A stretch of DNA of 64,000 nt, from NCBI RefSeq assembly GCF_016862635.1, contig NZ_BONI01000030.1:1-64000 (forward strand), read 5' to 3'. Shown here in pieces: positions 1 to 64,000 of the stretch; positions within the stretch are counted from its first letter, which is position 1, and the number at the start of each line of letters is the position of its first letter. The stretch is from Catellatospora coxensis (GTDB taxonomy: Bacteria; Actinomycetota; Actinomycetes; Mycobacteriales; Micromonosporaceae). A model generated the notes under the pieces. The model was not told the origin of the DNA. It was given only the letters and a program-made list of their open reading frames with translations, and made no database searches. The position numbers and the translations under genes were made by a program.

Positions 1-25
1 GGGCGGCGCGGATGACGTCTGACAT
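1..25 (-). CDS. Possible 5' end of a gene running off the left edge
   Basis: A minus-strand ATG at 25-23 reads MSDVIRAA to the window edge. A GGACGGAG ribosome-binding sequence stands about 8 nt upstream. A second minus-strand frame, open from a GTG at 152 to the edge (VAAVPVDSKHADLVVRIRR...), overlaps it in another frame and looks protein-like but has no good ribosome-binding site. Only one of the two can be the main gene, and I cannot assign a function. Confidence 0.3.
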
Positions 26-377
26 GGTGCGATCTCCGTCCTGCTAGCGGTTCGCCGGTGCCCGCGGGGATCAGCACCACCAGGCCCGTCGCGCGGCGCC
101 GGATGCGGACGACGAGGTCGGCATGCTTGGAGTCAACCGGCACGGCCGCCACAGAGGAATTGGCGCATGGTCCGACATCGGCCCGCCCGACCCCTAAGCC
201 GTTTGTACTGTCCTACAAACCGTTCGCCGCCAACTGCTGGGTCATGAGGTTCGTTCACGACACGAAAATTTCCTTTCCGATGAATCGTCACCTATGTTGG
301 TGCCGCGGGCCCCTGACCGGCTCAGCGCTGTTTCCGGCCGGGCACCCTGCCGCGGCACCGATCAGGGGGAGACGCCG
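26..377. other. Upstream region with one operator-like palindrome
   Basis: No gene can be assigned with confidence on either strand in this stretch; the one protein-like frame (minus strand from the GTG at 152) is weak. It holds the 201-220 palindrome and a relatively AT-rich patch near 260-300 that could carry the promoter of the FN3 gene at 378. Confidence 0.4.
201..220. promoter_or_regulatory. Inverted repeat GTTTGTA-N6-TACAAAC
   Basis: This is a perfect 7-bp inverted repeat with a 6-bp spacer and is AT-richer than its surroundings. The size and symmetry fit a dimeric repressor site (TetR-type). Its regulator and target are not identifiable here; the candidate targets are the leftward gene at the edge and the FN3 gene to the right. 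Confidence 0.4.
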
Positions 378-1676
378 GTGGCACAGCCAGATCCCGGGCA
401 GGCAGCACAAGCGCGCAAACTGGTCGTCCAGTTAGGGCAGCTGCTCACCGACATCACCGCGGGCCGACCCGCCGCCAAGGTGCACCAGCAGCTGCTCGAC
501 CAGTTCGACGCCGCCGTGCACGACTACCGCATCGACGCGATGCAGCTCGGCGCGCAAGAGTTCGCCGACACCTGGCACGCGCTGCAGTACGGCCTCGACC
601 TGCCCGTCGACGCCTGGGAGCAGATCGTCCTGCCCACCGTCGTCGGCTTCAGCGGCATCCAGAAACTGAAGATCCACCTGGAGCTCGCCACCTCGTACTG
701 GCTGGCCGCCCGCGCCGCCGTCGACGCGGTGCCGGGCTACGCGGCCGCCGCCGCGGCGCTCCCCGATCCGTCCACCACCGACGACTCCCTCCCGGCCGTG
801 CCGGCGCAGCCGTCGGCCCAGCCCGGCACGCCCCGGCACGCCTTCGCCACCGAGCCCGCCACCCCCACGGCGTACGCCGTCACGGACCGCCCGGCCCGGC
901 CCGGCCCCGACCGGCGCGTGCTGGTCGCGATCGCGGTCGCCGTGCTGGCCACCGTCACCGTCATGCTGGTCTTCGTCATCAGGCCCACCGGTGACGACCC
1001 GGCATCGGCGACGCCGCAGGGGCTGCCCTCCCCGATGCTCTCGGCGGGCATGATGGCCGGCGACGGCGGCCAGCCGGTCACCCTGCCGACCGCACCACCG
1101 TCGGCGAGCCCGCAGCCTTCTCCGATGATCACCACGGAGCCGACTCCCGCGCCCAGCTGGACCCCGCCGACACCCTCGACCACCAAGCCCGGTGCTCCGT
1201 CCCCGGCCCGGCCGGTCGCGCCGTCCGCACCGACCCGCCTGATCGCGGTCGCCGCCGACGAGCACAACGTCTGGCTGTCGTGGTCTGCACCGGTCAACGG
1301 CGGGTCCGGTGGGGTCGCGTACTACCGCGTCGTCCGCGACGGGCAGCCGATCGGCTGGACCCGCGACAAGAGCGTCACCGTCACCGGGCTCGCGCCGGGG
1401 AAGGCGTACCGGTTCGCGATCATCGCGGTCAACGGTGCTGGGCTGCCGTCCGCGCCGAGCAACCAGATCACGACGATGACCGCGTCCCCGTCGCCTTCAG
1501 CGCCACCACCGTCGCCGTCCACGGTGCCGCCAGTGCCGACCGATGCGCCGACGCCGTCCCCGACGGAGACGACCGCCGAACCCACGTTGTCGCCGGTGGA
1601 GCCTTCCCCGCCGCCCTCGCCGGAGAACCCGTCACCGACCACGGAACCGCCCGTGGAACCGGAAGACCCGGCTTAG
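378..1676 (+). CDS. Single-pass membrane protein with extracellular fibronectin type III domain
   Basis: The product has 432 residues. The N-terminal ~150 residues form a helical cytoplasmic region. A transmembrane helix (VLVAIAVAVLATVTVMLVFV) lies near residues 180-203. A Pro/Ser/Thr-rich linker follows, then an FN3 domain at about 282-372 (SAPTRL..., WSAP, YRVVRDG, GLAPGKAYRF) and a Pro/Ser/Thr/Glu-rich tail. The topology places the FN3 domain outside the cell, where such domains usually bind proteins or glycans. I chose GTG 378 because GGGGGAG stands 6 nt upstream; an ATG at 294 lies in frame but lacks a site. The function is unknown. Confidence 0.8.
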   Translation: MAQPDPGQAAQARKLVVQLGQLLTDITAGRPAAKVHQQLLDQFDAAVHDYRIDAMQLGAQEFADTWHALQYGLDLPVDAWEQIVLPTVVGFSGIQKLKIHLELATSYWLAARAAVDAVPGYAAAAAALPDPSTTDDSLPAVPAQPSAQPGTPRHAFATEPATPTAYAVTDRPARPGPDRRVLVAIAVAVLATVTVMLVFVIRPTGDDPASATPQGLPSPMLSAGMMAGDGGQPVTLPTAPPSASPQPSPMITTEPTPAPSWTPPTPSTTKPGAPSPARPVAPSAPTRLIAVAADEHNVWLSWSAPVNGGSGGVAYYRVVRDGQPIGWTRDKSVTVTGLAPGKAYRFAIIAVNGAGLPSAPSNQITTMTASPSPSAPPPSPSTVPPVPTDAPTPSPTETTAEPTLSPVEPSPPPSPENPSPTTEPPVEPEDPA

Positions 1677-1683
1677 GCCTGTT

Positions 1684-2025
1684 CTAAGTTGATCCAGAAA
1701 AGGTCCGCTCAGAGCCCAATGCCGACTCTCCTAGCTCGCCAGTGGGCGGGCGCACGGGTAACCACCGCGCGTCCGCCTTGACGACAGGCTCCGGAACGGG
1801 ACCGGGGCGCACCACCGGCAAGCGTACGGTGGCCTCGACGAGCGCCAACCTGGTCAGGAAGTGCTCACGCATCCGCACACACGTCGCGGCGACCGGGCAG
1901 GGCCAAAGCCGACCGCAGCCACACATGTTGCCCCACGACCTGCCGTGGTCGGCGAGAATGCCGTCTGCGGCCTTGATCTGCCGACGAGCGTATGTCGCGA
2001 ACTGTTCGGCAGTCAGCAGGCGCAT
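1684..2025 (-). CDS. Small four-cysteine protein paired with an XRE regulator
   Basis: The product has 113 residues with the motif C35-x-C37-x5-C43-x5-C49 preceded by H27 (HGRSWGNMCGCGRLWPC). This resembles the HxxxxGxCxxCGxxWPC motif common in short actinobacterial proteins encoded beside helix-turn-helix regulators, and it suggests metal binding. Two adjacent ATGs (2028 and 2025) follow AAGGAGG; the second has the better spacing (4 nt). A nested hairpin sits just upstream. It is divergent from the XRE gene at 2208 and convergent with the FN3 gene. The function is not known; DNA binding or a partner role with the XRE protein is a guess. Confidence 0.7.
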   Translation of the reverse strand: MRLLTAEQFATYARRQIKAADGILADHGRSWGNMCGCGRLWPCPVAATCVRMREHFLTRLALVEATVRLPVVRPGPVPEPVVKADARWLPVRPPTGELGESALGSERTFSGST

Positions 2026-2047
2026 CATTCCTCCTTGGGCAACGTGA

Positions 2048-2089
2048 GGCCCCACGACGGGCACGCGTGCCCGCGTACGTCGTGGGGCC
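2048..2089. promoter_or_regulatory. Nested palindrome upstream of the four-cysteine gene
   Basis: The 12-bp arms GGCCCCACGACG (2048-2059) and CGTCGTGGGGCC (2078-2089) match perfectly. Inside them lies the perfect 14-bp palindrome GGGCACGCGTGCCC (2059-2072). It lies 20-odd nt before the minus-strand ATG, in the divergent region with the XRE gene, so it may act as an operator or as a 5'-leader hairpin of the small gene. A terminator is less likely because no gene ends here. Confidence 0.5.
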
Positions 2090-2207
2090 AATCGGCAGGG
2101 CGAGCTGGGAGACAAACCGCTGCGAATTCAGCCTCCTTTGCCTGAGGTCTGTTGTGAACCGGTTCGCTGTTGCGGCAACATCGGCAACAACAGATGGGGG
2201 CGACGGC

Positions 2208-3581
2208 GTGGGTCGATACGATGATCCGCTGTGCCGACTGTTCGGCGCGGCACTCCGGCAGCTACGTGAGCAGGCCGGCATCTCCCTGCGCGAACTCGGC
2301 AGACGCTGCCTCTACGACTACAGCCGGATCTCTCGGGTGGAGCGAGGTGAACACCTCATCGACGCAGCCCTGGTGCCCGCCCTCGACCAGGCGCTCGACG
2401 CGGGCGGCCTACTGACATCGCTCCGGTCGCTGCTGCCTGAGCCCGGCAACGCTGGAGCCGCCTCGGTGGCCGGCCTCATAACCGCGCTGCGCCAGGACGC
2501 TGGCGATAACGTGATGTTAGAGGTCAGCTCGCCAGGCGGGAGGATGGTCAAGGTGAACCTGCCCAGGCGTGAGTTCAACGGCCTTTTGGCCGGAGGTGCG
2601 CTGCGGGCACTGCTGCCTGGCGGACTGATCGACCTCGACCAGGCTGAACGTGTCAGCGGCGCCATCGACAATCCGCAACGCACCGACTCGCAGGTCCTCG
2701 ATTACTTTCGTGACCTTCTCGCACAGCACTACACCGCCGACAAGGTGCTCGGACCGCGCCACCTGGTCGAAGTGGTGCTCGCCCAGATCGCTGTGCTCGA
2801 CAAACTGCGATACGGCAGCCGACCGGGCACCGCTGAGCCCGCGATACGACTATTGGCCCAGTACGCCGAATTCGCGGGCTGGCTGTACCAGGACCTGGGG
2901 AACACAGCTGCGGCCATGCGCTGGACCGACCAGGCCGGCCAACGAGCACAGGCCATCGGCGATCATCAGCTGGCGGCTTACCTCCTGGTGCGCAGGAGCA
3001 ACATCGCGCTGCTCGACGCCGACGCTGTCGACGTGATTGAGCTGGCCTCAGCGGCAAGGCGGACGCCTGGGCCGATCAGCCCCAAGCTGGCGGCGCTCGC
3101 CGCCCAACAAGAAGCTCGCGGGTGGGCGCTACACGCTAAACCCGATCGGTTCCGCCGGTTGATCGACTCCGCAGCGGACCTGCTGCTCGGTCACCCGAAC
3201 GACGTCGACGACGACGCTCCGGTGTACCTGCGCAGCTACGACGTGGACACACTGGAGGAGCAGTCCGCGAGCGGTTATCGCACCTGCGGTCAGGCGGATA
3301 CCGCGGTCGCGATTCTCGAACGCAGGATCATCGCGACTCCCCCCGATCAGCAGCGCGACCGGGCCCACCAACTCGCGAAACTTGCCAACGCCGTGCTGCA
3401 GTCCGCACACCCCGACCCCGAGAGGGCTGCCACCATCGGGTTGAGCTGCGCCCATGTCGCCCGCTCCACGGGATCGTCGCGCATCACCACCGAACTACGT
3501 GCGCTCGACCGAACTCTGTCAGACCGCTGGCCAGGCTTGCCTGGCACCAAGGAACTCCGAGAGGCCCTGACGATCACATGA
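2208..3581 (+). CDS. XRE-family regulator with TPR-like C-terminal region
   Basis: The product has 457 residues. The helix-turn-helix is at about residues 8-65 (LRQLREQAGISLRELG, YSRISRVERGE). The remaining ~390 residues are helical and contain tandem TPR-like helix pairs (WLYQDLGNTAAAMRWTDQA, AAYLLVRRSNIALL). This layout is typical of large actinobacterial regulators that couple a peptide or protein sensor to DNA binding. GTG 2208 follows GGGGG by 7 nt; an in-frame GTG at 2154 is an alternative. The gene is divergent from the four-cysteine protein and followed, 137 bp on, by the helicase gene, which it may control. Confidence 0.82.
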   Translation: MGRYDDPLCRLFGAALRQLREQAGISLRELGRRCLYDYSRISRVERGEHLIDAALVPALDQALDAGGLLTSLRSLLPEPGNAGAASVAGLITALRQDAGDNVMLEVSSPGGRMVKVNLPRREFNGLLAGGALRALLPGGLIDLDQAERVSGAIDNPQRTDSQVLDYFRDLLAQHYTADKVLGPRHLVEVVLAQIAVLDKLRYGSRPGTAEPAIRLLAQYAEFAGWLYQDLGNTAAAMRWTDQAGQRAQAIGDHQLAAYLLVRRSNIALLDADAVDVIELASAARRTPGPISPKLAALAAQQEARGWALHAKPDRFRRLIDSAADLLLGHPNDVDDDAPVYLRSYDVDTLEEQSASGYRTCGQADTAVAILERRIIATPPDQQRDRAHQLAKLANAVLQSAHPDPERAATIGLSCAHVARSTGSSRITTELRALDRTLSDRWPGLPGTKELREALTIT

Positions 3582-3718
3582 TCGCACGAGCCCACGCAGC
3601 CACCGGCTGAGCCTTCGCCCCCGGAGACCTCGTCACCGGCGACAGAAGCCGCGCGTGGAGCCCGGAGGCGACGTCTGAGGATCCACCTCGGACCAGCCGG
3701 CCCGGCAACCGTTCCATC

Positions 3719-6700
3719 ATGACGGCCGGGGACTTCGACCTGTCGTACGACCTCGGCCAGCCCGCACGTGCCTTTCGACGACTCTACGATCTCATGGTGG
3801 CAGACTCCCCCATCCTCGGGCTCTACGACAGCTTGCTGACCCAGCCCCTCGCACAGCAGGTCAGCCGTTGGCAGGCCGCCGGTCATGTGGTCGACCTCGA
3901 CCACGTCAGCGAGGCCGACGTGGCTCACCTGCTCGGCCGGTTCATCGGCGAGGCCTCGGCACGGGCACTTGCCGCGGTCCGTGGCACCGATGCTCAGGTG
4001 GAGCTCGCCAACCAGCTGCTGCGCAGCCTCGACCACACCGCGCTCGTCGAGGCCGGTCCCCGGCGGCTGCTCTCCATCATGGGCGGCGAGCCTGGCACCG
4101 ACCCGCTCACCCGGCCGCTGACCTCGCTCTCCGAGGCCGCGCTGCTGACCAACGCGCGCGAGGACCCGAACCTCGCCCACGAACTGGCCGCAGAACTGAC
4201 CAGCGTCGATCACGTCGACCTGCTCTGCGCATTCGTGAAGTGGTCGGGGCTGCGAATCCTGGAACGGCGGCTCGAAGATCTGCGACGGCGCGGCGTGCCA
4301 CTGCGCGTCATCACCACGACGTATATGGGTGCGACCGAGCGACGTGCTCTGGATCGCCTCGTCACCGACTTCGGCGCCCAGGTGAAGATCAGCTACGAGC
4401 AGAGCTCCACGCGGCTGCACGCCAAGGCCTGGCTCTTGCGCCGCGCGACCGGCTTCGACACTGCGTATGTGGGCAGTTCCAACCTGTCCAAAGCCGCACT
4501 GCTCGACGGCCTGGAATGGAACGTACGCCTGTCCTCCGTCACCACGCCCCGCCTGCTGGACAAGTTCCGGGCGACGTTCGACTCCTACTGGGACCGCGCC
4601 GAGTTCGAGCTCTACAACCCGGCTGAGGACGGCGACCGGCTCGACCAGGCACTCGCATCGACATCGTCCGGCAAGCGGCTGTTCCAGGTACCCGCGCTCG
4701 TCCCGCATCCGTTCCCGCACCAGCGGGAGATGCTCGAAGACCTCGACCTGCAACGGACCGCCTACGACCAGCACCGCAACCTGCTGGTTGCGGCCACCGG
4801 CACGGGCAAGACCGTCACAGCCGCCTTCGACTACCGCAACCTGCAGCAACGCCTCGGCAGGTTGCCGAGCCTGCTGTTCGTCGCCCACCGGCAGGAGATC
4901 CTCGCCCAGGCACTGCACACGTACCGGCAGGTCCTCGCCGTAACCGACTTCGGCGAATTGCATGTCGGCGAGGCGCGCTCCCGACAGTGGCGGCATGTCT
5001 TCGCTTCGGTGCAGTCGCTGCACCGCGCTATCGGCGACCTGGCACAGGATCACTTCGACGTCGTGGTCATCGACGAATTCCACCACGCGGAGGCCATGAC
5101 CTACCGCCGCATCCTCGATCACCTGCAACCGCAGGAGCTGCTCGGGCTCACCGCCACGCCTGAGCGGGCCGACGGCAAGTGGGTGCAGGACGAGTTCTTC
5201 GACGGGCGCATCGCCTCCGAGCTGCGCCTTTGGGACGCGCTGCACGCCGATCTGCTGTGCCCGTTCCACTACTTCGGCGTCAACGACGAAACGGATCTCA
5301 CCGGCATCGCCTGGAGCCGAGGGGTCTACGACAAGGAGGGTTTGGAGGCAGCTTTCACCGGCAACGAGCAGCGGGCCAGGCTGATCTTCAACGCGCTGCG
5401 GGACAAGGTCGGCGACCTCGACGACGTACGCGGCCTGGGCTTCTGCGTCTCCGTCGCGCACGCGCACTACATGGCGGAGTTCTTCGACAAGCACGGCATC
5501 CCGGCCCGCGCCGTCGACGGGTCAACGCCTGCCGGGCAGCGCAAAGCCGCACTGGCAGCGCTGCGCAGCGGCGAGGTGAAGTTCCTTTTCGCGGTCGACC
5601 TGTTCAACGAGGGCTTGGACATCCCCGACATCAACACGATCCTGATGCTGCGCCCGACCGAGAGCTCCACCGTCTTCCTGCAGCAACTCGGACGCGGGCT
5701 GCGGCGCACGTCCGACAAGGCCGTGCTGACCGTGCTGGACTTCGTCGGGCTGCACCGGGCCGAGTTCCGGCTGGAGAATCGATTCCAGGCGCTGACCGGA
5801 TTCGCCCGCGGCCGGCTGAAGGACCAGGCCGAGTCCGACTTCCCGCTACTGCCGCCGGGCTGCCAGGTCGTGCTGGACCGGGTGGCGAAAGAACGTCTCC
5901 TCGGGAGCCTGCGCGAGCACCTCAGCGTCAAGGTCAACGTCCTGGCGCAGGAGGTCCGCAGCTACGACCAGCCGACGCTTGCCGGCTACCTGGAGGCCAG
6001 TGGACGGGACATCACCGACGTCTACCGCAGTAACCGGTCCTGGACGTCGCTGCTGCGCAGGGCCGGTCGGCTCGACCAGCAGCCGTCTGCGCTGGAAGCC
6101 GAGGTCGGCAAGCGGATGCGGGCGTTCCTGCACGTCGACGACGCACGCCGGGCAGCGGCATACGCACGGCTGGTAGCCGTGCACGGGCCTGCCTACGGGG
6201 ACCTGTCGCCGGCCGAGCAGGCATACGCCAGAATGCTCATCTTCTCCGTATGGCGTGACGGCGGCGGCTTCGCCGCCTACGACGACGGGTTGGCGCAGCT
6301 GCGCGGCGAGCCGCACCTGCGCGACGAGATCCGCCAGATCGTCGAGTACGGCGTCGACCGGCCGCGGCGGCTGGCCAAGCCACTGCCCGACGTGCTGTCA
6401 CGGGTGCCACTGGCCATCAACGCGCGCTACTCCGCCGAGGAGATCCTCGCCGCGCTCGGCTGGGCGGAACTGGGCGGCGGCCGCGTGCCGGAGAACATGC
6501 GCGAGGGGGTGGCCTGGTCACCCGCGACGCAGTGCGACGCGCTGCTGGTCACGCTGCGTAAGAACGAGAAGGAGTTCTCACCGCAGACGATGTACCGCGA
6601 CTATGCGCTGACCCCTGAGTTGTTCCACTGGGAGTCGCAGAACCGCACCGGCGCGAACTCCGTCACCGGGCAGCGCTACCGCGCCCACGCCAGTGAGGGC

Positions 6701-6883
6701 AGCCACGTGCTGCTGTTCACCCGGGAGAGCACGTCGACCGAGCACGGGTATCCCGAGCCGTACGTGTTCCATGGGACAGCGCAGTACGTCGAGCACCGGG
6801 GCGAGCGGCCGATGGCCGTCACCTGGCGGCTCGACGAGCCGATGCCGGAAGACCTGTTCCGCCGCGCGGCGGTGGCCGCGTAG
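3719..6883 (+). CDS. PLD-nuclease-like / superfamily 2 helicase / DUF3427 protein
   Basis: The product has 1054 residues in three parts. A phospholipase-D-like domain carries H-A-K-x4 and GSSNLSKAAL (about 232-262). A superfamily 2 helicase follows with Walker A AATGTGKT (about 358-365), motif II IDEFHHAE (DEFH, about 451), motif III LTATPER (about 476) and motif VI QQLGRGLRR (about 655). A C-terminal DUF3427-type region has EEILAALGW and NSVTGQRYRAHASEG. Proteins with this order are thought to process nucleic acid and are often seen in defence or repair settings, but the substrate is unknown. The PLD motif appears once, so dimerisation would be needed for a complete nuclease site. No strong ribosome-binding site precedes the ATG. 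Confidence 0.85.
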   Translation: MTAGDFDLSYDLGQPARAFRRLYDLMVADSPILGLYDSLLTQPLAQQVSRWQAAGHVVDLDHVSEADVAHLLGRFIGEASARALAAVRGTDAQVELANQLLRSLDHTALVEAGPRRLLSIMGGEPGTDPLTRPLTSLSEAALLTNAREDPNLAHELAAELTSVDHVDLLCAFVKWSGLRILERRLEDLRRRGVPLRVITTTYMGATERRALDRLVTDFGAQVKISYEQSSTRLHAKAWLLRRATGFDTAYVGSSNLSKAALLDGLEWNVRLSSVTTPRLLDKFRATFDSYWDRAEFELYNPAEDGDRLDQALASTSSGKRLFQVPALVPHPFPHQREMLEDLDLQRTAYDQHRNLLVAATGTGKTVTAAFDYRNLQQRLGRLPSLLFVAHRQEILAQALHTYRQVLAVTDFGELHVGEARSRQWRHVFASVQSLHRAIGDLAQDHFDVVVIDEFHHAEAMTYRRILDHLQPQELLGLTATPERADGKWVQDEFFDGRIASELRLWDALHADLLCPFHYFGVNDETDLTGIAWSRGVYDKEGLEAAFTGNEQRARLIFNALRDKVGDLDDVRGLGFCVSVAHAHYMAEFFDKHGIPARAVDGSTPAGQRKAALAALRSGEVKFLFAVDLFNEGLDIPDINTILMLRPTESSTVFLQQLGRGLRRTSDKAVLTVLDFVGLHRAEFRLENRFQALTGFARGRLKDQAESDFPLLPPGCQVVLDRVAKERLLGSLREHLSVKVNVLAQEVRSYDQPTLAGYLEASGRDITDVYRSNRSWTSLLRRAGRLDQQPSALEAEVGKRMRAFLHVDDARRAAAYARLVAVHGPAYGDLSPAEQAYARMLIFSVWRDGGGFAAYDDGLAQLRGEPHLRDEIRQIVEYGVDRPRRLAKPLPDVLSRVPLAINARYSAEEILAALGWAELGGGRVPENMREGVAWSPATQCDALLVTLRKNEKEFSPQTMYRDYALTPELFHWESQNRTGANSVTGQRYRAHASEGSHVLLFTRESTSTEHGYPEPYVFHGTAQYVEHRGERPMAVTWRLDEPMPEDLFRRAAVAA

Positions 6884-7054
6884 ACGCATGGAACTCCTCA
6901 GGCCGAGCGCGTGACCTCGACGCGCTGCTCGGTGCCCGGTGGCACGCTGCACGAGGCATGGGAGATCGACAGCGTGAAGCGTCGTACGGTGATGAGATCC
7001 CCGCTCGCGCTGGTGCCCGGCATGCTGGCCAACCTGCGGTGAGCTTCGCCTTCC

Positions 7055-7225
7055 TCATTTCGCCTCCCCGGTCAGCTCGCGGTACAGCTCGATCAGCAAG
7101 CCTGCCTGGTCGAGCGCGTCAGTCAACGCCTCGATCTCGTCGTCGTTGCTGTCGCCGTCGGCCGCGTCCAGGGCCACCGCCTTCAACTCGCAGTACGCCA
7201 TGTACGCCTGCTCGATCTGGTCCAT
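7055..7225 (-). CDS. Small acidic hypothetical protein
   Basis: The product has 56 residues (MDQIEQAYMAYCELKAVAL...), acidic and predicted helical, with no recognised domain. ATG 7225 was chosen because AAAGGAGG stands 6 nt upstream; the longer start at 7249 would overlap that site. The 275 bases upstream (7226-7500) hold no other gene that I can support. Confidence 0.6.
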   Translation of the reverse strand: MDQIEQAYMAYCELKAVALDAADGDSNDDEIEALTDALDQAGLLIELYRELTGEAK

Positions 7226-7500
7226 GCGTTGCCTCCTTTGTCGGGACATCGGTCATCGGTGCCGGTGTCCCACATAGCACACCTGGGCGTCAGGCGCGGC
7301 GAGCGCCATGTTCCAAGCCCGCCGTCTTGACAACCTCGACCGGCAGCCACCCCGACGTTCGCATCGTGCGACGAGCCCAGACGGTCGCGCTCCTGGCCGA
7401 GAACATCAGTGAGCGCAGGGTTTCCAAAGGTCTGCGGAGGCCCCTGCCGAGATGGCGACGTGCCACGAGTCGCATCGACCTGCGGCACGTCGGACAGACA

Positions 7501-8319
7501 TCACCCGACCAGACCATGGTCGCGGCCGAACCTAACGACGTCACCGGCCGGGCGACCGGTGACCTGCGCGAAGTCCGGGGTGACCAGGTCACCCCAGTTC
7601 GCGGCGTACGCCGTCAGGTACTCCCCGGTGACCTCCGCCATCCACGCGGACAGACCGGCCGTTCGCATGCCGGCCACCACGTCGGCTCCGGGCACGGCCT
7701 GGTAGTCCAGGCCCAGCCGGGCCGCCACGTCGCGCATGGACAGGCTCTCCGGCCCGGTGATGGTGTAGATCCGGCCCGCATGACCGGACGGCTCGGCCAG
7801 GACCCGTGCGCCGAACGCCGCGATGTCGCGTACGTCGATGGGGCTCAGCCGCCCCTCGCCGGTGGCCCCGTACAGGGTGCCGCCGTGCACCGAGCCGAGC
7901 AGGTTCTGCTGGAAGAACGCGGGCCGGATGACGGTCCAGCCGATGCCGGAGGCCTGCAGTTCGGCGTCGGACAGCGCATGCAGGCGGCCGTTGCGGGTCG
8001 GCGCGTCGGGTGCGGCCCCGATGGCCGACAGCCGCACGATGTGCTTGACCCCGGCATGCCGCGCGGCCCAGACCGCGTTGGAACTCGCGTGCGGCGCGGT
8101 CGGACCCATGGCGGTGAGCAGCCACAACGTGTCGACGCCGGCGAACGCCTCGGCGAGGGTGTGCGGCTGTTCGAGGTCTCCGACCGCGACCTCCACGCCG
8201 GCCGGCGCTTTGGCCGGGTCGCGGACCAGGGCCCGTACGTCGGCCGACGCGTCGGCGGTGAGGGCGGCGATGAGGGCGCTGGAGACGGTTCCGTTGGCAC
8301 CGGCGACCAGGATGGTCAT
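7501..8319 (-). CDS. NmrA-like NAD(P)-binding oxidoreductase
   Basis: The product has 272 residues. An N-terminal Rossmann fold shows VAGANGTVSSAL (residues 5-16), LVRDP after strand 2 and VDTLWLL at strand 4. RLSAIGA and IRPAFFQQNL match the NmrA/SDR-atypical class, which binds NAD(P)H and either reduces quinones or small molecules or acts as a redox sensor. ATG 8319 has AAAGGA 6-7 nt upstream. The gene is divergent from a MarR regulator with a perfect palindrome between them, so MarR control in response to an oxidant or phenolic compound is likely by analogy. Confidence 0.85.
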   Translation of the reverse strand: MTILVAGANGTVSSALIAALTADASADVRALVRDPAKAPAGVEVAVGDLEQPHTLAEAFAGVDTLWLLTAMGPTAPHASSNAVWAARHAGVKHIVRLSAIGAAPDAPTRNGRLHALSDAELQASGIGWTVIRPAFFQQNLLGSVHGGTLYGATGEGRLSPIDVRDIAAFGARVLAEPSGHAGRIYTITGPESLSMRDVAARLGLDYQAVPGADVVAGMRTAGLSAWMAEVTGEYLTAYAANWGDLVTPDFAQVTGRPAGDVVRFGRDHGLVG

Positions 8320-8363
8320 GGCGGATCCTTTCCGTGGGATGCTGACGCGGAAGACAGTACTAG

Positions 8364-8388
8364 TGATAGTCAGCATTAGTGACTATCA
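8364..8388. promoter_or_regulatory. MarR operator candidate TGATAGTCA-N7-TGACTATCA
   Basis: A perfect 9-bp inverted repeat with a 7-bp spacer lies in the 87-bp gap between the divergent NmrA and MarR genes. It is clearly AT-richer than the surrounding DNA. The total length of 25 bp and the position over both promoters fit a MarR dimer that represses itself and the oxidoreductase. Confidence 0.7.
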
Positions 8389-8406
8389 AGTTTGGTGATT
8401 AAATTC

Positions 8407-8856
8407 ATGCGTCGCAGTGAGCAGAAGCGGAATAACCCCGACCTCGGTGCGCTGACCGCGCGGTTGCTGTTCGCCGTGCAGCGGCAGCTGGCCGACAGCC
8501 ACGCGCGGACCAAGCCCCGGCACGGCGCCGTCATGGCCTATCTGGACGAGCAGGGCAACCGCGCGACCGAACTAGCCGAGCTGTCCGGGCAGCACAAACA
8601 GGTCATCGGCACGCTCGTCGACGAGCTGGAGGCGCTGGGCCTGGTCACCCGCGAACCCGACCCGGCCGACCGCCGCGCCAAACTCGTCGTGCCCACCGCC
8701 ACCGGCCTGGCCGCGATGAAAGCCGGCGACGAGGCGATGGCCGCTGTCGAGCAGCGGCTGGCCGGCGCCATCGGGCACGAGGACTACCTGGCCTTCAAAC
8801 GCACCCTGCAGCGGCTCGCGGAACTGAGCACGCCGGGCGACGGCGCACCGGACTGA
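8407..8856 (+). CDS. MarR-family transcriptional regulator
   Basis: The product has 149 residues. A winged helix is evident: ATELAELSGQHKQVIGTLVDELEALGLV is the recognition region, followed by the wing REPDPADRRAKLVVPT, including the D-x-R-A/D-K-R-like signature of MarR wings. In-frame starts are TTG 8392, GTG 8395 and ATG 8407; the ATG leaves the palindrome outside the gene. It probably represses the divergent NmrA-like gene and itself from the 8364-8388 site. Confidence 0.88.
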   Translation: MRRSEQKRNNPDLGALTARLLFAVQRQLADSHARTKPRHGAVMAYLDEQGNRATELAELSGQHKQVIGTLVDELEALGLVTREPDPADRRAKLVVPTATGLAAMKAGDEAMAAVEQRLAGAIGHEDYLAFKRTLQRLAELSTPGDGAPD

Positions 8857-8884
8857 CCGTCCAGGGCACGGCCCGAGCCGTGAC

Positions 8885-9361
8885 TCACCGTCCCCGCCTC
8901 GTCCGGCGGGCCAGCACCAGCACCAGCACCAGCCAGAGCACCAGGCCGGCCGCGCCCAGCCCCAGCTCGAAGGCGGCGAACTGGTACGCGTCGCCGTGGG
9001 CCACGTAGACCCCGTCCGGGTCGCCGGTGTCCAGGGCCCGGAACACCGCACCGGGGCGGGTCTTCCCGCCCGGGCCGTCGTGCAGGTGCACGCCGGACAG
9101 TTTCCGGAGCCCGTCGTCGGAGGTCCAGGTCCCGATCGGGCACCCGCCCTTCTGCGGACAGCTGACCACCGTGAACACCCCGGACGTGCCGGACCCCTGG
9201 TGGGCGCGCCAGGCGGGGCCGATGCCACGCGCGCCCGTCACCGCCAGCAGCAGCAACAGTCCGGGCACGATGAGCCACCCCAGCACGGCGGCGGCGGTCG
9301 TCTCCCGGTCCACGGGGGCGCTGCCCGGAGCCCAAACCCGATCGCCCAGTTCCTCGGCCAC
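8885..9361 (-). CDS. Two-helix membrane protein of unknown function
   Basis: The product has 158 residues. Hydrophobic segments lie at about 25-43 (AAVLGWLIVPGLLLLLAV) and at 132-150 (LGAAGLVLWLVLVLVLA). They flank an extracytoplasmic loop with a Cys pair (SCPQKGGC) that could form a disulfide. The C-terminus is Arg-rich. GTG 9361 has GGGGAGG 6 nt upstream. No family was recognised. The gene is divergent from the PAC2 gene. Confidence 0.75.
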   Translation of the reverse strand: MAEELGDRVWAPGSAPVDRETTAAAVLGWLIVPGLLLLLAVTGARGIGPAWRAHQGSGTSGVFTVVSCPQKGGCPIGTWTSDDGLRKLSGVHLHDGPGGKTRPGAVFRALDTGDPDGVYVAHGDAYQFAAFELGLGAAGLVLWLVLVLVLARRTRRGR

Positions 9362-9513
9362 TCGGAACCTCCCCGGTTCGCGTTCCTCCGGGGTGAATCA
9401 TGCGTGTCCCCCGCCACAGGACCGCGCGCCGGGCCCTGCGTACCGCCTTGTGCGACACGCTTGCGGACCCGACCCGCCTGGACGATCCGGCGCAGCGCCG
9501 TAGGCTGACAGGC

Positions 9514-10380
9514 GTGACCGAGTTCGACGGCCTTCCTGTCCTGCGTTCCCCCGTCGCCATCGCCGCCTTCGAGGGGTGGAACGACGCCGCTGACGCGTCC
9601 ACTGCCGTGGTCGAGCACCTCGAGCAGGTATGGGACGCGCGCGAGGTGGCGTCGGTGGACCCGGAGGAGTTCTACGACTTCCAGGTGAACCGGCCGCTGA
9701 TCACCCTGGTCGACGACACGCGGCGCATCGAGTGGCCGAGCACCAAGTTCATGGTCGCCTCGCCGCCCGGGGCGCAGCACGACGTGGTCCTGATCCGCGG
9801 CATCGAGCCGAGCCTGCGCTGGCGCACGTTCTGCAACGAGATCCTGGAGATCTGCCACAGCCTGGCCATCGAGAAGATCGTGCTGCTGGGCGCGCTGCTG
9901 GCTGACGTGCCCTACAGCCGGCCGCTGCCGATCAGCGGCACGGTGACCGGCAAGCACGCCGGCGAGGAGAAGATCCAGCTCACCCCCACGCGGTACGAGG
10001 GACCGACGGGCATCGTCGGGGTGCTCCAGGACAGCGCGTCCCGCGCCGAACTCGACGCGATGTCGTTCTGGGTGCACGTGCCGCACTACGCGAACAACCC
10101 GCCGTGCCCGAAGGCGACGCTGGCCCTGCTGCACCGCATCGAGGAGGTCCTCGACCTGCCGGTGCCGATGCTGGACCTGGCCGAGGAGTCCGCCGAATGG
10201 GAGGACCGGGTCCGCGCCGCGGCCGCCCAGGACGCCGAACTGGCCGAGTACCTCCGCGACCTGGAGGAGCGGGCCGGCGACGTGGCCAAGCCGCTGTCCG
10301 GCGACGAGATCGCCGTCGAGTTCGAGAAGTACCTCCGCCGCCGCGGCGGCTCCCCCGGCCCCACCCACGGCACCTGGTAA
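9514..10380 (+). CDS. PAC2-family protein
   Basis: The product has 288 residues and starts TEFDGLPVLRSPVAIAAFEG, with GWNDAADAST next, the conserved opening of actinobacterial PAC2 proteins. PAC2 proteins belong to the proteasome-assembling-chaperone fold family; the bacterial role is not settled. LGALLADVPYSRP and the loop GTVTGKHAGEEK are also typical. GTG 9514 is chosen over the upstream ATG 9400 because the family start matches and because a TAGGCT -10 box lies 8 nt before it, which suggests a leaderless mRNA. A long palindromic structure follows the gene. Confidence 0.88.
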   Translation: MTEFDGLPVLRSPVAIAAFEGWNDAADASTAVVEHLEQVWDAREVASVDPEEFYDFQVNRPLITLVDDTRRIEWPSTKFMVASPPGAQHDVVLIRGIEPSLRWRTFCNEILEICHSLAIEKIVLLGALLADVPYSRPLPISGTVTGKHAGEEKIQLTPTRYEGPTGIVGVLQDSASRAELDAMSFWVHVPHYANNPPCPKATLALLHRIEEVLDLPVPMLDLAEESAEWEDRVRAAAAQDAELAEYLRDLEERAGDVAKPLSGDEIAVEFEKYLRRRGGSPGPTHGTW

Positions 10381-10420
10381 CCCGCCACCCACCGCCCCGC
10401 CCCGCCCCGCCCCACCCCGT

Positions 10421-10487
10421 GGCGCAACTCTTAACGAGTTGCGCCCTGCGGCGTGCCCGGAGGCCGCAAGTCTTTAAGAGTTGCGGC
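10421..10487. repeat. Cloverleaf-like double palindrome, probable terminator
   Basis: The hairpin GGCGCAACTC-ttaac-GAGTTGCGCC (10421-10445) is followed by a second one built on GCCGCAA...TTGCGGC (10463-10487). In addition CGCAACTCTTAA (10423-10434) and TTAAGAGTTGCG (10474-10485) are exact reverse complements, so the whole 67-bp segment can fold as one long stem or two. It lies just after the PAC2 stop codon and probably ends that transcript. Confidence 0.55.
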
Positions 10488-10534
10488 GGGGAGGTTGCCG
10501 GCGGTGTGGGGGGCGGCGCGTTGTGTTGGGCTTC

Positions 10535-10548
10535 CTAGGTCGCTAGGT
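10535..10548. promoter_or_regulatory. Direct CTAGGT repeats over the gntR promoter
   Basis: CTAGGT occurs at 10535-10540 and again at 10543-10548, an 8-bp period. The second copy forms part of a plausible -10 box (TAGGTA, 10544-10549), with TTGTGT at 10521-10526 and about 17 bp between them. The placement suggests that a repressor bound to the repeats blocks the promoter, and autoregulation by the downstream GntR protein is the simplest reading. Confidence 0.45.
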
Positions 10549-10578
10549 ATTCGGACATTTGTGCGGCATGATCGCCTC

Positions 10579-11400
10579 ATGACCGAGACGGGCATCGGCG
10601 GGATCAATCCGGGCGCGGCGGAGCACCCGCACCGGCAGATCGCCGCCCAGCTGCGCGCGAAGATCAGACGAGGCGACTGGGCAGCCGGGGAGCAGCTGCC
10701 CTCCATCCCGGCGCTGGCGCAGCTGTTCGGCGTCGCGAAGCAGACCGTGCAGCGCACCATCGATCAGCTGCGCGTCGAGGGGCTGCTCATCACCAAGCCG
10801 GGCTCCGGCACGTACGTGCGGGGCACCCGGCGGCGGCTCAACCGGCTGTCCCGGGGCCGTTACGGCGCGCAGCGCGGCTACCACGCCGACCTGGCGGCCC
10901 GTTACCGCCAGCAGCTCACCGAGGTGACCCGGTCGGTCCCGCCGGCGGAGGTCGCGGACGCGTTCGGCGTGCCGGACTCGACGCTGCTGGTGGTGCGCCG
11001 CCATCTGGTGCGTACGCAGGACGCCGTGGTCGAGGTCGGCGCGGCCTGGCTGCGCCCGCAGGACACGGCGGGCACCTCGCTGGAGCGCCTGGAGTCCTTC
11101 GGCCGGCCGCTCTACCAGGAGGTCGAGGAGGTCACCGGCCGCCGTTACGTCACCGCGACCGACACGATCAGCGCCCGGCTGCCCACCCGCGAGGAGGCCG
11201 AGACGCTGCAGATCCGGCCGGACACGCCGGTGCTGCACCTGCTGCACGTCGCGTACGACGGCGAGCACAAGGTGATCGAGGTGGCGCAGGCGACGTGGCC
11301 GGGGCCGATGACGACACTGACGGAGGAATACCGGGTGCCCACGCCACGCCCGGACGCCGACCTGGACGGAGATCCCGATCCTGGCCTTGTCCTGGGCTAA
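10579..11400 (+). CDS. GntR/HutC-type regulator with UTRA ligand domain
   Basis: The product has 273 residues. The N-terminal winged helix spans about 14-80 (QIAAQLRAKIRRGDW, LPSIPALAQLFGVAKQTVQRTI, GLLITKPGSGTYV), which is the classic GntR signature. From ~90 on a UTRA domain binds a small effector (VPDSTLLVVRRHLVR, RPDTPVLHLLHVAYD). ATG 10579 was chosen because the family begins just before the winged helix and promoter elements lie upstream. No obvious target operon lies next to it. Confidence 0.88.
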   Translation: MTETGIGGINPGAAEHPHRQIAAQLRAKIRRGDWAAGEQLPSIPALAQLFGVAKQTVQRTIDQLRVEGLLITKPGSGTYVRGTRRRLNRLSRGRYGAQRGYHADLAARYRQQLTEVTRSVPPAEVADAFGVPDSTLLVVRRHLVRTQDAVVEVGAAWLRPQDTAGTSLERLESFGRPLYQEVEEVTGRRYVTATDTISARLPTREEAETLQIRPDTPVLHLLHVAYDGEHKVIEVAQATWPGPMTTLTEEYRVPTPRPDADLDGDPDPGLVLG

Positions 11401-11469
11401 TCTGCGGGTTGTCGGGTGCCCGACACCTTTTCGCCTGCGCACCCGCGCGTTCGCCGCAAGGATGGTCCC

Positions 11470-11838
11470 ATGACCCTTCGCCGATCCTCCGACGGAGCAC
11501 AGCGAGGTGCCGAGAACCCGCCGGACGGCGCGGTTCCGCGGTCCCCCCAGGCGCTGGTGGCTCTGCTCGGCGCACTGGTCGTCCTCGTGATCGGACTCGC
11601 CCTGCTCGGGGTGCTGATCGTCGGCATCGCCGACGGCGTGCCCAGCACGGGCGTGCTGCTGCTCGGCGCACTGACCGTGGGCGTCTTCGCCCTGGCAGCC
11701 CGCCTGGGCCACGTCGCCCTGACCCTGCGCCGCCAAGCCGGCCAGCCGACCCGTCAGGCGCGCCCCCGCCAGGCGCCCCCGCAGCGGCCGTCCCGCGCCG
11801 CCGTACGCCCCCGCCCGCAGCCCCGCCCCCGCGCCTAA
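11470..11838 (+). CDS. Small two-helix membrane protein
   Basis: The product has 122 residues. Two hydrophobic helices lie at about 34-58 (ALVALLGALVVLVIGLALLG) and 62-85 (VPSTGVLLLGALTVGVFALAA). The C-terminal tail is rich in Arg, Pro and Gln. ATG 11470 follows AAGGA by 7 nt. No family was recognised. It is convergent with mshC, with a large inverted repeat between them. Confidence 0.7.
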   Translation: MTLRRSSDGAQRGAENPPDGAVPRSPQALVALLGALVVLVIGLALLGVLIVGIADGVPSTGVLLLGALTVGVFALAARLGHVALTLRRQAGQPTRQARPRQAPPQRPSRAAVRPRPQPRPRA

Positions 11839-11911
11839 CCCGCCCCGCGCCAAACCCCCACTCGCGCCTAACCGCGCTGAGCCGACCCGCGCCGACCCCA
11901 CATGATCACGA

Positions 11912-11980
11912 CGATCTTGCGCGAACTGTTGCCCTTTTGCCCGGTACGAGCGTGTCGTACCCACAGTTCGCGCAAGATCG
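11912..11980. terminator. Large palindromic element between convergent genes
   Basis: The 18-bp arms CGATCTTGCGCGAACTGT (11912-11929) and ACAGTTCGCGCAAGATCG (11963-11980) match exactly. The 33-nt loop contains its own hairpin GGTACGA...TCGTACC. The element lies between the 122-residue membrane gene and mshC, which converge, so it can serve as a bidirectional terminator. It resembles in size and placement the 67- and 75-bp palindromes elsewhere in the window. Confidence 0.6.
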
Positions 11981-12018
11981 CCGCGGCGAGCGGCGGTGGG
12001 GCGTGGGGCGGGGTTGGG

Positions 12019-13260
12019 TTAGAGCTTGAGGCCGAGGAGGGCGTCGAGGGTTTCGGTCATGAGGGTGGGGGCGTGGCGGTCGGTGCCGACGCCGGCGAGG
12101 GTGTCGTCGGCCCAGGCGTCGATGAGGGCCAGGGCGCCGGGGGTGTCGAGGTCCTCGGCGAGTTTGGCGCGTACGCCGGCGAGGAGTTCGGCTCCTGAGG
12201 GGGCGGTGGGGGACTTGGCGGCCTGGCGCCAGCGGCGCAGGCGGTGGGCGGCGGTGGCGAAGACCTCGTCGGTCCACTGGCGGTCGGCCCGGTAGTGGTC
12301 GCCGAGCAGGGCCAGGCGTACGGCCATCGGGTCGACCTTGTCCGAGCGCAGGCGGGACACGAAGACCAGGTTGCCGCGGGACTTGCTCATCTTCTCGCCG
12401 TCCAGGCCGATCATGCCGGCGTGCACGTAGTGCGCCGCGAACGGGGCCTTGCCGGTGAGCACCTCGGCGTGCGCGGCGCTGCACTCGTGGTGCGGGAACA
12501 GCAGGTCGTTGCCGCCGCCCTGCACGTCGATGGTCTCGCCGAGCAGCTCCAGGGCGATGACGGCGCACTCGATGTGCCAGCCGGGGCGGCCCGCGCCGAG
12601 CACGCCACCGGGCCAGGACGGCTCGCCGTCGCGGCGGCCGCGCCACAGCAGCGGGTCGAGCGCGTCGCGCTTGCCGGCGCGCTCGGGGTCGCCGCCGCGC
12701 TCGGCGAAGAAGGCCAGCATCTGCTCGCGGGACAGGTTCGACTCGTACCCGAACCGGGGCGCGGACGTGATGTCGAAGTAGACGTCGCCGGTGCCGTCCT
12801 CCAGCCGGTACGCCGCGCCGCGGTCGAGCAGGTCGACGACCCGCTCGGCGATGACGGGGATCGACTCGACCGCGCCGATGTAGTGGCTCGGCGGGATGAT
12901 CCGCAGGGCCTCCATGTCCTCGCGGAACAGGGCGGTCTCGCGCATGGCGAGGACCTTCCAGTCCTCCCCGTCGCGGGCGGCCCGCTCCAGCAGCGGGTCG
13001 TCGATGTCGGTGACGTTCTGGACGTAGACGACGTCGTGCCCGGCGTCGCGCCACATCCGGTTCACCAGGTCAAATGTGATCATGGTCGCGGCGTGGCCCA
13101 GATGGGTCGCGTCGTACGGCGTGATGCCGCAGACGTACATCGTCGCGTGACCGCCCACCGGGCGGCTCGGGAAGGCGCCCTGGCGAGCGGAGTCGAACAG
13201 CGCCAGCGGCTGCCCGGCGCCGGGCAGGCGCGGGACGTCAAGACCGGACCACGTTTCCAT
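12019..13260 (-). CDS. mshC: L-cysteine:1D-myo-inosityl 2-amino-2-deoxy-alpha-D-glucopyranoside ligase
   Basis: The product has 413 residues. MshC joins cysteine to GlcN-inositol using ATP, the third dedicated step of mycothiol synthesis, in the cytosol. It is a cysteinyl-tRNA-synthetase paralogue. The HIGH-type motif is HLGH (53-56), preceded by C44 in [10 protein letters not shown], a zinc ligand. HIECAV and PHHECSAAH supply the other zinc and cysteine-site residues, and KMSKS is at about 288-292. The length matches MshC (about 410) and is shorter than CysS. It is divergent from the DUF3090 gene, a linkage kept in many actinobacteria. Confidence 0.95.
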
Positions 13261-13348
13261 GGCGCCAGCCTAACCAGCTTTATGCCGAGAGCGGATCTCC
13301 CCTTGCGCGGTTACCCGCTTGCGCGGGCGTGACGCTAGGGTCGCAGGT

Positions 13349-13936
13349 ATGACCCATCAGGTGTACGCATTCGAACCGCCCGAGCGGTTCGTCGCCGGTA
13401 CGGTGGGTCCGCCGGGCGAGCGCACTTTCTATCTGCAGGCTCGCGGCGGCGGCCGCCTGGTCAGCGTGGCTCTGGAGAAGATGCAGGTCGCGCTGCTGGC
13501 GGAGAAGCTCGAAGAGCTGCTCGCCGAGGCGCACCAGCGGTTCGGGGCGGAACTGCCCGCGGCGGCCGAGGGGCCTGCCGACAACGAGCCGCTGGACACC
13601 CCCGTGGACGAGGAGTTCCGCGTCGGCACGCTGGGGCTGGCCTTCGACGTCGAGACCAGCACGGTCATCATCGAGGCGATCGCGGCCGAGGAGGCCGAGT
13701 TCGACGCCGAGACCGAGACGGCCGACGACGAGGACGAAGACGAGGACGCGACGCCGGAGATCTCCGACGATCTCGACCGGCTGCGGGTGCGGCTGACCCC
13801 GGCGGAGGTGCGGCAGTTCATCGACCGCGCCAAGCGGGTGGTGGCCGCGGGCCGGCCGCCGTGCCCGCTGTGCGGGCAGCCGCTGGACCCGGCCGGGCAC
13901 CTGTGCCCCCGGCACAACGGCTATCACCGCAGGTGA
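13349..13936 (+). CDS. DUF3090 family protein
   Basis: The product has 195 residues and opens MTHQVYAFEPPERFVAGTVG as this family does. It has an acidic middle (EDEDEDATPEISDD) and a C-terminal zinc-ribbon-like CPLCGQPLDPAGHLCPRH, with three Cys and a His. The function is unknown, but the family travels with mshC, the SCO1664 family and the MSMEG_4193 phosphatase. TAGGGT ends 7 nt before the ATG, so the mRNA is probably leaderless. The SCO1664 gene begins 54 bp downstream in the same direction. Confidence 0.92.
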   Translation: MTHQVYAFEPPERFVAGTVGPPGERTFYLQARGGGRLVSVALEKMQVALLAEKLEELLAEAHQRFGAELPAAAEGPADNEPLDTPVDEEFRVGTLGLAFDVETSTVIIEAIAAEEAEFDAETETADDEDEDEDATPEISDDLDRLRVRLTPAEVRQFIDRAKRVVAAGRPPCPLCGQPLDPAGHLCPRHNGYHRR

Positions 13937-13990
13937 GAACGTCCGGTGACGGAGTAGCGTCACCCGGATAGCACGCAGTCCCATCCGAAG

Positions 13991-14854
13991 GTGAGGTCCG
14001 TCATCCCTCCCACCGGCGACCAGACGCACACCGGCAGCGCCGGTGAGCAGAGCGTGTCCCACGGCCCCGGCCGGCAGGCCCGGTCCGGCGAGGGCCGAAC
14101 CGAGCTCGGCAGGCTGCTGCGCGACGCCGAGATGGAGATCGAAGGCCGGCTGGTCGAGGCGTCCAACACCACGCTGCGGGTGATCCTGTCCGGTGGGGGG
14201 CGGTCGGTGCGGGCGGTGTACAAGCCGGTGCGCGGCGAGCGCCCGCTGTGGGACTTCCCACACGGCACGCTGGCCGCCCGCGAGGTCGCCGCGTACGCGG
14301 TGAGCGAGTCACTGGGGTGGGACCTGGTGCCGCCGACGGTCATGCGGGACGGGCCGCTCGGGCCGGGCTCGTGCCAGCTGTGGCTGGACGAGACGGTCGA
14401 GCCGCCGGTGGACTTCGTGCCCGCCGACGAGCTGCCGCAGGGCTGGCTGCCGATCGCCGCCGCGCAGGACGAGGACGGGCGGCCGTACCTGCTGGCGCAT
14501 GCCGACGACCCGCGGCTGGCCCGGCTGGCCGCCTTCGACGCTGTGATCAACAACGCGGACCGCAAGGGCGGTCACGTGCTGGCCACCCCGGATCAGCGGT
14601 TGTACGGCGTCGACCACGGCATCTGCTTCCACACCGAGGACAAGCTGCGCACCGTGCTGTGGGGGTTCGCGGGCCGGGCGGTGCCACCGGAGGTCGCCGC
14701 GGCGCTGCGCGCGTTCGATCCGGGCGTGCTCGACGACCTGCTGACCACGGCGGAGGTCGACGCCGTCGGCACCCGCATCAAGCAGCTCGTCGCCGACGGC
14801 CGGCTCCCCCAGCCCCCCGAGGACCGCCACGCCATCCCGTGGCCCCCGATCTGA
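13991..14854 (+). CDS. SCO1664-family (PI3/4-kinase-like) protein
   Basis: The product has 287 residues. VRAVYKPVRGERPLWDFP resembles the nucleotide-binding lysine region, and AAFDAVINNADRKGGHVL plus GVDHGICFH resemble the catalytic HxD/N and DHG segments of phosphatidylinositol-kinase-like folds. The biochemical activity is not established. It follows DUF3090, as expected from conserved synteny around mshC. GTG 13991 is used; GTG 14056 is an in-frame alternative that would drop a poorly conserved leader. Confidence 0.9.
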   Translation: MRSVIPPTGDQTHTGSAGEQSVSHGPGRQARSGEGRTELGRLLRDAEMEIEGRLVEASNTTLRVILSGGGRSVRAVYKPVRGERPLWDFPHGTLAAREVAAYAVSESLGWDLVPPTVMRDGPLGPGSCQLWLDETVEPPVDFVPADELPQGWLPIAAAQDEDGRPYLLAHADDPRLARLAAFDAVINNADRKGGHVLATPDQRLYGVDHGICFHTEDKLRTVLWGFAGRAVPPEVAAALRAFDPGVLDDLLTTAEVDAVGTRIKQLVADGRLPQPPEDRHAIPWPPI

Positions 14855-14868
14855 CGCTCACCCACTCC

Positions 14869-15174
14869 TCATTTGACTCGGCGGGTGCCGTGGGCGGTGA
14901 TGTCGGCGTATTCGGGGTGCTTTTCCAGCCAGCCGGCCAGGAACGGGCAGATCGGCACCACGGTGCGGCCCTTGGCCCGGGAGTCGTCCATCACGGTGCG
15001 GGCCAGCTTGCCGCCCACTCCCTGGCCCTCGTACGCCGGGGCCACCTCGGTGTGGGTGAACACGATGACCTTGCCGGTGAGCTGGTACGTCATGAACCCG
15101 GCCACCGTCTGCTCCGCGCTGTCACGGGCCTCGAACCGTTCGCGTTCGGGCGCGTCCGCCACGTCGATCGACAT
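14869..15174 (-). CDS. Short GNAT-fold acetyltransferase (YjdJ/COG2388 type)
   Basis: The product has 101 residues. The acetyl-CoA loop is EVAPAYEGQGVGGKLA (residues 43-58), and VPICPFLAGWLEKHPEY is characteristic of this minimal GNAT subfamily, whose substrates are unknown. ATG 15174 has TACGAT 6-7 nt upstream, consistent with a leaderless mRNA. It is convergent with the SCO1664 gene and divergent from the SNF2 helicase. Confidence 0.88.
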   Translation of the reverse strand: MSIDVADAPERERFEARDSAEQTVAGFMTYQLTGKVIVFTHTEVAPAYEGQGVGGKLARTVMDDSRAKGRTVVPICPFLAGWLEKHPEYADITAHGTRRVK

Positions 15175-15187
15175 CCGGTCATCGTAG

Positions 15188-15211
15188 CCCCGGTCGGGAT
15201 CCCGACCGGGG
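15188..15211. promoter_or_regulatory. Perfect 24-bp palindrome between GNAT and SNF2 genes
   Basis: The half CCCCGGTCGGGA is followed immediately by its exact reverse complement, so all 24 positions are symmetric about 15199/15200. It sits just upstream of the GNAT -10 box and about 90 bp before the helicase start. It may be an operator, a small cruciform or a short transcription-stop hairpin. Confidence 0.45.
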
Positions 15212-15301
15212 TTGCGGCTGGTGGCGGTGGTGCGGCGGGCGGCGGCCGTGGGCGTGAGAGGATCGGCGGCGGTCTGCCCGTTCCCGAACCCGGAGGTACG
15301 C

Positions 15302-18300
15302 GTGTTGGTCGCGCACTGCGTGTACAGCGGTGACGGCAGCTGGGAGTTCTGGGCCGAGGACGCGAACCTGCAAGCCACCCTTCCCACGCAGCGGGGGCGT
15401 CGCCGGACCCGCGGGCCGGGGTTGCATCCGTTCGCGGTGGCCTCCGAAGACCTGGGCAAGGCGCTGGGCGCGGCAGGCGACGTCGCCGAGTACACCGGCT
15501 GGTCGGTCCTCGCCCTGCCCGCACAGCACAACCGGCCGACGCCGTCGGCGGAGCTCGGCGCGGGCGCGGAGCCCGACCGGCTGGCCCCGTTCCTCGTGCC
15601 CACGCTGCGGGTGGACGCAGCGGCGGCGTTACGGCTGCTGCCCGGCCTCGCCCCGGTCGGCGGGGCGACCGTGCGCTTCGCGACCGCGCTGGCCCGCACC
15701 GCCGCCCACCTGGTCGGCAGCGGGCTGGTCACGCCGGCACTGAGCTGGGAGGAAGAGGACGAGTACTGGTTCGCCGACTGGCGGGCGGCGTCGTCGCTGC
15801 AGGTCGCGGCCGTACGCATCCCGCTGCTGGCGGCGATGCCGCCCGCGTTCCGGTGCTGGCTGTACGACGACGAGGTCGCCCTCGCGCCCGCCGACGCGGT
15901 GTTCGACGCGGCGCTCGACTCGATGGTGGACGCGCTGGCCAACGAGGTGGTGGCAGGGCAGGGCGCAGCCCTGCTCGGCGAGCGCCGGGGCCGGGTCACC
16001 CGCCAGACACTGGCCGCCGAGCAGGTGCTCAGGGCGCTCACCTCCACCGTGAACGTGATCGACCCCGAGCAGCTCAACCCGTACGAGGCCAACCGCCTGT
16101 CGGAGGCCCTGGACGCGTGGCGGGCCGGTGGCCGGGCCCGGACCGGCGGGCTGGTGCGCACCTGCCTGCGCCTGGTCGCCCCTGGCGACACCGCCGAGCC
16201 CGACGACCTGGCAGAGCAGGCTGACCCGACCGCCGAGCCGGGGCCCGCGATCCGGCCGGGCGTCGCGGCCGAGCAGGCCGACGAAGGCGGCATCTGGCGG
16301 CTGGAGCTGCTGCTGCAGTCGCACGAGGACCCGTCGCTGGTCGCCGGGGCGGACGAGGTGTGGCGGCTGGACGGCAACGCGCTGCTGTTCGCCGAGGCCG
16401 GGGTCGACCCGCAGGCCGCGCTGCTGGCCGGGCTCGGCCGGGCGGCGCAGTACTACCCGCCGCTGGCGCGGGTGCTGCGGCAGGCCGCGCCGGTCGGCAT
16501 GGCGCTGGACGGCGAGGACGCGCTGATCTTCCTGCGCCGGCACGCCGCCGCGCTGACCGCCGCCGGCGTCGGCGTGCTGCTGCCCGCCTGGTGGAGCGGC
16601 CTGCGGCCCCGGCTCGGGCTGCGCCTGAGCGCGCAGACGCCGCCGCAGCCCGGCATCGTCGCCAAGGAGTCCCAGCTCGGCCTGGACCAGCTCGTCGAGT
16701 ACGCCTGGCAGGTGGCCCTCGGCGACGAGGTGCTCACCGAGCAGGAGCTGGCGGCGCTGGCCGAGGCGAAGTCGCCGCTGGTCCGGGTCCGGGGCCAGTG
16801 GGTCGAGGTGGACCAGGCACGGCTGGCCGCCGGACTCAAGCAGCTCGGCAGGTCCGGGCGGCGCCAGATGACCGCCCGCGAGGTGCTGCGTGCGGGCCTG
16901 CTCGGCGAGGGCGCCGACACCGGGCTGCCGATGGTCGGCGTGGCCGCCACGGGCTGGCTCGGCGAGCTGCTGGCCGGCGGCCCGGCCGGGAGCTTCCAGG
17001 CGCTGCCGACGCCGGAGGGGTTCGGCGCGCGGTTGCGCCCCTACCAGGAACGCGGGCTGGGCTGGCTGTCGTTCATGGACGCGCTCGGCTCGGGCGCGGT
17101 GCTGGCCGACGACATGGGCCTGGGCAAGACCATCCAGGTGCTGGCGCTGCTGGAGAACGAACGCCGGCAGGCGGCAGGGCTGGGCCCGACGCTGCTGGTC
17201 TGCCCGATGTCGCTGGTCGCGAACTGGCAGCGGGAGGCGGCGAAGTTCGCGCCGAAGCTGGCCGTGCACGTGCACCACGGCGCGGAGCGGCTGACCGGCG
17301 AGCAGTTCCGGGAGGCGGTCGCGGGCGTGGACCTGGTACTGACCACGTACAGCCTGGCGCTGCGGGACCAGCAGGAGCTGGCCGAAGTCGGCTGGCGGCG
17401 CATCGTGGTGGACGAGGCGCAGGCGATCAAGAACGCGGCGGCCAAGCAGTCGCGGGCGATCCGGGCGCTGCCCGCCCCGCGCCGGATCGCGCTGACCGGC
17501 ACCCCGGTCGAGAACCGGCTCGCCGACCTGCACTCGATCATGGAGTTCGCCAGCCCCGGGCTGCTGGGCAGCGCGGAGTCGTTCAAGCGGCGCTTCGCGG
17601 TGCCGATCGAGCGCGACGGCGACGAGCAGGCGGCCGCGCGGCTGCGCAAGGTGACCGGGGCGTTCATGCTGCGCCGGGTCAAGACCGACCCGAGCATCAT
17701 CTCCGACCTGCCCGACAAGATCGAGATGACGGTGGCCTGCAATCTGACCCGCGAGCAGGCCTCGCTCTACCAGGCGGTGCTCGACGACATGATGATCCAG
17801 GTCGAGCAGGCCGACGGCATCGACCGCCGGGGCCTGATCCTGGCCACGCTGACGAAGCTGAAGCAGGTCTGCAACCACCCCGCCCAGCTGCTGAAGGACG
17901 GCTCGCGGATCGCCGGGCGGTCGGGCAAGGTGGCCCGGGTCGAGGAGATCTGCGAGGAGGTGCTCGCCGCGGGCGAGAAGGCGCTGCTGTTCACGCAGTT
18001 CGCGGAGTTCGGCGGGATGCTGTCCGAGCACCTGTCGGCGGTCTTCGGCCAGCCGGTGCCGTTCCTGCACGGTACGGTCGACCGGAAGACCCGCGACGGC
18101 ATGGTCGCCGCGTTCCAGGGCGAGGGCGGCCCGGGGCTGTTCGTGCTGTCACTCAAGGCCGGTGGGGTCGGGCTGAACCTGACCGCGGCCAACCACGTCA
18201 TCCACGTCGACCGCTGGTGGAACCCGGCCGTCGAGAACCAGGCCACCGACCGGGCGTTCCGCATCGGGCAGCGGCGCGACGTGCAGGTGCGCAAGCTGAT

Positions 18301-18460
18301 GTGCGCCGGGACCCTGGAGGAGCGCATCGACGCGGTGCTGGAGCAGAAGAAGGCCCTCGCCGAGGCGACCGTCGGCAGCGGCGAGGCGTGGCTGACCGAG
18401 CTGTCCACCGACGCGCTGCGCGACCTCGTCTCGCTGAACCGCGACGCGGTCGTCGAGTAG
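15302..18460 (+). CDS. SNF2-family DEAD/DEAH helicase-like ATPase
   Basis: The product has 1052 residues. The N-terminal ~450 residues form the bacterial SNF2-associated region. The ATPase core shows LADDMGLGKTIQVLALL (Walker A, about 600-616), VVDEAQAIKN (motif II DEAQ, about 702), LTGTPVENR and WWNPAVENQATDRAFRIGQ (motifs V-VI, about 970). SNF2 enzymes translocate on double-stranded DNA and displace proteins. GTG 15302 has GGAGG 5 nt upstream. The SWIM protein gene starts 8 nt after the stop, and the two are very probably one operon; SNF2-SWIM pairing is known in bacteria. Confidence 0.93.
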   Translation: MLVAHCVYSGDGSWEFWAEDANLQATLPTQRGRRRTRGPGLHPFAVASEDLGKALGAAGDVAEYTGWSVLALPAQHNRPTPSAELGAGAEPDRLAPFLVPTLRVDAAAALRLLPGLAPVGGATVRFATALARTAAHLVGSGLVTPALSWEEEDEYWFADWRAASSLQVAAVRIPLLAAMPPAFRCWLYDDEVALAPADAVFDAALDSMVDALANEVVAGQGAALLGERRGRVTRQTLAAEQVLRALTSTVNVIDPEQLNPYEANRLSEALDAWRAGGRARTGGLVRTCLRLVAPGDTAEPDDLAEQADPTAEPGPAIRPGVAAEQADEGGIWRLELLLQSHEDPSLVAGADEVWRLDGNALLFAEAGVDPQAALLAGLGRAAQYYPPLARVLRQAAPVGMALDGEDALIFLRRHAAALTAAGVGVLLPAWWSGLRPRLGLRLSAQTPPQPGIVAKESQLGLDQLVEYAWQVALGDEVLTEQELAALAEAKSPLVRVRGQWVEVDQARLAAGLKQLGRSGRRQMTAREVLRAGLLGEGADTGLPMVGVAATGWLGELLAGGPAGSFQALPTPEGFGARLRPYQERGLGWLSFMDALGSGAVLADDMGLGKTIQVLALLENERRQAAGLGPTLLVCPMSLVANWQREAAKFAPKLAVHVHHGAERLTGEQFREAVAGVDLVLTTYSLALRDQQELAEVGWRRIVVDEAQAIKNAAAKQSRAIRALPAPRRIALTGTPVENRLADLHSIMEFASPGLLGSAESFKRRFAVPIERDGDEQAAARLRKVTGAFMLRRVKTDPSIISDLPDKIEMTVACNLTREQASLYQAVLDDMMIQVEQADGIDRRGLILATLTKLKQVCNHPAQLLKDGSRIAGRSGKVARVEEICEEVLAAGEKALLFTQFAEFGGMLSEHLSAVFGQPVPFLHGTVDRKTRDGMVAAFQGEGGPGLFVLSLKAGGVGLNLTAANHVIHVDRWWNPAVENQATDRAFRIGQRRDVQVRKLMCAGTLEERIDAVLEQKKALAEATVGSGEAWLTELSTDALRDLVSLNRDAVVE

Positions 18461-18468
18461 GAGCGGGC

Positions 18469-19521
18469 ATGGCACGTCACGACGAGGACACCTGGGGGCA
18501 CGGCTTCCCCACCGCGAAGCCGCGGCTGCCCGCCGACGGCATCCGGGCGCGCAGCCGGCGCGGCGACATCGCGACCACCTGGTGGTCGCGGCGCTTCCTG
18601 AAGGCCATCGAGTCGCCGGAGACCGCGAGCCGGCTCAGCCGGGGCAAGTCGTACGCGCGCTCCGGCCAGGTGCTCGCGATGACCATCGCGCCCGGCGAGG
18701 TGGCGGCGCAGGTGCAGGGCTCGCGGCGGGAGCCGTACACGGTCACCGTGGCCACGGCGCCGTTCACCCCGGCCGACTGGCGGCGGGCCGTCGGCGCGCT
18801 GGCCGAGCGGGCCGGGTACACCGCCGAGTTGCTGGACGGGCGGATGCCGGAGGACGTCGAACAGGTGCTGGAGCCGCTGGGCCTGGCGCTGTTCCCGGCC
18901 ATGCGGCAGTTGGACCTGGAGTGCTCGTGCCCGGACTGGGGCAACCCGTGCAAGCACGCGGCGGCGGTGTGCTACCTGCTGGCCGAGCTGTTCGACGAGG
19001 ACCCGTTCGTCATCCTGCACTGGCGCGGCATGCCCCGCGCCGAGCTGCTCGACGCGCTGCGGGCGCACCGCGCCGGGCAGGCGGGCGGCGTGGGTGACGA
19101 CGGCGGCGAAGACGAGCTGCGCGGCTTCTGGACCGCCGGGCCGCTGCCCGAGCCGCCGCCGGCCGACCCGACCGCGATGACCCGGCTGCTGCAGCGCCTC
19201 GGCCCGGTCGGCGTCACCGTCGGGGCCGGCGTGGACTTCGCGCAGGCCCTGCTGCCCGCGTACGAGGCGATGGTGCGGCACCGGTGGTCGTCCCCGCTGC
19301 TGACCGGCGACCTCGCCGAGCTCCCCCCGCCGGTCCCCCGGCCTGCTCCCGTCTCGTCCGAGCGAGCGCCGACGCCTGAGCCGGCGGAGGAGCGGTTCGC
19401 GCTGCCCAGCGCGGCCGAGGTGCGGGCCTGGGCGCGCAGCAACGGCATCGGGGTCAACGAACGCGGCCGCCCACGCGTCGACGTGGTGCAGGCCTACCTC
19501 GACGCGCACCGGGCCACCTGA
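18469..19521 (+). CDS. SWIM zinc-finger protein with Lsr2-like C-terminus
   Basis: The product has 350 residues. The SWIM motif CxCx(n)CxH is ECSCPDWGNPCKHAA at about 149-163; the fold binds zinc and mediates DNA or protein contacts. A Pro-rich linker near 285-310 leads to a final ~38-residue segment (EVRAWARSNGIGVNERGRPR...VVQAYLDAH) that closely resembles the DNA-binding domain of Lsr2, including the central RGR. If so, it would direct the protein, and the SNF2 partner, to AT-rich minor grooves. The gene follows the SNF2 helicase by 8 nt. Confidence 0.88.
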   Translation: MARHDEDTWGHGFPTAKPRLPADGIRARSRRGDIATTWWSRRFLKAIESPETASRLSRGKSYARSGQVLAMTIAPGEVAAQVQGSRREPYTVTVATAPFTPADWRRAVGALAERAGYTAELLDGRMPEDVEQVLEPLGLALFPAMRQLDLECSCPDWGNPCKHAAAVCYLLAELFDEDPFVILHWRGMPRAELLDALRAHRAGQAGGVGDDGGEDELRGFWTAGPLPEPPPADPTAMTRLLQRLGPVGVTVGAGVDFAQALLPAYEAMVRHRWSSPLLTGDLAELPPPVPRPAPVSSERAPTPEPAEERFALPSAAEVRAWARSNGIGVNERGRPRVDVVQAYLDAHRAT

Positions 19522-19632
19522 CGGATCGCCGTCCCTCACCAGTCACCCTGGACAGGCGCGCCGCGCGCTCTCTCCTGCGGACGGGGGCCGACAGGTCGGG
19601 CTGTCGCGCCCGCGCGGCGGCGGTGCCGGCGG

Positions 19633-20769
19633 TCAGTGGCCCAGCGGGCTCGCGCGGTGGATGGGGCCGGCCGCGCCGGACAGGACCGCGCCGGTGCCGC
19701 CCCAGCGCAGGGCGACGATCTCGGCGGCGATGCTGACCGCGGTCTCCTCGGGGGTGCGCGCGCCCAGGTCCAGGCCGATCGGCGAGCGCAGGCGGCCCAG
19801 TTCGGCGTCGGTCAGGCCCTCCTCGCGCAGGCGGGCCAGCCGGTCGTCGTGGGTACGGCGGGAGCCCATCGCGCCGACGTACGCCACGGGCAGCCGCAGG
19901 GCCAGCTCCAGCAGCGGCACGTCGAACTTCGGGTCGTGGGTGAGCACGCACAGCACCGTGCGCCCGTCGACGCGCCCCGCGGCGACCTCGCCCTCCAGGT
20001 AGCGGTGCGGCCACTCGACGACGACTTCGTCGGCGGACGGGAAGCGCTTCGCGGTGGCGAACACGGCGCGGGCGTCGCAGACCGTCACGTGGTAGCCCAG
20101 GAACGAGCCGATGCGGGCCACCGCGGCGGCGAAGTCGATCGCCCCGAACACGATCATGCGGGCGGGCGGGGCGTACGCGTTGACGAACACCGCCAGGTCG
20201 TCGCCGCGGCGCTCGCCGTCGGGGCCGTAGTGCAGCATCCCGGTGCGCCCGGCGGCCAGCAGCCCGCGGGCGTCGTCGGCGACCGCCGCGTCCAGGCGCG
20301 CGGAGCCGAAGGTGCCCGCGGTGCCGCCCTCCTCGACGACCAGCCGCCGGCCGAAGCGCGGCGAGTCGGCCGGTGCGACGCACGTCGCCACGGCCACCGG
20401 GCGGCCCGCCCGGACCGCCGCCACGACCTCGCCGAGCTGCGGGAACGTCTCACGTGACACCTGCTCGACGAACACCTCGATGATGCCGCCGCAGGTCAGC
20501 CCGATGGCGTACGCGTCGTCGTCGCTGACGCCGTAGCGCTGCAGCAGCGGCCGCGCCCCGGGGTCGGCGGCGACCTCGGTGGCCAGCTCGTACACGGCCC
20601 CCTCGACGCACCCGCCGGAGACGCTGCCGACGGCCTCCCCGCCCGGCGCGACGAGCATCGACGCGCCGGGCCGCCGCGGCGCGGACTGCCAGGTGCGCAC
20701 CACGGTCGCCACGCCGGACACGCCACCGGAGTCCCAGGCCCGCAGCAGGTCGTCGAGCACGTCACGCAT
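19633..20769 (-). CDS. XdhC/CoxI-family molybdoenzyme maturation protein
   Basis: The product has 378 residues. XdhC-type proteins carry or sulfurate the molybdenum cofactor for xanthine dehydrogenase. The N-terminal XdhC domain has TWQSAPRRPGASM and VSGGCVEGAVYE; the C-terminal Rossmann domain has FGAIDFAAAVARIGSFLGYHV and CVLTHDPKFDVPLL, AYVGAMGSRRT. The first eight bases overlap the end of the MocA-like gene. It is the last gene of the thirteen-gene purine operon, and the role agrees with the Xdh genes upstream. Confidence 0.9.
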   Translation of the reverse strand: MRDVLDDLLRAWDSGGVSGVATVVRTWQSAPRRPGASMLVAPGGEAVGSVSGGCVEGAVYELATEVAADPGARPLLQRYGVSDDDAYAIGLTCGGIIEVFVEQVSRETFPQLGEVVAAVRAGRPVAVATCVAPADSPRFGRRLVVEEGGTAGTFGSARLDAAVADDARGLLAAGRTGMLHYGPDGERRGDDLAVFVNAYAPPARMIVFGAIDFAAAVARIGSFLGYHVTVCDARAVFATAKRFPSADEVVVEWPHRYLEGEVAAGRVDGRTVLCVLTHDPKFDVPLLELALRLPVAYVGAMGSRRTHDDRLARLREEGLTDAELGRLRSPIGLDLGARTPEETAVSIAAEIVALRWGGTGAVLSGAAGPIHRASPLGH

Positions 20770-21313
20770 GGGGGACGTCCAGGTCCGCGCCGTCGGAGAC
20801 GTCGTCGCAGGGCACCGTCTCCACGTCGTGCTTGGCGAGGTAGGGCCGGGCCCCGACGTCGCCCACGGCGAGCGCCGCCGCTCCGGCCCAGTGGTCGCGG
20901 CCGAGCAGCACCGGATGCCCGCCGTCCCCGCCGTACGTGGCGACGCGCAGTGTGGCCGGGCCCGCGCCCGCCCCGACCCGGCGCACCGCCTCCGGAGTGA
21001 TCCCCGGTGTGTCCACCAGCAGCACCACTACAGCGTCCACCTGCGGCGGCAGCGCCGCCAAACCGGCCCGCAGGGACGAGCCCATGCCGGTCCGCCACTC
21101 CTTGTTGATCACCACGTGCGCGCCGGGCAGCGCCGGGGCGCGCCCGGCTCCCGCGCCGAGCACGACCACGATCGGATCGCAGTCGCCGTCGCGCAGCGTC
21201 CGCAGCGCGTGTCGCACCATCAGCTCCCCGTCGCCCGGCACCACGGCCAGTGCCTTGGGCATCCCGTACCGCCGCCCGGCCCCCGCCGCGAGCAGCAAAC
21301 CCCCGATCGCCAT
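20762..21313 (-). CDS. MocA-like molybdenum cofactor nucleotidyltransferase
   Basis: The product has 183 residues. LLLAAGAGRRYGMPKAL (residues 6-22) is the NTP-transferase signature; VVLLVDTPGITPE is the metal-binding Asp loop and GGHPVLLGRDHW the substrate side. The position between allantoicase and XdhC in a xanthine dehydrogenase operon supports cytidylyl transfer to molybdopterin for the Xdh enzyme, but guanylyl transfer cannot be excluded. It overlaps the next gene by 8 bp. Confidence 0.85.
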   Translation of the reverse strand: MAIGGLLLAAGAGRRYGMPKALAVVPGDGELMVRHALRTLRDGDCDPIVVVLGAGAGRAPALPGAHVVINKEWRTGMGSSLRAGLAALPPQVDAVVVLLVDTPGITPEAVRRVGAGAGPATLRVATYGGDGGHPVLLGRDHWAGAAALAVGDVGARPYLAKHDVETVPCDDVSDGADLDVPHA

Positions 21314-21318
21314 GTCTC

Positions 21319-22305
21319 TCAGCCTCCCCCAGCCTCCTGATCCGTCCACGGTGCGGCGAGCTCGTCCCGGGCGGCGGCCGTCAGGCTGCCGTACAGGCGC
21401 AGCCGGGCCATACCGCCGTCGGGGTAGATGTCCAGGCGAGCCCCGTGGACCGGCCACTCGTGCGTGAGCCGGAACCGGTGCCGGGTGTCGGGCTGCAGCC
21501 GGGTGCGCGGCAGCAGCGGTTCGCCGCCACTGCCGGTCAGCGCGGCCCAGCCGGGGGCGTTGCCCTTGAAGTGCGAGGTGTCCAGCTCGGCCAGCTGGAG
21601 CACGCCGGGCGCGGCCAGCCGCACCTCGACCCAGTCGTTGCCGGCGTCGCGCCGCCGCCGGGTCTCCCAGCCGTCGCCCATGACGGCCGCCAGGCCGGGC
21701 AGCAGCAGGTTGCCGGGCGAGCCGTAGAAGCGGTCGCTGCAGTCGACGACGCGGCCGCCCAGCTCGGCGGCGGCCAGGTCGACGGTGTCGGGCAGCAGGC
21801 GCGGGTCGGGGGCGGGCGTGCCGTGCACCCGCAGCCGGGCCACGCCGCCGTCGGGGTGGATGGTCAGCCGGACGTGGGTGACCATCCGCCCGGCGTCGAC
21901 CGGGAAGCGGTTGCGGGTGTCGCCGTGCAGCGGCGAGCGCTCGACCAGCGGGAACCAGTCCGCGTCGGCCAGCTCGGCGGGCGAGGGGTAGCCGGTGACC
22001 CGGCAGCCCTCGACGGTCGCCTCGGGCGGGTAGTTGCCGGTGAAGAACGCGGTGTCGACGACGACGCCGTGCACGTGGCCGGGCGCGCCGAGCCGGATCA
22101 CGGCGTGGTCGTGGCCGGGTTCGCGGCGGCGGCGGGTCTCCCAGCCGTCGTACACCTGGCCCTTCGCGCCGAAGGTACGCGGGGTGAAGGTCGGCGCCCA
22201 CGGGTTGACCAGGTTGTCGCGCTCGGCGAAGAACTCGTCGTTGGCGGCGACGACACTGCCGCCGACCGCCCGCGAAGCGAGATCGAGCAGTTCCTCGAAG
22301 CTCAT
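21319..22305 (-). CDS. alc: Allantoicase
   Basis: The product has 328 residues. The enzyme hydrolyses allantoate to ureidoglycolate and urea in the cytosol. Two homologous beta-rich repeats are visible: each has GWETRRRR (near 53 and 212), followed by an FTGNYPPE or FKGNAPGW motif, and HPDGGVARLRVHG or YPDGGMARLRLYG. This double-repeat layout and the length match the allantoicase family. It lies 22 bp after allantoinase in the operon. Confidence 0.94.
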   Translation of the reverse strand: MSFEELLDLASRAVGGSVVAANDEFFAERDNLVNPWAPTFTPRTFGAKGQVYDGWETRRRREPGHDHAVIRLGAPGHVHGVVVDTAFFTGNYPPEATVEGCRVTGYPSPAELADADWFPLVERSPLHGDTRNRFPVDAGRMVTHVRLTIHPDGGVARLRVHGTPAPDPRLLPDTVDLAAAELGGRVVDCSDRFYGSPGNLLLPGLAAVMGDGWETRRRRDAGNDWVEVRLAAPGVLQLAELDTSHFKGNAPGWAALTGSGGEPLLPRTRLQPDTRHRFRLTHEWPVHGARLDIYPDGGMARLRLYGSLTAAARDELAAPWTDQEAGGG

Positions 22306-22327
22306 GCCTTCTCCTCGCTGCGCTCGC

Positions 22328-23629
22328 TCATGCCCCGCCCCCGGGCCGGAGCAGGCGGCCGATCGGTTCCACGCCGGCGAGGCGGCCGCGCAGCCAGGTG
22401 TCGCGGACCACGCCGCGCAGCGGCATGCCGTCGTACGGCGAGACGTGGTGGCGGTGCAGCAGCCGGCTCGCGTCGACGGTGAACTCGGCGTCGGGGTCGA
22501 AGGCGACCAGGTCGGCGTCGGCGCCCTCGGCGATGCGGCCCTTGCGCGGCAGCCCGACCAGGTCGGCGGTGTTGCCGGCCATCCAGCGCACCACGTCGGC
22601 CAGGCCGTGCCCGCGCCGGGCCGCGGCGGTCCACACCAGCGGCAGCCCGAGCTGCACGGACGCGATGCCGCCCCAGGCCGAGCCGAAGTCGCCGGCCTTC
22701 AGTTCGGGCGGGCACGGCGAGTGGTCGGACACCACGCAGTCGATCACGCCGTCGGCCAGCGCCTGCCACAGCGCGTCCTGGTGCGACTTGTCCCGGATCG
22801 GCGGGCAGCACTTGTACTGCGTCGCGCCGTCGGGCACCTGGGACGCGTCGAGGGTGAGGTAGTGCGGGCAGGTCTCGGCGGTGACCCGGACGCCCTCGCG
22901 GCGGGCCGCGGCGAGCAGCGGCAGCGCGTCGGCGGCGGCCAGGTGCAGGATGTGCACCCGCGCGCCGGTACGCCGGGCCGCCTCGATCGCGGCGGCCACC
23001 GCCCGGCGCTCGGCCTGCGGCGGGCGGGACGCGACGAAGTCGGCGAAGTGCTCCCCGTGCGCCTCGGTGACCAGCGTCGGGTCCTCGGCGTGCAGCACGA
23101 ACAGCGCGTCGACCGCGCCGAGCGCCTCCTCCAGCCCGGCCGGGTCCAGCGGCGGGAACTCGGGCACACCCGAGTCGATGAGGAACGCCTTGAACCCGAA
23201 CACGCCCTGGCTGTGCAGCGCGGGCAGCTGTCTCGCGTTGCCGGGCACCGCGCCGCCCCAGAAGCCGACGTCCACGAAGCACTGCTCGACCGCGGCGGCC
23301 CGCTTGACGTGCAGCGCCTGCACGTCGACGGTGGGCGGGACCGAGTTCAGCGGCATGTCGACGATGGTGGTGACACCGCCCGCGGCGGCGGCCCGGGTGG
23401 CGCTGTCGAAGCCCTCCCACTGGGTGCGCCCCGGCTCGTTGACGTGCACGTGGGTGTCGACCAGGCCGGGCAGCAGCGCGCACTCCCCCAGGTCGATGAC
23501 GTCGTCGCCGGACAGCGCCTGGAAACCGGCGACCGCGGCGATGACTCCGTCGCGGATGCCGACGTCGGCGGGCCTCTCGCCGTCCGGGGTGAGTGTCCGG
23601 TGCGAGCGCAGAATGAGGTCGTAGTTCAC
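22328..23629 (-). CDS. allB: Allantoinase
   Basis: The product has 433 residues. The enzyme is a cyclic amidohydrolase that opens allantoin to allantoate. Zinc ligands are visible: HVH in GLVDTHVHVNEPGR, the carboxylated Lys in GFKAFLIDSG, His in HAEDP and HILHLA, and Asp in VSDHSPCP. GTG 23629 was chosen since it overlaps the stop of the DUF6986 gene as GTGA and matches the family N-terminus (NYDLILRS); an upstream start would extend into non-conserved residues. Confidence 0.95.
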   Translation of the reverse strand: MNYDLILRSHRTLTPDGERPADVGIRDGVIAAVAGFQALSGDDVIDLGECALLPGLVDTHVHVNEPGRTQWEGFDSATRAAAAGGVTTIVDMPLNSVPPTVDVQALHVKRAAAVEQCFVDVGFWGGAVPGNARQLPALHSQGVFGFKAFLIDSGVPEFPPLDPAGLEEALGAVDALFVLHAEDPTLVTEAHGEHFADFVASRPPQAERRAVAAAIEAARRTGARVHILHLAAADALPLLAAARREGVRVTAETCPHYLTLDASQVPDGATQYKCCPPIRDKSHQDALWQALADGVIDCVVSDHSPCPPELKAGDFGSAWGGIASVQLGLPLVWTAAARRGHGLADVVRWMAGNTADLVGLPRKGRIAEGADADLVAFDPDAEFTVDASRLLHRHHVSPYDGMPLRGVVRDTWLRGRLAGVEPIGRLLRPGGGA

Positions 23630-24849
23630 AAGGCTTCCAGCATAGATCGATCGACACCGAATTCGCCGACATCCAGCGCGCCACATGTCGCGGCGCGTCG
23701 CAGGAAGCCGGACAGGGCCCGCGCGGTCGCGGGTTCGTCCAGGTAGCCGGTGCCGCGCGCGCCGCTGTCGCGCTGCGCGGCGCTGTCACGCCCGTCGAGC
23801 CAGGCCCGCAGCCTGGTCGCGGCCGCCGGCGCACCCTCCCGGAAGAAGGTGTACGCGGCCGCGTAGCGCGTCGGCAGCTGCGCCGGATGCAGGTCCCAGC
23901 CCTGGTAGAAGCCGCGTTCCAGGCTGCGGCGGACCAGCCGCAGGTGCAGCGCCCAGGCGGCGTGCACGGCCGCGGTGTCGCCGACCGGCAGCACGTTGGT
24001 CGAGCCGTCGACGACGCGTACCCCGGTGCCCGCCGCGGCCACCTGCATGACCTGCTTGGCGTGGTCGGCGGCCGGATGCTCCATGGATTGGCACGCCGCC
24101 GCGATGCCGAGTGCCGCCGAGTAGTCGTACGTGCCGTAGTGCAGCCCCACGCAGCGCCCCTGCGACGCGTGGATCATCGCGGGCAGCGGGCAGGTCCCGT
24201 CCGGGCCGAGGATCGCCTGCGGCATCTCGACCTGCAGCTCGAAGCGCAGCTGGCCGGCGGCCGGTTCGAGGTGGCGGCACAGCCACACCAGGGCCTCGAC
24301 CTGGTCCGCCGAACTGACCTTCGGCAGCGTGAGCACGAAGTTCGGCGGGATCGTGCCCAGCGCGTCGAGCAGCCGTTCCAGCGTGCGCAGCGCCCGGGGC
24401 CGGGTGTCGGGCTCGAGGCTCTTGATCCGTACGCCGGTGAACGGGGCCGGCCGCGCCGCCAGGAACGCGGCGACGCTGCGGGCGTGCGCGTCCTCGGTGG
24501 CGTCCTCGCGGCGGCCGTAGCCGTCCTCGAAGTCCACCCGCAGGTCCTCGATCGGCTCGGTGGACAGCTTGCGCCCGATCCGCTCGTGCAGCTCCTCCGG
24601 GTAGGGCAGCCCGTGCTCGGACAGCGCCGCGAGGGCCTGCTCGCCCCAGCGCTCGGCGAGGCCGGTGCGCACCCGGTCGGCGGGCACGTACACGGTGTGC
24701 AGCGGCTGGCGGTCGGACGGCTCGTCCGGCCGGCGGTCGAGCAGCAGGCCGTCGGCCGCGGCCAGCCTGCGGTCCAGCTCCCGTTCGGGCAGCTTGACCA
24801 CCGCGTCGCGCGGCACGCCGGGCGACTCTCCCGGTCCGGCGGGCCGCAT
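23626..24849 (-). CDS. DUF6986 aldolase/malate-synthase-like protein
   Basis: The product has 407 residues. The fold looks like a TIM-barrel HpcH/HpaI or malate-synthase relative: DLRVDFEDGYG (metal/acid pair), FVLTLPKVSSADQVEAL, FELQVEMPQAIL, GLHYGTYDYSAALGI and RGFYQGWDLHPAQLPTRY. The substrate is unknown. It sits between malate synthase and allantoinase with 1-bp and 4-bp overlaps, so a role in glyoxylate or ureidoglycolate metabolism is the natural inference; a C-C lyase or condensing activity is possible. Confidence 0.85.
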   Translation of the reverse strand: MRPAGPGESPGVPRDAVVKLPERELDRRLAAADGLLLDRRPDEPSDRQPLHTVYVPADRVRTGLAERWGEQALAALSEHGLPYPEELHERIGRKLSTEPIEDLRVDFEDGYGRREDATEDAHARSVAAFLAARPAPFTGVRIKSLEPDTRPRALRTLERLLDALGTIPPNFVLTLPKVSSADQVEALVWLCRHLEPAAGQLRFELQVEMPQAILGPDGTCPLPAMIHASQGRCVGLHYGTYDYSAALGIAAACQSMEHPAADHAKQVMQVAAAGTGVRVVDGSTNVLPVGDTAAVHAAWALHLRLVRRSLERGFYQGWDLHPAQLPTRYAAAYTFFREGAPAAATRLRAWLDGRDSAAQRDSGARGTGYLDEPATARALSGFLRRAATCGALDVGEFGVDRSMLEAL

Positions 24850-26366
24850 CAGTCGATCAGCTCCCCGGCCGGCAGGGTCAGGAATTCGGTGAAGTCGTCG
24901 GACAGCGCGACCTGCTCGAAGATCCTGCGGGCGGGGGCGTAGTCGTCCCCGAGCGTGTCCATCTCCGCCTGGATCAGCTGTTCCAGCAGGTCACGCGTGA
25001 TCGGGGTGCCGTCGGCGAGGTCCGCGCCGTTGTGCATCCACTGCCACAGCTGCGAGCGGGAGATCTCGGCGGTGGCGGCGTCCTCCATCAGGTTGTTGAT
25101 CGCGGCCGCGCCGTTACCGGCCAGCCACGACCGGATGTAGCGGATCCCGACGTCGATGTTGGCGCGTACGCCCGCCAGCGTGATCTCGCCGGGCGTGGTG
25201 CGCACGTCCAGCAGGTCGTGGGCGGTGACGTGCACGTCCGGGCGCTGCCGGGTGAGCTGGTTCGGTGCTCCATCCAGCGCCTGCTCGAACACCTCCAGGC
25301 AGATCGGCACCAGGTCGGGGTGCGCGACCCAGGAGCCGTCGAAGCCGTCGGCGGCCTCGCGCTGCTTGTCCTCGCGCACCTTGGCCAGCGCGGTCGCGGT
25401 GACGCCCGGGTCGCGCCGGTTCGGGATGAACGCCGCCATGCCCCCCATCGCGTACGCGCCACGGCGGTGACACGTCTTGACCAGCAGCTGCGCGTACGCC
25501 CGCAGGAACGGCGCGGCCATTGTCACCTGTCCCCGGTCGGGCAGCGTGTACGCCGGGAACGCGCGGAACTTCTTGATCAGGCTGAACAGGTAGTCCCAGC
25601 GTCCGGCGTTCAGCCCGCTGGCGTGGTCGCGCAGCTCCCACAGGATCTCGTCCATCTCGAACGCGGCCGTGATCGTCTCGATGAGCACGGTGGCCCGGAT
25701 GCTGCCGTACGGGATGCCCAGCAGCTCCTGCGCGGCCGTGAACACGTCCTGCCACAGCCGGGCCTCGAGGTGGCTCTCCATCTTGGGCAGGTAGAAGTAC
25801 GGGCCGCTGCCGCGGGCCAGCAGCTCGGCCGCGTTGTGGAAGAAGTGCAGGCCGAAGTCGACCAGCGCGGCGACGCCGGGCTCCCCGTCGACCTCGAAGT
25901 GGCGCTCGTCGAGGTGCCAGCCGCGGGGGCGGACCACGATGGTGGGCAGCGGGCCGGGGTGCAGCGCGTACAGCTTGTCACCCTGCTGGAGGCTGATGGT
26001 GCGGCGTACCGCCTCGTAGAGGCTCTGCTGGCCGCCGATGACGTTGGCCCAGTGCGGGGTGTTGGCGTCCTCCAGGTCGGCCAGCCACACCTTCGCGCCC
26101 GAGTTGAGCGCGTTGATGGTCATCTTGCGGTCGGTCGGGCCGGTGATCTCGACGCGGCGGTCGACCAGGTCGGCCGGGGCGGGTGCGACGGTCCACTCGC
26201 TCTCGCGGATCTCCGCCGTGTCCGGCAGGAAGTCCAGCGTGCCGGTGCGGTCGATCTCCTCCTGCCGGGCCCGGCGCGCCGCGAGCAGCTCGTCGCGGCG
26301 GGGGCGGAAGCGGCGCTGCAGCTCGGTGACGAACCGGACCGCTTCGGGCGTCAGGATCTCGGTCAC
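24849..26366 (-). CDS. aceB: Malate synthase A
   Basis: The product has 505 residues, near the usual length of form A. The enzyme condenses glyoxylate with acetyl-CoA to malate. Diagnostic segments are [62 protein letters not shown] and [11 protein letters not shown]. No isocitrate lyase is nearby; its place in the purine operon indicates that it uses glyoxylate released from ureidoglycolate. GTG 26366 follows the xdhD stop codon with no gap. Confidence 0.96.
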
Positions 26367-28703
26367 TCATACCCCCACGATGTGTTCGGGCCGGACCGGC
26401 ACCCGGGTCAGCGCGGCCCCGGTGGCCGCCCGGATCGCCGCGACGACGGCCGGTGTGGATGAGATCGTCGGCGGCTCGCCGACTCCGCGCAACCCGTAGG
26501 GCGAGTGCGGGTCGGCCAGTTCGAGCACGTCCACTGTCATCGGCGGCATGTCCATGATCGTAGGGAGCAGATAGTCGGTGAAGGACGGATTACGCACCTT
26601 CCCGTCCACGACCTGGATCTCCTCCATCAGCGCCAGGCCGAGGCCCTGGGCGGTCCCGCCCTGGATCTGGCCGGTGACGGCGGCCGGGTTGACGGCCTTG
26701 CCGACGTCCTGCGCGGTGACGATCTCGACGACTTTCACCAGGCCGAGCTCGGTGTCCACGTCGACGGTGGCCCGGTGCGCGGCGAAGGCGTACTGCACGT
26801 GCGCGTCGCCCTGCCCGGTCTCCGGGTCGAGCGGGAACGTCGGCCGGTGCCGCCACTGCACGGTCTCCTCGATCGCCCCGTCCGCGAGCAGCTCGGCGAT
26901 GTCGGCGACCACCGTGCCGTCCTCGCCGAACACCTGACCGTCCGCCAAACGCAGAGCTGTTTCCCCTGCTCGCCCGCCCTCCGATGATGGCAAGGTGCCC
27001 TTCCTATACGTATGGCGATGGGAAGGTGCCCTTCCTTCGAGACGGGTCAGCAGGCGGTCGCGGATGGCCTGGCAGGCGGCGCGAACGGCGCCGCCGGTCA
27101 TGTAGGTCTGGCGGGAGGCGGAGGAGGAGCCGGCGCTGCCGACGGCGGTGTCGGCGGGGGCGATGGTGACCTGGTCGACGCCGAGCTCGGTGCGGACGAT
27201 CTGGGCCTGGACGGTGACCAGGCCCTGGCCGACCTCGGCGGCGGCGGTGTGCACCAGGACGGCCGGGCGGCCGGCGATCAGTTCCAGGCGGACGCGGGCG
27301 GTGGCGTAGTCGTCGAAGCCCTCGGAGAAGCAGACATTCTTGATGCCGATGCCGTAGCCGACGCCGCGGACCACGCCCTCGCCGCGGGTGGTGTTGGCGG
27401 TGCCGCCGGGCGGGAAGTCGGCCTGCCCGGCCGGTGGCTTGGCCTGCACCAGGCGGAGCAGTTCGGCGACCGGGGCCGGGCCTTCGACGAGCTGGCCGGT
27501 GGGCATGCGGTCGCCGGTGTGCAGGGCGTTGCGGACCCGGACCTCGACCGGGTCCAGGCCGAGGGCCGCGGCGAGCTTGTCCATCTGGGACTCGTACGCG
27601 AAGCACGCCTGGACCGCGCCGAAGCCGCGCATCGCCCCGCAGGGCGGGTTGTTGGTGTAGAGCCCGTAGGCGTCCATGACGACGTTCGGCACGTCGTACG
27701 GGCCGATGCCCAGCGTCGCCGCGTTCGCCACGACCGCGCCGGAGCTGGACGCGTACGCGCCGCCGTCGAGCAGGATGCGGGCCTTGACGTAGACGAGGCG
27801 GCCGTCGGCGTCCGCGCCGTGCTCGTAGCGCAGCCGGGCCGGGTGGCGGTGCACGTGGCCGAAGAACGACTCCTCCCGGCCGTACACCATCTTCACCGGG
27901 CGGCCCGTGTGCAGGGCCAGCAGGCACGCGTGCACCTGCATGGACAGGTCCTCGCGCGCGCCGAACGCGCCGCCGACCCCGGCCAGGGTAAGCCGGACCT
28001 TGTCGGCGGGCAGGCCCAGGCACGCGGCCACCTGCTGCTGGTCGACGTGCAGCCACTGGGTCGCGATGTACAGGTCGACGCCGCCGTCCTCGGCGGGCAC
28101 GGCCAGCCCCGACTCGGGGCCGAGGAACGCCTGGTCCTGCATGCCGACCTCGTACTCCCCGGTCACCACGACCGCGGCGGTCGCGTGCGGGTCGCCGCGC
28201 CGGATCGGCACGTGGCGCAGCAGGTTCGGCCGGTCGGCGTGCACCCGCGGCGCGCCGGCGTCGTCGAGCGCCGCCTCGGGGTCGGTGACCGGGTCGAGCA
28301 CCTCGTACGTGATCCCGATCGCCTGGACGGCGCGCCGCGCGGTCTCCGGATGGTCTGCGGCCACGACCACGATCGGCTCGCCCTGGTAACGCACCTCGTC
28401 GGCGGCCAGCACCGGCTGGTCGACGTGCTCCAGCCCGTACAGCCGCCGACCGGGCACGTCTTCGTGCGTGAGCACCGCGTACACCCCGGGAATCCGCAGC
28501 GCCGGACCGAGGTCCAGCCCCGTGATCCGCGCCCGGGGGTGCGGGCTGCGCAAGGTCGCGCCCCACAGCATGTCGTCGGCCCACAGGTCGGACGAGAACG
28601 CGAACTCCCCCGTCACCTTCAGCCGCCCGTCCGGCCGCAACGGCGAAGCCCCCACCCCACCCGTCACGGTGGCCGCCAGCCCCACATGCACTGTCGTGGT
28701 CAT
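26367..28703 (-). CDS. xdhD: Xanthine dehydrogenase, molybdopterin-binding large subunit
   Basis: The product has 778 residues. It holds the Mo-cofactor site where xanthine or hypoxanthine is hydroxylated to urate. Motifs include GVGGAFGAREDLSMQ (Mo-cofactor loop), GAMRGFGAVQACFAYE, AAAEVGQGLVTVQAQI (Gln/Glu region) and RGVGEPPTI near the end. ATG 28703 overlaps the deaminase stop as ATGA. Residues ~555-576 (EGRAPSHRHTYRKGTLPSSE) are unlike the family and derive from a DNA repeat (see 26992-27035). Partners are the FAD and 2Fe-2S subunits upstream. Confidence 0.94.
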   Translation of the reverse strand: MTTTVHVGLAATVTGGVGASPLRPDGRLKVTGEFAFSSDLWADDMLWGATLRSPHPRARITGLDLGPALRIPGVYAVLTHEDVPGRRLYGLEHVDQPVLAADEVRYQGEPIVVVAADHPETARRAVQAIGITYEVLDPVTDPEAALDDAGAPRVHADRPNLLRHVPIRRGDPHATAAVVVTGEYEVGMQDQAFLGPESGLAVPAEDGGVDLYIATQWLHVDQQQVAACLGLPADKVRLTLAGVGGAFGAREDLSMQVHACLLALHTGRPVKMVYGREESFFGHVHRHPARLRYEHGADADGRLVYVKARILLDGGAYASSSGAVVANAATLGIGPYDVPNVVMDAYGLYTNNPPCGAMRGFGAVQACFAYESQMDKLAAALGLDPVEVRVRNALHTGDRMPTGQLVEGPAPVAELLRLVQAKPPAGQADFPPGGTANTTRGEGVVRGVGYGIGIKNVCFSEGFDDYATARVRLELIAGRPAVLVHTAAAEVGQGLVTVQAQIVRTELGVDQVTIAPADTAVGSAGSSSASRQTYMTGGAVRAACQAIRDRLLTRLEGRAPSHRHTYRKGTLPSSEGGRAGETALRLADGQVFGEDGTVVADIAELLADGAIEETVQWRHRPTFPLDPETGQGDAHVQYAFAAHRATVDVDTELGLVKVVEIVTAQDVGKAVNPAAVTGQIQGGTAQGLGLALMEEIQVVDGKVRNPSFTDYLLPTIMDMPPMTVDVLELADPHSPYGLRGVGEPPTISSTPAVVAAIRAATGAALTRVPVRPEHIVGV
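26992..27035. repeat. Repeat-derived segment inside the xdhD coding sequence
   Basis: AAGGTGCCCTTCC occurs at 26992-27004 and 27023-27035, a 31-bp direct repeat, each copy containing the small palindrome GGAAGG-gca-CCTT(CC). The same 13-mer, reverse complemented, is the left arm of the intergenic hairpin at 58380-58392. The coding frame stays open and adds about 20 residues with a composition unlike the rest of the subunit. It reads as an in-frame insertion of a dispersed palindromic repeat. Confidence 0.7.
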
Positions 28704-30052
28704 CGGCCGGCCTTTCGGAGGAGGGTGCGGCTGACGCGGGTGAGGTCGCGGGCCAGGGAGTCCTCGTCGGGGTGGACGAGGCGGCCGTGGCGGACGACCG
28801 GGGTGCCGCCGACGAGCAGGGCTTCGACGCGGGCGGGCGGGCCGAAGACGAGGGCGGCGACCGGGTCCTCGATGCCGGCGTGGCCGAGGTCGTCGATCCG
28901 CCACAGGGCCACGTCGGCGAGCTTGCCCGGCTCCAGGGCGCCCAGCTCGCCGTCGCGGCCCAGGCAGCGGGCCCCGCCGGTGGTGGCCAGGGCGAGCGCC
29001 TCGCGGGCGGTCAGCGCGGCCGGGCCGCCGCGCAGCCGGGCCGCCAGCATCGCCTGGCGCAGCTCCGGGCCCAGCTCACCGGCCTCCTGCGAGGCCGCGC
29101 CGTCGACGCCGAGGCCGACCGGAGCGCCCACGTCGAGCAGGTCGCGCACCCGGGCGACGCCCGCGCCGAGGCGGGCGTTCGAGCTGGGGCAGTGCGCCAC
29201 GCCGGTGCCGGTCGCGCCGAGCCGGGCCACCGCCGCGTCGTCGAGGTGCACCCCGTGCGCCAGCCACACGTCGTCGCCGAGCCAGCCGAGCTTCTCCGCG
29301 TACTCCACGGGCGTGCAGCCGAAGCGGTCGCGGCAGAACGCGTCCTCCTCGACCGTCTCGGCGAGGTGGGTGTGCAGCCGCACGTTGTGCGCGCGGGCCA
29401 GGGACGCGGCCTCGCGCATCAGGTCCGAGGTGACCGAGAACGGCGAGCAGGGCGCGACGGCGACGCGCACCATCGCCGACGCGGACGGGTCGTGGTGCCG
29501 CTCGATCGCGGCGGCGGTCCCGGCCAGTGCCGCGCCGGTCGACTCGACGATGTTGTCCGGCGGCAGCCCGCCCTGCGACGCGCCGAGGTCCATCGAGCCG
29601 CGGCAGGCGTGCAGCCGTACGCCGACCGACGCGGCCGCCTCGACCTGCGTGCCGATCAGGTCGCCCGAGCCGCGCGGGAACACGTAGTGGTGGTCGGCGG
29701 CGGTGGTGCACCCGGACAGCGCCAGCGCGCTCAGGCCCGCGGTCGTGGTGACGTACACGAGCTCGTCGTCGAGCCCGGCCCACACCGGGTACAGCTCGAC
29801 GAGCCAGTCGAACAGGTTGCTCTGCTGGGCCAGCCCCCGGGTGGCCCACTGGTACAGGTGGTGGTGCGTGTTGACCAGGCCGGGCGTGGCCAGGCAGCCC
29901 CGGCCGTCGATGACCTGGTCGGCGGGTCCGTCGTAGTCGCCCGCGCCGACCTCGGTGATCCGGTCGCCGTCGATGACGAGGTGCCCGCGCGGGTACTCCG
30001 CGCCCGCCGCGTCGACGGTCGCGATCGCGCAGCCGGTGATGACGGTCCGCAT
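28700..30052 (-). CDS. 8-oxoguanine-deaminase-type amidohydrolase
   Basis: The product has 450 residues of the guanine-deaminase/8-oxoguanine-deaminase branch of amidohydrolases. It would turn 8-oxoguanine into urate and ammonia, feeding uricase directly. Metal and substrate motifs are NTHHHLYQWATR, HTHLAET (about 224), LAHGVHLDD, HCPSSNARLG and GLGVDGAASQE. ATG 30052 overlaps the previous stop as TGATG. Guanine or another aminopurine is an alternative substrate; the sequence alone does not decide. Confidence 0.85.
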   Translation of the reverse strand: MRTVITGCAIATVDAAGAEYPRGHLVIDGDRITEVGAGDYDGPADQVIDGRGCLATPGLVNTHHHLYQWATRGLAQQSNLFDWLVELYPVWAGLDDELVYVTTTAGLSALALSGCTTAADHHYVFPRGSGDLIGTQVEAAASVGVRLHACRGSMDLGASQGGLPPDNIVESTGAALAGTAAAIERHHDPSASAMVRVAVAPCSPFSVTSDLMREAASLARAHNVRLHTHLAETVEEDAFCRDRFGCTPVEYAEKLGWLGDDVWLAHGVHLDDAAVARLGATGTGVAHCPSSNARLGAGVARVRDLLDVGAPVGLGVDGAASQEAGELGPELRQAMLAARLRGGPAALTAREALALATTGGARCLGRDGELGALEPGKLADVALWRIDDLGHAGIEDPVAALVFGPPARVEALLVGGTPVVRHGRLVHPDEDSLARDLTRVSRTLLRKAGR

Positions 30053-30522
30053 CACGACCCCGCCCCACCGGCCGCGGCCAGGCGTACCGCGTCCATGATC
30101 TTCTCGTAGCCGGTGCAGCGGCACAGGTTGCCGGCCAGCGCCTCGCGGATCTCGGGGTCGCTCGGGTGCGGGACGCGGGCCAGCAGGTCGTGCACCGAGA
30201 CGATCAGCCCCGGGGTGCAGAAGCCGCACTGCACGGCCCCGGTCTGCAGGAACGCACGCTGCACCGGGTCCAGCTCGCCCTCCGGGGCCAGCCCCTCCAC
30301 GGTGCGCACGTCGCGCCCGGCGGCCTGGCCCGCGGCGACCAGGCAGGCGCAGACCGCGGTCCCGTCCAGGTACACCGTGCACGAGCCGCACTCGCCCTGC
30401 TCGCAGGCGTTCTTGCTGCCGGGCAGGCCGAGCCGCTCGCGCAGCACGTAGAGCAGGCTCTCGCCCGCCCAGACGTCGTCGGCGGTCCGGGTCGTGCCGT
30501 TGACCGTGCAGGTCAGCCGCAT
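30052..30522 (-). CDS. Xanthine dehydrogenase 2Fe-2S subunit
   Basis: The product has 156 residues. It carries two [2Fe-2S] clusters that pass electrons from molybdenum to FAD. The first, plant-ferredoxin-type site is NACEQGECGSCTVYLDGTAVCAC; the second is QCGFCTPG followed by NLCRCTGYEKI. The length fits stand-alone small subunits (about 160). Its first ten bases overlap the FAD subunit gene. Confidence 0.94.
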   Translation of the reverse strand: MRLTCTVNGTTRTADDVWAGESLLYVLRERLGLPGSKNACEQGECGSCTVYLDGTAVCACLVAAGQAAGRDVRTVEGLAPEGELDPVQRAFLQTGAVQCGFCTPGLIVSVHDLLARVPHPSDPEIREALAGNLCRCTGYEKIMDAVRLAAAGGAGS

Positions 30523-31364
30523 AGGTCCCTCCAGGCCCAGGTCAGGGTGCGCTGGGCCAGGACGGCCAGCGCGTGGCGGCGGTACGCGGCGGTGCCGCGC
30601 ACGTCGTCGATCGGGGACGCGGCCGCGGCGACCAGCTCGCCGAAGCGCCGCGCCACGCCGGGTTCGAGCGCGGCGAGGGTGTCCCAGGGCAGCTGCCCGG
30701 CGGCGAACAGCTCCGCCTCGGTCGCCCGGCGCGGGGTGGGCGCGGCCGAGCCGATGCCGGTGCCGACCTCGCGCCGGCCCGGGTGCAGGGCCAGCGAGAA
30801 CGAGCTGACCGCGATCACCATCGCGTTGCGGGTGCCGATCTTCGAGAACTGCTCCGGGCCGTCGGCGGGCCGCACCCACACCGCGGCGATCAGCTCGTCC
30901 GGGGCGAGCACGCTGCGTTTGGGACCGGTGAAGAACTCCGCGACCGGCACCAGCCGGGTGCCGCGCACCGAGGCCAGCTCGACCTGGGCGCCGGAGGCCA
31001 GCAGCGGCGGGTGGCCGTCCCCGGCGGGCGAGGCCGAGCCCAGGTTGCCGCCGAGGGTGCCCCGGTTGCGGATCTGCGGCGAGCCGACCGTGCGCGCGGC
31101 CATGGCCAGCCCCGGCAGGCGGTCGCCCAGCTCCTCGATGATCCGGGTGTACGAGACGCCCGCGCCGACGCGCAGCAGCTCCCCGTCCATCGCCCAGGTC
31201 GTCAGGTCGCCGATGCGGGTCAGGTCGAGCAGCACACCCGGCCGCCGCCGGTCGAAGTTCAGCTCCACCATCACGTCGGTGCCCCCGGCGATCGGCACCG
31301 CGTCCGGCCGCTCCGCCCTGATCGCCAGGGCGTCGGCCCAGGTCGGCGGGGTCATGAAGTCCAT
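30513..31364 (-). CDS. Xanthine dehydrogenase FAD-binding subunit
   Basis: The product has 283 residues. It binds FAD and passes electrons to NAD+ or another acceptor. FAD-binding motifs are VPIAGGTDVMVELNF (about 23-37), TVGSPQIRNRGTLGGNLGSASPAGD (about 90-114) and the C-terminal CO-dehydrogenase flavoprotein domain. ATG 31364 overlaps the uricase stop as TGATG, which fixes the start. Confidence 0.93.
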   Translation of the reverse strand: MDFMTPPTWADALAIRAERPDAVPIAGGTDVMVELNFDRRRPGVLLDLTRIGDLTTWAMDGELLRVGAGVSYTRIIEELGDRLPGLAMAARTVGSPQIRNRGTLGGNLGSASPAGDGHPPLLASGAQVELASVRGTRLVPVAEFFTGPKRSVLAPDELIAAVWVRPADGPEQFSKIGTRNAMVIAVSSFSLALHPGRREVGTGIGSAAPTPRRATEAELFAAGQLPWDTLAALEPGVARRFGELVAAAASPIDDVRGTAAYRRHALAVLAQRTLTWAWRDLCG

Positions 31365-32230
31365 CAGGCTGCTCCCAGTTCCCACGCTAGCCCCGGCTCG
31401 GGAGCGCCGTCGCGCCGCACCGAGCCCTCGATCAGGCCGTACGGGCGGTCGGCCGCGAAGTACACCGCGTCGGGGTTGTCCAGGCCGAACGGCGACAGGT
31501 CGACCAGGAAGTGGTGCCGGTTCGGCAGCGCCAGCCGCACCTCGGCGACCTCGGGCACCTGCTCCAGCACCCGCTCCCCCATCGCGTACAGGGTCTGCTG
31601 CAGCGAGCGGCTGTACGTGTCCACGAACGCGCCCACCAGCCCGTCCCGGACCCCGTCGAAGGCCGCGTTCCAGTCCACGTCGAGCGTGGCGAACCGCCAG
31701 CGGGCGTCGACGGCCGTGGCCAGGATGCGGTCGTCGGCCTCGGGCAGCGTCGTGTACCGGTCGCGCGGGAAGCCCTTGAACTGCGAGCCGGTCGTGTTCA
31801 GCAGCGTCAGCCCGTGCAGCCCGCCGACGGCCCAGGCCCGCTCCGCGGTCGCGGTCAGCGTCGCGGTGCGCACCTCGTCCCCGGCGCGGGCGAACGAGTG
31901 GCCGCCGAGCCGCCGCCAGCCGTACGCCTCGACGTGCACCTGCGCCCGCTCGATCGCCTCCTGCCCGGTGACGAAGTGGCGGGCCAGCCGCAGCCCGAAC
32001 TCCTCGATGCTCGCGAAGCCGTCCCGGGCGAACGCGTACACCGTGTTCTTCTGCGTGTCGGTGGGCAGCACGTCGGCGTTGTCGCCGGTCAGGTGCGTCG
32101 CGTCGAGGCGGCCCGCGAGGCGGGTGCTGACGTTCAGGTCGGTCAGCTCGTGGCGCGCGCCGTCGCGGACCACGGTGACCAGCCGGCACTCGGCCTTGCC
32201 GTACCGGTTCGGTCCGAGGTGGAACGTCAT
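31364..32230 (-). CDS. Uricase (urate oxidase)
   Basis: The product has 288 residues, typical of cofactor-free uricase. The enzyme oxidises urate to 5-hydroxyisourate with O2, releasing H2O2. The catalytic lysine is in NRYGKAECR; the Thr of the triad is in VLPTDTQKNTVYAF; NRHHFLVDLSPF gives the His-bearing C-terminal motif. Its product goes to UraH, encoded immediately upstream, with a 1-bp overlap of stop and start. Confidence 0.95.
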   Translation of the reverse strand: MTFHLGPNRYGKAECRLVTVVRDGARHELTDLNVSTRLAGRLDATHLTGDNADVLPTDTQKNTVYAFARDGFASIEEFGLRLARHFVTGQEAIERAQVHVEAYGWRRLGGHSFARAGDEVRTATLTATAERAWAVGGLHGLTLLNTTGSQFKGFPRDRYTTLPEADDRILATAVDARWRFATLDVDWNAAFDGVRDGLVGAFVDTYSRSLQQTLYAMGERVLEQVPEVAEVRLALPNRHHFLVDLSPFGLDNPDAVYFAADRPYGLIEGSVRRDGAPEPGLAWELGAA

Positions 32231-32556
32231 CAGGACCCCCGGTAGGTGGTGTAGCCGAACTTGCTCAGCAGCAGCGGCACGTGCAGGTGGCGGGTGGTGT
32301 CGGTGACGTCGAAGACCACGGTCACCTCGGGGAAGAAACTGCCGAGCCCCTGGTACGCCGCGACGTCGAAACGCAGCCCGTAACGGCCCACCAGCCACTG
32401 CTCGGCGGGCACCCAGTCGGCGAGCCGCCCGTCGGCGTTCGTGGTCCCGGTCGCCACGACGACCCAGCCGTACTGCCCCATCCGCTGCAGCGTGACCTGC
32501 ACGTCCGCGGCGGGCTCCCCCCGGCAGGTGTCCAGCACATGCGTCGACAAGGTCAT
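32230..32556 (-). CDS. uraH: 5-hydroxyisourate hydrolase
   Basis: The product has 108 residues of the transthyretin-like family. It opens 5-hydroxyisourate to OHCU. Signature residues are LSTHVLDT at the N-terminus, the ADGRLADW loop and the C-terminal YRGS tetrapeptide (TTYRGS), which separates the enzyme from transthyretin. ATG 32556 matches the family start; an upstream start at 32595 would run into the uraD gene. Confidence 0.95.
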   Translation of the reverse strand: MTLSTHVLDTCRGEPAADVQVTLQRMGQYGWVVVATGTTNADGRLADWVPAEQWLVGRYGLRFDVAAYQGLGSFFPEVTVVFDVTDTTRHLHVPLLLSKFGYTTYRGS

Positions 32557-32572
32557 CCGGCGCTCCACTCCG

Positions 32573-33070
32573 TCATGTCCCGAACAACCGGTCAAGGCGC
32601 AGCAAGGTGATCGCCGTCAGCTCGCGGCGTACCACGTCGCGCTCGGCTGCCTCGTCGTTGGCCAGCCGCCGCCGGGCCGCGGCGAGCATCTCGTCCGCGG
32701 ATTTGCCGCTCGCGAAGATGAGGAAGACGTGGCCGAAGCGGTCCTCGTACGCCCGATTGGCCTCGACCAGGGCCGCCGCGGTCTGCTCGTCGGCAGACGC
32801 GGCCCCCGACTGCTCGCGCCGCGACCAGGCCGCCTCCCGGCCCGCGCCCGCGGCCCGCTCGCCGATGCGCGGGTGCGCGTCGAGGGCCTGCCGCACGTCC
32901 GGCCAGGACAGCGCCGCGACCGCCCCGGCGGCGACCTCGCGCAGCTCGCCGAGGCTCGCGTACGGCCGCCCGGCCGTCACCGCCCGCGCCCATGCGCTCG
33001 ACGCGTTGCAGGTCAGCAGCTCGCGTTCGGCGTCGGGGGCGGGCAGAGCGTTGAACTCGGCCGGCGACAT
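32573..33070 (-). CDS. uraD: OHCU decarboxylase
   Basis: The product has 165 residues. The enzyme decarboxylates 2-oxo-4-hydroxy-4-carboxy-5-ureidoimidazoline to S-allantoin. AHPRIGERA contains the catalytic His and substrate Arg, and RFGHVFLIFASGKSADEML is the other conserved block. ATG 33070 (MSPAEFNALP) fits the family; a TTG at 33082 is in frame. It is the first gene of the thirteen-gene operon, divergent from pucR. Confidence 0.94.
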   Translation of the reverse strand: MSPAEFNALPAPDAERELLTCNASSAWARAVTAGRPYASLGELREVAAGAVAALSWPDVRQALDAHPRIGERAAGAGREAAWSRREQSGAASADEQTAAALVEANRAYEDRFGHVFLIFASGKSADEMLAAARRRLANDEAAERDVVRRELTAITLLRLDRLFGT

Positions 33071-33117
33071 GGAATGAGTCAACTGCCCCGCCCTCTGGCG
33101 CTGAAGGGTGAGAAGGA

Positions 33118-33151
33118 CCGAAACTGCAACAAAGCCTGGCTAGGCTCTTTG
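33118..33151. promoter_or_regulatory. pucR / purine operon divergent control region
   Basis: The 105-bp gap between uraD and pucR holds a TAGGCT -10 box for pucR at 33141-33146, about 29 nt before its ATG. An imperfect inverted repeat (CAAAGCCT at 33130-33137 against AGGCTCTTTG at 33142-33151) overlaps it. CCGAAACTGC at 33118-33127 is the same 10-mer as the arms of the inverted repeat inside pucR (34095-34154). It is a plausible binding region for PucR or a purine-responsive repressor. Confidence 0.5.
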
Positions 33152-33175
33152 GAGGTTACGACAAAGGCGGTGCGC

Positions 33176-34744
33176 ATGCGGCTACGTGACGTGCTGGAAC
33201 AGCCGGGTGTCCGGCTGCCGGTGCTCGCCGGGGAGGGCGAGCTGGACCGCCCCGCGCAGCTCGCGTACACCACGGACCTGCTCGACCCCGGCCGCTACCT
33301 CGCGGGCGGCGAGGTCGTGCTGACCGGCATGATGTGGCGGCGCGAGCCCGCCGACTCCGAGCTGTTCGTCGCAGCGCTCGCCGGAGCCGGGGTCGCCGCG
33401 CTCGGCGCGGGCGAGGCGCTGCTCGGGCCGGTCCCCGCCGACCTGGTCGAGGCCTGCCGGCGGCACCGGCTGCCGCTGTTCGCGGTGCCCGCCGAGGTGT
33501 CCTTCCGCGAGGTCACCGAACGCATCAACACGGTGCTCTGGGCCGAGCGCGAAGCCGGGGCGCTGGCCGCCCGCAGCCGCCGCCGGGGCCTGGTCGCCTC
33601 CCTCGCCGCCGGGGCGGACCTCGCCGAGGTCTGGCCCGCCACCGGAGCCTGGGTGCTGACCAGCACCGGCCGCGCCATGGTCGGCGAACGCGGCGGCGCG
33701 CCGCACGACCTCGCCGTCGGGCGGCGGCTCGCGACGGCGTTCCTGCGCGCCGACAACCTGCCCGCCCGCCTCCGGATCGGCGAGCAGGAGTTCCACCTCG
33801 ACGCGCCCGCGCCCGCCGCCGCGCCGGGCATGCGCTTCGTCGCCTGCGCCGACCCGGGCCTGCTCGAAGAACTCGTCGAACTGACCGCACTGGACGCGGC
33901 CCGCTCCGACCGCGCGCGCCGGATCGAGCGCCGCCTCGCCACCCACCTCGCCGACGCACTGACCTCCGCCACCGACCCCGCCGAAATCACCCCCGCCCTC
34001 CACGCCTGCGGCCTACCCCCCACCGGCCCATACACCGTCCTCGTCGCCTCCCTCCCCACCCCGTACCCCTCCGGGCCCGCTTCCGGCGCGGCCGGCAGTT
34101 TCGGGGAAAGCAAACGAAACGGGTTCGCGAAAGGTGCGGTTTCCCCGAAACTGCAGAGCGCCGACGGCGCAGCCGTCGCGGTGGTCGAGGAGATGGTCCC
34201 GGGAGCGGTCGTCGCGGGCGTGGGCGGGGAGGTCGTGGCGGTGGTCGCGGGCACCGGCGGGCTCGATGAGCTGCGCGAGGCGGCACGGCATCTCACGACG
34301 GCGGCTCGGGGCACGCGGTTCGCGGCAGGCGTGAGCGAACCCGCGGCGACCGTCGCCGAACTCGCGGGGGCGCTGTCACAGGCCCGGCACGCGCACGGGT
34401 ACGCCCTCGACCGGCCGGACCGGGTGTCGGTCGTCGGCAGCGACGAGCTGGCCTCGCACGACCTGCTGCTCGCGGGCGTGCCCCGGGCGGCCCGGCAGGC
34501 GTTCGCCGACCGGCTGCTCGCGCCGCTGCGGGCGTACGACGCCGACCACCACGCCGACCTGGTGCGCACCCTGCAGACGTTCCTGGCCTGCGACGGCTCG
34601 TGGACGCGCTGCGCGAGCGCGATGCACCTGCACGTCAACACGCTGCGCTACCGCATCCGCCGCATCGCCGACCTCACCGGCCGCGACCTCGACCGCTTCG
34701 CCGACCGCGTAGACCTCTACCTCGCCCTGCGCCTCGACACCTGA
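33176..34744 (+). CDS. pucR: PucR-family purine catabolism regulator
   Basis: The product has 522 residues. The N-terminal PucR sensor domain opens MRLRDVLEQPGVRLPVLAGE and has YTTDLLDPGRYLAGGEVVLTG. The C-terminal helix-turn-helix of this family is TRCASAMHLHVNTLRYRIRR, followed by IADLTGRDL. ATG 33176 has AAAGG 8 nt upstream; GTG 33170 is in frame but too close. It is divergent from the purine operon and is its likely activator or repressor. Residues ~306-327 (GSFGESKRNGFAKGAVSPKL) come from a 60-bp palindromic insertion and should form an exposed loop. Confidence 0.93.
   Translation: MRLRDVLEQPGVRLPVLAGEGELDRPAQLAYTTDLLDPGRYLAGGEVVLTGMMWRREPADSELFVAALAGAGVAALGAGEALLGPVPADLVEACRRHRLPLFAVPAEVSFREVTERINTVLWAEREAGALAARSRRRGLVASLAAGADLAEVWPATGAWVLTSTGRAMVGERGGAPHDLAVGRRLATAFLRADNLPARLRIGEQEFHLDAPAPAAAPGMRFVACADPGLLEELVELTALDAARSDRARRIERRLATHLADALTSATDPAEITPALHACGLPPTGPYTVLVASLPTPYPSGPASGAAGSFGESKRNGFAKGAVSPKLQSADGAAVAVVEEMVPGAVVAGVGGEVVAVVAGTGGLDELREAARHLTTAARGTRFAAGVSEPAATVAELAGALSQARHAHGYALDRPDRVSVVGSDELASHDLLLAGVPRAARQAFADRLLAPLRAYDADHHADLVRTLQTFLACDGSWTRCASAMHLHVNTLRYRIRRIADLTGRDLDRFADRVDLYLALRLDT
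34095..34154. repeat. 60-bp inverted repeat in frame inside pucR
   Basis: The 15-bp arms GCAGTTTCGGGGAAA (34095-34109) and TTTCCCCGAAACTGC (34140-34154) are exact reverse complements with a 30-nt loop. By my count 34 of 60 bases are G or C, well below the neighbourhood. The length is a multiple of three, so the frame survives. It looks like a palindromic element that inserted into the gene; the alternative is a pair of intragenic regulator sites. Confidence 0.75.
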
Positions 34745-34758
34745 CGCCCGCCCGTCAT

Positions 34759-34833
34759 GATCGCTCGACTTGCCAGGCACCTGGGCGTATGACCGCTCAA
34801 GATACGCACGAGTGCCCGGCAAGTCGGACGATC
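34759..34833. repeat. 75-bp palindromic element, family A copy 1
   Basis: The arms run GATCGCTCGACTTGCC...GCGTAT and ATACGC...GGCAAGTCGGACGATC. It shares sequence, order and exact length with the copy at 41740-41814. It lies between the convergent pucR and LLM genes and could terminate both. Confidence 0.7.
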
Positions 34834-34866
34834 TTCGGCCTTGCCGCGGCCCGCCGAGAACGCCCG

Positions 34867-35853
34867 TCAGGCGTGGGCGGGTTGCATGGCCTCGGCGAGC
34901 AGGGCGACCGAGCGCAGGCGGGCCGCGCCGGTGGCGTGGTGGGCGACGATCAGCTCGTCGACGCCCGCCTGCCGGACGAACGCGTCGAGGTAGGCGCGCA
35001 CCTCGGCGGGCGTCCCGAGGGCCGAGTACTGCAGCATCTGGTCGACGTGCGCGCCCGCGCCCTGGGCCAGCAGCTGGTCGGCCTGCTCGTCGGTGAAGGT
35101 CTGCCCGCGCCCGAACAGGCCCGTGGCGAACGCGCGCCGGGTGCCCTGGAACTGCTCCCGGGCCTCGGCGGTGGTGTCGGCGGCTACGACGTTGACCCCG
35201 GCGATCACGTACGGCCGGTCGAGCTGCTCGGACGGCCGGAACTCCCGCCGGTACGCCGCCACTGCGGCTTCCAGGGCCTGCGGCGCGAAGTGCGAGGCGA
35301 ACGCGTACGGCAGGCCGAGCGCGGCGGCCAGCGTCGCCCCGAACAGCGACGAGCCGAGGATGTACAGCGGCACCTGGGAGCCCTTGCCCGGCACCGCGTC
35401 CACCCCGGGGATGCGGGACTTGCCGGCCAGGTAGGCCTGCAGTTCCAGGACGTCGTTCGGGAAGCCCTCGGCCGACTGCGCGTCGCGGCGCAGGGCGCGC
35501 ATGGTGTTCTGGTCCGAGCCGGGAGCCCGGCCCAGGCCGAGGTCGATGCGCCCGGGGTACATGGCGTCGAGGGTGCCGTACTGCTCGGCGATGGTCAGCG
35601 GGGTGTGATTGGGCAGCATGACGCCGCCCGCGCCGAGCCGGATCTCGCGGGTGAACGTGCCGACGTGCGCGATCAGCACGGCCGGGGCGGAGGACGCGAT
35701 CGTGGGCATGTTGTGGTGCTCGGCGTACCAGACCCGACGGTAGCCGTGCTCCTCCGCGGCGCGGGCCAGGTCGACGCTGGCCGCGATGCTCTCGCGCGGG
35801 GTCTCGCCGGGGCCGATGCGGGCCAGATCGAGGATGGAGAGCGGGATCGTCAT
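34867..35853 (-). CDS. LLM-class flavin-dependent oxidoreductase (MsnO8/YhbW-like)
   Basis: The product has 328 residues. The luciferase-like TIM barrel shows PLSILDLARIGPGET, VWYAEHHNMPTIAS, RLGAGGVMLPNHTPL, EQYGTLDAMYPGRIDLGLGRAPG and YILGSSLFGATLAA, all typical of the FMN-type bacterial-luciferase branch. The substrate is unknown. ATG 35853 has AAGGA 8 nt upstream. It is divergent from a TetR gene with two matching palindromes between them, so it is probably repressed by that TetR and induced by a small molecule. Confidence 0.9.
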   Translation of the reverse strand: MTIPLSILDLARIGPGETPRESIAASVDLARAAEEHGYRRVWYAEHHNMPTIASSAPAVLIAHVGTFTREIRLGAGGVMLPNHTPLTIAEQYGTLDAMYPGRIDLGLGRAPGSDQNTMRALRRDAQSAEGFPNDVLELQAYLAGKSRIPGVDAVPGKGSQVPLYILGSSLFGATLAAALGLPYAFASHFAPQALEAAVAAYRREFRPSEQLDRPYVIAGVNVVAADTTAEAREQFQGTRRAFATGLFGRGQTFTDEQADQLLAQGAGAHVDQMLQYSALGTPAEVRAYLDAFVRQAGVDELIVAHHATGAARLRSVALLAEAMQPAHA

Positions 35854-35957
35854 TACGGCTGTCCTTCTGACTCGACGGGCACCGACCGGCCCGGTGGGTC
35901 GGCGAGACCTGGCACGATCTCGCCGACCACGGCCGGTGCAGGCGGTCCGGCATGAAA

Positions 35958-36015
35958 CGGAGCGCTTGCTCCGCCTGCTCCTCGACCGTAGCACCGAAAC
36001 GGAGCAGCCGCTCCG
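35958..36015. promoter_or_regulatory. Twin TetR operators CGGAGC-N4-GCTCCG
   Basis: Two perfect 16-bp palindromes lie at 35958-35973 (spacer gctt) and 36000-36015 (spacer agcc), each preceded by GAAA. Their centres are 42 bp apart, about four helical turns. The second is followed by the TAGGGT -10 box at 36017-36022, itself 6 nt before the tetR ATG. Binding there would block the tetR promoter, and the first site faces the LLM gene. Confidence 0.75.
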
Positions 36016-36028
36016 GTAGGGTGTGTGC

Positions 36029-36646
36029 ATGCCGTCACCCTCGGCCGCCACGCCCGCGGCCGCCCCGCGCAGCGACGCAGCCCGCAATCGCGGCCGGCTG
36101 CTCGACGCCGCGGCCGGGCTGATCGCCGAACGGGGCAGCGACGTCGACGTACGCGAGATCGCCCGCCGGGCCGAGGTCGGCATGGGCACCCTCTACCGGC
36201 ACTTCCCCACCAAGGAGGCGCTGCTCGACGCGGCCCTGGAGCACGTGTTCACCTCGTGGGCCACCGCGGCGTCGGCCGCGCTGACCGGCCGCGCCTGGGC
36301 TGATCTGAGCGGGTTCCTCGCCGACGCGCTCACCCGGCAGACGGCGTCCCCGGGACTGCTCGACGCGTACTGCCAGGCGCTGCCCGGCCAGGCCGGCAAC
36401 ACCGCCCGCCAGCACTGCCGCCAGCAGGTCGGCCCGCTGATCGCGGAGCTGGTCCGCGCCGCCCACGCCTCCGGCGAGCTGCGCCCCGACATCACCGCCG
36501 AGGACGTGTCCCTGCTGCTCGTCGCCCTCGGCCGGATCGCCCCGGTCGTGCCCGAGCCGTCCTGGCGCCGCATCCTGCACGTCACCCTCGACGGCCTGCG
36601 CGCCACCTCGGCCACCCACCTGCCCGACCCCGACCGGCCCAGCTGA
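36029..36646 (+). CDS. TetR-family repressor
   Basis: The product has 205 residues. The N-terminal helix-turn-helix lies at about 15-62 (RGRLLDAAAGLIAERGSDVDV, IARRAEVGMGTLYRHFPTKEALL). The C-terminal part is the variable ligand domain. ATG 36029 lies 6 nt after TAGGGT, so the mRNA is probably leaderless; an in-frame start at 36023 is less likely. The divergent LLM oxidoreductase is the likely target through the twin palindromes. Confidence 0.9.
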   Translation: MPSPSAATPAAAPRSDAARNRGRLLDAAAGLIAERGSDVDVREIARRAEVGMGTLYRHFPTKEALLDAALEHVFTSWATAASAALTGRAWADLSGFLADALTRQTASPGLLDAYCQALPGQAGNTARQHCRQQVGPLIAELVRAAHASGELRPDITAEDVSLLLVALGRIAPVVPEPSWRRILHVTLDGLRATSATHLPDPDRPS

Positions 36647-36670
36647 CGAACCCGCCGCCATCGGCCGGCG

Positions 36671-36703
36671 CCCGGACGGCACCCGGACGGTGCCCGGACG
36701 GTG
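36671..36703. repeat. Three tandem 11-bp repeats
   Basis: CCCGGACGGCA is followed by two copies of CCCGGACGGTG and a partial fourth unit (CCCG). It lies in the gap after tetR, just before the 67-bp palindrome. No function is apparent. Confidence 0.6.
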
Positions 36704-36722
36704 CCCGCCACGCGCCGCCCAC

Positions 36723-36789
36723 CATAGACGTTGGCCTATCTCGTCGAGTTTTCGCGACTCGGAGTCGACGGGATAGGCCAACGTCTATG
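36723..36789. repeat. 67-bp palindromic element, family B copy 1
   Basis: The 18-bp arms CATAGACGTTGGCCTATC (36723-36740) and its exact reverse complement (36772-36789) enclose a 31-nt loop. Copies of the same length are at 51781-51847 and 57212-57278. This one lies between convergent tetR and the phosphatase gene and could end both transcripts. Confidence 0.8.
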
Positions 36790-36851
36790 AAGTAACGGGG
36801 TGTCTGGCAGCGCACGCCACCCGGACGGGACGGGTGCCGAGGCGAGTGGGG

Positions 36852-37535
36852 TCAGGCGCCGCCGCCGAGGACGGCGTCGCTCTCGGCGGTCTCCTCGGCC
36901 GGTGGGCGATGCTTGTGCAGCAACGCGGAGACCGGGGTGCCGGTGTCGTTGACGCGCAGCACGAACGGCCGCTGCGGCGTGTAGCGGATCGCGGTCACCG
37001 AGGACGGCTCGACCGAGATGCGCTGGAACAGGTCCAGGTGCATGCCGAGCGCGTCCGCCACGATCGCCTTGATCACGTCGCCGTGGCTGCAGGCGAGCCA
37101 CACCGCGTCATGGCCGTGGGACTCGCTGATCCGGGCGTCCCAGGCACGTACGGCGGTGACGGCGCGGTTGGCCATCGCCGCCATCGCCTCCCCGCCCGGG
37201 AACACGACCGCGGCCGGGTGGTGCTGCACGGTCGACCACAGCGGGTTGTCGGCCAGCTCCTTGAGCGAGCGCCCGGACCACTCGCCGTAGCCGCATTCGC
37301 GCAAACCCTCCTCGGTCACCGGCGCGACGCCGGGCAGGGCGAGCTCGAGGGTCTGCCGGCAGCGGACCAGCGGGCTGGTCACCACGACGGCCAGCGGCAG
37401 CCCGGCGAGCCGGCCCCGGGCCTGCTCGGCCTGGGCGACGCCCAGCTCGTCGAGCTCGACGGGCAGGTCTCCGGCGAGGATGCCGTCGGCGTTGGCGGTG
37501 GTGCGTCCGTGCCGCAGCAGCAGTAGCGTGGCCAC
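36852..37535 (-). CDS. Histidine phosphatase, MSMEG_4193 family
   Basis: The product has 227 residues. LLLLRHGRTTANADG carries the catalytic RHG; CGYGEWSGRSLKEL and WLACSHGDVIKAIVADALG give the rest of the phosphoglycerate-mutase-like site. The family occurs only in mycothiol-making actinobacteria near mshC and uppP; its substrate is not established. GTG 37535 begins 10 nt after the uppP stop, so the two are co-transcribed. Confidence 0.92.
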   Translation of the reverse strand: MATLLLLRHGRTTANADGILAGDLPVELDELGVAQAEQARGRLAGLPLAVVVTSPLVRCRQTLELALPGVAPVTEEGLRECGYGEWSGRSLKELADNPLWSTVQHHPAAVVFPGGEAMAAMANRAVTAVRAWDARISESHGHDAVWLACSHGDVIKAIVADALGMHLDLFQRISVEPSSVTAIRYTPQRPFVLRVNDTGTPVSALLHKHRPPAEETAESDAVLGGGA

Positions 37536-37545
37536 GATCGCCAGC

Positions 37546-38382
37546 CTAGGTGGCGGAGATGGTGTTCGTGGCGAGCAAGGCGATGATCGCGCCGCCCAGG
37601 ATCACCCGATACCAGACGAACGCCATCAGAGAGTGGTGCGCGACGAACTTCAGCAGCCAGGCGATCGAGGCGTACGCCACGAGGAAGCTGACGATCGTGC
37701 CGACGATCAGCGAGGCGGCCGTGACGGTGGGGCTGCCCAGCGCCTCGGGCAGCTCGTAGATGCCGGCGGCGACGAGCGCGGGCACGCCGAGGAAGAACGA
37801 CAGCCGGGTGGCGGTGACCCGGTCGATGTCGCGCAGCAGACCGGTGGTGATGGTGGCGCCGGACCGGGACACGCCCGGGATCAGGGCCAGGCACTGGGCG
37901 AAGCCGATGACGATCGTGTCGACCAGGCGCAGCTGCTTCTCGCCGCGGGTCTGGGTGGCGGCGTACTCGGCGAAGGCCATCACGCCGCTCCACACGATCA
38001 GCGACCCGGCCACGAACCACATGCTGCGCAGCGGGCCGGTGATGAGGTCGCGGCCGAGGAAGCCGACGATGCCGATCGGGATCGAGCCGGCGATGACGTA
38101 CCAGGCGAACTTGTAGTCGAAGATCTGGCGCGCCTGCGCCGAGAACAGGCCCTTGAACCAGGCGCCGGCCAGGCGGGTGATGTCCTTGAAGAAGTACACC
38201 AGCACCGCCGCGATCGCTCCGATCTGGATCACGGCGGTGAAGGCGGTGACTGCGGGATCGTCGATCGGCAGGCCCATCAGCTTTTCGGTGATGGTCAGGT
38301 GTCCGGTGGAGGAGATCGGGAGGAATTCGGTGATCCCCTCCACGATGCCCAGCACGATCGCCTGCCAGATCTCGATTTCCAC
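37546..38382 (-). CDS. uppP: Undecaprenyl-diphosphate phosphatase
   Basis: The product has 278 residues. This polytopic membrane enzyme converts C55-PP to C55-P for cell-wall synthesis and gives bacitracin tolerance. Motifs are EGITEFLPISSTGH (about 14-27) and PGVSRSGATI (about 169-178), which form the BacA active site. GTG 38382 follows the LLM stop codon directly, with the phosphatase gene 10 nt downstream, in one minus-strand operon. Confidence 0.96.
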   Translation of the reverse strand: MEIEIWQAIVLGIVEGITEFLPISSTGHLTITEKLMGLPIDDPAVTAFTAVIQIGAIAAVLVYFFKDITRLAGAWFKGLFSAQARQIFDYKFAWYVIAGSIPIGIVGFLGRDLITGPLRSMWFVAGSLIVWSGVMAFAEYAATQTRGEKQLRLVDTIVIGFAQCLALIPGVSRSGATITTGLLRDIDRVTATRLSFFLGVPALVAAGIYELPEALGSPTVTAASLIVGTIVSFLVAYASIAWLLKFVAHHSLMAFVWYRVILGGAIIALLATNTISAT

Positions 38383-39435
38383 TTAGTCTCCCAGTCCGCT
38401 CTCCGCGTACGCCTCGGCCACCGTACGCAAGGTCTCCTTGCCGGAGTCGGCGTCTGCGACGAACAGCGCCAGCGACAGCGTAGTCACGCCCGATTCGGCG
38501 AAGTCACGCAGGCGTCGCGCGATGCGCTCCTTGGGACCCAGCAGTGAGGTGCGGTCGATGAACTCCATCGGGATCGCCGCGGCGGCGTCGCGCTGGCGGC
38601 CGGCCAGGTACAGCTCCTGGACCTGCGCGGCGGCGTCGCCGTAGCCCATACGGGTGGCGAGCTGGTTGTAGAAGTTCTGCTGCCGGCTGCCCATGCCGCC
38701 GACGTACAGCGCGGCGTAGGCGCGCACGAGTTCGGCGCACATCTCGATGTCGTCGCCGACGACGACGGGCACGCTGGGCACGACGTCGAAGCCGTCCATG
38801 GTCTTGCCCGCCTTGGCGCGGCCGGCGGCGATCTGGCCGAGCTGCTCGGCCGCGAACTCGGGCGCGTAGAACACGGCGAGCCAGCCGTCGGCGATCTCGC
38901 CGGCCAGTTCCAGGTTCTTCGGCCCGACCGCGGCGAGGTAGACCGGGATGTCGGTGCGCAGCGGGTGGAAGTTGAGGCGCAGCGCCTTGCCGGGGCCGTC
39001 GGGCAGCGGCAGGGTGTGGAACTCGCCGTCGTAGGTGACCTGCTTGCGGGACAGGGCGAGCTTGACGACGTCGACGTACTCGCGGGTGCGCGCCAGCGGC
39101 TTGGCGAAGCGCACGCCGTGCCAGCCCTCGGAGACCTGCGGGCCGGACACGCCCAGGCCGAGGCGGAACCGGCCGCCGGACAGCGTGTCGAGGGTCGCGG
39201 CGGTCATCGCGGTGGCGGCGGGGGTGCGGCCGGGGATCTGCATGACGGCGCTGCCGATGTCGATGCGCTCGGTCTGCGCGGCGATCCAGGAGAGCAGGGT
39301 CGGCGAGTCCGAGCCGTACGCCTCGGCCGCCCAGACCACCGAGAAGCCGAGCCGGTCGGCCTCCCGCGCCAGGGCCAGCAGGTTTTCGGGCGTGGACCAC
39401 GGCGTCAGATAGCCGATGTTGAGACCGAGTCGCAT
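38383..39435 (-). CDS. F420-type LLM oxidoreductase (Rv3520c-like)
   Basis: The product has 350 residues. The luciferase-like fold shows LGLNIGYLTPWSTPENLLAL, FSVVWAAEAYGSD, RTPAATAMTAATLDTLSGGR, RLGLGVSGPQVSEGWHG and VYLAAVGPKNLELAGEIADGW, matching the mycobacterial-type F420-dependent branch. The substrate is unknown. ATG 39435 has GGAGG 5-6 nt upstream. It opens the operon with uppP and the phosphatase. Confidence 0.9.
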   Translation of the reverse strand: MRLGLNIGYLTPWSTPENLLALAREADRLGFSVVWAAEAYGSDSPTLLSWIAAQTERIDIGSAVMQIPGRTPAATAMTAATLDTLSGGRFRLGLGVSGPQVSEGWHGVRFAKPLARTREYVDVVKLALSRKQVTYDGEFHTLPLPDGPGKALRLNFHPLRTDIPVYLAAVGPKNLELAGEIADGWLAVFYAPEFAAEQLGQIAAGRAKAGKTMDGFDVVPSVPVVVGDDIEMCAELVRAYAALYVGGMGSRQQNFYNQLATRMGYGDAAAQVQELYLAGRQRDAAAAIPMEFIDRTSLLGPKERIARRLRDFAESGVTTLSLALFVADADSGKETLRTVAEAYAESGLGD

Positions 39436-39520
39436 GGTGACCTCCGTTGGCCGGGCCGCGTCGGCGGCGGTGGGCCAACGTTACCGAGTGGTAGGAATCT
39501 TGGGAAGGACGACCCCCGGC

Positions 39521-40606
39521 TCAGCGTGCGGGCACGCCGGACGGCGCTCGCACCACGTCCGGGGCGGGGCGGCGCGGCGCGGGAGCGGACGGCAGCAGCG
39601 CCGGCGGCCGCTTCGCGGCGAGGTCCTCGACCCAGCCGAAGCACAGCACCGCACCGGCTGTGAGCACGGCCGCGACCGCGACGGTGAGCACCGGCGGCCC
39701 GGCCAGCGGACCGAGCAGCCACAGCCCGAACGCCACCATCGGCAGCTGCCACACGTAGACGGTCACCGCCCGCGCGTTGAGCAGCGCGACCGCCCGGCGC
39801 AGCGGCCCGGCCAGCCGGTCCAGCCGCGGCCGGGCCCGCAGCGCCACGAGCACCACCGCCGTGCCCCACAGCACCGGCACCAGCTGGTCGTGCAGCCCCT
39901 CCCGATCGGCGGCGGCGCGCAGCAGCGCGGCCGCGCCCAGCGCCCCGGCGGCGGCCAGGCAGACGGGCCAGGCCAGCCGGTCCAGCAGCCCGGACTCGCG
40001 GGCGTACCCGAGCACCCACGCGGTGCCGTACGCCGCGGTGCTCCAGATCACATCGGTGACCGCGTTGCTCGGCAGCCGGACCACGGTCGACAGCAGCACG
40101 GCCGCCACCAGCGGGGTCAGCAGCGTCGCCACCGGAGCGCGCTCGAACAGCCAGCGCAGCACCGGGGAGAGCAGCACGAACCACAGGTAGACGCGCAGGT
40201 ACCACAGCGCGACGACCAGCGCCGCGCCCCACTCGCTGCCCGGCGGGTTCACCAGCGGGAACACCCACGGGATGAGATCGGTCCAGGTGAACGGGTGCCA
40301 GCCGTGCAGCAGCATCAGCGGCACCCCGATCGCGCCGAGCAGCCACAGCGGCGGCAGCAGGCGGCGCAGCCGCGAGCGCACGGTGCGCGCCGCGCCGCCC
40401 CGGCGCAGCGACACCGCGGTCAGGTAGCCGGCGAGGCCGAACATGACCCACATCGCGGGCAGCAGCGTGGTGAGCGCACCCAGTGGCGCGGTGTGCTGCA
40501 GGAACACCCGCACGATCGCGGCGGCGCGCAGGGTGTCGATGTAGGGGCTGCGGGAACGGGCGGTGGCGGGCTCGGCCGGGCTTCCACCGGCCGTACTGCT
40601 CGACAT
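39521..40606 (-). CDS. Acyltransferase-3 family membrane protein
   Basis: The product has 361 residues with about ten hydrophobic segments. The N-terminal YIDTLRAAAIVRVFLQHTAP holds the R and H usually seen in acyltransferase_3 proteins, and VMFGLAGYLTAVSLRR follows. Such enzymes O-acylate sugars or lipids at the membrane. The C-terminus is Pro/Arg-rich and cytoplasmic-looking. The substrate is unknown. Confidence 0.85.
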   Translation of the reverse strand: MSSSTAGGSPAEPATARSRSPYIDTLRAAAIVRVFLQHTAPLGALTTLLPAMWVMFGLAGYLTAVSLRRGGAARTVRSRLRRLLPPLWLLGAIGVPLMLLHGWHPFTWTDLIPWVFPLVNPPGSEWGAALVVALWYLRVYLWFVLLSPVLRWLFERAPVATLLTPLVAAVLLSTVVRLPSNAVTDVIWSTAAYGTAWVLGYARESGLLDRLAWPVCLAAAGALGAAALLRAAADREGLHDQLVPVLWGTAVVLVALRARPRLDRLAGPLRRAVALLNARAVTVYVWQLPMVAFGLWLLGPLAGPPVLTVAVAAVLTAGAVLCFGWVEDLAAKRPPALLPSAPAPRRPAPDVVRAPSGVPAR

Positions 40607-40771
40607 GATGGTTCGGCGCTCCTGGGGCTGGGTCGACCGTGCACCTCAACCACAGCTCACTTCCCTCAAAACCAGCTGGGTAAACCGGTCCCGCAGCACG
40701 TTCTGTGCCGCATGTCGCGCGCGCCACCCACCGACCCCCGTCGCGGTGTCAAGCCGAATACAGTTCACCCC

Positions 40772-41740
40772 ATGCAGCAACGACCGCTGGGCCGTAGCGG
40801 GCTGGTGGTCTCCCGCCTGGCCCTGGGCACCATGACCTGGGGCCTGGACACCGATCCGGACGACGCGGGCGCACAGCTCAAGGCGTATGTGGACGCCGGC
40901 GGCACGCTGCTCGACACCGCCGACGTGTACGCCGACGGCGAGGCCGAAGCCGTGCTGGGCACGCTGCTGGACGCCATGGTCGCCCGCGACGACGTGCTGA
41001 TCGTCGCCAAGGCCGGGCTGCGGGCACGGGCCGGCCGCCGCCACGACGGCTCGCGCGGGCACCTGCTGCGCACCCTCGACACCACGCTGCGCCGCCTCGG
41101 CGTGTCTTATGTGGACCTGTGGCAGGTGCACGGGCACGACCCGGACACCCCGTGGGAGGAGACCCTGGCCGCGCTCGACCACGCGGTCAGCTCCGGCAGG
41201 GCCCGCTACGCCGGTGTGTCGAACTTCTCCGGCTGGCAGACCGGCCGCGCCGTGACCTGGCAGCAGGCCTGGCCGGGCCGCGCCCCGATCGTGGCCACCC
41301 AGATGGAGTACTCGCTGCTGCAGCGCGGCATCGAACGGGAGGTGCTGCCCGCGGCGGCGGCCCTGGGCCTGGGCGTGCTGCCCTGGTCACCACTGGGCCG
41401 CGGGGTGCTGACCGGCAAGTACCGCCACGGCCGCCCGGCCGACTCGCGGGCCGCGTCACCGCACTTCGAGCGCTCGGTGCTGCCGTACCTGCAACCGCGC
41501 TGCTCGGCGATCGTCGAGGCGGTGGCGACCGCCGCCGACGGCCTGGGCGTGTCCGCCGCCGAGGTCGCCCTGGCCTGGGTGCGCGACCGCCCCGGGGTGA
41601 CCGCGCCGATCCTCGGCGCCCGCAACGTCGGCCAGCTCGTCGCGGCACTCCAGGTCGAGGAGATCGACCTGCCCCCCGAGATCTCCCGCGCCCTCGACGA
41701 CGTCTCCGCGATCCCCCTCGGCTACCCCGAGCTGGAGTAG
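40772..41740 (+). CDS. Aldo/keto reductase
   Basis: The product has 322 residues. The catalytic tetrad is visible: Asp and Tyr in LLDTADVYADGEAE, Lys in VLIVAKAG, His in LWQVHGHDP. The NADPH-binding end includes SPLGRGVLTGKY and APILGARNVGQL. ATG 40772 lies 7 nt after TACAGT, so the mRNA is probably leaderless. A family A palindrome begins in the last base of its stop codon. Confidence 0.93.
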   Translation: MQQRPLGRSGLVVSRLALGTMTWGLDTDPDDAGAQLKAYVDAGGTLLDTADVYADGEAEAVLGTLLDAMVARDDVLIVAKAGLRARAGRRHDGSRGHLLRTLDTTLRRLGVSYVDLWQVHGHDPDTPWEETLAALDHAVSSGRARYAGVSNFSGWQTGRAVTWQQAWPGRAPIVATQMEYSLLQRGIEREVLPAAAALGLGVLPWSPLGRGVLTGKYRHGRPADSRAASPHFERSVLPYLQPRCSAIVEAVATAADGLGVSAAEVALAWVRDRPGVTAPILGARNVGQLVAALQVEEIDLPPEISRALDDVSAIPLGYPELE

Positions 41741-41814
41741 ATCATCCGACTTGCCCGGCACCTGTGCGTATCTTGACCGGCCATTCACCCGGTTGCCTGG
41801 CAAGTCGAACGATC
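41740..41814. repeat. 75-bp palindromic element, family A copy 2
   Basis: The arms run GATCATCCGACTTGCCCGGC and GCCTGGCAAGTCGAACGATC around a variable middle. It has the same length and outer sequence as 34759-34833. It starts at the aldo/keto reductase stop codon and is likely to act as its terminator. Confidence 0.7.
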
Positions 41815-41923
41815 AAGGGGCGCCGGGCGGCGTGAAGCAGGATGTTATGCCCCAAAAGGCCCCCGAACAGGCGTAATACCTTCAGATAGGGTGCCCGCCG
41901 TGCTTGCCTGACCTGGGAGCGAG

Positions 41924-42130
41924 GTGCACCATCGCTCTATGGACTACGAATACGCACCGCTGCGGTTACCTCCGGATGTCGATCGGTTGACCGCCGCGGT
42001 GCGGCTCGCGATCCAGGCCGAGTACGGCGGCTGGGAACTGGCCCGCGTGCAGCTGATGAAGGACGGCACCCGCAAGGTGCTGCTTCGCCGGCCGCTGCGG
42101 GCCTTCCCCTTGCCCGGCCTGTCCGCCTGA
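41924..42130 (+). CDS. DUF5703 family protein
   Basis: The product has 68 residues (or 63 from ATG 41939). The core DYEYAPLRLPPDVDRLTAA, QAEYGGWELARVQLMKDGTR and VLLRR is that of a small actinobacterial family of unknown function. GTG 41924 has GGGAG a few nt upstream, whereas ATG 41939 does not, though the family usually starts at the Met. TAGGGT at 41887-41892 may be its -10 box. Confidence 0.8.
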   Translation: MHHRSMDYEYAPLRLPPDVDRLTAAVRLAIQAEYGGWELARVQLMKDGTRKVLLRRPLRAFPLPGLSA

Positions 42131-42196
42131 CGCTGCGACCAGGGCACCCCCACGCCGCCCGGCCCGGCGGCGGGTGCCGACGCGCGCGGACGAACG

Positions 42197-42682
42197 TTAT
42201 TTGATGACGTAGAACTCAGGATGGGCCAGCCAGGCGGCCATCGCGGCGGCGTCGACGAAGAAGACGGTGTCGTCGTCGGCGGCGGCCACGCACCGTCCCG
42301 CCCGTTCGAAGAGCTCCCGAATGCCCGCAGGCGGCGGATCGTGGAGGTCGATGTAGACCCACCCGTCGGCCTCGACCGCCAGCCGGTGCGCCATGCGGCC
42401 CAGCGCGGGCCTGCCCGCCGGATCACTGACCCCGATGTGCACCTGCACCTGGCAGGCCATCTCCACGCCCGCGGCCGACTCCAGCGGTGCCGTCTCCTCG
42501 GGGCCGAACTCGAAGTCTGTCGCCTCCAGGTAGTAGGCGTAGGGCCGCCCCGCCGCGTCGTACCAGTCGCGTGTGCGGTCGGCGTGCCGGACCAGGCCCT
42601 CGGCCCGGAACGCCGCCTCGACCAGCGGCTCGACCAGCGCGGCGGGCAGCGGGCTGAAGACACACAACGCGGTTCCACCCAT
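42197..42682 (-). CDS. Hypothetical protein
   Basis: The product has 161 residues from ATG 42682 (MGGTALCVFSPLPAALV...). It is acidic and has alternating strands and helices; WYDAAGRPYAYYLEATDFEF and DTVFFVDAAAMAAWL are the most distinctive parts. No domain was recognised. An in-frame longer start at 42709 is possible. Confidence 0.7.
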   Translation of the reverse strand: MGGTALCVFSPLPAALVEPLVEAAFRAEGLVRHADRTRDWYDAAGRPYAYYLEATDFEFGPEETAPLESAAGVEMACQVQVHIGVSDPAGRPALGRMAHRLAVEADGWVYIDLHDPPPAGIRELFERAGRCVAAADDDTVFFVDAAAMAAWLAHPEFYVIK

Positions 42683-42761
42683 GGCCGACGAGTATGCCCC
42701 CAGGAACACGGACGGCGCGCCCCGTTTCCGGGAGCGCGCCGTCGTCAGGCGGAGCAGGACG

Positions 42762-43412
42762 TCAGTCCTGGTCCTCCATGATGTCGCCGTTCAGGTGCTC
42801 GTCCAGGCGGGCCACCAGCTTGTCGGAGGCGCCCAGGGTGAACGGGCCGTTGGCGTCGGTCTCCTCGAAGTCGTCGGGCTCCAGGGACTTGTCCACCTCG
42901 GCGACGGTGACGATGCCGTCCAGCGGCTCCAGCTCCGGGATGTCCAGCGCGGCGAGCGAGCCGTCGGAGCTCTGCAGCAGCTCCAGCACGGCGTCGGCGA
43001 CCGAGGCCACCGGCTCGGAGTCGCCGTCGCTGAGACCGGCCTCACGGCGGGCCAGCTCGGCGGCGTTGATCAGCGCGGAGACGCTCGGGATCAGGTAGTC
43101 GCGGCGCTGGCGGACCGAGATCACCTTCGGGTGCGGGTCGGTCGGGGCCTGCTCGGCGGCGACGAGGTCGGCCATGAACCGGTCGGCCTTCTCCAGGTCG
43201 ATCGGCTCCACCTCCCAGGGCAGCGGCTCGCCGTACGTCTCCGAGAGGGCGTCGTCGTAGGTGACGGCGGCGTTGTTGAACGCCACGTAGGCACGCCAGA
43301 CGTCATCGCTGTCGACCTCGCCCTTGGCGTCGCGTACTGCGGCCAGGTGCGCCCGGGCGGCGGTGATCATCTCTTCCAGCGCGGCCTCGACGGCGGCGTG
43401 GTTGTCGCTCAT
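42762..43412 (-). CDS. Acidic hypothetical protein
   Basis: The product has 216 residues, strongly acidic and mainly helical (MSDNHAAVEAALEEMITAAR...), with ALSETYGEPLPWEVEPIDL and SVRQRRDYLIPSVSAL in the middle. AAGGAG precedes the ATG by 10 nt. No domain was recognised. It lies downstream of the M20 peptidase gene on the same strand. Confidence 0.75.
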   Translation of the reverse strand: MSDNHAAVEAALEEMITAARAHLAAVRDAKGEVDSDDVWRAYVAFNNAAVTYDDALSETYGEPLPWEVEPIDLEKADRFMADLVAAEQAPTDPHPKVISVRQRRDYLIPSVSALINAAELARREAGLSDGDSEPVASVADAVLELLQSSDGSLAALDIPELEPLDGIVTVAEVDKSLEPDDFEETDANGPFTLGASDKLVARLDEHLNGDIMEDQD

Positions 43413-43471
43413 TACTCGGTTACTCCTTCATACGACGAGACAGGCCGGTTCCCGGCCGCGCACGACCGGGC

Positions 43472-44779
43472 CTAACTCTGCCGCAGGAACCTGTCCAGAA
43501 CCCGCACGCCGAACTGTAGTCCCTCCACCGGCACGCGCTCGTCGATGCCATGGAACAACGCGGAGAAGTTCAGATCGGGCGGCAGGCGCAGCGGCGCGAA
43601 GCCGAAGCAGCGGATGCCGAGCCGGGCGAACGACTTGGCGTCGGTGCCGCCCGACAGCATGTACGGGACCGCGTGCGCGCCGGGGTCCTCGGCCTTGAGG
43701 GCGAGCGCCATCGCGTCGACCAGCGCCCCGTCGAACCCGGTCTCCAGCGCGGGCTGGCGGTGAATCGACTCTATCTCCAGATCCGGCCCGAGCACCTCCG
43801 CGAGCTGCTCGCGGAACAGCTCGAACTGCCCCGGCAGGGTCCGGCAGTCGATCGTGGCACTGGCCCGGCCGGGGATGACGTTGTCCTTGTAACCGGCGTT
43901 CAGGCGGGTCGGGTTGGCGGTGTTGCGGATCGTGGCGCCGATCATGGTGGCGATCGGGCCGAGCTTGGCGATGGCCGCCTCGGGGTCGTCCGGGTCGATC
44001 TCGATCTGCAACGCCTCGCCGACCTCCTCCAGGAAGGCCCGCACGGTCGGGGTCACCACGACGGGGAAGCGGTGGCGGCCCACCCGGGCGACCGCCTCGC
44101 ACAGCGCCGTCACGGCGTTGTCGTCGTGCACGAACGAGCCGTGCCCCGGGCGGCCGGTGGCGTGCACGCGCAGCCAGTCGATGCCCTTCTCGGCCGTCTG
44201 GATCATGTACAGGCGCAGGTCGTTGCTGACCGTGTAGGAGAAGCCACCGACCTCGCCGATCGCCTCGGTGCAGCCCTCGAACACGTCGGGGTGCTCCTCG
44301 ACCAGGAACTTCGCGCCCCAGTCGCTGCCCGCCTCCTCGTCGGCGGTGTAGCAGAGCACGATGTCGCGCGGCGGCACGTAGCCGGCGCGCTGCCAGTCGC
44401 GCACCACGGCCAGCGACATGGCGTCGAAGTCCTTCATGTCGACCGCGCCGCGACCCCAGATGAAGTCGTCCTTGATCTCCCCGGAGAAGGGGTGCACCGA
44501 CCACTCGCTCGCGTCAGCGGGCACGACGTCCAGGTGGCCGTGCACCAGCAGCGCCCCGCGCGAGGGGTCCGCGCCCGGGATGCGGGTGACCACGCTGGCC
44601 CGGCCGGGCCGGCTCTCGAACAGCTGCGGGTCGAGGCCGACCTCGCTGAGCTTGGTCGCGACGTACTCGGCGGCGGCCCGCTCGCCGGCGCTGGTGGCCA
44701 GATCACCCGTATTGGTGGTGTCGATGCGGATCAGGTCGCGGCAGAGGTCGATAACCTCGTCAGTGGCGGGCGTACGCAT
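43472..44779 (-). CDS. M20-family zinc peptidase/deacylase
   Basis: The product has 435 residues. Di-zinc motifs are LLVHGHLDVVPA (H and D), WGRGAVDMKD (bridging D), CYTADEEAGSD (catalytic E and ligand E) and LFHGIDERVP near the C-terminus. The dimerisation domain between them starts at about residue 190 (GRPGHGSFVHDDNAV). Such enzymes cleave peptides or N-acyl amino acids; the exact substrate is unknown. AGGAAG stands 6 nt before ATG 44779. Confidence 0.93.
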   Translation of the reverse strand: MRTPATDEVIDLCRDLIRIDTTNTGDLATSAGERAAAEYVATKLSEVGLDPQLFESRPGRASVVTRIPGADPSRGALLVHGHLDVVPADASEWSVHPFSGEIKDDFIWGRGAVDMKDFDAMSLAVVRDWQRAGYVPPRDIVLCYTADEEAGSDWGAKFLVEEHPDVFEGCTEAIGEVGGFSYTVSNDLRLYMIQTAEKGIDWLRVHATGRPGHGSFVHDDNAVTALCEAVARVGRHRFPVVVTPTVRAFLEEVGEALQIEIDPDDPEAAIAKLGPIATMIGATIRNTANPTRLNAGYKDNVIPGRASATIDCRTLPGQFELFREQLAEVLGPDLEIESIHRQPALETGFDGALVDAMALALKAEDPGAHAVPYMLSGGTDAKSFARLGIRCFGFAPLRLPPDLNFSALFHGIDERVPVEGLQFGVRVLDRFLRQS

Positions 44780-44849
44780 AAGGATCTTCCTACCAGGTCG
44801 GGCCGGAATGTCCCAGCCCAGGACGCGGGCGCTTCCCGGCCGATGCTGG

Positions 44850-44868
44850 ACAGGCTAGGCTCACCTAA
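44850..44868. promoter_or_regulatory. Probable IdeR/DmdR iron box
   Basis: The site reads ACAGGCTAGGCTCACCTAA and matches the iron-box consensus TTAGGTTAGGCTAACCTAA at 15 of 19 positions, counting from memory of that consensus. It overlaps a TAGGCT -10 box and lies 22 bp before the DUF3159 start and about 70 bp before the divergent M20 gene. Iron-dependent repression of one or both is expected. Confidence 0.65.
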
Positions 44869-44890
44869 CCCGACGACCGCTGGAGATCAC

Positions 44891-45556
44891 GTGACCGCCA
44901 CCCGGCCCGACCCCGCCGGTGAGACCTTCGCCGAACTGCTCGGCGGACGTCGTGCCGCCCTCGACGCCACCGTCGGCCCGCTGGCGTTCGGCGTCGCGTT
45001 CGTGGCCGGCGGCCGGTCGATCGAGTGGGGCGTCGGCGCGGCGGTCGCGGTCACCGCGGCGATCGGGGTGTGGCGGCTGCTGCGCGGCGACAAGCTCGGC
45101 GCGGTCCTGGTCGGCCTGCTCGGCGTGGTCGTCGCGGCGCTGATCGCGCTGTACACCGACCGCCCCGAGGCGTTCTTCCTGATCCGCATCGCCACCAACG
45201 CCGCCAGCGCGCTGGCCTGGGCGGTCAGCATCGTGCTGCGCTGGCCGCTGCTCGGCGTGGTCGTCGGCGGCGTGCTCGGCCAGCGCGGCACCTGGCGGCG
45301 CGACCCGGCGCTGCTGCGCGCCTACAGCCGGGCCAGCTGGATCTGGGTGATGCAGTACGTCGTGCGGCTCGCGGTGTGGCTGCCGCTGTTCTGGGCGGGG
45401 CAGGCCGAGGCGCTGACGGTCGCCACGATCGCGCTGACCTGGCCGGTGGTCGCGGCGTGCCTGGCCGTCAGCTGGTACGTGATGCGAAAGTCGCTGCCCG
45501 TGGGGCACCCAGGCCTGCGCCACCCCGTGATCGACAAGGAGCCGGCGGGGGTCTAG
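44891..45556 (+). CDS. DUF3159 membrane protein
   Basis: The product has 221 residues with about five or six hydrophobic helices (for example LGAVLVGLLGVVVAALIALY, ALAWAVSIVLRWPLLGVVVG, ALTVATIALTWPVVAACLAV). FAELLGGRRAALDATVGPL and FFLIRIATNAASALAW are family-typical. The function is unknown. GTG 44891 has GGAG 5 nt upstream. The iron box in its promoter suggests a link to iron supply. Confidence 0.88.
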   Translation: MTATRPDPAGETFAELLGGRRAALDATVGPLAFGVAFVAGGRSIEWGVGAAVAVTAAIGVWRLLRGDKLGAVLVGLLGVVVAALIALYTDRPEAFFLIRIATNAASALAWAVSIVLRWPLLGVVVGGVLGQRGTWRRDPALLRAYSRASWIWVMQYVVRLAVWLPLFWAGQAEALTVATIALTWPVVAACLAVSWYVMRKSLPVGHPGLRHPVIDKEPAGV

Positions 45557-45565
45557 CCTCGCCCG

Positions 45566-46300
45566 GTGAGTCTCACCGCGGAGCCGATGCACGCCCGTCC
45601 CCGGCCGCCGGAGCAGCTCGAAGCGCTGTTCGGCGAGGGCTGGCCGGAGTTCATCTTCCACGACCCGGAGACCCGGCTGCACATCGGACGGATCCGCGAG
45701 CTGTTCGCCGGCCTGGAGCTGGTGCTGCTCGACGGCGACGAGCCGGTGGCGGCGGGCTGGGCGGTGCCGCTGTGCTGGAACGGCGAGGTGTCCGACCTGC
45801 CCGCCGGGTACAACGACAGCCTCGCCCGCGCCCTGGCCGCGTACGACGCCGGGAGCACGCCGGACACGCACGCCGTGCTCGCCGCGCAGGTGCACCCCGA
45901 CCGGCAGGGCGCCGGGCTGGCGGCGCGGCTGCTCGCCGCGCTCTGCGAGGACGCCGCCCGGCGGGGCCGCACCCGGGTGATCTGCCCGGTCCGGCCCACG
46001 CACAAGGCCCGCTACCCGCTCACGCCGATCGAGCGCTACCAGGCCTGGACCCGCCCCGACGGGCTGCCGCAGGACCCGTGGCTGCGCACCCACGTCCGGA
46101 TGGGCGCGCGGGTGCTGGCCGCCGCGCCCCGCTCGCAGGTCATCACCGGCTCGGTCGCCGACTGGGAGAGCTGGACCGGGCTGGCCCTGCCCGACACGGG
46201 CGACTACGTCATCCCCGAGGGGCTGAGCACCCTGCGCGTCGACCGCGAGGCCGACACCGGCGTGTACGCCGAACCCAACGTGTGGGTCCAGCACCGCTGA
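45566..46300 (+). CDS. GNAT-like acetyltransferase
   Basis: The product has 244 residues. AAQVHPDRQGAGLAARLL (about 110-127) is the acetyl-CoA-binding A motif, followed by RVICPVRPTHKARYP. The C-terminal third (WESWTGLALPDTGDYVIPEG) is conserved in a larger uncharacterised subfamily. TAGCCT lies 6 nt before GTG 45566 and overlaps the DUF3159 stop, so a separate leaderless mRNA is possible. Confidence 0.83.
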   Translation: MSLTAEPMHARPRPPEQLEALFGEGWPEFIFHDPETRLHIGRIRELFAGLELVLLDGDEPVAAGWAVPLCWNGEVSDLPAGYNDSLARALAAYDAGSTPDTHAVLAAQVHPDRQGAGLAARLLAALCEDAARRGRTRVICPVRPTHKARYPLTPIERYQAWTRPDGLPQDPWLRTHVRMGARVLAAAPRSQVITGSVADWESWTGLALPDTGDYVIPEGLSTLRVDREADTGVYAEPNVWVQHR

Positions 46301-46358
46301 TCTCAGCTACCCAGTGCCACGGATCGGTCACTCGAAGTTCATATACCAGCCATACGGA

Positions 46359-46380
46359 TGTATGCACGATACCGCATACA
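46359..46380. promoter_or_regulatory. Inverted repeat TGTATGC-N8-GCATACA
   Basis: A perfect 7-bp inverted repeat sits in an unusually AT-rich patch (46335-46385) of the 239-bp gap between the GNAT and phosphotransferase genes. A perfect 18-bp palindrome (GCGCGTTGC and its complement) follows at 46474-46491. No regulator lies next to it, so it may be a site for a distant protein or the remains of a lost gene's promoter. Confidence 0.4.
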
Positions 46381-46539
46381 GTGCTTCACTGGGCTTTGTG
46401 GACGGCGAGCCGACTGCGCCGGTCGCCAGGTCCGCCGTCGGCAGTCACTCCGGACGGTAGACCGGCGCGGCACGCGCGTTGCGCAACGCGCTGGTCGGCT
46501 CGACGTTCCACGGGCGGCGGGCGTGGCAGAATCTCGCGG

Positions 46540-47496
46540 ATGCGCAGCCCCACGCAGCCCGAGCTGACCCTGGCCGACGTCACGGCGAAGGTGCGGGCGG
46601 CCTTCGGGTCCGGCCCGGCGGTCACCGACAGCGCCGAGCTGTCCGGGGGCGGCTTCGCCGCGGTGTGGCGGGTGCGCCTGTCCGACGGCCGCGACGTGGT
46701 GCTCAAGGTCGGCCCGTCCCCCGAGGTCCCGCTGCTCACCTACGAGCACGGCATGATCGCCTGCGAGGCGGACTACTTCCGGCTGGTGGCCGACCGGCTC
46801 CCGGACGTGCCGACGCCGCGCGTGCTGCACCACGGCGACGGCTGGCTGATCACCACGTTCCTGCCCGGCGTGCCGCTCAGCGCCGGCCGGGGCGAAGACC
46901 ATGACGCGGTACGCGAGCAGCTCGGCCGCGCCGTGGCCCGGGTGCACACGGTGACCGGCGGCCACTTCGGCTACCCGGGCCCGCGACCGCGGGCGGCGAC
47001 CTGGCGCGCGGCGTTCACGGCGATGGTCGAGGCGATGCTCGCCGACGCGGTGGCCTGGCGGGTGGCCCTGCCCGTCAGCGCGGACCTGATCCGCGCGGTC
47101 GTCGCGGACAGTCCCGAGCTGGACGAGGTCGACCGGCCCGCGCTGGTCCACTTCGACCTGTGGGACGGCAACGTGCTCGCCGCGGGCGGCCGGCTCACCG
47201 GCCTGGTCGACGGCGAGCGCTACCTGTACGGCGACCCGCTCGTCGACTTCGTCTCGCCGCTGCTGCTGCGCCGCGCCGAGGACGAGCCGGAGCACCCGTT
47301 CGTCCGCGGCTACGCCGCCGCCACCGGCACGCCCGTGGTGTTCGACGCCCCGGCCCGGCGCCGCCTCGCCCTCTACCGCCTCTACCTCTACCTGCTGATG
47401 ACCGTGGAAGTGCCCAGCCGGGGCATCACCGACGAGTGGCGGCAGACCGGCCTGGCCCGCCTGCTGACCGAGGAGGTCGAGCGGCTCGCCCGCTGA
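46540..47496 (+). CDS. Aminoglycoside-phosphotransferase-family kinase
   Basis: The product has 318 residues. The N-lobe has GGGFAAVWRVRLSDGRDVVLKVG; the catalytic loop is VHFDLWDGNVL (HxD...N) and the metal site is GLVDGERYLYGD. Such kinases phosphorylate sugars, amines or antibiotics, and this sequence does not show which. CAGAAT lies 6 nt before ATG 46540, consistent with a leaderless mRNA. Confidence 0.87.
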   Translation: MRSPTQPELTLADVTAKVRAAFGSGPAVTDSAELSGGGFAAVWRVRLSDGRDVVLKVGPSPEVPLLTYEHGMIACEADYFRLVADRLPDVPTPRVLHHGDGWLITTFLPGVPLSAGRGEDHDAVREQLGRAVARVHTVTGGHFGYPGPRPRAATWRAAFTAMVEAMLADAVAWRVALPVSADLIRAVVADSPELDEVDRPALVHFDLWDGNVLAAGGRLTGLVDGERYLYGDPLVDFVSPLLLRRAEDEPEHPFVRGYAAATGTPVVFDAPARRRLALYRLYLYLLMTVEVPSRGITDEWRQTGLARLLTEEVERLAR

Positions 47497-47498
47497 CC

Positions 47499-47517
47499 TG
47501 TCAACGTCGCGTTGACA
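47499..47517. promoter_or_regulatory. Operator candidate TGTCAAC-N5-GTTGACA
   Basis: A perfect 7-bp inverted repeat with a 5-bp spacer covers the TTGACA (47512-47517) that serves as -35 box for the HSP18-type regulator gene. The same architecture recurs inside that gene at 47926-47944. It resembles the TGTCATC-N5-GATGACA operator I recall for RheA of Streptomyces albus. Confidence 0.65.
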
Positions 47518-47547
47518 TGATGGGGGCCGAACCCCGACCATGGCCGC

Positions 47548-48237
47548 GTGATCCCCTCACCTGCCGAACCGCGCCATCGATCCGGCACCCGCCGACCCAC
47601 CGGTGACCTGCCGGCCCGGTCGGGCATGCCCGCTCCCGGCGACGCCGGGCGCTGTCACCACACCGGCGCGATCGGACTGGACCTGCACCGGCGCGTGCTG
47701 GCCGCAGCCGGCGGCGACCCGGACGGGATCCTCGGCGCACTGGCGGACCTGCGGGAACTGCGTGCCGCGATCGACCATGCGGAACGGGATCTGCTGGCGG
47801 CGGCGCGCCGGCGCGGGGTGAGCTGGGCGCGGGTCGCGTCGGCGCTCGGCCTGCGGTCCCGGCAGGCCGCCGAGCAGCGCGCGGCCCGGCTGGCCGAGCA
47901 GGCGGACACCGGGAACGGCAGCAGCTGTCAACACTGCGTTGACATCGGGCCGGTCGCCGAGCTGCGCTCCGCCGCCCGCGCCGCGGCCGAACAGATGGCC
48001 GCGGACCCCTCCTGGGACGGCGTGCAGCCGCGCGCCGCGCTCGTCCGAACAGGCCTCAGCGCGGCGGCCGAAGCCCCCGCCGGAGCGCTGTATTCGCTGG
48101 TGGAGCACGCCGTCTCCGACCTGGTCGCGGTCGAGCTGGACGGCCGGCCGGTGCTGCTGCGGGTCGCCGTCGCCCGGCTGCGCCAGGCGTTCCGGGACGC
48201 TGCACCGCATGCCGTGGCGGGAGTCCGCGCGGGCTGA
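47548..48237 (+). CDS. HSP18-type transcriptional regulator
   Basis: The product has 229 residues. The helix-turn-helix-like core ERDLLAAARRRGVSWARVASALGL followed by RSRQAAEQRAARL matches proteins annotated as HSP18 transcriptional regulators in streptomycetes. A CQHC pair lies at about 131. The C-terminal half is helical and lacks a known fold. GTG 47548 lies about 6 nt after a weak -10 box (GACCAT) and the TTGACA -35, so the mRNA may be leaderless. It is likely to bind the palindromes at its promoter and within itself. Confidence 0.75.
   Translation: MIPSPAEPRHRSGTRRPTGDLPARSGMPAPGDAGRCHHTGAIGLDLHRRVLAAAGGDPDGILGALADLRELRAAIDHAERDLLAAARRRGVSWARVASALGLRSRQAAEQRAARLAEQADTGNGSSCQHCVDIGPVAELRSAARAAAEQMAADPSWDGVQPRAALVRTGLSAAAEAPAGALYSLVEHAVSDLVAVELDGRPVLLRVAVARLRQAFRDAAPHAVAGVRAG
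47926..47944. promoter_or_regulatory. Intragenic copy of TGTCAAC-N5-GTTGACA
   Basis: The arms are identical to those at 47499-47517 and the spacer is again 5 bp (actgc). The sequence encodes the CQHCVD stretch of the regulator. Two exact copies 427 bp apart argue for a looped repression complex. Confidence 0.55.
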
Positions 48238-48309
48238 GGTCCACATTGACAAGCCCGGTAGCGCCGCCCAGGATGAGCCACTCCGGCTCAACTTTCAGGG
48301 AGGACCGTC

Positions 48310-49620
48310 ATGGGCGGCGGCATGGCAGCGGTGCTCGGCGACCGCAACGCACGGCTGTTCCTCGGGGTGACCCTCACCTCCGGGTTCGGCAGCACGGCGA
48401 TGTCGCTGGCCGCCTCGGTCTGGGTGCTCACGCTGACCGGCGCGGCGAGCCTCGCCGCGCTGTGCGGGCTGTGCGTCTACCTGCCGTCGCTGGCCGGACC
48501 GGTGCTGGGGGCCCTGGTCGACCGGCTGCCCCGGCAGCGGCTGCTCGTGACGGCGAGCCTGGCCATGGCCACGCTCCTGCTCACCCTGCTCGCCGTACGC
48601 GGACCCGGCCAGACCTGGCTGATCTTCGCGGTGATGCTGGGCTACGGCGTCACCTTCGTGCTGCTCGACGCGGGCGAGGCCGTGATCCTGCGGGCGGCGT
48701 TGCCCGCCGACCGGTTGGGCGGCGTGAACAGCCTGCGGATGAGCGTGCAGGAGGGCCTGAAACTGGTCGCGCCGCTGGCCGGGGCGGCACTGTTCACCCT
48801 GCACGGCGGCCGGTCGGTGGCCGGGCTGGCCGCGCTGGCGCTCGGGCTGGCCGCCGGCTGCTACGCGGCGATCCGGCCAGGCCCGCTGCCGGGTGCCACG
48901 CGTGGCGAGCGCTCGCTGCTGCGGGACACCCGCGCGGGCGTGGGCTTCCTGTGGCGGCACGCCACGCTGCGCGGCCTGGTCGGGACCGGTGCGGCGGCGG
49001 TGGCGACGTCGGGGCTGTCCAACGCGGCGGCGTACCTGGTCATCGTCGGGGATCTGGGCCGGGCGCCGGAGTTCGCCGGGGTGCTGGCCGCCGCGCAGGG
49101 GGCCGGGTCGGTGGCGGGCGGGCTGCTGTGCGGGCGGGTGCTGGACCGCCGCGGTGAGCCCACCGCGGCGTGGTGGGGCGCCGCGCTGTCCGCGCTGGGC
49201 CTGGCGCTGCAGTGCGTACCGTCGACACCGGTGGTCGCCCTGGCCCGGGTGCTGATCGGGGTGGGTCTGCCGTGGACGGTCATCGCGGCGATGACGGCCG
49301 TGCAGCGGCATACGCCCGCGGAGTTGATCGGACGGGTGGCCGCGACCGCGAACACCGTGGTCTTCGCGCCGACGGCGCTGACCATCGCGCTCGGCGCGGG
49401 CGCGGTCGAACTGCTCGACCACCGGTTCGTCCTCGGCGTCGCCGCGGCCCTCACCCTGCCGGCCGCGACGCCGCTGCTCGCCAGGCTGCGCACGACGCCC
49501 GCCGCGGCCACGGCCGGTCACCAGGACACCGGTCCCTCCCCCACCGCGGGGACCGAAGGCGCGGAACCCTCGGCCGCGGCGGTCAGTCCGCGTCGCGGAG
49601 CCGAACGCCGCGGCGGCTGA
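48310..49620 (+). CDS. Major facilitator superfamily transporter
   Basis: The product has 436 residues with about 12 hydrophobic helices. LGALVDRLPRQRLLV is the loop 2-3 signature, GRVLDRRGEPTAAWWG its half-repeat. The topology fits drug or metabolite efflux of the MFS_3 type. AGGGAGGA stands 5 nt before ATG 48310. The last 38 bp overlap the convergent gene. The regulator at 47548 may control it, as the gap between them is only 72 bp. Confidence 0.88.
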   Translation: MGGGMAAVLGDRNARLFLGVTLTSGFGSTAMSLAASVWVLTLTGAASLAALCGLCVYLPSLAGPVLGALVDRLPRQRLLVTASLAMATLLLTLLAVRGPGQTWLIFAVMLGYGVTFVLLDAGEAVILRAALPADRLGGVNSLRMSVQEGLKLVAPLAGAALFTLHGGRSVAGLAALALGLAAGCYAAIRPGPLPGATRGERSLLRDTRAGVGFLWRHATLRGLVGTGAAAVATSGLSNAAAYLVIVGDLGRAPEFAGVLAAAQGAGSVAGGLLCGRVLDRRGEPTAAWWGAALSALGLALQCVPSTPVVALARVLIGVGLPWTVIAAMTAVQRHTPAELIGRVAATANTVVFAPTALTIALGAGAVELLDHRFVLGVAAALTLPAATPLLARLRTTPAAATAGHQDTGPSPTAGTEGAEPSAAAVSPRRGAERRGG

Positions 49621-50302
49621 GGAACGCCAGCGAGCGCTCCAGTTTGTCGAGGTCCTCCGGCGCGATCAGCCGGGCGGTCTGCCTGCCGAACGGATGGAAG
49701 AAGCCGTCGGAGGCCAGCCTGCGCAGGAAGCCCTCCTGCTCGCGGCGCAGCCCCGGGTCGGCCTCGGGCTGCCGGGCATACCCGGCCCGGTCCCGGGCGG
49801 CCTGCCGCGGCGGGTACGCCCGGTGCCGCTGGACGAACGACGCGAACGCCTGGATCTCCTGCACCGCCGCGCCCACGCCCGCGAGCGCGGCGTCGCCGTA
49901 GTCGCACCACGGCGGCTCCTCGGCGGCGTGGGTGAGCGTGAGGTCGAGCAGCCCGTCCAGCGTCATCGTCGCCACGCACAGCGGCACGGCCCAGACGATC
50001 GCGTTCGCGGAGTCCTCGTAGCGCTGCCAGGCCAGGTCGCGCAGCCGCTCCTGGTCGGCGTCGCCGTCCGCGCCGACGTGGTCGGGCGCGTCCCAGGCCC
50101 GCTCGCTGATCCGCAGCAGGGTCAGCGCGTCGTCCCGGAACCGCGAGCCGGACCGAGCGGCTTCGGCGAGCATGCCGATCTCGTAGACGTGGGTCAGGGC
50201 GCGTACGGCTTCGATCAGTTCCGGCGACGTGGGCGCGTCGCCCAGGTCGACCACGAGTCGGAGCAGTGCTCGGTCGGATTCGGCGGCCTTCGGTCGCGGC
50301 AT
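49583..50302 (-). CDS. Hypothetical protein
   Basis: The product has 239 residues, helical, with GYARQPEADPGLRREQEGFL and GFFHPFGRQTARLI the most distinctive segments and no recognised domain. ATG 50302 has AAGG 6-7 nt upstream; ATG 50317 lies in frame without a site. It overlaps the transporter gene tail to tail. Confidence 0.7.
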   Translation of the reverse strand: MPRPKAAESDRALLRLVVDLGDAPTSPELIEAVRALTHVYEIGMLAEAARSGSRFRDDALTLLRISERAWDAPDHVGADGDADQERLRDLAWQRYEDSANAIVWAVPLCVATMTLDGLLDLTLTHAAEEPPWCDYGDAALAGVGAAVQEIQAFASFVQRHRAYPPRQAARDRAGYARQPEADPGLRREQEGFLRRLASDGFFHPFGRQTARLIAPEDLDKLERSLAFLSRRGVRLRDAD

Positions 50303-50424
50303 GTGACGCCTTGCCATCGGAGATCATCTGGGTGCAGGCAGTATCCAACATGGATCACCGGTAGCACCAGGACCGCATGCGTACACCTGGGCGCGCGCCG
50401 GGCACACCGACCCGCGTCACCGCG

Positions 50425-50655
50425 TCAGAGCAGCCCGGACAGGTACGCGGCATGTTCGGCGGGGTTCGGCGGCGGCCACGGCCGGGTCTGCGACGCGTCC
50501 TGCGAGAGGTCGGACGCCGAGGGCCGCGGTGGCGGCCAGGGCCGGGCGGGCGTATCGGTCGGGGCCGCGCCGGACTGCAGCAGGGCCGCCGCGCACAGCG
50601 CCACGACACCCAGCGCCAGGGCCGGTCGGGTCCGGCCGTCGGACGGGGACACCAC
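50425..50655 (-). CDS. Small proline-rich secreted or anchored peptide
   Basis: The product has 76 residues. A signal-like helix (ALALGVVALCAAALLQSGA) is followed by two PWPPPxP repeats (RPWPPPRP, RPWPPPNP) and a short tail (AEHAAYLSGLL). GTG 50655 follows GGGGGTGA. No family was recognised; the peptide is probably exported and could bind at the cell surface. It is divergent from the DinB gene. Confidence 0.5.
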   Translation of the reverse strand: MVSPSDGRTRPALALGVVALCAAALLQSGAAPTDTPARPWPPPRPSASDLSQDASQTRPWPPPNPAEHAAYLSGLL

Positions 50656-50734
50656 TCACCCCCATGATCACGTCTTCCCCCATTATCCGCCGGTTCGCCC
50701 TGGCCGGCGGCGAGACCCGGGCGACGATGGGACG

Positions 50735-51763
50735 GTGACCGGCTGGGTGCTGCACGTGGACCTGGACCAGTTCGTGGCCGCGGTCGAGGTGCTGCGCCGG
50801 CCCGAGCTGCGCGGGCGTCCGGTGGTGGTCGGCGGCGACGGCGACCCGGCCAAACGCGGCGTGGTCAGCACCGCCTCGTACGAGGCCCGCGAGTACGGCG
50901 TGCACTCCGGCCAGCCGTTGCGGATCGCCGCCCGCAAGTGCCCGGACGCGGTGTTCCTGCCCGTCGACTTCGCCGCGTACGAGCAGGCGTCGGCGCTGGT
51001 CATGGCGGCACTGCGGGAGACCGGCGCGGTGGTGGAGGTGCTCGGCTGGGACGAGGCGTTCCTCGCCGTGGACACCGACGACCCGGAGGCCGCCGCCCGC
51101 GACGTGCAGCGGCGGGTACGGGCGGCCACCGGCCTCGACTGCACCGTCGGCATCGGCGACAACCGGCTGCGCGCCAAGCTCGCCACCGGCTTCGGCAAAC
51201 CCGCCGGGGTCTTCCGGCTCACCAGGGCGAACTGGGCCGAGGTGATGGGCGGCCGGCCCACCGACGCGCTGTGGGGTGTCGGCGCGAAGACGGCGAAGCG
51301 GCTCGCCGCGCACGGCCTGCACACCGTCGCCGAGCTGGCCGCCGCCGACCCGCAGGAGCTGGCCGCGGCGTTGGGCCCGGCCACCGGCCCGTGGCTGGTG
51401 CGGCTCGCGCACGGGGAGGACGACACCCCGGTGACGGGAGCGCCGTACGTGGCGCGTTCGCTGAGCAAGGAGACGACGTTCCAGACCGACCTCGACGACT
51501 GGGCCGACGTACGCCGCGAGGTGCTGGTGCTGGCCGCGCAGGTCGCCGACGCGGTGGCGGCGCAGGACCGCGCGGTGGGGCGGGTGGTGGTGAAGGTGCG
51601 CTACGTCCCGTTCACCACCCGCACCCACGGCCACAAGCTCGACAACCCCACGACCGACCCGGCCACCGTCGAGCAGGCCGCCCTCGCGGCCCTCGCCGCC
51701 TTCCCCGCCGACCGCCCGGTCCGCCTCCTCGGCGTCCGCGCCGAATTCACCCGCACGGACTGA
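50735..51763 (+). CDS. DNA polymerase IV, DinB2-like
   Basis: The product has 342 residues of the Y-family. VLHVDLDQFVAAVE gives the metal Asp (D9) and, at the steric-gate position, V14 where most DinB proteins have Phe or Tyr; GWDEAFLAVD holds the second acidic pair. VGAKTAKRLAAHGLHTVAELA is the helix-hairpin-helix thumb, followed by a little-finger domain. GWDEAFL and the non-aromatic gate recall mycobacterial DinB2, which uses ribonucleotides. GTG 50735 lies 6 nt after GACGAT, so the mRNA is probably leaderless. Confidence 0.92.
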   Translation: MTGWVLHVDLDQFVAAVEVLRRPELRGRPVVVGGDGDPAKRGVVSTASYEAREYGVHSGQPLRIAARKCPDAVFLPVDFAAYEQASALVMAALRETGAVVEVLGWDEAFLAVDTDDPEAAARDVQRRVRAATGLDCTVGIGDNRLRAKLATGFGKPAGVFRLTRANWAEVMGGRPTDALWGVGAKTAKRLAAHGLHTVAELAAADPQELAAALGPATGPWLVRLAHGEDDTPVTGAPYVARSLSKETTFQTDLDDWADVRREVLVLAAQVADAVAAQDRAVGRVVVKVRYVPFTTRTHGHKLDNPTTDPATVEQAALAALAAFPADRPVRLLGVRAEFTRTD

Positions 51764-51780
51764 CCCCGCCCTCCGCTTTT

Positions 51781-51847
51781 CAACGACGTTGGCCTATCTC
51801 ATCGAAAAAACGCGCGCCACAGTCGACGTAATAGGCCAACGTCGATG
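51781..51847. repeat. 67-bp palindromic element, family B copy 2
   Basis: The arms CAACGACGTTGGCCTAT (51781-51797) and ATAGGCCAACGTCGATG (51831-51847) pair with one mismatch. Its length equals that of the other two copies. It lies between the convergent DinB and 61-residue genes. Confidence 0.8.
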
Positions 51848-51892
51848 AGCGGCGGAGCAGGCGGCGGGCAGGCGGCGGGCGGGCGGCGGGGG

Positions 51893-52078
51893 TTACTCGG
51901 CGGCCTCCTCCGAGGTGCGGCGTTCGGTGTACAGGTCGGGGCCCTGCTGGGCGCGCAGGGTGCGGATGTCCGACTCGGCCAGGATCGCCTCCGCCTGGGC
52001 CCGCGGATCGTCGCTGCCGACGGCCAGCTCCTCGGGCAGCAGCTTCTCGGCTCGTGAGGTGGTGCGCTCCTCGTCCAT
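51893..52078 (-). CDS. Small acidic conserved protein
   Basis: The product has 61 residues (MDEERTTSRAEKLLPEELAV...), with GSDDPRAQAEAILAES and RRTSEEAAE. Similar short proteins with a SRAEHLxPEExxxGSDDPxAQAxAIL pattern are frequent in actinobacteria; their role is unknown. TAGCCG lies about 6 nt before the ATG. Confidence 0.8.
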   Translation of the reverse strand: MDEERTTSRAEKLLPEELAVGSDDPRAQAEAILAESDIRTLRAQQGPDLYTERRTSEEAAE

Positions 52079-52107
52079 GCCCCACGGCTACCGCGCCGGG
52101 GCCGTCC

Positions 52108-53043
52108 TTAAACCCGCTGGTCGAGCCTGGTCACCCGATCGAGCAGCGCGCCGACCACCCCGCGTACGTCGGCGTCGACGACCACCTCGACCACCGGCCC
52201 GTCACCGGCGTCCGGGTCGAGATCCACCACGGTGTTGCCCCGGCTGGGGCCGTAGCCGGCGTCGACGTGGATCCGGGCGGGCCGGGTCGTCATCAGTTCG
52301 GGATGTAGCAGCGCGAGCACCGCGACCGCGTCGTGCACCGGGGTGACCGCGCCGAGGCCGTGCCGGTAGCCGCCCAGCGCCCGCGCGGTGAGCGCGCCGA
52401 TCCGGCCGGACTCCGCGAGCACGGCCAGGTCGGCGTCGACGAGGCCGGTGCGCCGCGTGACGTCCAGCGGCACGAGGGTGGTCGGCACGGACACGCCGGG
52501 GTCGGTCAGCACCCGGTGCGCGGCCTCCGGGTCGAACCACACGTTGAACTCCGCCGCGGGGGTCATGTTGCCCGCGCCGATCGAGCCGCCCATCACCACC
52601 AGCCGTTCCAGCCTGGCCGCGACCTGCGGGTGCAGGGCATAGAACAGGGCCACATTGGTCAGCGGGCCGACCGCGAACAGGGTGACCGGATCGGACGCGG
52701 CGGCCACCGTCGCGGCGAGGAACTCGGCCGCGGGCCGGGCGTCGACGGCTCCCGGGGGTTCGGGGAGCACGATGCCGCCGAGCCCGCCGTCGCCGTGCGC
52801 GCCGTCCTTCTCGCCGGCGGGTCTGCGTACCAGCGAGCGGGCCGCGCCCGCGGCGACCGGGACGTCGCCGCGCCCGGCCAGACCCAGCACGGCGCGGGCG
52901 TTGCGGGTGGTCAGCTCGATGCCGACGTTGCCGCCGACGCTGGTGACGCCGCGCAGGTCCAGCTCGGGGCTGGCGCAGATGGTGAGCAGGGCCATCATGT
53001 CGTCGATACCCGGGTCGCAGTCGATCATCACAGCGCGCGCCAT
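52108..53043 (-). CDS. Inosine/uridine-preferring nucleoside hydrolase
   Basis: The product has 311 residues. MIDCDPGIDDMMALL (D8, D10, D14, D15) is the calcium-binding signature of the family, and FAVGPLTNVALF plus VVMGGSIGAGNMTPAAEFN are the ribose-side motifs. The enzyme splits the N-glycosidic bond of nucleosides for salvage. GGAGG lies 9 nt before ATG 53043. It lies away from the purine operon, and no regulatory link was seen. Confidence 0.93.
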   Translation of the reverse strand: MARAVMIDCDPGIDDMMALLTICASPELDLRGVTSVGGNVGIELTTRNARAVLGLAGRGDVPVAAGAARSLVRRPAGEKDGAHGDGGLGGIVLPEPPGAVDARPAAEFLAATVAAASDPVTLFAVGPLTNVALFYALHPQVAARLERLVVMGGSIGAGNMTPAAEFNVWFDPEAAHRVLTDPGVSVPTTLVPLDVTRRTGLVDADLAVLAESGRIGALTARALGGYRHGLGAVTPVHDAVAVLALLHPELMTTRPARIHVDAGYGPSRGNTVVDLDPDAGDGPVVEVVVDADVRGVVGALLDRVTRLDQRV

Positions 53044-53155
53044 GCCGCCCATCCTCCCCCATCGGGTGATCGGCTGCCGCCCTGTCACGCTCACGACGCC
53101 CGGTATGCCGATTCGGACGGTTGCCAGACCCGTTGCCCCGCAACAAGGTGTCCCC

Positions 53156-55501
53156 ATGCCCGTGCCCCGCTACGACGCCGCGCCGGTGGACCGCCCGTCC
53201 GGCCTGATCCCGCCCCCTGTCGACCTGTCCGGGGTGACCGAACTGCGCCTGCACGGCGTCGGCGGCACCACCGCGGAGGACCTGCTCGGCGACCTCGCCC
53301 CGCAGCAGGTATCCGGCGACCGCATCGCCGGCTTCTACCGCACCGCCGACCTGCCCACCCGCCACGTCGAGGCGTACTCGTGGGGCGGCCTGACCTCGCG
53401 CAGCGGCTCACGCGTGCTGTGGCTGCTGCTGCTGCCGTTCGCGATGGCCAACCTCGCCGGGTGGATGTGCACGCCGAAGACCCACGGGTCCGGCTGGCGC
53501 TTCCGGCTGCACCGCACGTTCGTGCGCTGGACCGCGCTCGGCATCACCGTGAACGTCGTGCTGATCATGGCGATGGGCACCATGGAGCTGCTGGCCTACC
53601 AGTGCGGCGGGCGCGACGACTGCGCCGGTGACAACTGGCTGCTCAGCTGGCTGCGCAGCCCGCTGCTCGCCGAGCACGCCGGGCGGCGGCTGCTGATCGG
53701 CGCGCTGGTGCCGGTGCTGTTCGTGGCCTTCCTCGCCGTGCTGACCCTGCGCAGCATCAACCGGTACGAGGAGGTGGACCCGCCGTACCAGGTGGGCAAC
53801 AAGCCGCCGCGCGCCGCGACCAGCGCCGCCCAGCCGAGGCTGACCCTGGCCGACCGCACCTTCTGGGACGGCCGCCGCAGCGCCTTCGACCTCGGCTGCG
53901 CGCATGTCGCCGCGGCGCTGGCCTTCGTCGCGCTGGCCCTGGCGTACACCGGCCACGGCCTGGTGCGCGGTAGCGACCTGTCCGAACTCACCGCCCGCTG
54001 GGCGCTGCTCGCCGCGATCGGCCTGGGCCTGGCCGCGGTGCTCGGCGCGCTGATCGTGACCGCGCTGGACGAGTGCCGCCGCTGGGCGGCCGGGCTGCTG
54101 ATCGGCCTGGCGGTCGCCGCGCTGGCCGCCGCGGCCGTGTTCCTGCTGGCCCAGCCCGCGATGGGGTCGGCCTGGGGCTACCTGCCGAACATGCGGTACA
54201 CCGTCAACTTCGCCTTCGGCGCCATCTTCGGCGCGCTGGGCCTCACGCTGGTGTCCACGCTGCTGGGCGGCTGGAAGCGGGGCATCTTCTTCATCTTCGG
54301 GCCGTTCGTCGTGCTCGCGGTCAGCATCGCGCTGCTCAACGCGGTGATGCTGGGCGCGATGCTGCGCATCACCGACCTTTTCGGCGAGGTCAACTCGCTG
54401 ACGCTGATCCCGGTGTTCGCGCCGGAGCCCGGCGAGCTGTACGTGTACCCGATCATCGCCACGCTGCACCAGTACCTGACCCTGGTGCCGCTGGCCCTGA
54501 TCGTGCTGTTCGGCCTGTTCGAACTGGTCGCGTACTGGCGTGCCGGCGCGAGCCGCAAGGCCCGCGCGGTCGCCGAGAAGTACTACGCCGTCGATCGCTA
54601 CCCCCAGCCCGACGGCGAGCCCGACTGGTACGACAACGCGGCCGGGCAGCGGCGCTGGATCGCGAGCGTGGTCCGGGCCCGGGTGGTCGCGAAGATGCCG
54701 CGCCACATCGACCGCCTGCTCACCGCGATGGCGGTGGTCGGCGTGATCCTGCTGGTCGCGATCCAGATCCGCTACTGGGTCTTCCACCAGCTGCCCTGGG
54801 GCACCCAGTGGACGGTCACCGCGGGCAGCTACCTCACCGCCGCGCTGCCGATCCTCGTCGTGCTGCTGCTGCGCCGGGGCTGGACCAACCTGGCCAGCCG
54901 CCGCCGCATCGGCGTGATCTGGGACGTGTGCACGTTCTGGCCGCGCGCGTTCCACCCGCTCGCGCCGCCGTCGTACGCCGAGCGGGCCGTGCCCGAGGTG
55001 CAGCGGCGGCTGTGGCGGCTGCACAGCAACGGCGGCAAGGCCGTCGTCGCGGCGCACAGCCAGGGCAGCGTCATCGCCGCGGCGGCGCTGCTGCAGCGCG
55101 ACAACCTGCCCGCCGACGGCCAGTACGCGCTGGTCACCTTCGGCTCGCCGCTGCGCACCCTGTACGGGTGGGCGTTCCCGGCGTACTTCACCGACGGCGT
55201 GCTGCGCTCGCTGGAGCCGCGGCTGCTCGCGTGGCGCAACTTCCACTACGACACCGACTACATCGGCGGCGCGGCGCTGGCCGCCCGGCCGGAGTCCACC
55301 GTGGACGTGCTGCTGCCCGACCCGGAGACCTGCTGGTACATCTACGGACAGCCGCTGCCGCTGGCCCGGCGGCACACCGGCTACTGGGACGACCCGGCGG
55401 TGTGGCGCGAGGTCGACGAGCTGGCCGCGGCGCTGGCCGCCGGTCCCCGGGTGCCCGTGCAGCCCGGCCCGCCGCTGACCGAGACCGAGGTGGGGATCTA
55501 G
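53156..55501 (+). CDS. Polytopic membrane protein with split alpha/beta-hydrolase features
   Basis: The product has 781 residues. An N-terminal LRLHGVGGTTAEDLLGD (H33-G37) resembles the HGxGG oxyanion loop of lipases. Eight to ten hydrophobic helices follow (about 90-570). The C-terminal domain has VVAAHSQGSVIAAAALL, where S635 in AHSQGS looks like the catalytic nucleophile, then LVTFGSPL, a common hydrolase strand. The arrangement suggests a hydrolase fold interrupted by a membrane domain. Substrate and topology are unknown. AAGG stands about 8 nt before ATG 53156. Confidence 0.8.
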   Translation: MPVPRYDAAPVDRPSGLIPPPVDLSGVTELRLHGVGGTTAEDLLGDLAPQQVSGDRIAGFYRTADLPTRHVEAYSWGGLTSRSGSRVLWLLLLPFAMANLAGWMCTPKTHGSGWRFRLHRTFVRWTALGITVNVVLIMAMGTMELLAYQCGGRDDCAGDNWLLSWLRSPLLAEHAGRRLLIGALVPVLFVAFLAVLTLRSINRYEEVDPPYQVGNKPPRAATSAAQPRLTLADRTFWDGRRSAFDLGCAHVAAALAFVALALAYTGHGLVRGSDLSELTARWALLAAIGLGLAAVLGALIVTALDECRRWAAGLLIGLAVAALAAAAVFLLAQPAMGSAWGYLPNMRYTVNFAFGAIFGALGLTLVSTLLGGWKRGIFFIFGPFVVLAVSIALLNAVMLGAMLRITDLFGEVNSLTLIPVFAPEPGELYVYPIIATLHQYLTLVPLALIVLFGLFELVAYWRAGASRKARAVAEKYYAVDRYPQPDGEPDWYDNAAGQRRWIASVVRARVVAKMPRHIDRLLTAMAVVGVILLVAIQIRYWVFHQLPWGTQWTVTAGSYLTAALPILVVLLLRRGWTNLASRRRIGVIWDVCTFWPRAFHPLAPPSYAERAVPEVQRRLWRLHSNGGKAVVAAHSQGSVIAAAALLQRDNLPADGQYALVTFGSPLRTLYGWAFPAYFTDGVLRSLEPRLLAWRNFHYDTDYIGGAALAARPESTVDVLLPDPETCWYIYGQPLPLARRHTGYWDDPAVWREVDELAAALAAGPRVPVQPGPPLTETEVGI

Positions 55502-56148
55502 CCGTACACCCGCTCGGCCCAGTAGACCTGCCGGTCGGGGCCGACGAACGCGACGGCGATCATGATGTCGGACAACGCGATCGGGGCGGCGGCCAGGAAC
55601 CGCCGCTCCGGATCACCGTCCGGGATCGGCGGGAACATGGCGACGAAGTCGACCCCGCCCGCGGCGGGCGTCGTCGACAGGGCCGTCCCGCCTTCGCGCC
55701 ACGTGTCCCGGTCGGTTTTGATATTGCCCGCGCCCCGCAGCCACGGATACTTCGCCGCGATCCGGTTCTGCACGCCGTCACCGCCGGACACCACCTCGTG
55801 CGCGCTCGGGGAGATGCCCATGACCTGCGGTGGCATGAGGTCGACGCGCTTGTCCACCACGAAGATCATGAACCAGCCGTCTTCGTCCCAGTCGGCGCCG
55901 CGCCCCGCCGGAGGCTGCCACGTGATCCGCCCGCCCACGGCCGCTCCGCCCTCGCGGAGGAGGACCTTCACCCCGTGGTATTCGATCTCCGGACCCTCGC
56001 CGGGCGGCAACTGCTCCGCTGTGGCGGCGAACGCCAGCACCTCCGGCCCATACGGCGGCCGCTCGTGCCACCACCGGTAACCGCCGTAACCGGCGGCCGC
56101 GAGGACCGCCACGATCACCCACGCGAAGATCTTCCGCCCCCGAGACAT
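55498..56148 (-). CDS. Single-pass membrane-anchored hypothetical protein
   Basis: The product has 216 residues with one N-terminal helix (IFAWVIVAVLAAAGYGGYRW) and an extracytoplasmic domain (PPGEGPEIEYHGVKVLLREG, WFMIFVVDKRVDLMPPQVMG). No family was recognised. It ends 4 bp inside the convergent membrane gene. Confidence 0.72.
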   Translation of the reverse strand: MSRGRKIFAWVIVAVLAAAGYGGYRWWHERPPYGPEVLAFAATAEQLPPGEGPEIEYHGVKVLLREGGAAVGGRITWQPPAGRGADWDEDGWFMIFVVDKRVDLMPPQVMGISPSAHEVVSGGDGVQNRIAAKYPWLRGAGNIKTDRDTWREGGTALSTTPAAGGVDFVAMFPPIPDGDPERRFLAAAPIALSDIMIAVAFVGPDRQVYWAERVYG

Positions 56149-56197
56149 GCGCGCAGTACACCAGAATGGCGCAAGCGGCGTTGCCCCGTGCCGTACG

Positions 56198-56542
56198 TCA
56201 GGCCGTGGCGGCACCACCGCGCGAGCCGTAGGCGGGACCGAAGAACACCAGGAGCGACAGATCCTCGGTGACGTCCACGAACCGGTGCTCCTCCCCGGCC
56301 GGCACGAAGATCACCGCTCCGGGGCCGACCGCCGCCTCGCCGTCCGGCGTCACGATCCGGGCACGGCCGGCCGTGACCACGTAGACCTCGTCCTCGGTGT
56401 GCGGGCTCTGGTCGTCGATCCCGCCCGCCGGGATGCAGTACGTGCCCACGGACAGGTCCGGCGTCTTCAGGTGCTCCACCCAGTCGTTGGCCGTACCGGC
56501 CGGCGGCGGCGTCCACCGGCCCGCCCCTTCGATGATCTGCAT
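56198..56542 (-). CDS. Single-domain cupin protein
   Basis: The product has 114 residues. IPAGGIDDQSPHTEDEVYVV and FVPAGEEHRFVDV give the two cupin motifs, with the His and Glu that bind metal. Such proteins isomerise or oxygenate small molecules; the substrate is unknown. TAGGCT lies 7 nt before ATG 56542, consistent with a leaderless mRNA. Confidence 0.88.
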   Translation of the reverse strand: MQIIEGAGRWTPPPAGTANDWVEHLKTPDLSVGTYCIPAGGIDDQSPHTEDEVYVVTAGRARIVTPDGEAAVGPGAVIFVPAGEEHRFVDVTEDLSLLVFFGPAYGSRGGAATA

Positions 56543-56597
56543 GGCGGCCAGCCTAACCATCCGTCGCGTCCGCTCCGCTTGGCGTCCGCGGCGGGAC

Positions 56598-57140
56598 TCA
56601 ACCCTGCTCCAGTCCCGCACCCGCCCGGACCGCCAGCAGGTGCAGCCGCTCGGCATGGCGCTGGGCGCGCCGCTGCGTCACGGTTGCCAGCCAGTGGAAA
56701 GTGACGGTCCGGCGCTCGACGGCGGGCGAGGATGTGGCTCGTTGCGGCAGCTCCCGCGGTCCGCGACGGGCTGGTGTCGAAGCGACGACAAAATCGACCG
56801 CGGGCACGTGGTAGCGCCCTCCCATGCCGTGGGAAGCCTCGGCGATCCGGATGGCGCGCAGGTCCTGCCAGGGAACTCGCCAGGTTCGCAGCAGGCCGCG
56901 CGCCAGCAGGTGCTCCGGTCGCGCGAACACGCCCTGCGCCACGGCTCGCACGGCGAGGGTGAGCCAGACCGCGCACCAGACGGCCAGGCCCACACCCACC
57001 GCCAGGAAACCGGTGGCCGAGTCGACGTCGTCTGCGCGCACCGCGGCCACGACGTTGACCACGCCGCACCCCGCCATCCCGAGCATGCCCGCGGCCACCA
57101 GCGCATTCTGGCCCCGGCTCACGATCCCCCCATGAGTCAT
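56598..57140 (-). CDS. Two-helix membrane protein with PH-like domain
   Basis: The product has 180 residues. Two helices at about 13-33 (ALVAAGMLGMAGCGVVNVVA) and 44-68 precede a domain with a PH-like pattern (HLLARGLLRTWRVPWQDLRAIRIAE and VPAVDFVV). This architecture is common in actinobacterial membrane proteins of unknown function. Confidence 0.68.
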   Translation of the reverse strand: MTHGGIVSRGQNALVAAGMLGMAGCGVVNVVAAVRADDVDSATGFLAVGVGLAVWCAVWLTLAVRAVAQGVFARPEHLLARGLLRTWRVPWQDLRAIRIAEASHGMGGRYHVPAVDFVVASTPARRGPRELPQRATSSPAVERRTVTFHWLATVTQRRAQRHAERLHLLAVRAGAGLEQG

Positions 57141-57211
57141 CCGGCCACGCTAACGCCGCCCGTCCAATCACCCGCACGACAAGCCCTCGACCGGCTCCCG
57201 CCCCCCGGTCG

Positions 57212-57278
57212 CATAAACGCTGGCCTATTACATCGACTGGGGCGCGATCAGAATCGGCATGATAGGCCAACGTCTATG
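57212..57278. repeat. 67-bp palindromic element, family B copy 3
   Basis: The arms CATAAACGCTGGCCTAT and ATAGGCCAACGTCTATG differ by two mismatches. The length matches the other copies. Unlike them, it lies between divergent genes, so termination cannot be its only role. Confidence 0.8.
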
Positions 57279-57503
57279 CGATGCGCGGCCCCAACGCCCA
57301 TGAAGCGCCCTGCAAGAAGTTGACCGCCACCCCGCGCCACACCCGTCGCACCTACCGCCGGCCGATCACCAGCGAGGTTCCGCACACAACCCTCAACCGC
57401 CCGTCGATGTCACGACCACCTGGGCAAACGGATCCAATGTAGGCGACCGTCCGCCGCTGCGCCAGACCCCCGAAACATCTTGCAACACTTGCGAATTGAG
57501 ATC

Positions 57504-57532
57504 TTCACAACCGCCGTTTCAACTGATATCTA
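57504..57532 (+). promoter_or_regulatory. Promoter of the SGNH hydrolase gene
   Basis: TTCACA (57504-57509) and TATCTA (57527-57532) are separated by 17 bp. Initiation near 57539 gives a ~28-nt leader carrying GGAGG, which supports the TTG start and argues against the ATG at 57534. Confidence 0.55.
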
Positions 57533-57566
57533 TATGCGATCGATCGCCCCTGACCCGGAGGACGAC

Positions 57567-58370
57567 TTGACCCGATCGCGCCTGCTGACCTTCACGGCGA
57601 GCCTCGCCACCGCCTTCACCGTGCTGGTCGCCCTGGTAGCCACCCCCGCCCAGGCCGCTTCCACCGTCCGCTACGTCGCCCTCGGCGACTCCTACTCCTC
57701 CGGCGTCGGCGCCGGCAGCTACACCTCCGAAAGCGGCTCCTGCCAGCGCAGCACCAAGGCCTACCCCGCCCTGTGGGCCGCCGCCAACGCCCCCGCCGCG
57801 TACGCCTTCGTCGCCTGCTCGGGCGCGACCACCGCCACCGTCAACAGCTCCCAGCTGTCCGCCCTGAGCAGCACCACCACGCTGGTCAGCATCACCGTCG
57901 GCGGCAACGACGTCGGCTTCGCCAACATCATGAAGACCTGCGCCCTCTACGGCACCACGCAGTGCGTCGCCGCCGTGCAGGCCGCCGAGGACAAGGCCCG
58001 CGCGTCCCTGCCCGGCCTGCTCGACACCCTGTACAACGCGATCCGCTCCCGAGCCCCCAACGCCCGCGTCGTGGTCCTCGGCTACCCGGTCTTCTACCAG
58101 CTCGGCACGACCTGCGTCGGGCTCAGCGCCACGTCCCACGCGAAGATCAACGAAGGCATCAACCTGGTGGACGACCTCACCCGGGCCGCCGCCGGCCGGC
58201 ACGGCTTCGTCTTCGCCGACGTGCGCTCCATCTTCGTCGGGCACCAGCTCTGCAGCGGCGACAAGTGGCTGCACGCCCTCAACTTCGCCAGCCTGGGCAT
58301 CTCCTACCACCCCATGGCCACCGGCCACTCCGGCGGCTACTACCCCGTCTTCCGCACCGCCGCCGCCTGA
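57567..58370 (+). CDS. Secreted SGNH/GDSL-type lipase or esterase
   Basis: The product has 267 residues. A signal peptide ends about residue 30 (TRSRLLTF..., cleavage near AQA-AS). The catalytic blocks are LGDSYSSGVGAGSY (S42), SITVGGNDVGF (oxyanion Asn) and SYHPMATGH (catalytic His). Cys pairs suggest three disulfides, as in secreted streptomycete lipases. TTG 57567 has GGAGG 5 nt upstream, which fixes the start; the ATG at 57534 has none and would disturb the signal peptide. Confidence 0.92.
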   Translation: MTRSRLLTFTASLATAFTVLVALVATPAQAASTVRYVALGDSYSSGVGAGSYTSESGSCQRSTKAYPALWAAANAPAAYAFVACSGATTATVNSSQLSALSSTTTLVSITVGGNDVGFANIMKTCALYGTTQCVAAVQAAEDKARASLPGLLDTLYNAIRSRAPNARVVVLGYPVFYQLGTTCVGLSATSHAKINEGINLVDDLTRAAAGRHGFVFADVRSIFVGHQLCSGDKWLHALNFASLGISYHPMATGHSGGYYPVFRTAAA

Positions 58371-58382
58371 AAGCCCCAAGGA

Positions 58383-58422
58383 AGGGCACCTTCTCAACGC
58401 TCCGCGTTGCAGAAGGTGCCCT
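58383..58422 (+). terminator. Terminator-like two-step hairpin
   Basis: AGGGCACCTTCT (58383-58394) pairs exactly with AGAAGGTGCCCT (58411-58422), and an inner CAACGC-tcc-GCGTTG extends the stem. It lies 13 bp after the lipase stop. No T-run follows, as is usual in high-GC actinobacteria. The left arm includes the same 13-mer repeated inside xdhD. Confidence 0.75.
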
Positions 58423-58487
58423 ACCCATCGCACGGGGCCACGTGAGCAGCAGGACCGTGGCATGATCCCCGACCGGAGAGGGAGATC

Positions 58488-59756
58488 ATGTTCGAGTTGC
58501 TCACCGCGCAGTCCCGCCAGGCGATCGTCACCGCGCAGTCCGTGGCGCTGTCCCTCGGCCACGACACGATCGACAGCGGGCACCTGCTGTTCGGGCTGCT
58601 CGGCGCCGAGGGCTCGGTGGCCGCGGCGGTGCTGACCGCGCAGCTCGAAACCGGCGCGCTGCACGAGGCGTACGTCGCCCTGCGGCCACCGGTCCCCCGC
58701 GACCGCCCGATCCGCCACCTGCCCTTCGCCGACGATGTCAAGCGGCTGCTGGACCTGGCCATACGCGAGGCGGTGAGCCGGCGCGACGACGCGCTGACCA
58801 CGGCCCACCTGCTGCTGGCCGTCTCCACCTGGCCCGGCAGCATCGGCGGCAGGACCCTGGCCGCCGTCGGCGCGACACCGGCGGCGCTGCGGGCCGCGGT
58901 GCTCACGAAGACCGGCGAGGACGACGTCGCCGAGGAGCCGCTGCCGCTGGGGCACCTCCAGTTCGACACGTCCGTGCCGGCGCCTCGCCGCCTCGGCCCG
59001 CGCCTGACCGCCACCCTGGCCTGGTATGCCGCGCTGGCCCTGCTGCTGAAGGCCCTCGCCTGGCCGGACGCCGGCTGGCCCGCGGTGGGCGCGATGCTGC
59101 TGCCGGCCGTCTTCGCGGTCGGGCTCGGCACGGTGCTCAGCGGCCCCAACCTGCACCGCCTCATCCGCACCTCGGTGGCGGCCCCGCCGCCGACGCGACT
59201 ACCCGCGCCGCTGGCCGAGATGCTGGCCGCACACGGTATGCGCGACGTCGAGGTGCGGATGCGCGCCTCGGCGGACTGGCACGGGTTCAGCCTGCGCACC
59301 GCCGCGCGGACCCGGCTCGGCGTGACCACCTACACCGCGGCCCGGCCGCACCTGCCGTTCATGCTCGCCCACGAGGCGGCCCATCTGGTACGCGACGACC
59401 GCCTGATCCGCATCGTCGGCACCTCGCTGTGGCTGCTGCTGTGCGTATGCGGGCTGGCCGCCATGAACGCCCCGGCGCTGGCCGTCGCGCTGCTCGGCGG
59501 CCTGGCACATCACACCGCGACCCGCTGGTCCGCCGAGTTCGCCTGCGACGCCGCGGCCGCGCGCTGGGCCGGCCCGGCGGCGACCCGGGCGTGGCTCGAC
59601 GAGTCCCGGCGGCGCTCGGCCGCCCGGCCCGGGTTGTCCGGCAGGCTGCTGTGGTGGTGTGTCTGGGCCGACCGCCCACCGCTGCGCCTCGCGGCGGCCA
59701 GGTTGGCCGGAGCGGGCGCGACCGCACGGGCGGCCGAACCCGCCGCGCCTCGCTGA
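58488..59756 (+). CDS. Clp_N-domain / M48-like metalloprotease fusion
   Basis: The product has 422 residues. The N-terminal ~145 residues are a Clp N-domain repeat pair (FELLTAQSRQAIVTAQSVAL, DSGHLLFGLLGAEGS, DALTTAHLLLAVSTW). Membrane segments lie at about 178-220. The C-terminal protease carries LAHEAAHLVRDD (HExxH near 294) and SAEFACDAAAARW with the third ligand. The combination suggests that Clp-type adaptor or substrate recognition is tethered to a membrane zinc protease. Partners are unknown. Confidence 0.85.
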   Translation: MFELLTAQSRQAIVTAQSVALSLGHDTIDSGHLLFGLLGAEGSVAAAVLTAQLETGALHEAYVALRPPVPRDRPIRHLPFADDVKRLLDLAIREAVSRRDDALTTAHLLLAVSTWPGSIGGRTLAAVGATPAALRAAVLTKTGEDDVAEEPLPLGHLQFDTSVPAPRRLGPRLTATLAWYAALALLLKALAWPDAGWPAVGAMLLPAVFAVGLGTVLSGPNLHRLIRTSVAAPPPTRLPAPLAEMLAAHGMRDVEVRMRASADWHGFSLRTAARTRLGVTTYTAARPHLPFMLAHEAAHLVRDDRLIRIVGTSLWLLLCVCGLAAMNAPALAVALLGGLAHHTATRWSAEFACDAAAARWAGPAATRAWLDESRRRSAARPGLSGRLLWWCVWADRPPLRLAAARLAGAGATARAAEPAAPR

Positions 59757-59787
59757 CCGACCCGCCCGTTGCCGAGCCGCCGGCTGC

Positions 59788-61200
59788 TCAGGCCCAGCCG
59801 CCGAGGATCTCCGCCCGCTCACGCAGGTGGGCATCGCGCGACTTCTCGGTCACCGAACGCGTGATGGCGCGGCGGCCGCGCAGCGCCTCGACCGCCAGCA
59901 CGATGTCCTCCCACTCGCTGGGCAGCCGATCGTCGAGGTCCGCATGGTCCCAGGCGTCCAGCACGAACAGTTCCCGCGCCGTCTCCGGCAGGCCCACCGC
60001 CTGCTTGAGCTGCGTACCGTCGAGGAACACCCGGTCGCGCTCGGCCCGGCCGGCGGTCAGCGCCACCATCAGGGCGTCCAGCCGTCCCCGCACCGCCACG
60101 GGCCGCACACCCAGCCGGACGACACCGTTGGGCAGCGTGACCTGCTCCTCGCCGGAGGCCTCGGCCAACCGTTCGGCCTCCTCCCCGCCGAGCAGCTCCC
60201 GGCTCAGGCTCCACTGCGGACCCGCGGGCAGGCCGAAGCCGAACCGGTGGAACTCCAGCTCCACGTTGGCATCGGCGAGCCCGGTCGTCACCGACTGGAA
60301 CACCAGGCCGTCCGTGCCGCCCGGGACCGCGAAGCCGGTCAGGCGCATCGCCGCGCAGTAGTAGTTGGCGTTGGTCCACATCGGCCCGAGCCCGTCCTCG
60401 AAGACCTCGTCCAGTTCCGTGAGCGAGACCGGCGCCCCCGCCGCGACGTCGAGCACCGGTGCCTGCTCCAGCAGTGCCCGGACCCGCTCCGGCAGAGGCG
60501 GCACGATCAGGCCGAGCCGGTCGAGCAGGGTCCGGGCCGCGACTTCGCCGACGGCGGCGGCCAGCCGCTGGGCGGTGCCCCGGGGATCGGTGCGGAACAG
60601 CGCGCCGACCGCCGCGACCCCGACCTCGTCGGCGGCCTCGGCCCGCTGGGCGAGCAGCCGGTAGCCGGGCTCCGGATGCCGCACGACCCACCAGCCCAGC
60701 ACCTCGGTGTCGCAGCCGGCCGACCGCCACGTGCGGGTGTCGAGCTGCTCGGTGACCGCACGGACCCGCGCCGCGATGTCGAACGCCTCCGGCGCGCCGG
60801 AGGCGAGCAGGCAGGGCAGCACGCACCAGGGCACGTTGTGCAGCACACCGTGCTCGTCGACGCGGTCGGCGAGCCACGGCAGGACGCCGCCGCCGTACCG
60901 TTCCATCAGGGCGATGTTGTCCTTGCCCCGGACGTGGAACCGCCACCGCAGCCGCCGCGCCTGCGCGACGAACTCCGCCGCGTCCGCCAGGCTCACCAGC
61001 GCGGCCCAGGTGGTGTCGGACTCCAGCACGTGGCGGCCGCCGCTGATCGCGCCGGTCCCCTGCTCGTACACGGTCCGGCCGGCGAGCCACTGCCGCGCCG
61101 TGGCGAGCGGCATCAGGCCCCGGGCATCGTGCTCGGGCAGGCAGGCGTCCTTGATGGCGGCCCGCAGGCCCGGCCCGAACGTCGACGGTCCGACTGACAT
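59788..61200 (-). CDS. Hypothetical protein
   Basis: The product has 470 residues with no domain that I recognise. Segments include FHVRGKDNIALMERYGGGVL, RTWRSAGCDTEVLGWWVVRH and NANYYCAAMRLTGFAVPGGT. TAGGGT lies 7 nt before ATG 61200, consistent with a leaderless mRNA. It is convergent with the Clp_N/M48 gene. Confidence 0.75.
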   Translation of the reverse strand: MSVGPSTFGPGLRAAIKDACLPEHDARGLMPLATARQWLAGRTVYEQGTGAISGGRHVLESDTTWAALVSLADAAEFVAQARRLRWRFHVRGKDNIALMERYGGGVLPWLADRVDEHGVLHNVPWCVLPCLLASGAPEAFDIAARVRAVTEQLDTRTWRSAGCDTEVLGWWVVRHPEPGYRLLAQRAEAADEVGVAAVGALFRTDPRGTAQRLAAAVGEVAARTLLDRLGLIVPPLPERVRALLEQAPVLDVAAGAPVSLTELDEVFEDGLGPMWTNANYYCAAMRLTGFAVPGGTDGLVFQSVTTGLADANVELEFHRFGFGLPAGPQWSLSRELLGGEEAERLAEASGEEQVTLPNGVVRLGVRPVAVRGRLDALMVALTAGRAERDRVFLDGTQLKQAVGLPETARELFVLDAWDHADLDDRLPSEWEDIVLAVEALRGRRAITRSVTEKSRDAHLRERAEILGGWA

Positions 61201-61252
61201 GATCGGCACCCTAACGGCCGCCGCCGACATCCGAAGACCGGCGTCGGGGCCG

Positions 61253-62284
61253 TCAGCGGGCGGGGGCCAGGCCGCGGTCCAGCAGTTCCGTGGGCAGCAC
61301 GACGGTACGCGGCCGCGACCGGTCCCCGTCGATACGGGCGAACAGCAGCTGGGTGGCGCGGCGGGCCAGCTCGCGGGTGTCGTACCCGATGACCGTCAGC
61401 GGCCTCGGCATCAGGTGCGACAGCTCGAAGTCGTCGAAGCCGACCAGGGCGGCGTCGCTGCCCCGCCGCCACAGCTCCTGGACCGCGCCGACGGTGATGC
61501 GGTTGTTCAGGGCGAGGAACGCGGTCGGCGGGCTGGGCTGGGTGAGCATGTCGGCGACGGCGGCCGCGGCGGTGGCCGGGTCGCGTACGCCGCCGCGCAC
61601 GAGTGCGCCGTCGTAGCCGATCCCGGCGTCGGCGAGGGCGTCCTGCGCGCCGGCGAGGCGCTCGCGCATGGTGTGCACGTCGACCGTGTCCAGCAGCACC
61701 CCGATGCGGCGGTGCCCGTCGGCGACGAGGCGGCGTACGCCGTTGCGCGCGCCGCCGCGGTTGTCCAGCAGCACCGCGTCGGCCTCGATGTTGGTGCCGG
61801 GCCGGTCCAGGAACACCACCGGGATGCCCATCTCGACCTGCGAGTTGAGGAACGAGTGGTCGCAGCCGGCGGGCACCACCAGCAGGCCGTCGACGCGGCG
61901 GGAGCACAGGTCGCGCAGCAGCTGCTCCTCGCGGACCGGGTCCTCCTCGGAGGACGCCGACAGCAGCAGGGTGTCGCGCTCGCGGGCCATCTCGGCGGTG
62001 ACGTGGGCGATGGTGGAGTAGAACGGGTTCGCCAGCTCCTCGATGATCAGGCCGATGGTGGCGCTGGCCCGGCCCGCGCGCAGCGCGCTGGCCATGTGGT
62101 TGCGCTGGAAGCCGAGTTCGGCGACCGCGGCGAGCACCCGGTCGGCCATGGCGCGCTGCACGTGCGGCTCGCCGTTGACGACCCGGGACACGGTCTTGAG
62201 GCTGACTCCGGCCAGCCGGGCCACGTCGACCATGGTGGGGCGGCGGCCGGCCCGGGCCGGGGCTTCGCTGTGCTCGCTCGTCAC
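61253..62284 (-). CDS. LacI-family transcriptional repressor
   Basis: The product has 343 residues. The DNA-binding domain is VDVARLAGVSLKTVSRVVNG (about 19-38); the periplasmic-binding-protein-like ligand domain follows (ATIGLIIEELANPFYSTIA, DGLLVVPAG, AFLALNNRITVGAVQEL, VGFDDFELSHLM). GTG 62284 is chosen by the family start. It is divergent from the ROK kinase with palindromes between, and the sugar phosphorylated by the kinase may be its effector. Confidence 0.92.
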   Translation of the reverse strand: MTSEHSEAPARAGRRPTMVDVARLAGVSLKTVSRVVNGEPHVQRAMADRVLAAVAELGFQRNHMASALRAGRASATIGLIIEELANPFYSTIAHVTAEMARERDTLLLSASSEEDPVREEQLLRDLCSRRVDGLLVVPAGCDHSFLNSQVEMGIPVVFLDRPGTNIEADAVLLDNRGGARNGVRRLVADGHRRIGVLLDTVDVHTMRERLAGAQDALADAGIGYDGALVRGGVRDPATAAAAVADMLTQPSPPTAFLALNNRITVGAVQELWRRGSDAALVGFDDFELSHLMPRPLTVIGYDTRELARRATQLLFARIDGDRSRPRTVVLPTELLDRGLAPAR

Positions 62285-62292
62285 GGCAGGAA

Positions 62293-62341
62293 CGGTACCT
62301 GGTACCCGAGGGCGGGGCGGCGACGGCCGGACAACGTTGTC
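62293..62341. promoter_or_regulatory. LacI/ROK divergent control region
   Basis: The perfect 12-bp palindrome GACAACGTTGTC (62330-62341), with the central CG typical of LacI-family sites, lies 38 bp before the kinase ATG. GGTACCtGGTACC (62293-62305) lies near the LacI start. Both fit binding by the adjacent repressor. Confidence 0.55.
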
Positions 62342-62378
62342 ATACTCTCTTGCAACGCCCCGTCCTCCAGGAGCCCCC

Positions 62379-63365
62379 ATGCCGCACCACGCTGCCGGAC
62401 CGCTCGCGCTCGCCGTCGACATCGGCGGCACCAAGATGGCCGCCGGACTCGTCGACGCCGACGGGACCGTGCTGGCCGCCGACCGCATCCCCACGCCGCG
62501 CCCGCTGCCGGGCCCGGACGCGGGCGAGCAGGTGTGGGCCGGGCTGTCGGCGATGCTCGACGGCCTGCTCAAGGCCACCGCCGACCGGCCCGTGATCGGG
62601 GTCGGCGCCAGCACCGCCGGCCCGTTCGACCTGGCCGGGGCCACGGTGAGCCCGGTCAACATCACCGCCTGGCGGGGCTTCCCGCTGGTCGACCGGCTCG
62701 CCGCGCAGGTGCCCGGCGTGCCGGTGCGGCTGGCCGGCGACGGGGTGTGCGCGGCGATCGGCGAGCACTGGCGCGGGGCGGGCCGCGGGCACGACGACCT
62801 GCTGGTGCTCGTGGTGTCGACCGGCGTCGGCGGGGGGCTCGTACACGGCGGGCGGCCCTTCACCGGCCGGTCCGGCAATGCCGGGCATGTCGGCCACATG
62901 GTCGTCGACCTCGACGGGGACGACTGCCCGTGCGGCGGGCGCGGCTGCGTGGAGGCGATCGCCAGCGGACCGAGCATGGTCCGGTACGCGCTGCGCGAAG
63001 GCTGGCGGCCGGCCGGCGACGGCACCGCCCGCGACCTGGCCGACGCCGCCCGCTCCGGCGACCTGGTGGCTTTGCGCGCGTTCACCCGCGGCGCCGACGC
63101 CCTGGCCGCGGGCATCGTCTCGGCCGCCGCGATGTGCGACCTGAACCAGGTGGTGATCGGCGGCGGCGTCGCCGGCGCCGCCGACCTGCTCTTCCCCCCG
63201 CTGAAGGAGGCCCTGGCCCGCTTCGGCCGCCTCGGCTTCCTCCAGCACGTCACGGTCACCCCTGCCCAGCTCGCCGGCGACGCCGGCCTGATCGGCGCCG
63301 CCGCCCTCATCCACTCCCCCGACCCCTACTGGCCCGGCACCCCACCCCCACCCCCACTGCATTGA
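62379..63365 (+). CDS. ROK-family sugar kinase
   Basis: The product has 328 residues. LAVDIGGTKMAAGLVD is the phosphate loop and STGVGGGLVHGGRPFTGRSG the substrate loop. The zinc site is HMVVDLDGDDCPCGGRGCVE. The spacing fits glucokinase-type ROK enzymes, but N-acetylsugar specificity is possible. AGGAG stands 5-6 nt before ATG 62379. Regulation by the divergent LacI protein is likely. Confidence 0.92.
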   Translation: MPHHAAGPLALAVDIGGTKMAAGLVDADGTVLAADRIPTPRPLPGPDAGEQVWAGLSAMLDGLLKATADRPVIGVGASTAGPFDLAGATVSPVNITAWRGFPLVDRLAAQVPGVPVRLAGDGVCAAIGEHWRGAGRGHDDLLVLVVSTGVGGGLVHGGRPFTGRSGNAGHVGHMVVDLDGDDCPCGGRGCVEAIASGPSMVRYALREGWRPAGDGTARDLADAARSGDLVALRAFTRGADALAAGIVSAAAMCDLNQVVIGGGVAGAADLLFPPLKEALARFGRLGFLQHVTVTPAQLAGDAGLIGAAALIHSPDPYWPGTPPPPPLH

Positions 63366-63420
63366 TCATGAAGTTGTGGCAACGACACACCGCCGAGCCG
63401 TGCCATAAGTTCATGATCAA
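63362..63420. terminator. 59-bp palindromic element between convergent genes
   Basis: The arms TTGATCATGAAGTTGTGG and its near complement CCATAAGTTCATGATCAA match at 18 of 20 positions including the next two bases. It begins at the ROK stop codon and faces the convergent last gene. It is probably a bidirectional terminator. Confidence 0.65.
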
Positions 63421-63479
63421 CCCGGCGGGGCCCGGGGCCCGGGGCCCGGTGGCGGGCGGGGGCGGGGGGCGGGGGCGGG

Positions 63480-63992
63480 TCAGGTGGGGTCGAAGAGGGC
63501 TAGGCGGGGGTCGGCGGCGAACTGGGTGACGGACATGCCCAGGGCGGGGTTGCGCTGGCTGGAGGGTTGGGCGGCGAAGGGGTCGGGGGTGTTGGTGATG
63601 GTGACCATGACCAAGGTGTGGCCGGTGTAGACGACGACGGTCCAGAGCTGGGCGTCGGGGCCGAGGGCGAAGCCGGCGCGGCGGTCCTCGGGCTGCTCGC
63701 GCACTCCGTACTGCTCCAGGACCGCGCCGCTGTCGAGTTCGGCGCTGAAGCCGCACCAGGTGAGGCGCTCGCAGTGGCTCAGGTCGGGCACGTACGTGGT
63801 CGGCGCGGCCGAGATGGTCAGGGTGCCGTAGCCGTTGCCGTTGACCAGCTGCAGGCTCACCGTCAGCGCGCCGGGGGCGAGGGCCGGGTCGGGTAGCGGG
63901 GCCAGCTCGCGCGCGTCCCCGCCGTCGGCCAGGCCGAGGTCGTTGCGGCGCAGGCCGAGCGGGTTGACCCGGGTGAGGATCAGCTCGGCCAT
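63480..63992 (-). CDS. Hypothetical protein, possibly cut at the N-terminus
   Basis: The product has 170 residues from an ATG at 63992 (MAELILTRVNPLGLRRNDLG...). The frame stays open for the two further codons before the edge, so the true start may lie beyond the window. HCERLTWCGFSAELDSGAVL holds two Cys; VVVYTGHTLVMVTITNTPDP follows. No domain was recognised; it looks like an extracytoplasmic beta-rich domain. Confidence 0.6.
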   Translation of the reverse strand: MAELILTRVNPLGLRRNDLGLADGGDARELAPLPDPALAPGALTVSLQLVNGNGYGTLTISAAPTTYVPDLSHCERLTWCGFSAELDSGAVLEQYGVREQPEDRRAGFALGPDAQLWTVVVYTGHTLVMVTITNTPDPFAAQPSSQRNPALGMSVTQFAADPRLALFDPT

Positions 63993-64000
63993 CAGGCAGG

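Follow-up and report, generated by a model that had tools for sequence, protein, structure and literature searches.

In-frame insertion of palindromes into protein genes is best known from Rickettsia, and scattered genic REPs have been found in other bacteria. In the available parts of the sources, the Rickettsia palindromic elements are described as about 150 bp long and as forming ten families, with 44 integrations in R. conorii genes according to a review (PMC10969869, PMC3733652). REPs tagged with GTAG or CGTC are found chiefly 3' of coding regions, where the adjoining genes are convergent or unidirectional, and often come in pairs with spacers of similar length; in several species some copies lie within genes and add amino acids, and the CGTC-tagged group reportedly has no dedicated transposase (available text of PMC3733652). 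DNA uptake signals are 9-11 nt long and generally present in at least 1,000 copies per genome, as stated in the part of PMC1852404 consulted here.

We analysed a palindrome that interrupts the pucR gene of the actinobacterium Catellatospora coxensis. The window is the whole stretch of DNA analysed, 64,000 nt, and its features around the palindrome are as follows.

33176..34744, plus strand: pucR, encoding a PucR-type regulator of 522 aa (Pfam PucR, GGDEF_2 and HTH_30)
34095..34154, no strand: palindromic element of 60 bp, in frame in pucR, touching codons 307-327
34095..34109, plus strand: left arm GCAGTTTCGGGGAAA, 15 nt
34110..34139, plus strand: loop, 30 nt, of nearly fixed length and variable sequence across the family
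34140..34154, plus strand: right arm TTTCCCCGAAACTGC, 15 nt, the reverse complement of the left arm
34759..34833, no strand: hairpin of a different repeat type, directly 3' of the pucR stop codon

The architecture of the element is GCAGTTTCGGGGAAA-N30-TTTCCCCGAAACTGC, both 15-nt arms matching exactly, and in the family consensus the left arm is part of a 19-bp near-palindrome, GCAGTTTC-GGG-GAAACTGC. An earlier note on this DNA had described a 60-bp palindrome of low GC content with exact 15-bp arms and a 30-nt loop at this place, and its coordinates and description were right. The GC content is 56.7% vs 73.1% for the window, and 1.3% of the window 60-mers are equally low. The palindrome is beyond chance, because three separate places in the window, and none in each of ten block shuffles, have 15-nt arms that match exactly and enclose 3-60 nt, and because the RNA fold of the element reaches z = -3.3, with 1 of 200 shuffles folding as well. 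The covariance-model match in pucR spans exactly 34095-34154, this copy being among the 21 used to build the model, and the Rfam search at the element returned sub-threshold microRNA models only and no known RNA family.

The pucR reading frame runs on through the element, which begins at position 2 of codon 307 and is translated as GSFGESKRNGFAKGAVSPKLQ. The protein is otherwise a normal PucR, as the earlier note had held, with the PucR domain at residues 5-119, the GGDEF-like domain at 267-406 and HTH_30 at 462-520. In the predicted structure, the overall confidence of which is low (mean pLDDT 54.9, 8 sequences), the insert falls in the GGDEF-like domain, within a segment (295-329, pLDDT <50) for which no structure is predicted and which links the strand at 286-292 to the helix at 329-340. 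The gene owns a separate 3'-end hairpin (34759..34833), of another type than the inserted palindrome. The adjoining genes (window 32230-33082) resemble by eye those for hydroxyisourate hydrolase and OHCU decarboxylase, which we take to be a purine breakdown cluster.

The decisive check that the element is real was the search of the genome for further copies, which the earlier note had proposed. In the C. coxensis genome, the 13-nt arm pattern with at most one mismatch has 28+28 matches and the reversed control has none, and the covariance model, for which 21 copies of this genome were used, finds about 41 places at E <= 0.001 (both strands merged). In the model search, where the counts per genome are to be read as "at least", palindrome matches are present in all 11 Catellatospora genomes (G000 to G010), the genus being assigned via named pucR orthologues. 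The exact pattern GTTTCNNNGAAA-N26..34-TTTCNNNGAAAC occurs in 10 to 185 copies per genome (13, 61, 32, 10, 20, 44, 65, 145, 185, 129 and 45 in G000 to G010), and allowing up to three mismatches gives 80 copies in G006 and 47 in G002. Across Micromonosporaceae, the exact pattern was detected in 36 of the 354 genomes searched and in 4 of 44 genera, the reversed control being 0 in each; the architecture is thus found in 25 genomes of this set besides the Catellatospora ones, and in these other genera the architecture and symmetry are the same and the inner stem letters are changed. A related family with 27 exact copies occurs in G085 (L137-L144) and consists of longer palindromes, mostly with GATC ends, and a 31-nt loop; in most of the G085 copies examined the palindrome extends outward to the GATC ends.

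Like a REPIN, the element has two inverted conserved ends and a spacer of kept length. The loop measures 30 nt in 25 of 26 copies (scan permitting 26-34), and a total length of 60 nt is kept by 144 of 153 distinct copies (scan permitting loops of 29-31 only). The arm letters are near-invariant among copies with unrelated loops, while loop letters are shared within the G007-G009 group and differ from those of G000 and G006. The mean MFE over 147 copies is -37 kcal/mol. Solo arms are rare in the DNA examined; a few (L028, L037 and one in L173) have no partner within the stretch examined, and none was found in 360 kb of G008, so that this DNA gives no support to a hidden parent insertion sequence. 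Copies free of stop codons in all six frames are somewhat commoner than expected by column resampling (88 of 144 vs 67.7 +- 5.8); stop-codon avoidance was set aside as an explanation, the effect being weaker once column composition is kept.

The insert is present in pucR of eight of the 11 Catellatospora genomes (G000-G006 and G010) and is missing from the other three (G007, G008 and G009) and from four aligned outgroup orthologues (G310, G353, G014 and G131). The earlier note had asked whether orthologues carry a loop of similar length made of unrelated DNA, and the alignment holds no such loop. In a tree of 15 PucR proteins, out of 30 loci found and with the insert region removed, G007-G009 group together with support 100, and a split with support 89 divides the eight carriers from these three and from the outgroups, so that one gain in pucR suffices. 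That the element in pucR arose by in-frame insertion of a dispersed palindrome is well supported. The copy is old, since its flanks are 80 to 93% identical to those of the other carriers examined.

Two further genes are interrupted in the same manner. A transporter gene carries an in-frame copy, read in another frame (AVSGKVQES), in G008 and G009 only (2 of 11 genomes); the gene lacks the element in G007, whose protein is 92% identical, and in the 8 other genomes. A third in-frame copy lies in the gene for a DUF5682/VWA protein of G009, which reads GGSFGETAGNGAKIRAVSPKLH across the element. Insertion in frame into protein genes, known from the Rickettsia palindromic elements, is thus seen in pucR, the transporter gene and the DUF5682/VWA gene. 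The transporter with its element is found twice in G009 (C1:49823-51178 and C44:28281-29636) with 100% protein identity, possibly as an assembly duplicate. Another 15 candidate genic copies, taken from open frames in tblastn, were all intergenic (15 of 15), and neither a target-site duplication nor a clean recent empty site was found, the flanks at the gained sites being too diverged.

The stem within pucR was followed through eight copies as mean pairwise difference, the test of third positions resting on 8 to 14 sites. The arms differ by 0.129 and exhibit no third-position excess (0.132, 0.126 and 0.130 by codon position), compared with 0.254 and 0.276 (0.271 together) at the third codon positions of the two flanks; the loop differs by 0.418. 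Against random flank third positions, both all 14 arm third positions (0.130, P 0.019) and the eight of the arm core (0.062, P 0.008) differ less. Pairs 3:58, 14:47 and 17:44 have changed on both sides and are still paired in all eight copies (G-U counted), and pair 16:45 is broken in four of the eight. Arms without third-position excess, kept stem pairs and a drifting loop indicate that the constraint on the pucR insert is, to judge from these eight species, on the palindrome, while the peptide drifts.

Among 144 copies, nine of the 30 pairs (3:58, 6:55, 9:52, 14:47, 16:45, 17:44, 22:39, 23:38 and 24:37) are paired more often than in shuffles at P <= 0.02, kinship and multiple testing being ignored, and eight of these nine carry changes on both sides. 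Within the C. coxensis genome alone (21 copies), pairing barely exceeds what the columns predict. At pair 21:40, pairing among the 144 copies falls short of chance (49 vs 68.6), an effect present in G008 and not in G000 or G006. In 26 copies of G008 these two positions are paired in 0.19 vs 0.52 expected, as if each half were one of two types. A test for preference of G-U over A-C, which would be expected of an RNA-hairpin terminator and was taken as a sign of RNA-level selection, gave a null result: on the transcript strand, 74 tandem copies have 19 G-U vs 28 A-C (p 0.24), and 73 convergent copies have 27 G-U vs 36 A-C; the eight pucR copies lean the opposite way, with 5 G-U vs 1 A-C cells, too few for a test.

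We classified 71 copies of the family by their placement in 1.65 Mb of sequence, which comprises seven stretch sets drawn from five genomes; orthologous copies were counted separately, and genes were called by our own codon-usage script. The stretches were picked by position, G008:C1 for its many copies and others for adjoining pucR, and the count omits two stretch pairs that hold the pucR copies of G001 and G006. Intergenic copies make up 70 of the 71, with 39 between convergent, 29 between tandem and 2 between divergent genes, and the single genic one is the transporter copy of G008. From the available intergenic space one would expect 12.8 of the 70 between convergent genes (p 3e-12) and 21.1 between divergent genes (p 1e-8). 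In the tandem gaps, 28 of 29 copies lie nearer the 3' end of the upstream gene, at a median of 36 nt vs 142 nt to the next gene. A sample of 24 copies from C. coxensis gives a similar picture, with 13 in tandem gaps, 10 in convergent ones, 1 within a gene and 0 divergent, and the preference for 3' ends is less marked in other genera, where 18 copies divide into 7 convergent, 7 tandem, 3 divergent and 1 at an edge. The comparison with Rickettsia drawn in the earlier note therefore stands for the in-frame copies in three genes but not for a coding habit, as frequent coding location, typical of the Rickettsia element, is not seen here (1 of 71 copies genic).

Like intrinsic terminators, the copies are located just after stop codons, and the hairpin itself is stable; the flanking columns hold no U-run after the hairpin and are not A/T-rich. 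A plain RNA terminator is disfavoured, because there is no U-run and no G-U preference on tandem copies. No GTAG or CGTC consensus occurs in nine columns outside the arms (-12 to -4; four genomes, 71 copies). The hairpin is alike on both strands and follows stop codons directly, which suggests that the palindrome at gene ends may act as a bidirectional transcription end.

The window also holds several other gene-end hairpin types. The second type, at 34759-34833 and 41740-41814, reads GATCGNNCGACTTGCC.GGCAC ... GTGCC.GGCAAGTCG.ACGATC, and its pattern counts are not clearly above the reversed control, which is also high. A third family (ACGTTGGCCTAT ... ATAGGCCAACGT; window 36723-36789 and 51771-51857) reaches 16 copies in the 360 kb of G008, where 13 are convergent and the reversed control is 0, and is at or near control level in the stretches of G006, G001 and G009. 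Further hairpins lie at 63333-63449 (TGATCATGAAGTT type, 14 matches in 360 kb of G008, control 0) and at 10387-10521 (GGCGCAACTC type, not above control), and a near-perfect inverted repeat with 21-nt arms at 95% and a 33-nt loop lies at 11909-11983.

Along the chromosome, the quarter at the inferred terminus of G006 holds 4 of 48 exact copies (p 0.003; exact copies only, without most of the 32 mismatched ones), and the first quarter of contig C1 of G007 holds 3 of 61 among the matches listed (p 4e-5). In G002 the thinning near the terminus is weak (6 of 46, p 0.04; KS p 0.38). Few or no copies among the matches listed lie in G006:C1 4.88-6.99 Mb, G007:C1 0-1.2 Mb and C2 0-0.74 Mb, around the inferred terminus and away from the parS cluster.

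We hypothesize that a non-autonomous palindrome of REPIN-like (REP-doublet-like) type has spread to many copies within the genomes of Catellatospora and that the pucR element is one of these, and we regard this as the probable origin; the family would chiefly be a REP doublet resembling terminators, with occasional entry into genes. Copies would survive mainly after stop codons, where a stem-loop alike from both sides could work as, or be harmless as, a bidirectional transcription end. The pucR copy would go back to a single insertion in the common ancestor of the eight carrier species, at a loop of the GGDEF-like domain where 60 stop-free bases (20 codons) could be tolerated. Its stem would since have been held by selection on the nucleic acid, i.e., by protein binding or by an RNA/DNA hairpin, and not on the peptide.

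Y1 transposases (PF01797) occur in six of the 11 Catellatospora genomes and in none of G007-G009, the three with the highest copy numbers, and the Y1 proteins of G003, G005 and G006, scored against NCBIfam, belong to the IS200 family, with the RAYT model below cut-off or absent. No RAYT or REP-type transposase was identified in the 11 genomes by PF01797, three of the six genomes with hits being classified, and RAYT-driven spread is thus not supported.

Once in place, copies can be retained over speciation, as 7 of 8 G001 copies in a block of ~240 kb have a G006 orthologue, and most of the copies compared in this species pair are therefore vertically inherited. At two of nine scorable orthologous loci, the loop matches the reverse complement of that of the other species (20/24 vs 8 and 20/24 vs 13) and appears to have flipped in place between the arms, the alternative being re-insertion in the other orientation. 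In chloroplast genomes, small inversions of hairpin loops arise when a loop is flipped in place between inverted arms; the flips described here resemble them, but in a bacterial repeat family.

The main rival explanation, which is possible though rather unlikely, takes the element for a pair of protein-binding sites: a dimeric protein would bind both 19-bp near-palindromes (GCAGTTTC-GGG-GAAACTGC), whose centres lie 41 bp or about four helical turns apart, for instance in chromosome organisation or nucleoid occlusion, and the hairpin would be incidental. Binding would account for arm letters that are near-invariant despite unrelated loops and conserved even within the coding gene pucR, for a loop length of 30 in 25 of 26 copies and for the lack of G-U preference, and it would agree with the few copies near the inferred terminus in G006 and, among the matches listed, on C1 of G007. 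However, inner positions 22-24 and 39-37 change together, as do positions 16 and 45, and separate sites would not need such covariation; the inner sequence differs between genera with the symmetry kept. The terminus effect is also weak in G002, and accessory DNA may be a simpler cause of a sparse terminus than a protein site.

A purely selfish and functionless element is a less likely account, under which the 3' placement would be a leftover of purifying selection and the conservation of the arms would reflect youth. It is in keeping with the REPIN-like anatomy, with the somewhat commoner stop-free copies and with copies in G008 that are missing at the aligned place in G009. The pucR copy, however, is old, yet its arms have changed less than third codon positions and its loop more.

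Quite improbable is the selection in place of ordinary bidirectional terminators, in which nothing moves and the likeness of the copies expresses the preference of a factor. The 3'-end placement would follow from it, as would the three different hairpins at one orthologous gene end (L223, G008:C11 near 111856), where this element is found in G008, a different hairpin in G009 and yet another in G000, the flanks of G008 and G009 being about 96% identical. It is contradicted by the in-frame copies in pucR and the transporter gene that are missing from related species, by loop letters common to G007-G009 copies and different in G000 and G006, and by the lack of both a U-run and a G-U preference. 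Loss of an ancestral element from pucR of G007-G009 is highly improbable: these three form one group, so a single loss would suffice inside the genus, but four aligned orthologues from other genera also lack the element, the tree places the carriers together, apart from G007-G009 and the outgroups (support 89), and the transporter case is a gain in G008 and G009 as compared with G007 and the 8 others.

The REPIN-like palindrome that we favour could belong to a broader class, a notion that we put forward tentatively and consider doubtful: Micromonosporaceae might harbour sequence-specific palindromes of ~55-75 bp that spread without known REP transposases, serve as interchangeable and invertible gene-end devices, are possibly chromosomal protein sites thinned around the terminus, and sometimes lie in frame in proteins while functional as nucleic acid. 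For a high-GC actinobacterium, a stem held over eight species with a drifting peptide would be a clean example of selection acting on the nucleic acid within a gene. A genus with such a range of copy numbers per genome and no REP transposase identified makes the mover or maintainer testable by genome comparison.

No published description of the Catellatospora palindrome was found among the entries listed, at the level of titles and abstract openings, and several known systems share parts of it. With the Rickettsia palindromic elements it has in common the in-frame palindromic insert in unrelated protein genes, which adds a peptide; unlike them, it is 60 bp long, forms one family and is genic in 1 of 71 copies (available parts of PMC10969869 and PMC3733652). 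Rickettsia is not the only close precedent, as the earlier note would have it, since the anatomy is that of a REP doublet or REPIN and REPs within coding regions have been reported in several species (PMC3733652, in the part available). The tagged REPs differ by their GTAG or CGTC tags, which are missing here, and by frequent G-T stem pairing, of which the Catellatospora palindrome has no excess; nucleotide-level conservation of a genic stem over eight species and loop flips were not found described for them in the available text of PMC3733652. As in the REPINs and REP doublets of Pseudomonas and others, two conserved inverted palindromic ends make up a dispersed extragenic element, the spacer of which is poorly conserved in sequence and keeps its length and hairpin capacity, with compensatory changes, whereas here no RAYT was identified and genic copies lie in frame (PMC3116915, in its available part). 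SPRITE of Streptococcus pneumoniae, a terminator-like MITE, is likewise a terminator-like hairpin turned dispersed repeat, a likeness drawn from its description in the available part of PMC10969869, but the element described here has no T-run. DNA uptake sequences paired as terminators are also sequence-conserved motifs set as inverted pairs after gene ends, from which the Catellatospora palindrome differs in that partnerless arms are rare in the DNA examined (PMC1852404, as far as its available text goes). The Catellatospora palindrome is Rickettsia-like in outcome and REP-doublet-like in anatomy and place, and differs from both in tags, transposase and letters.
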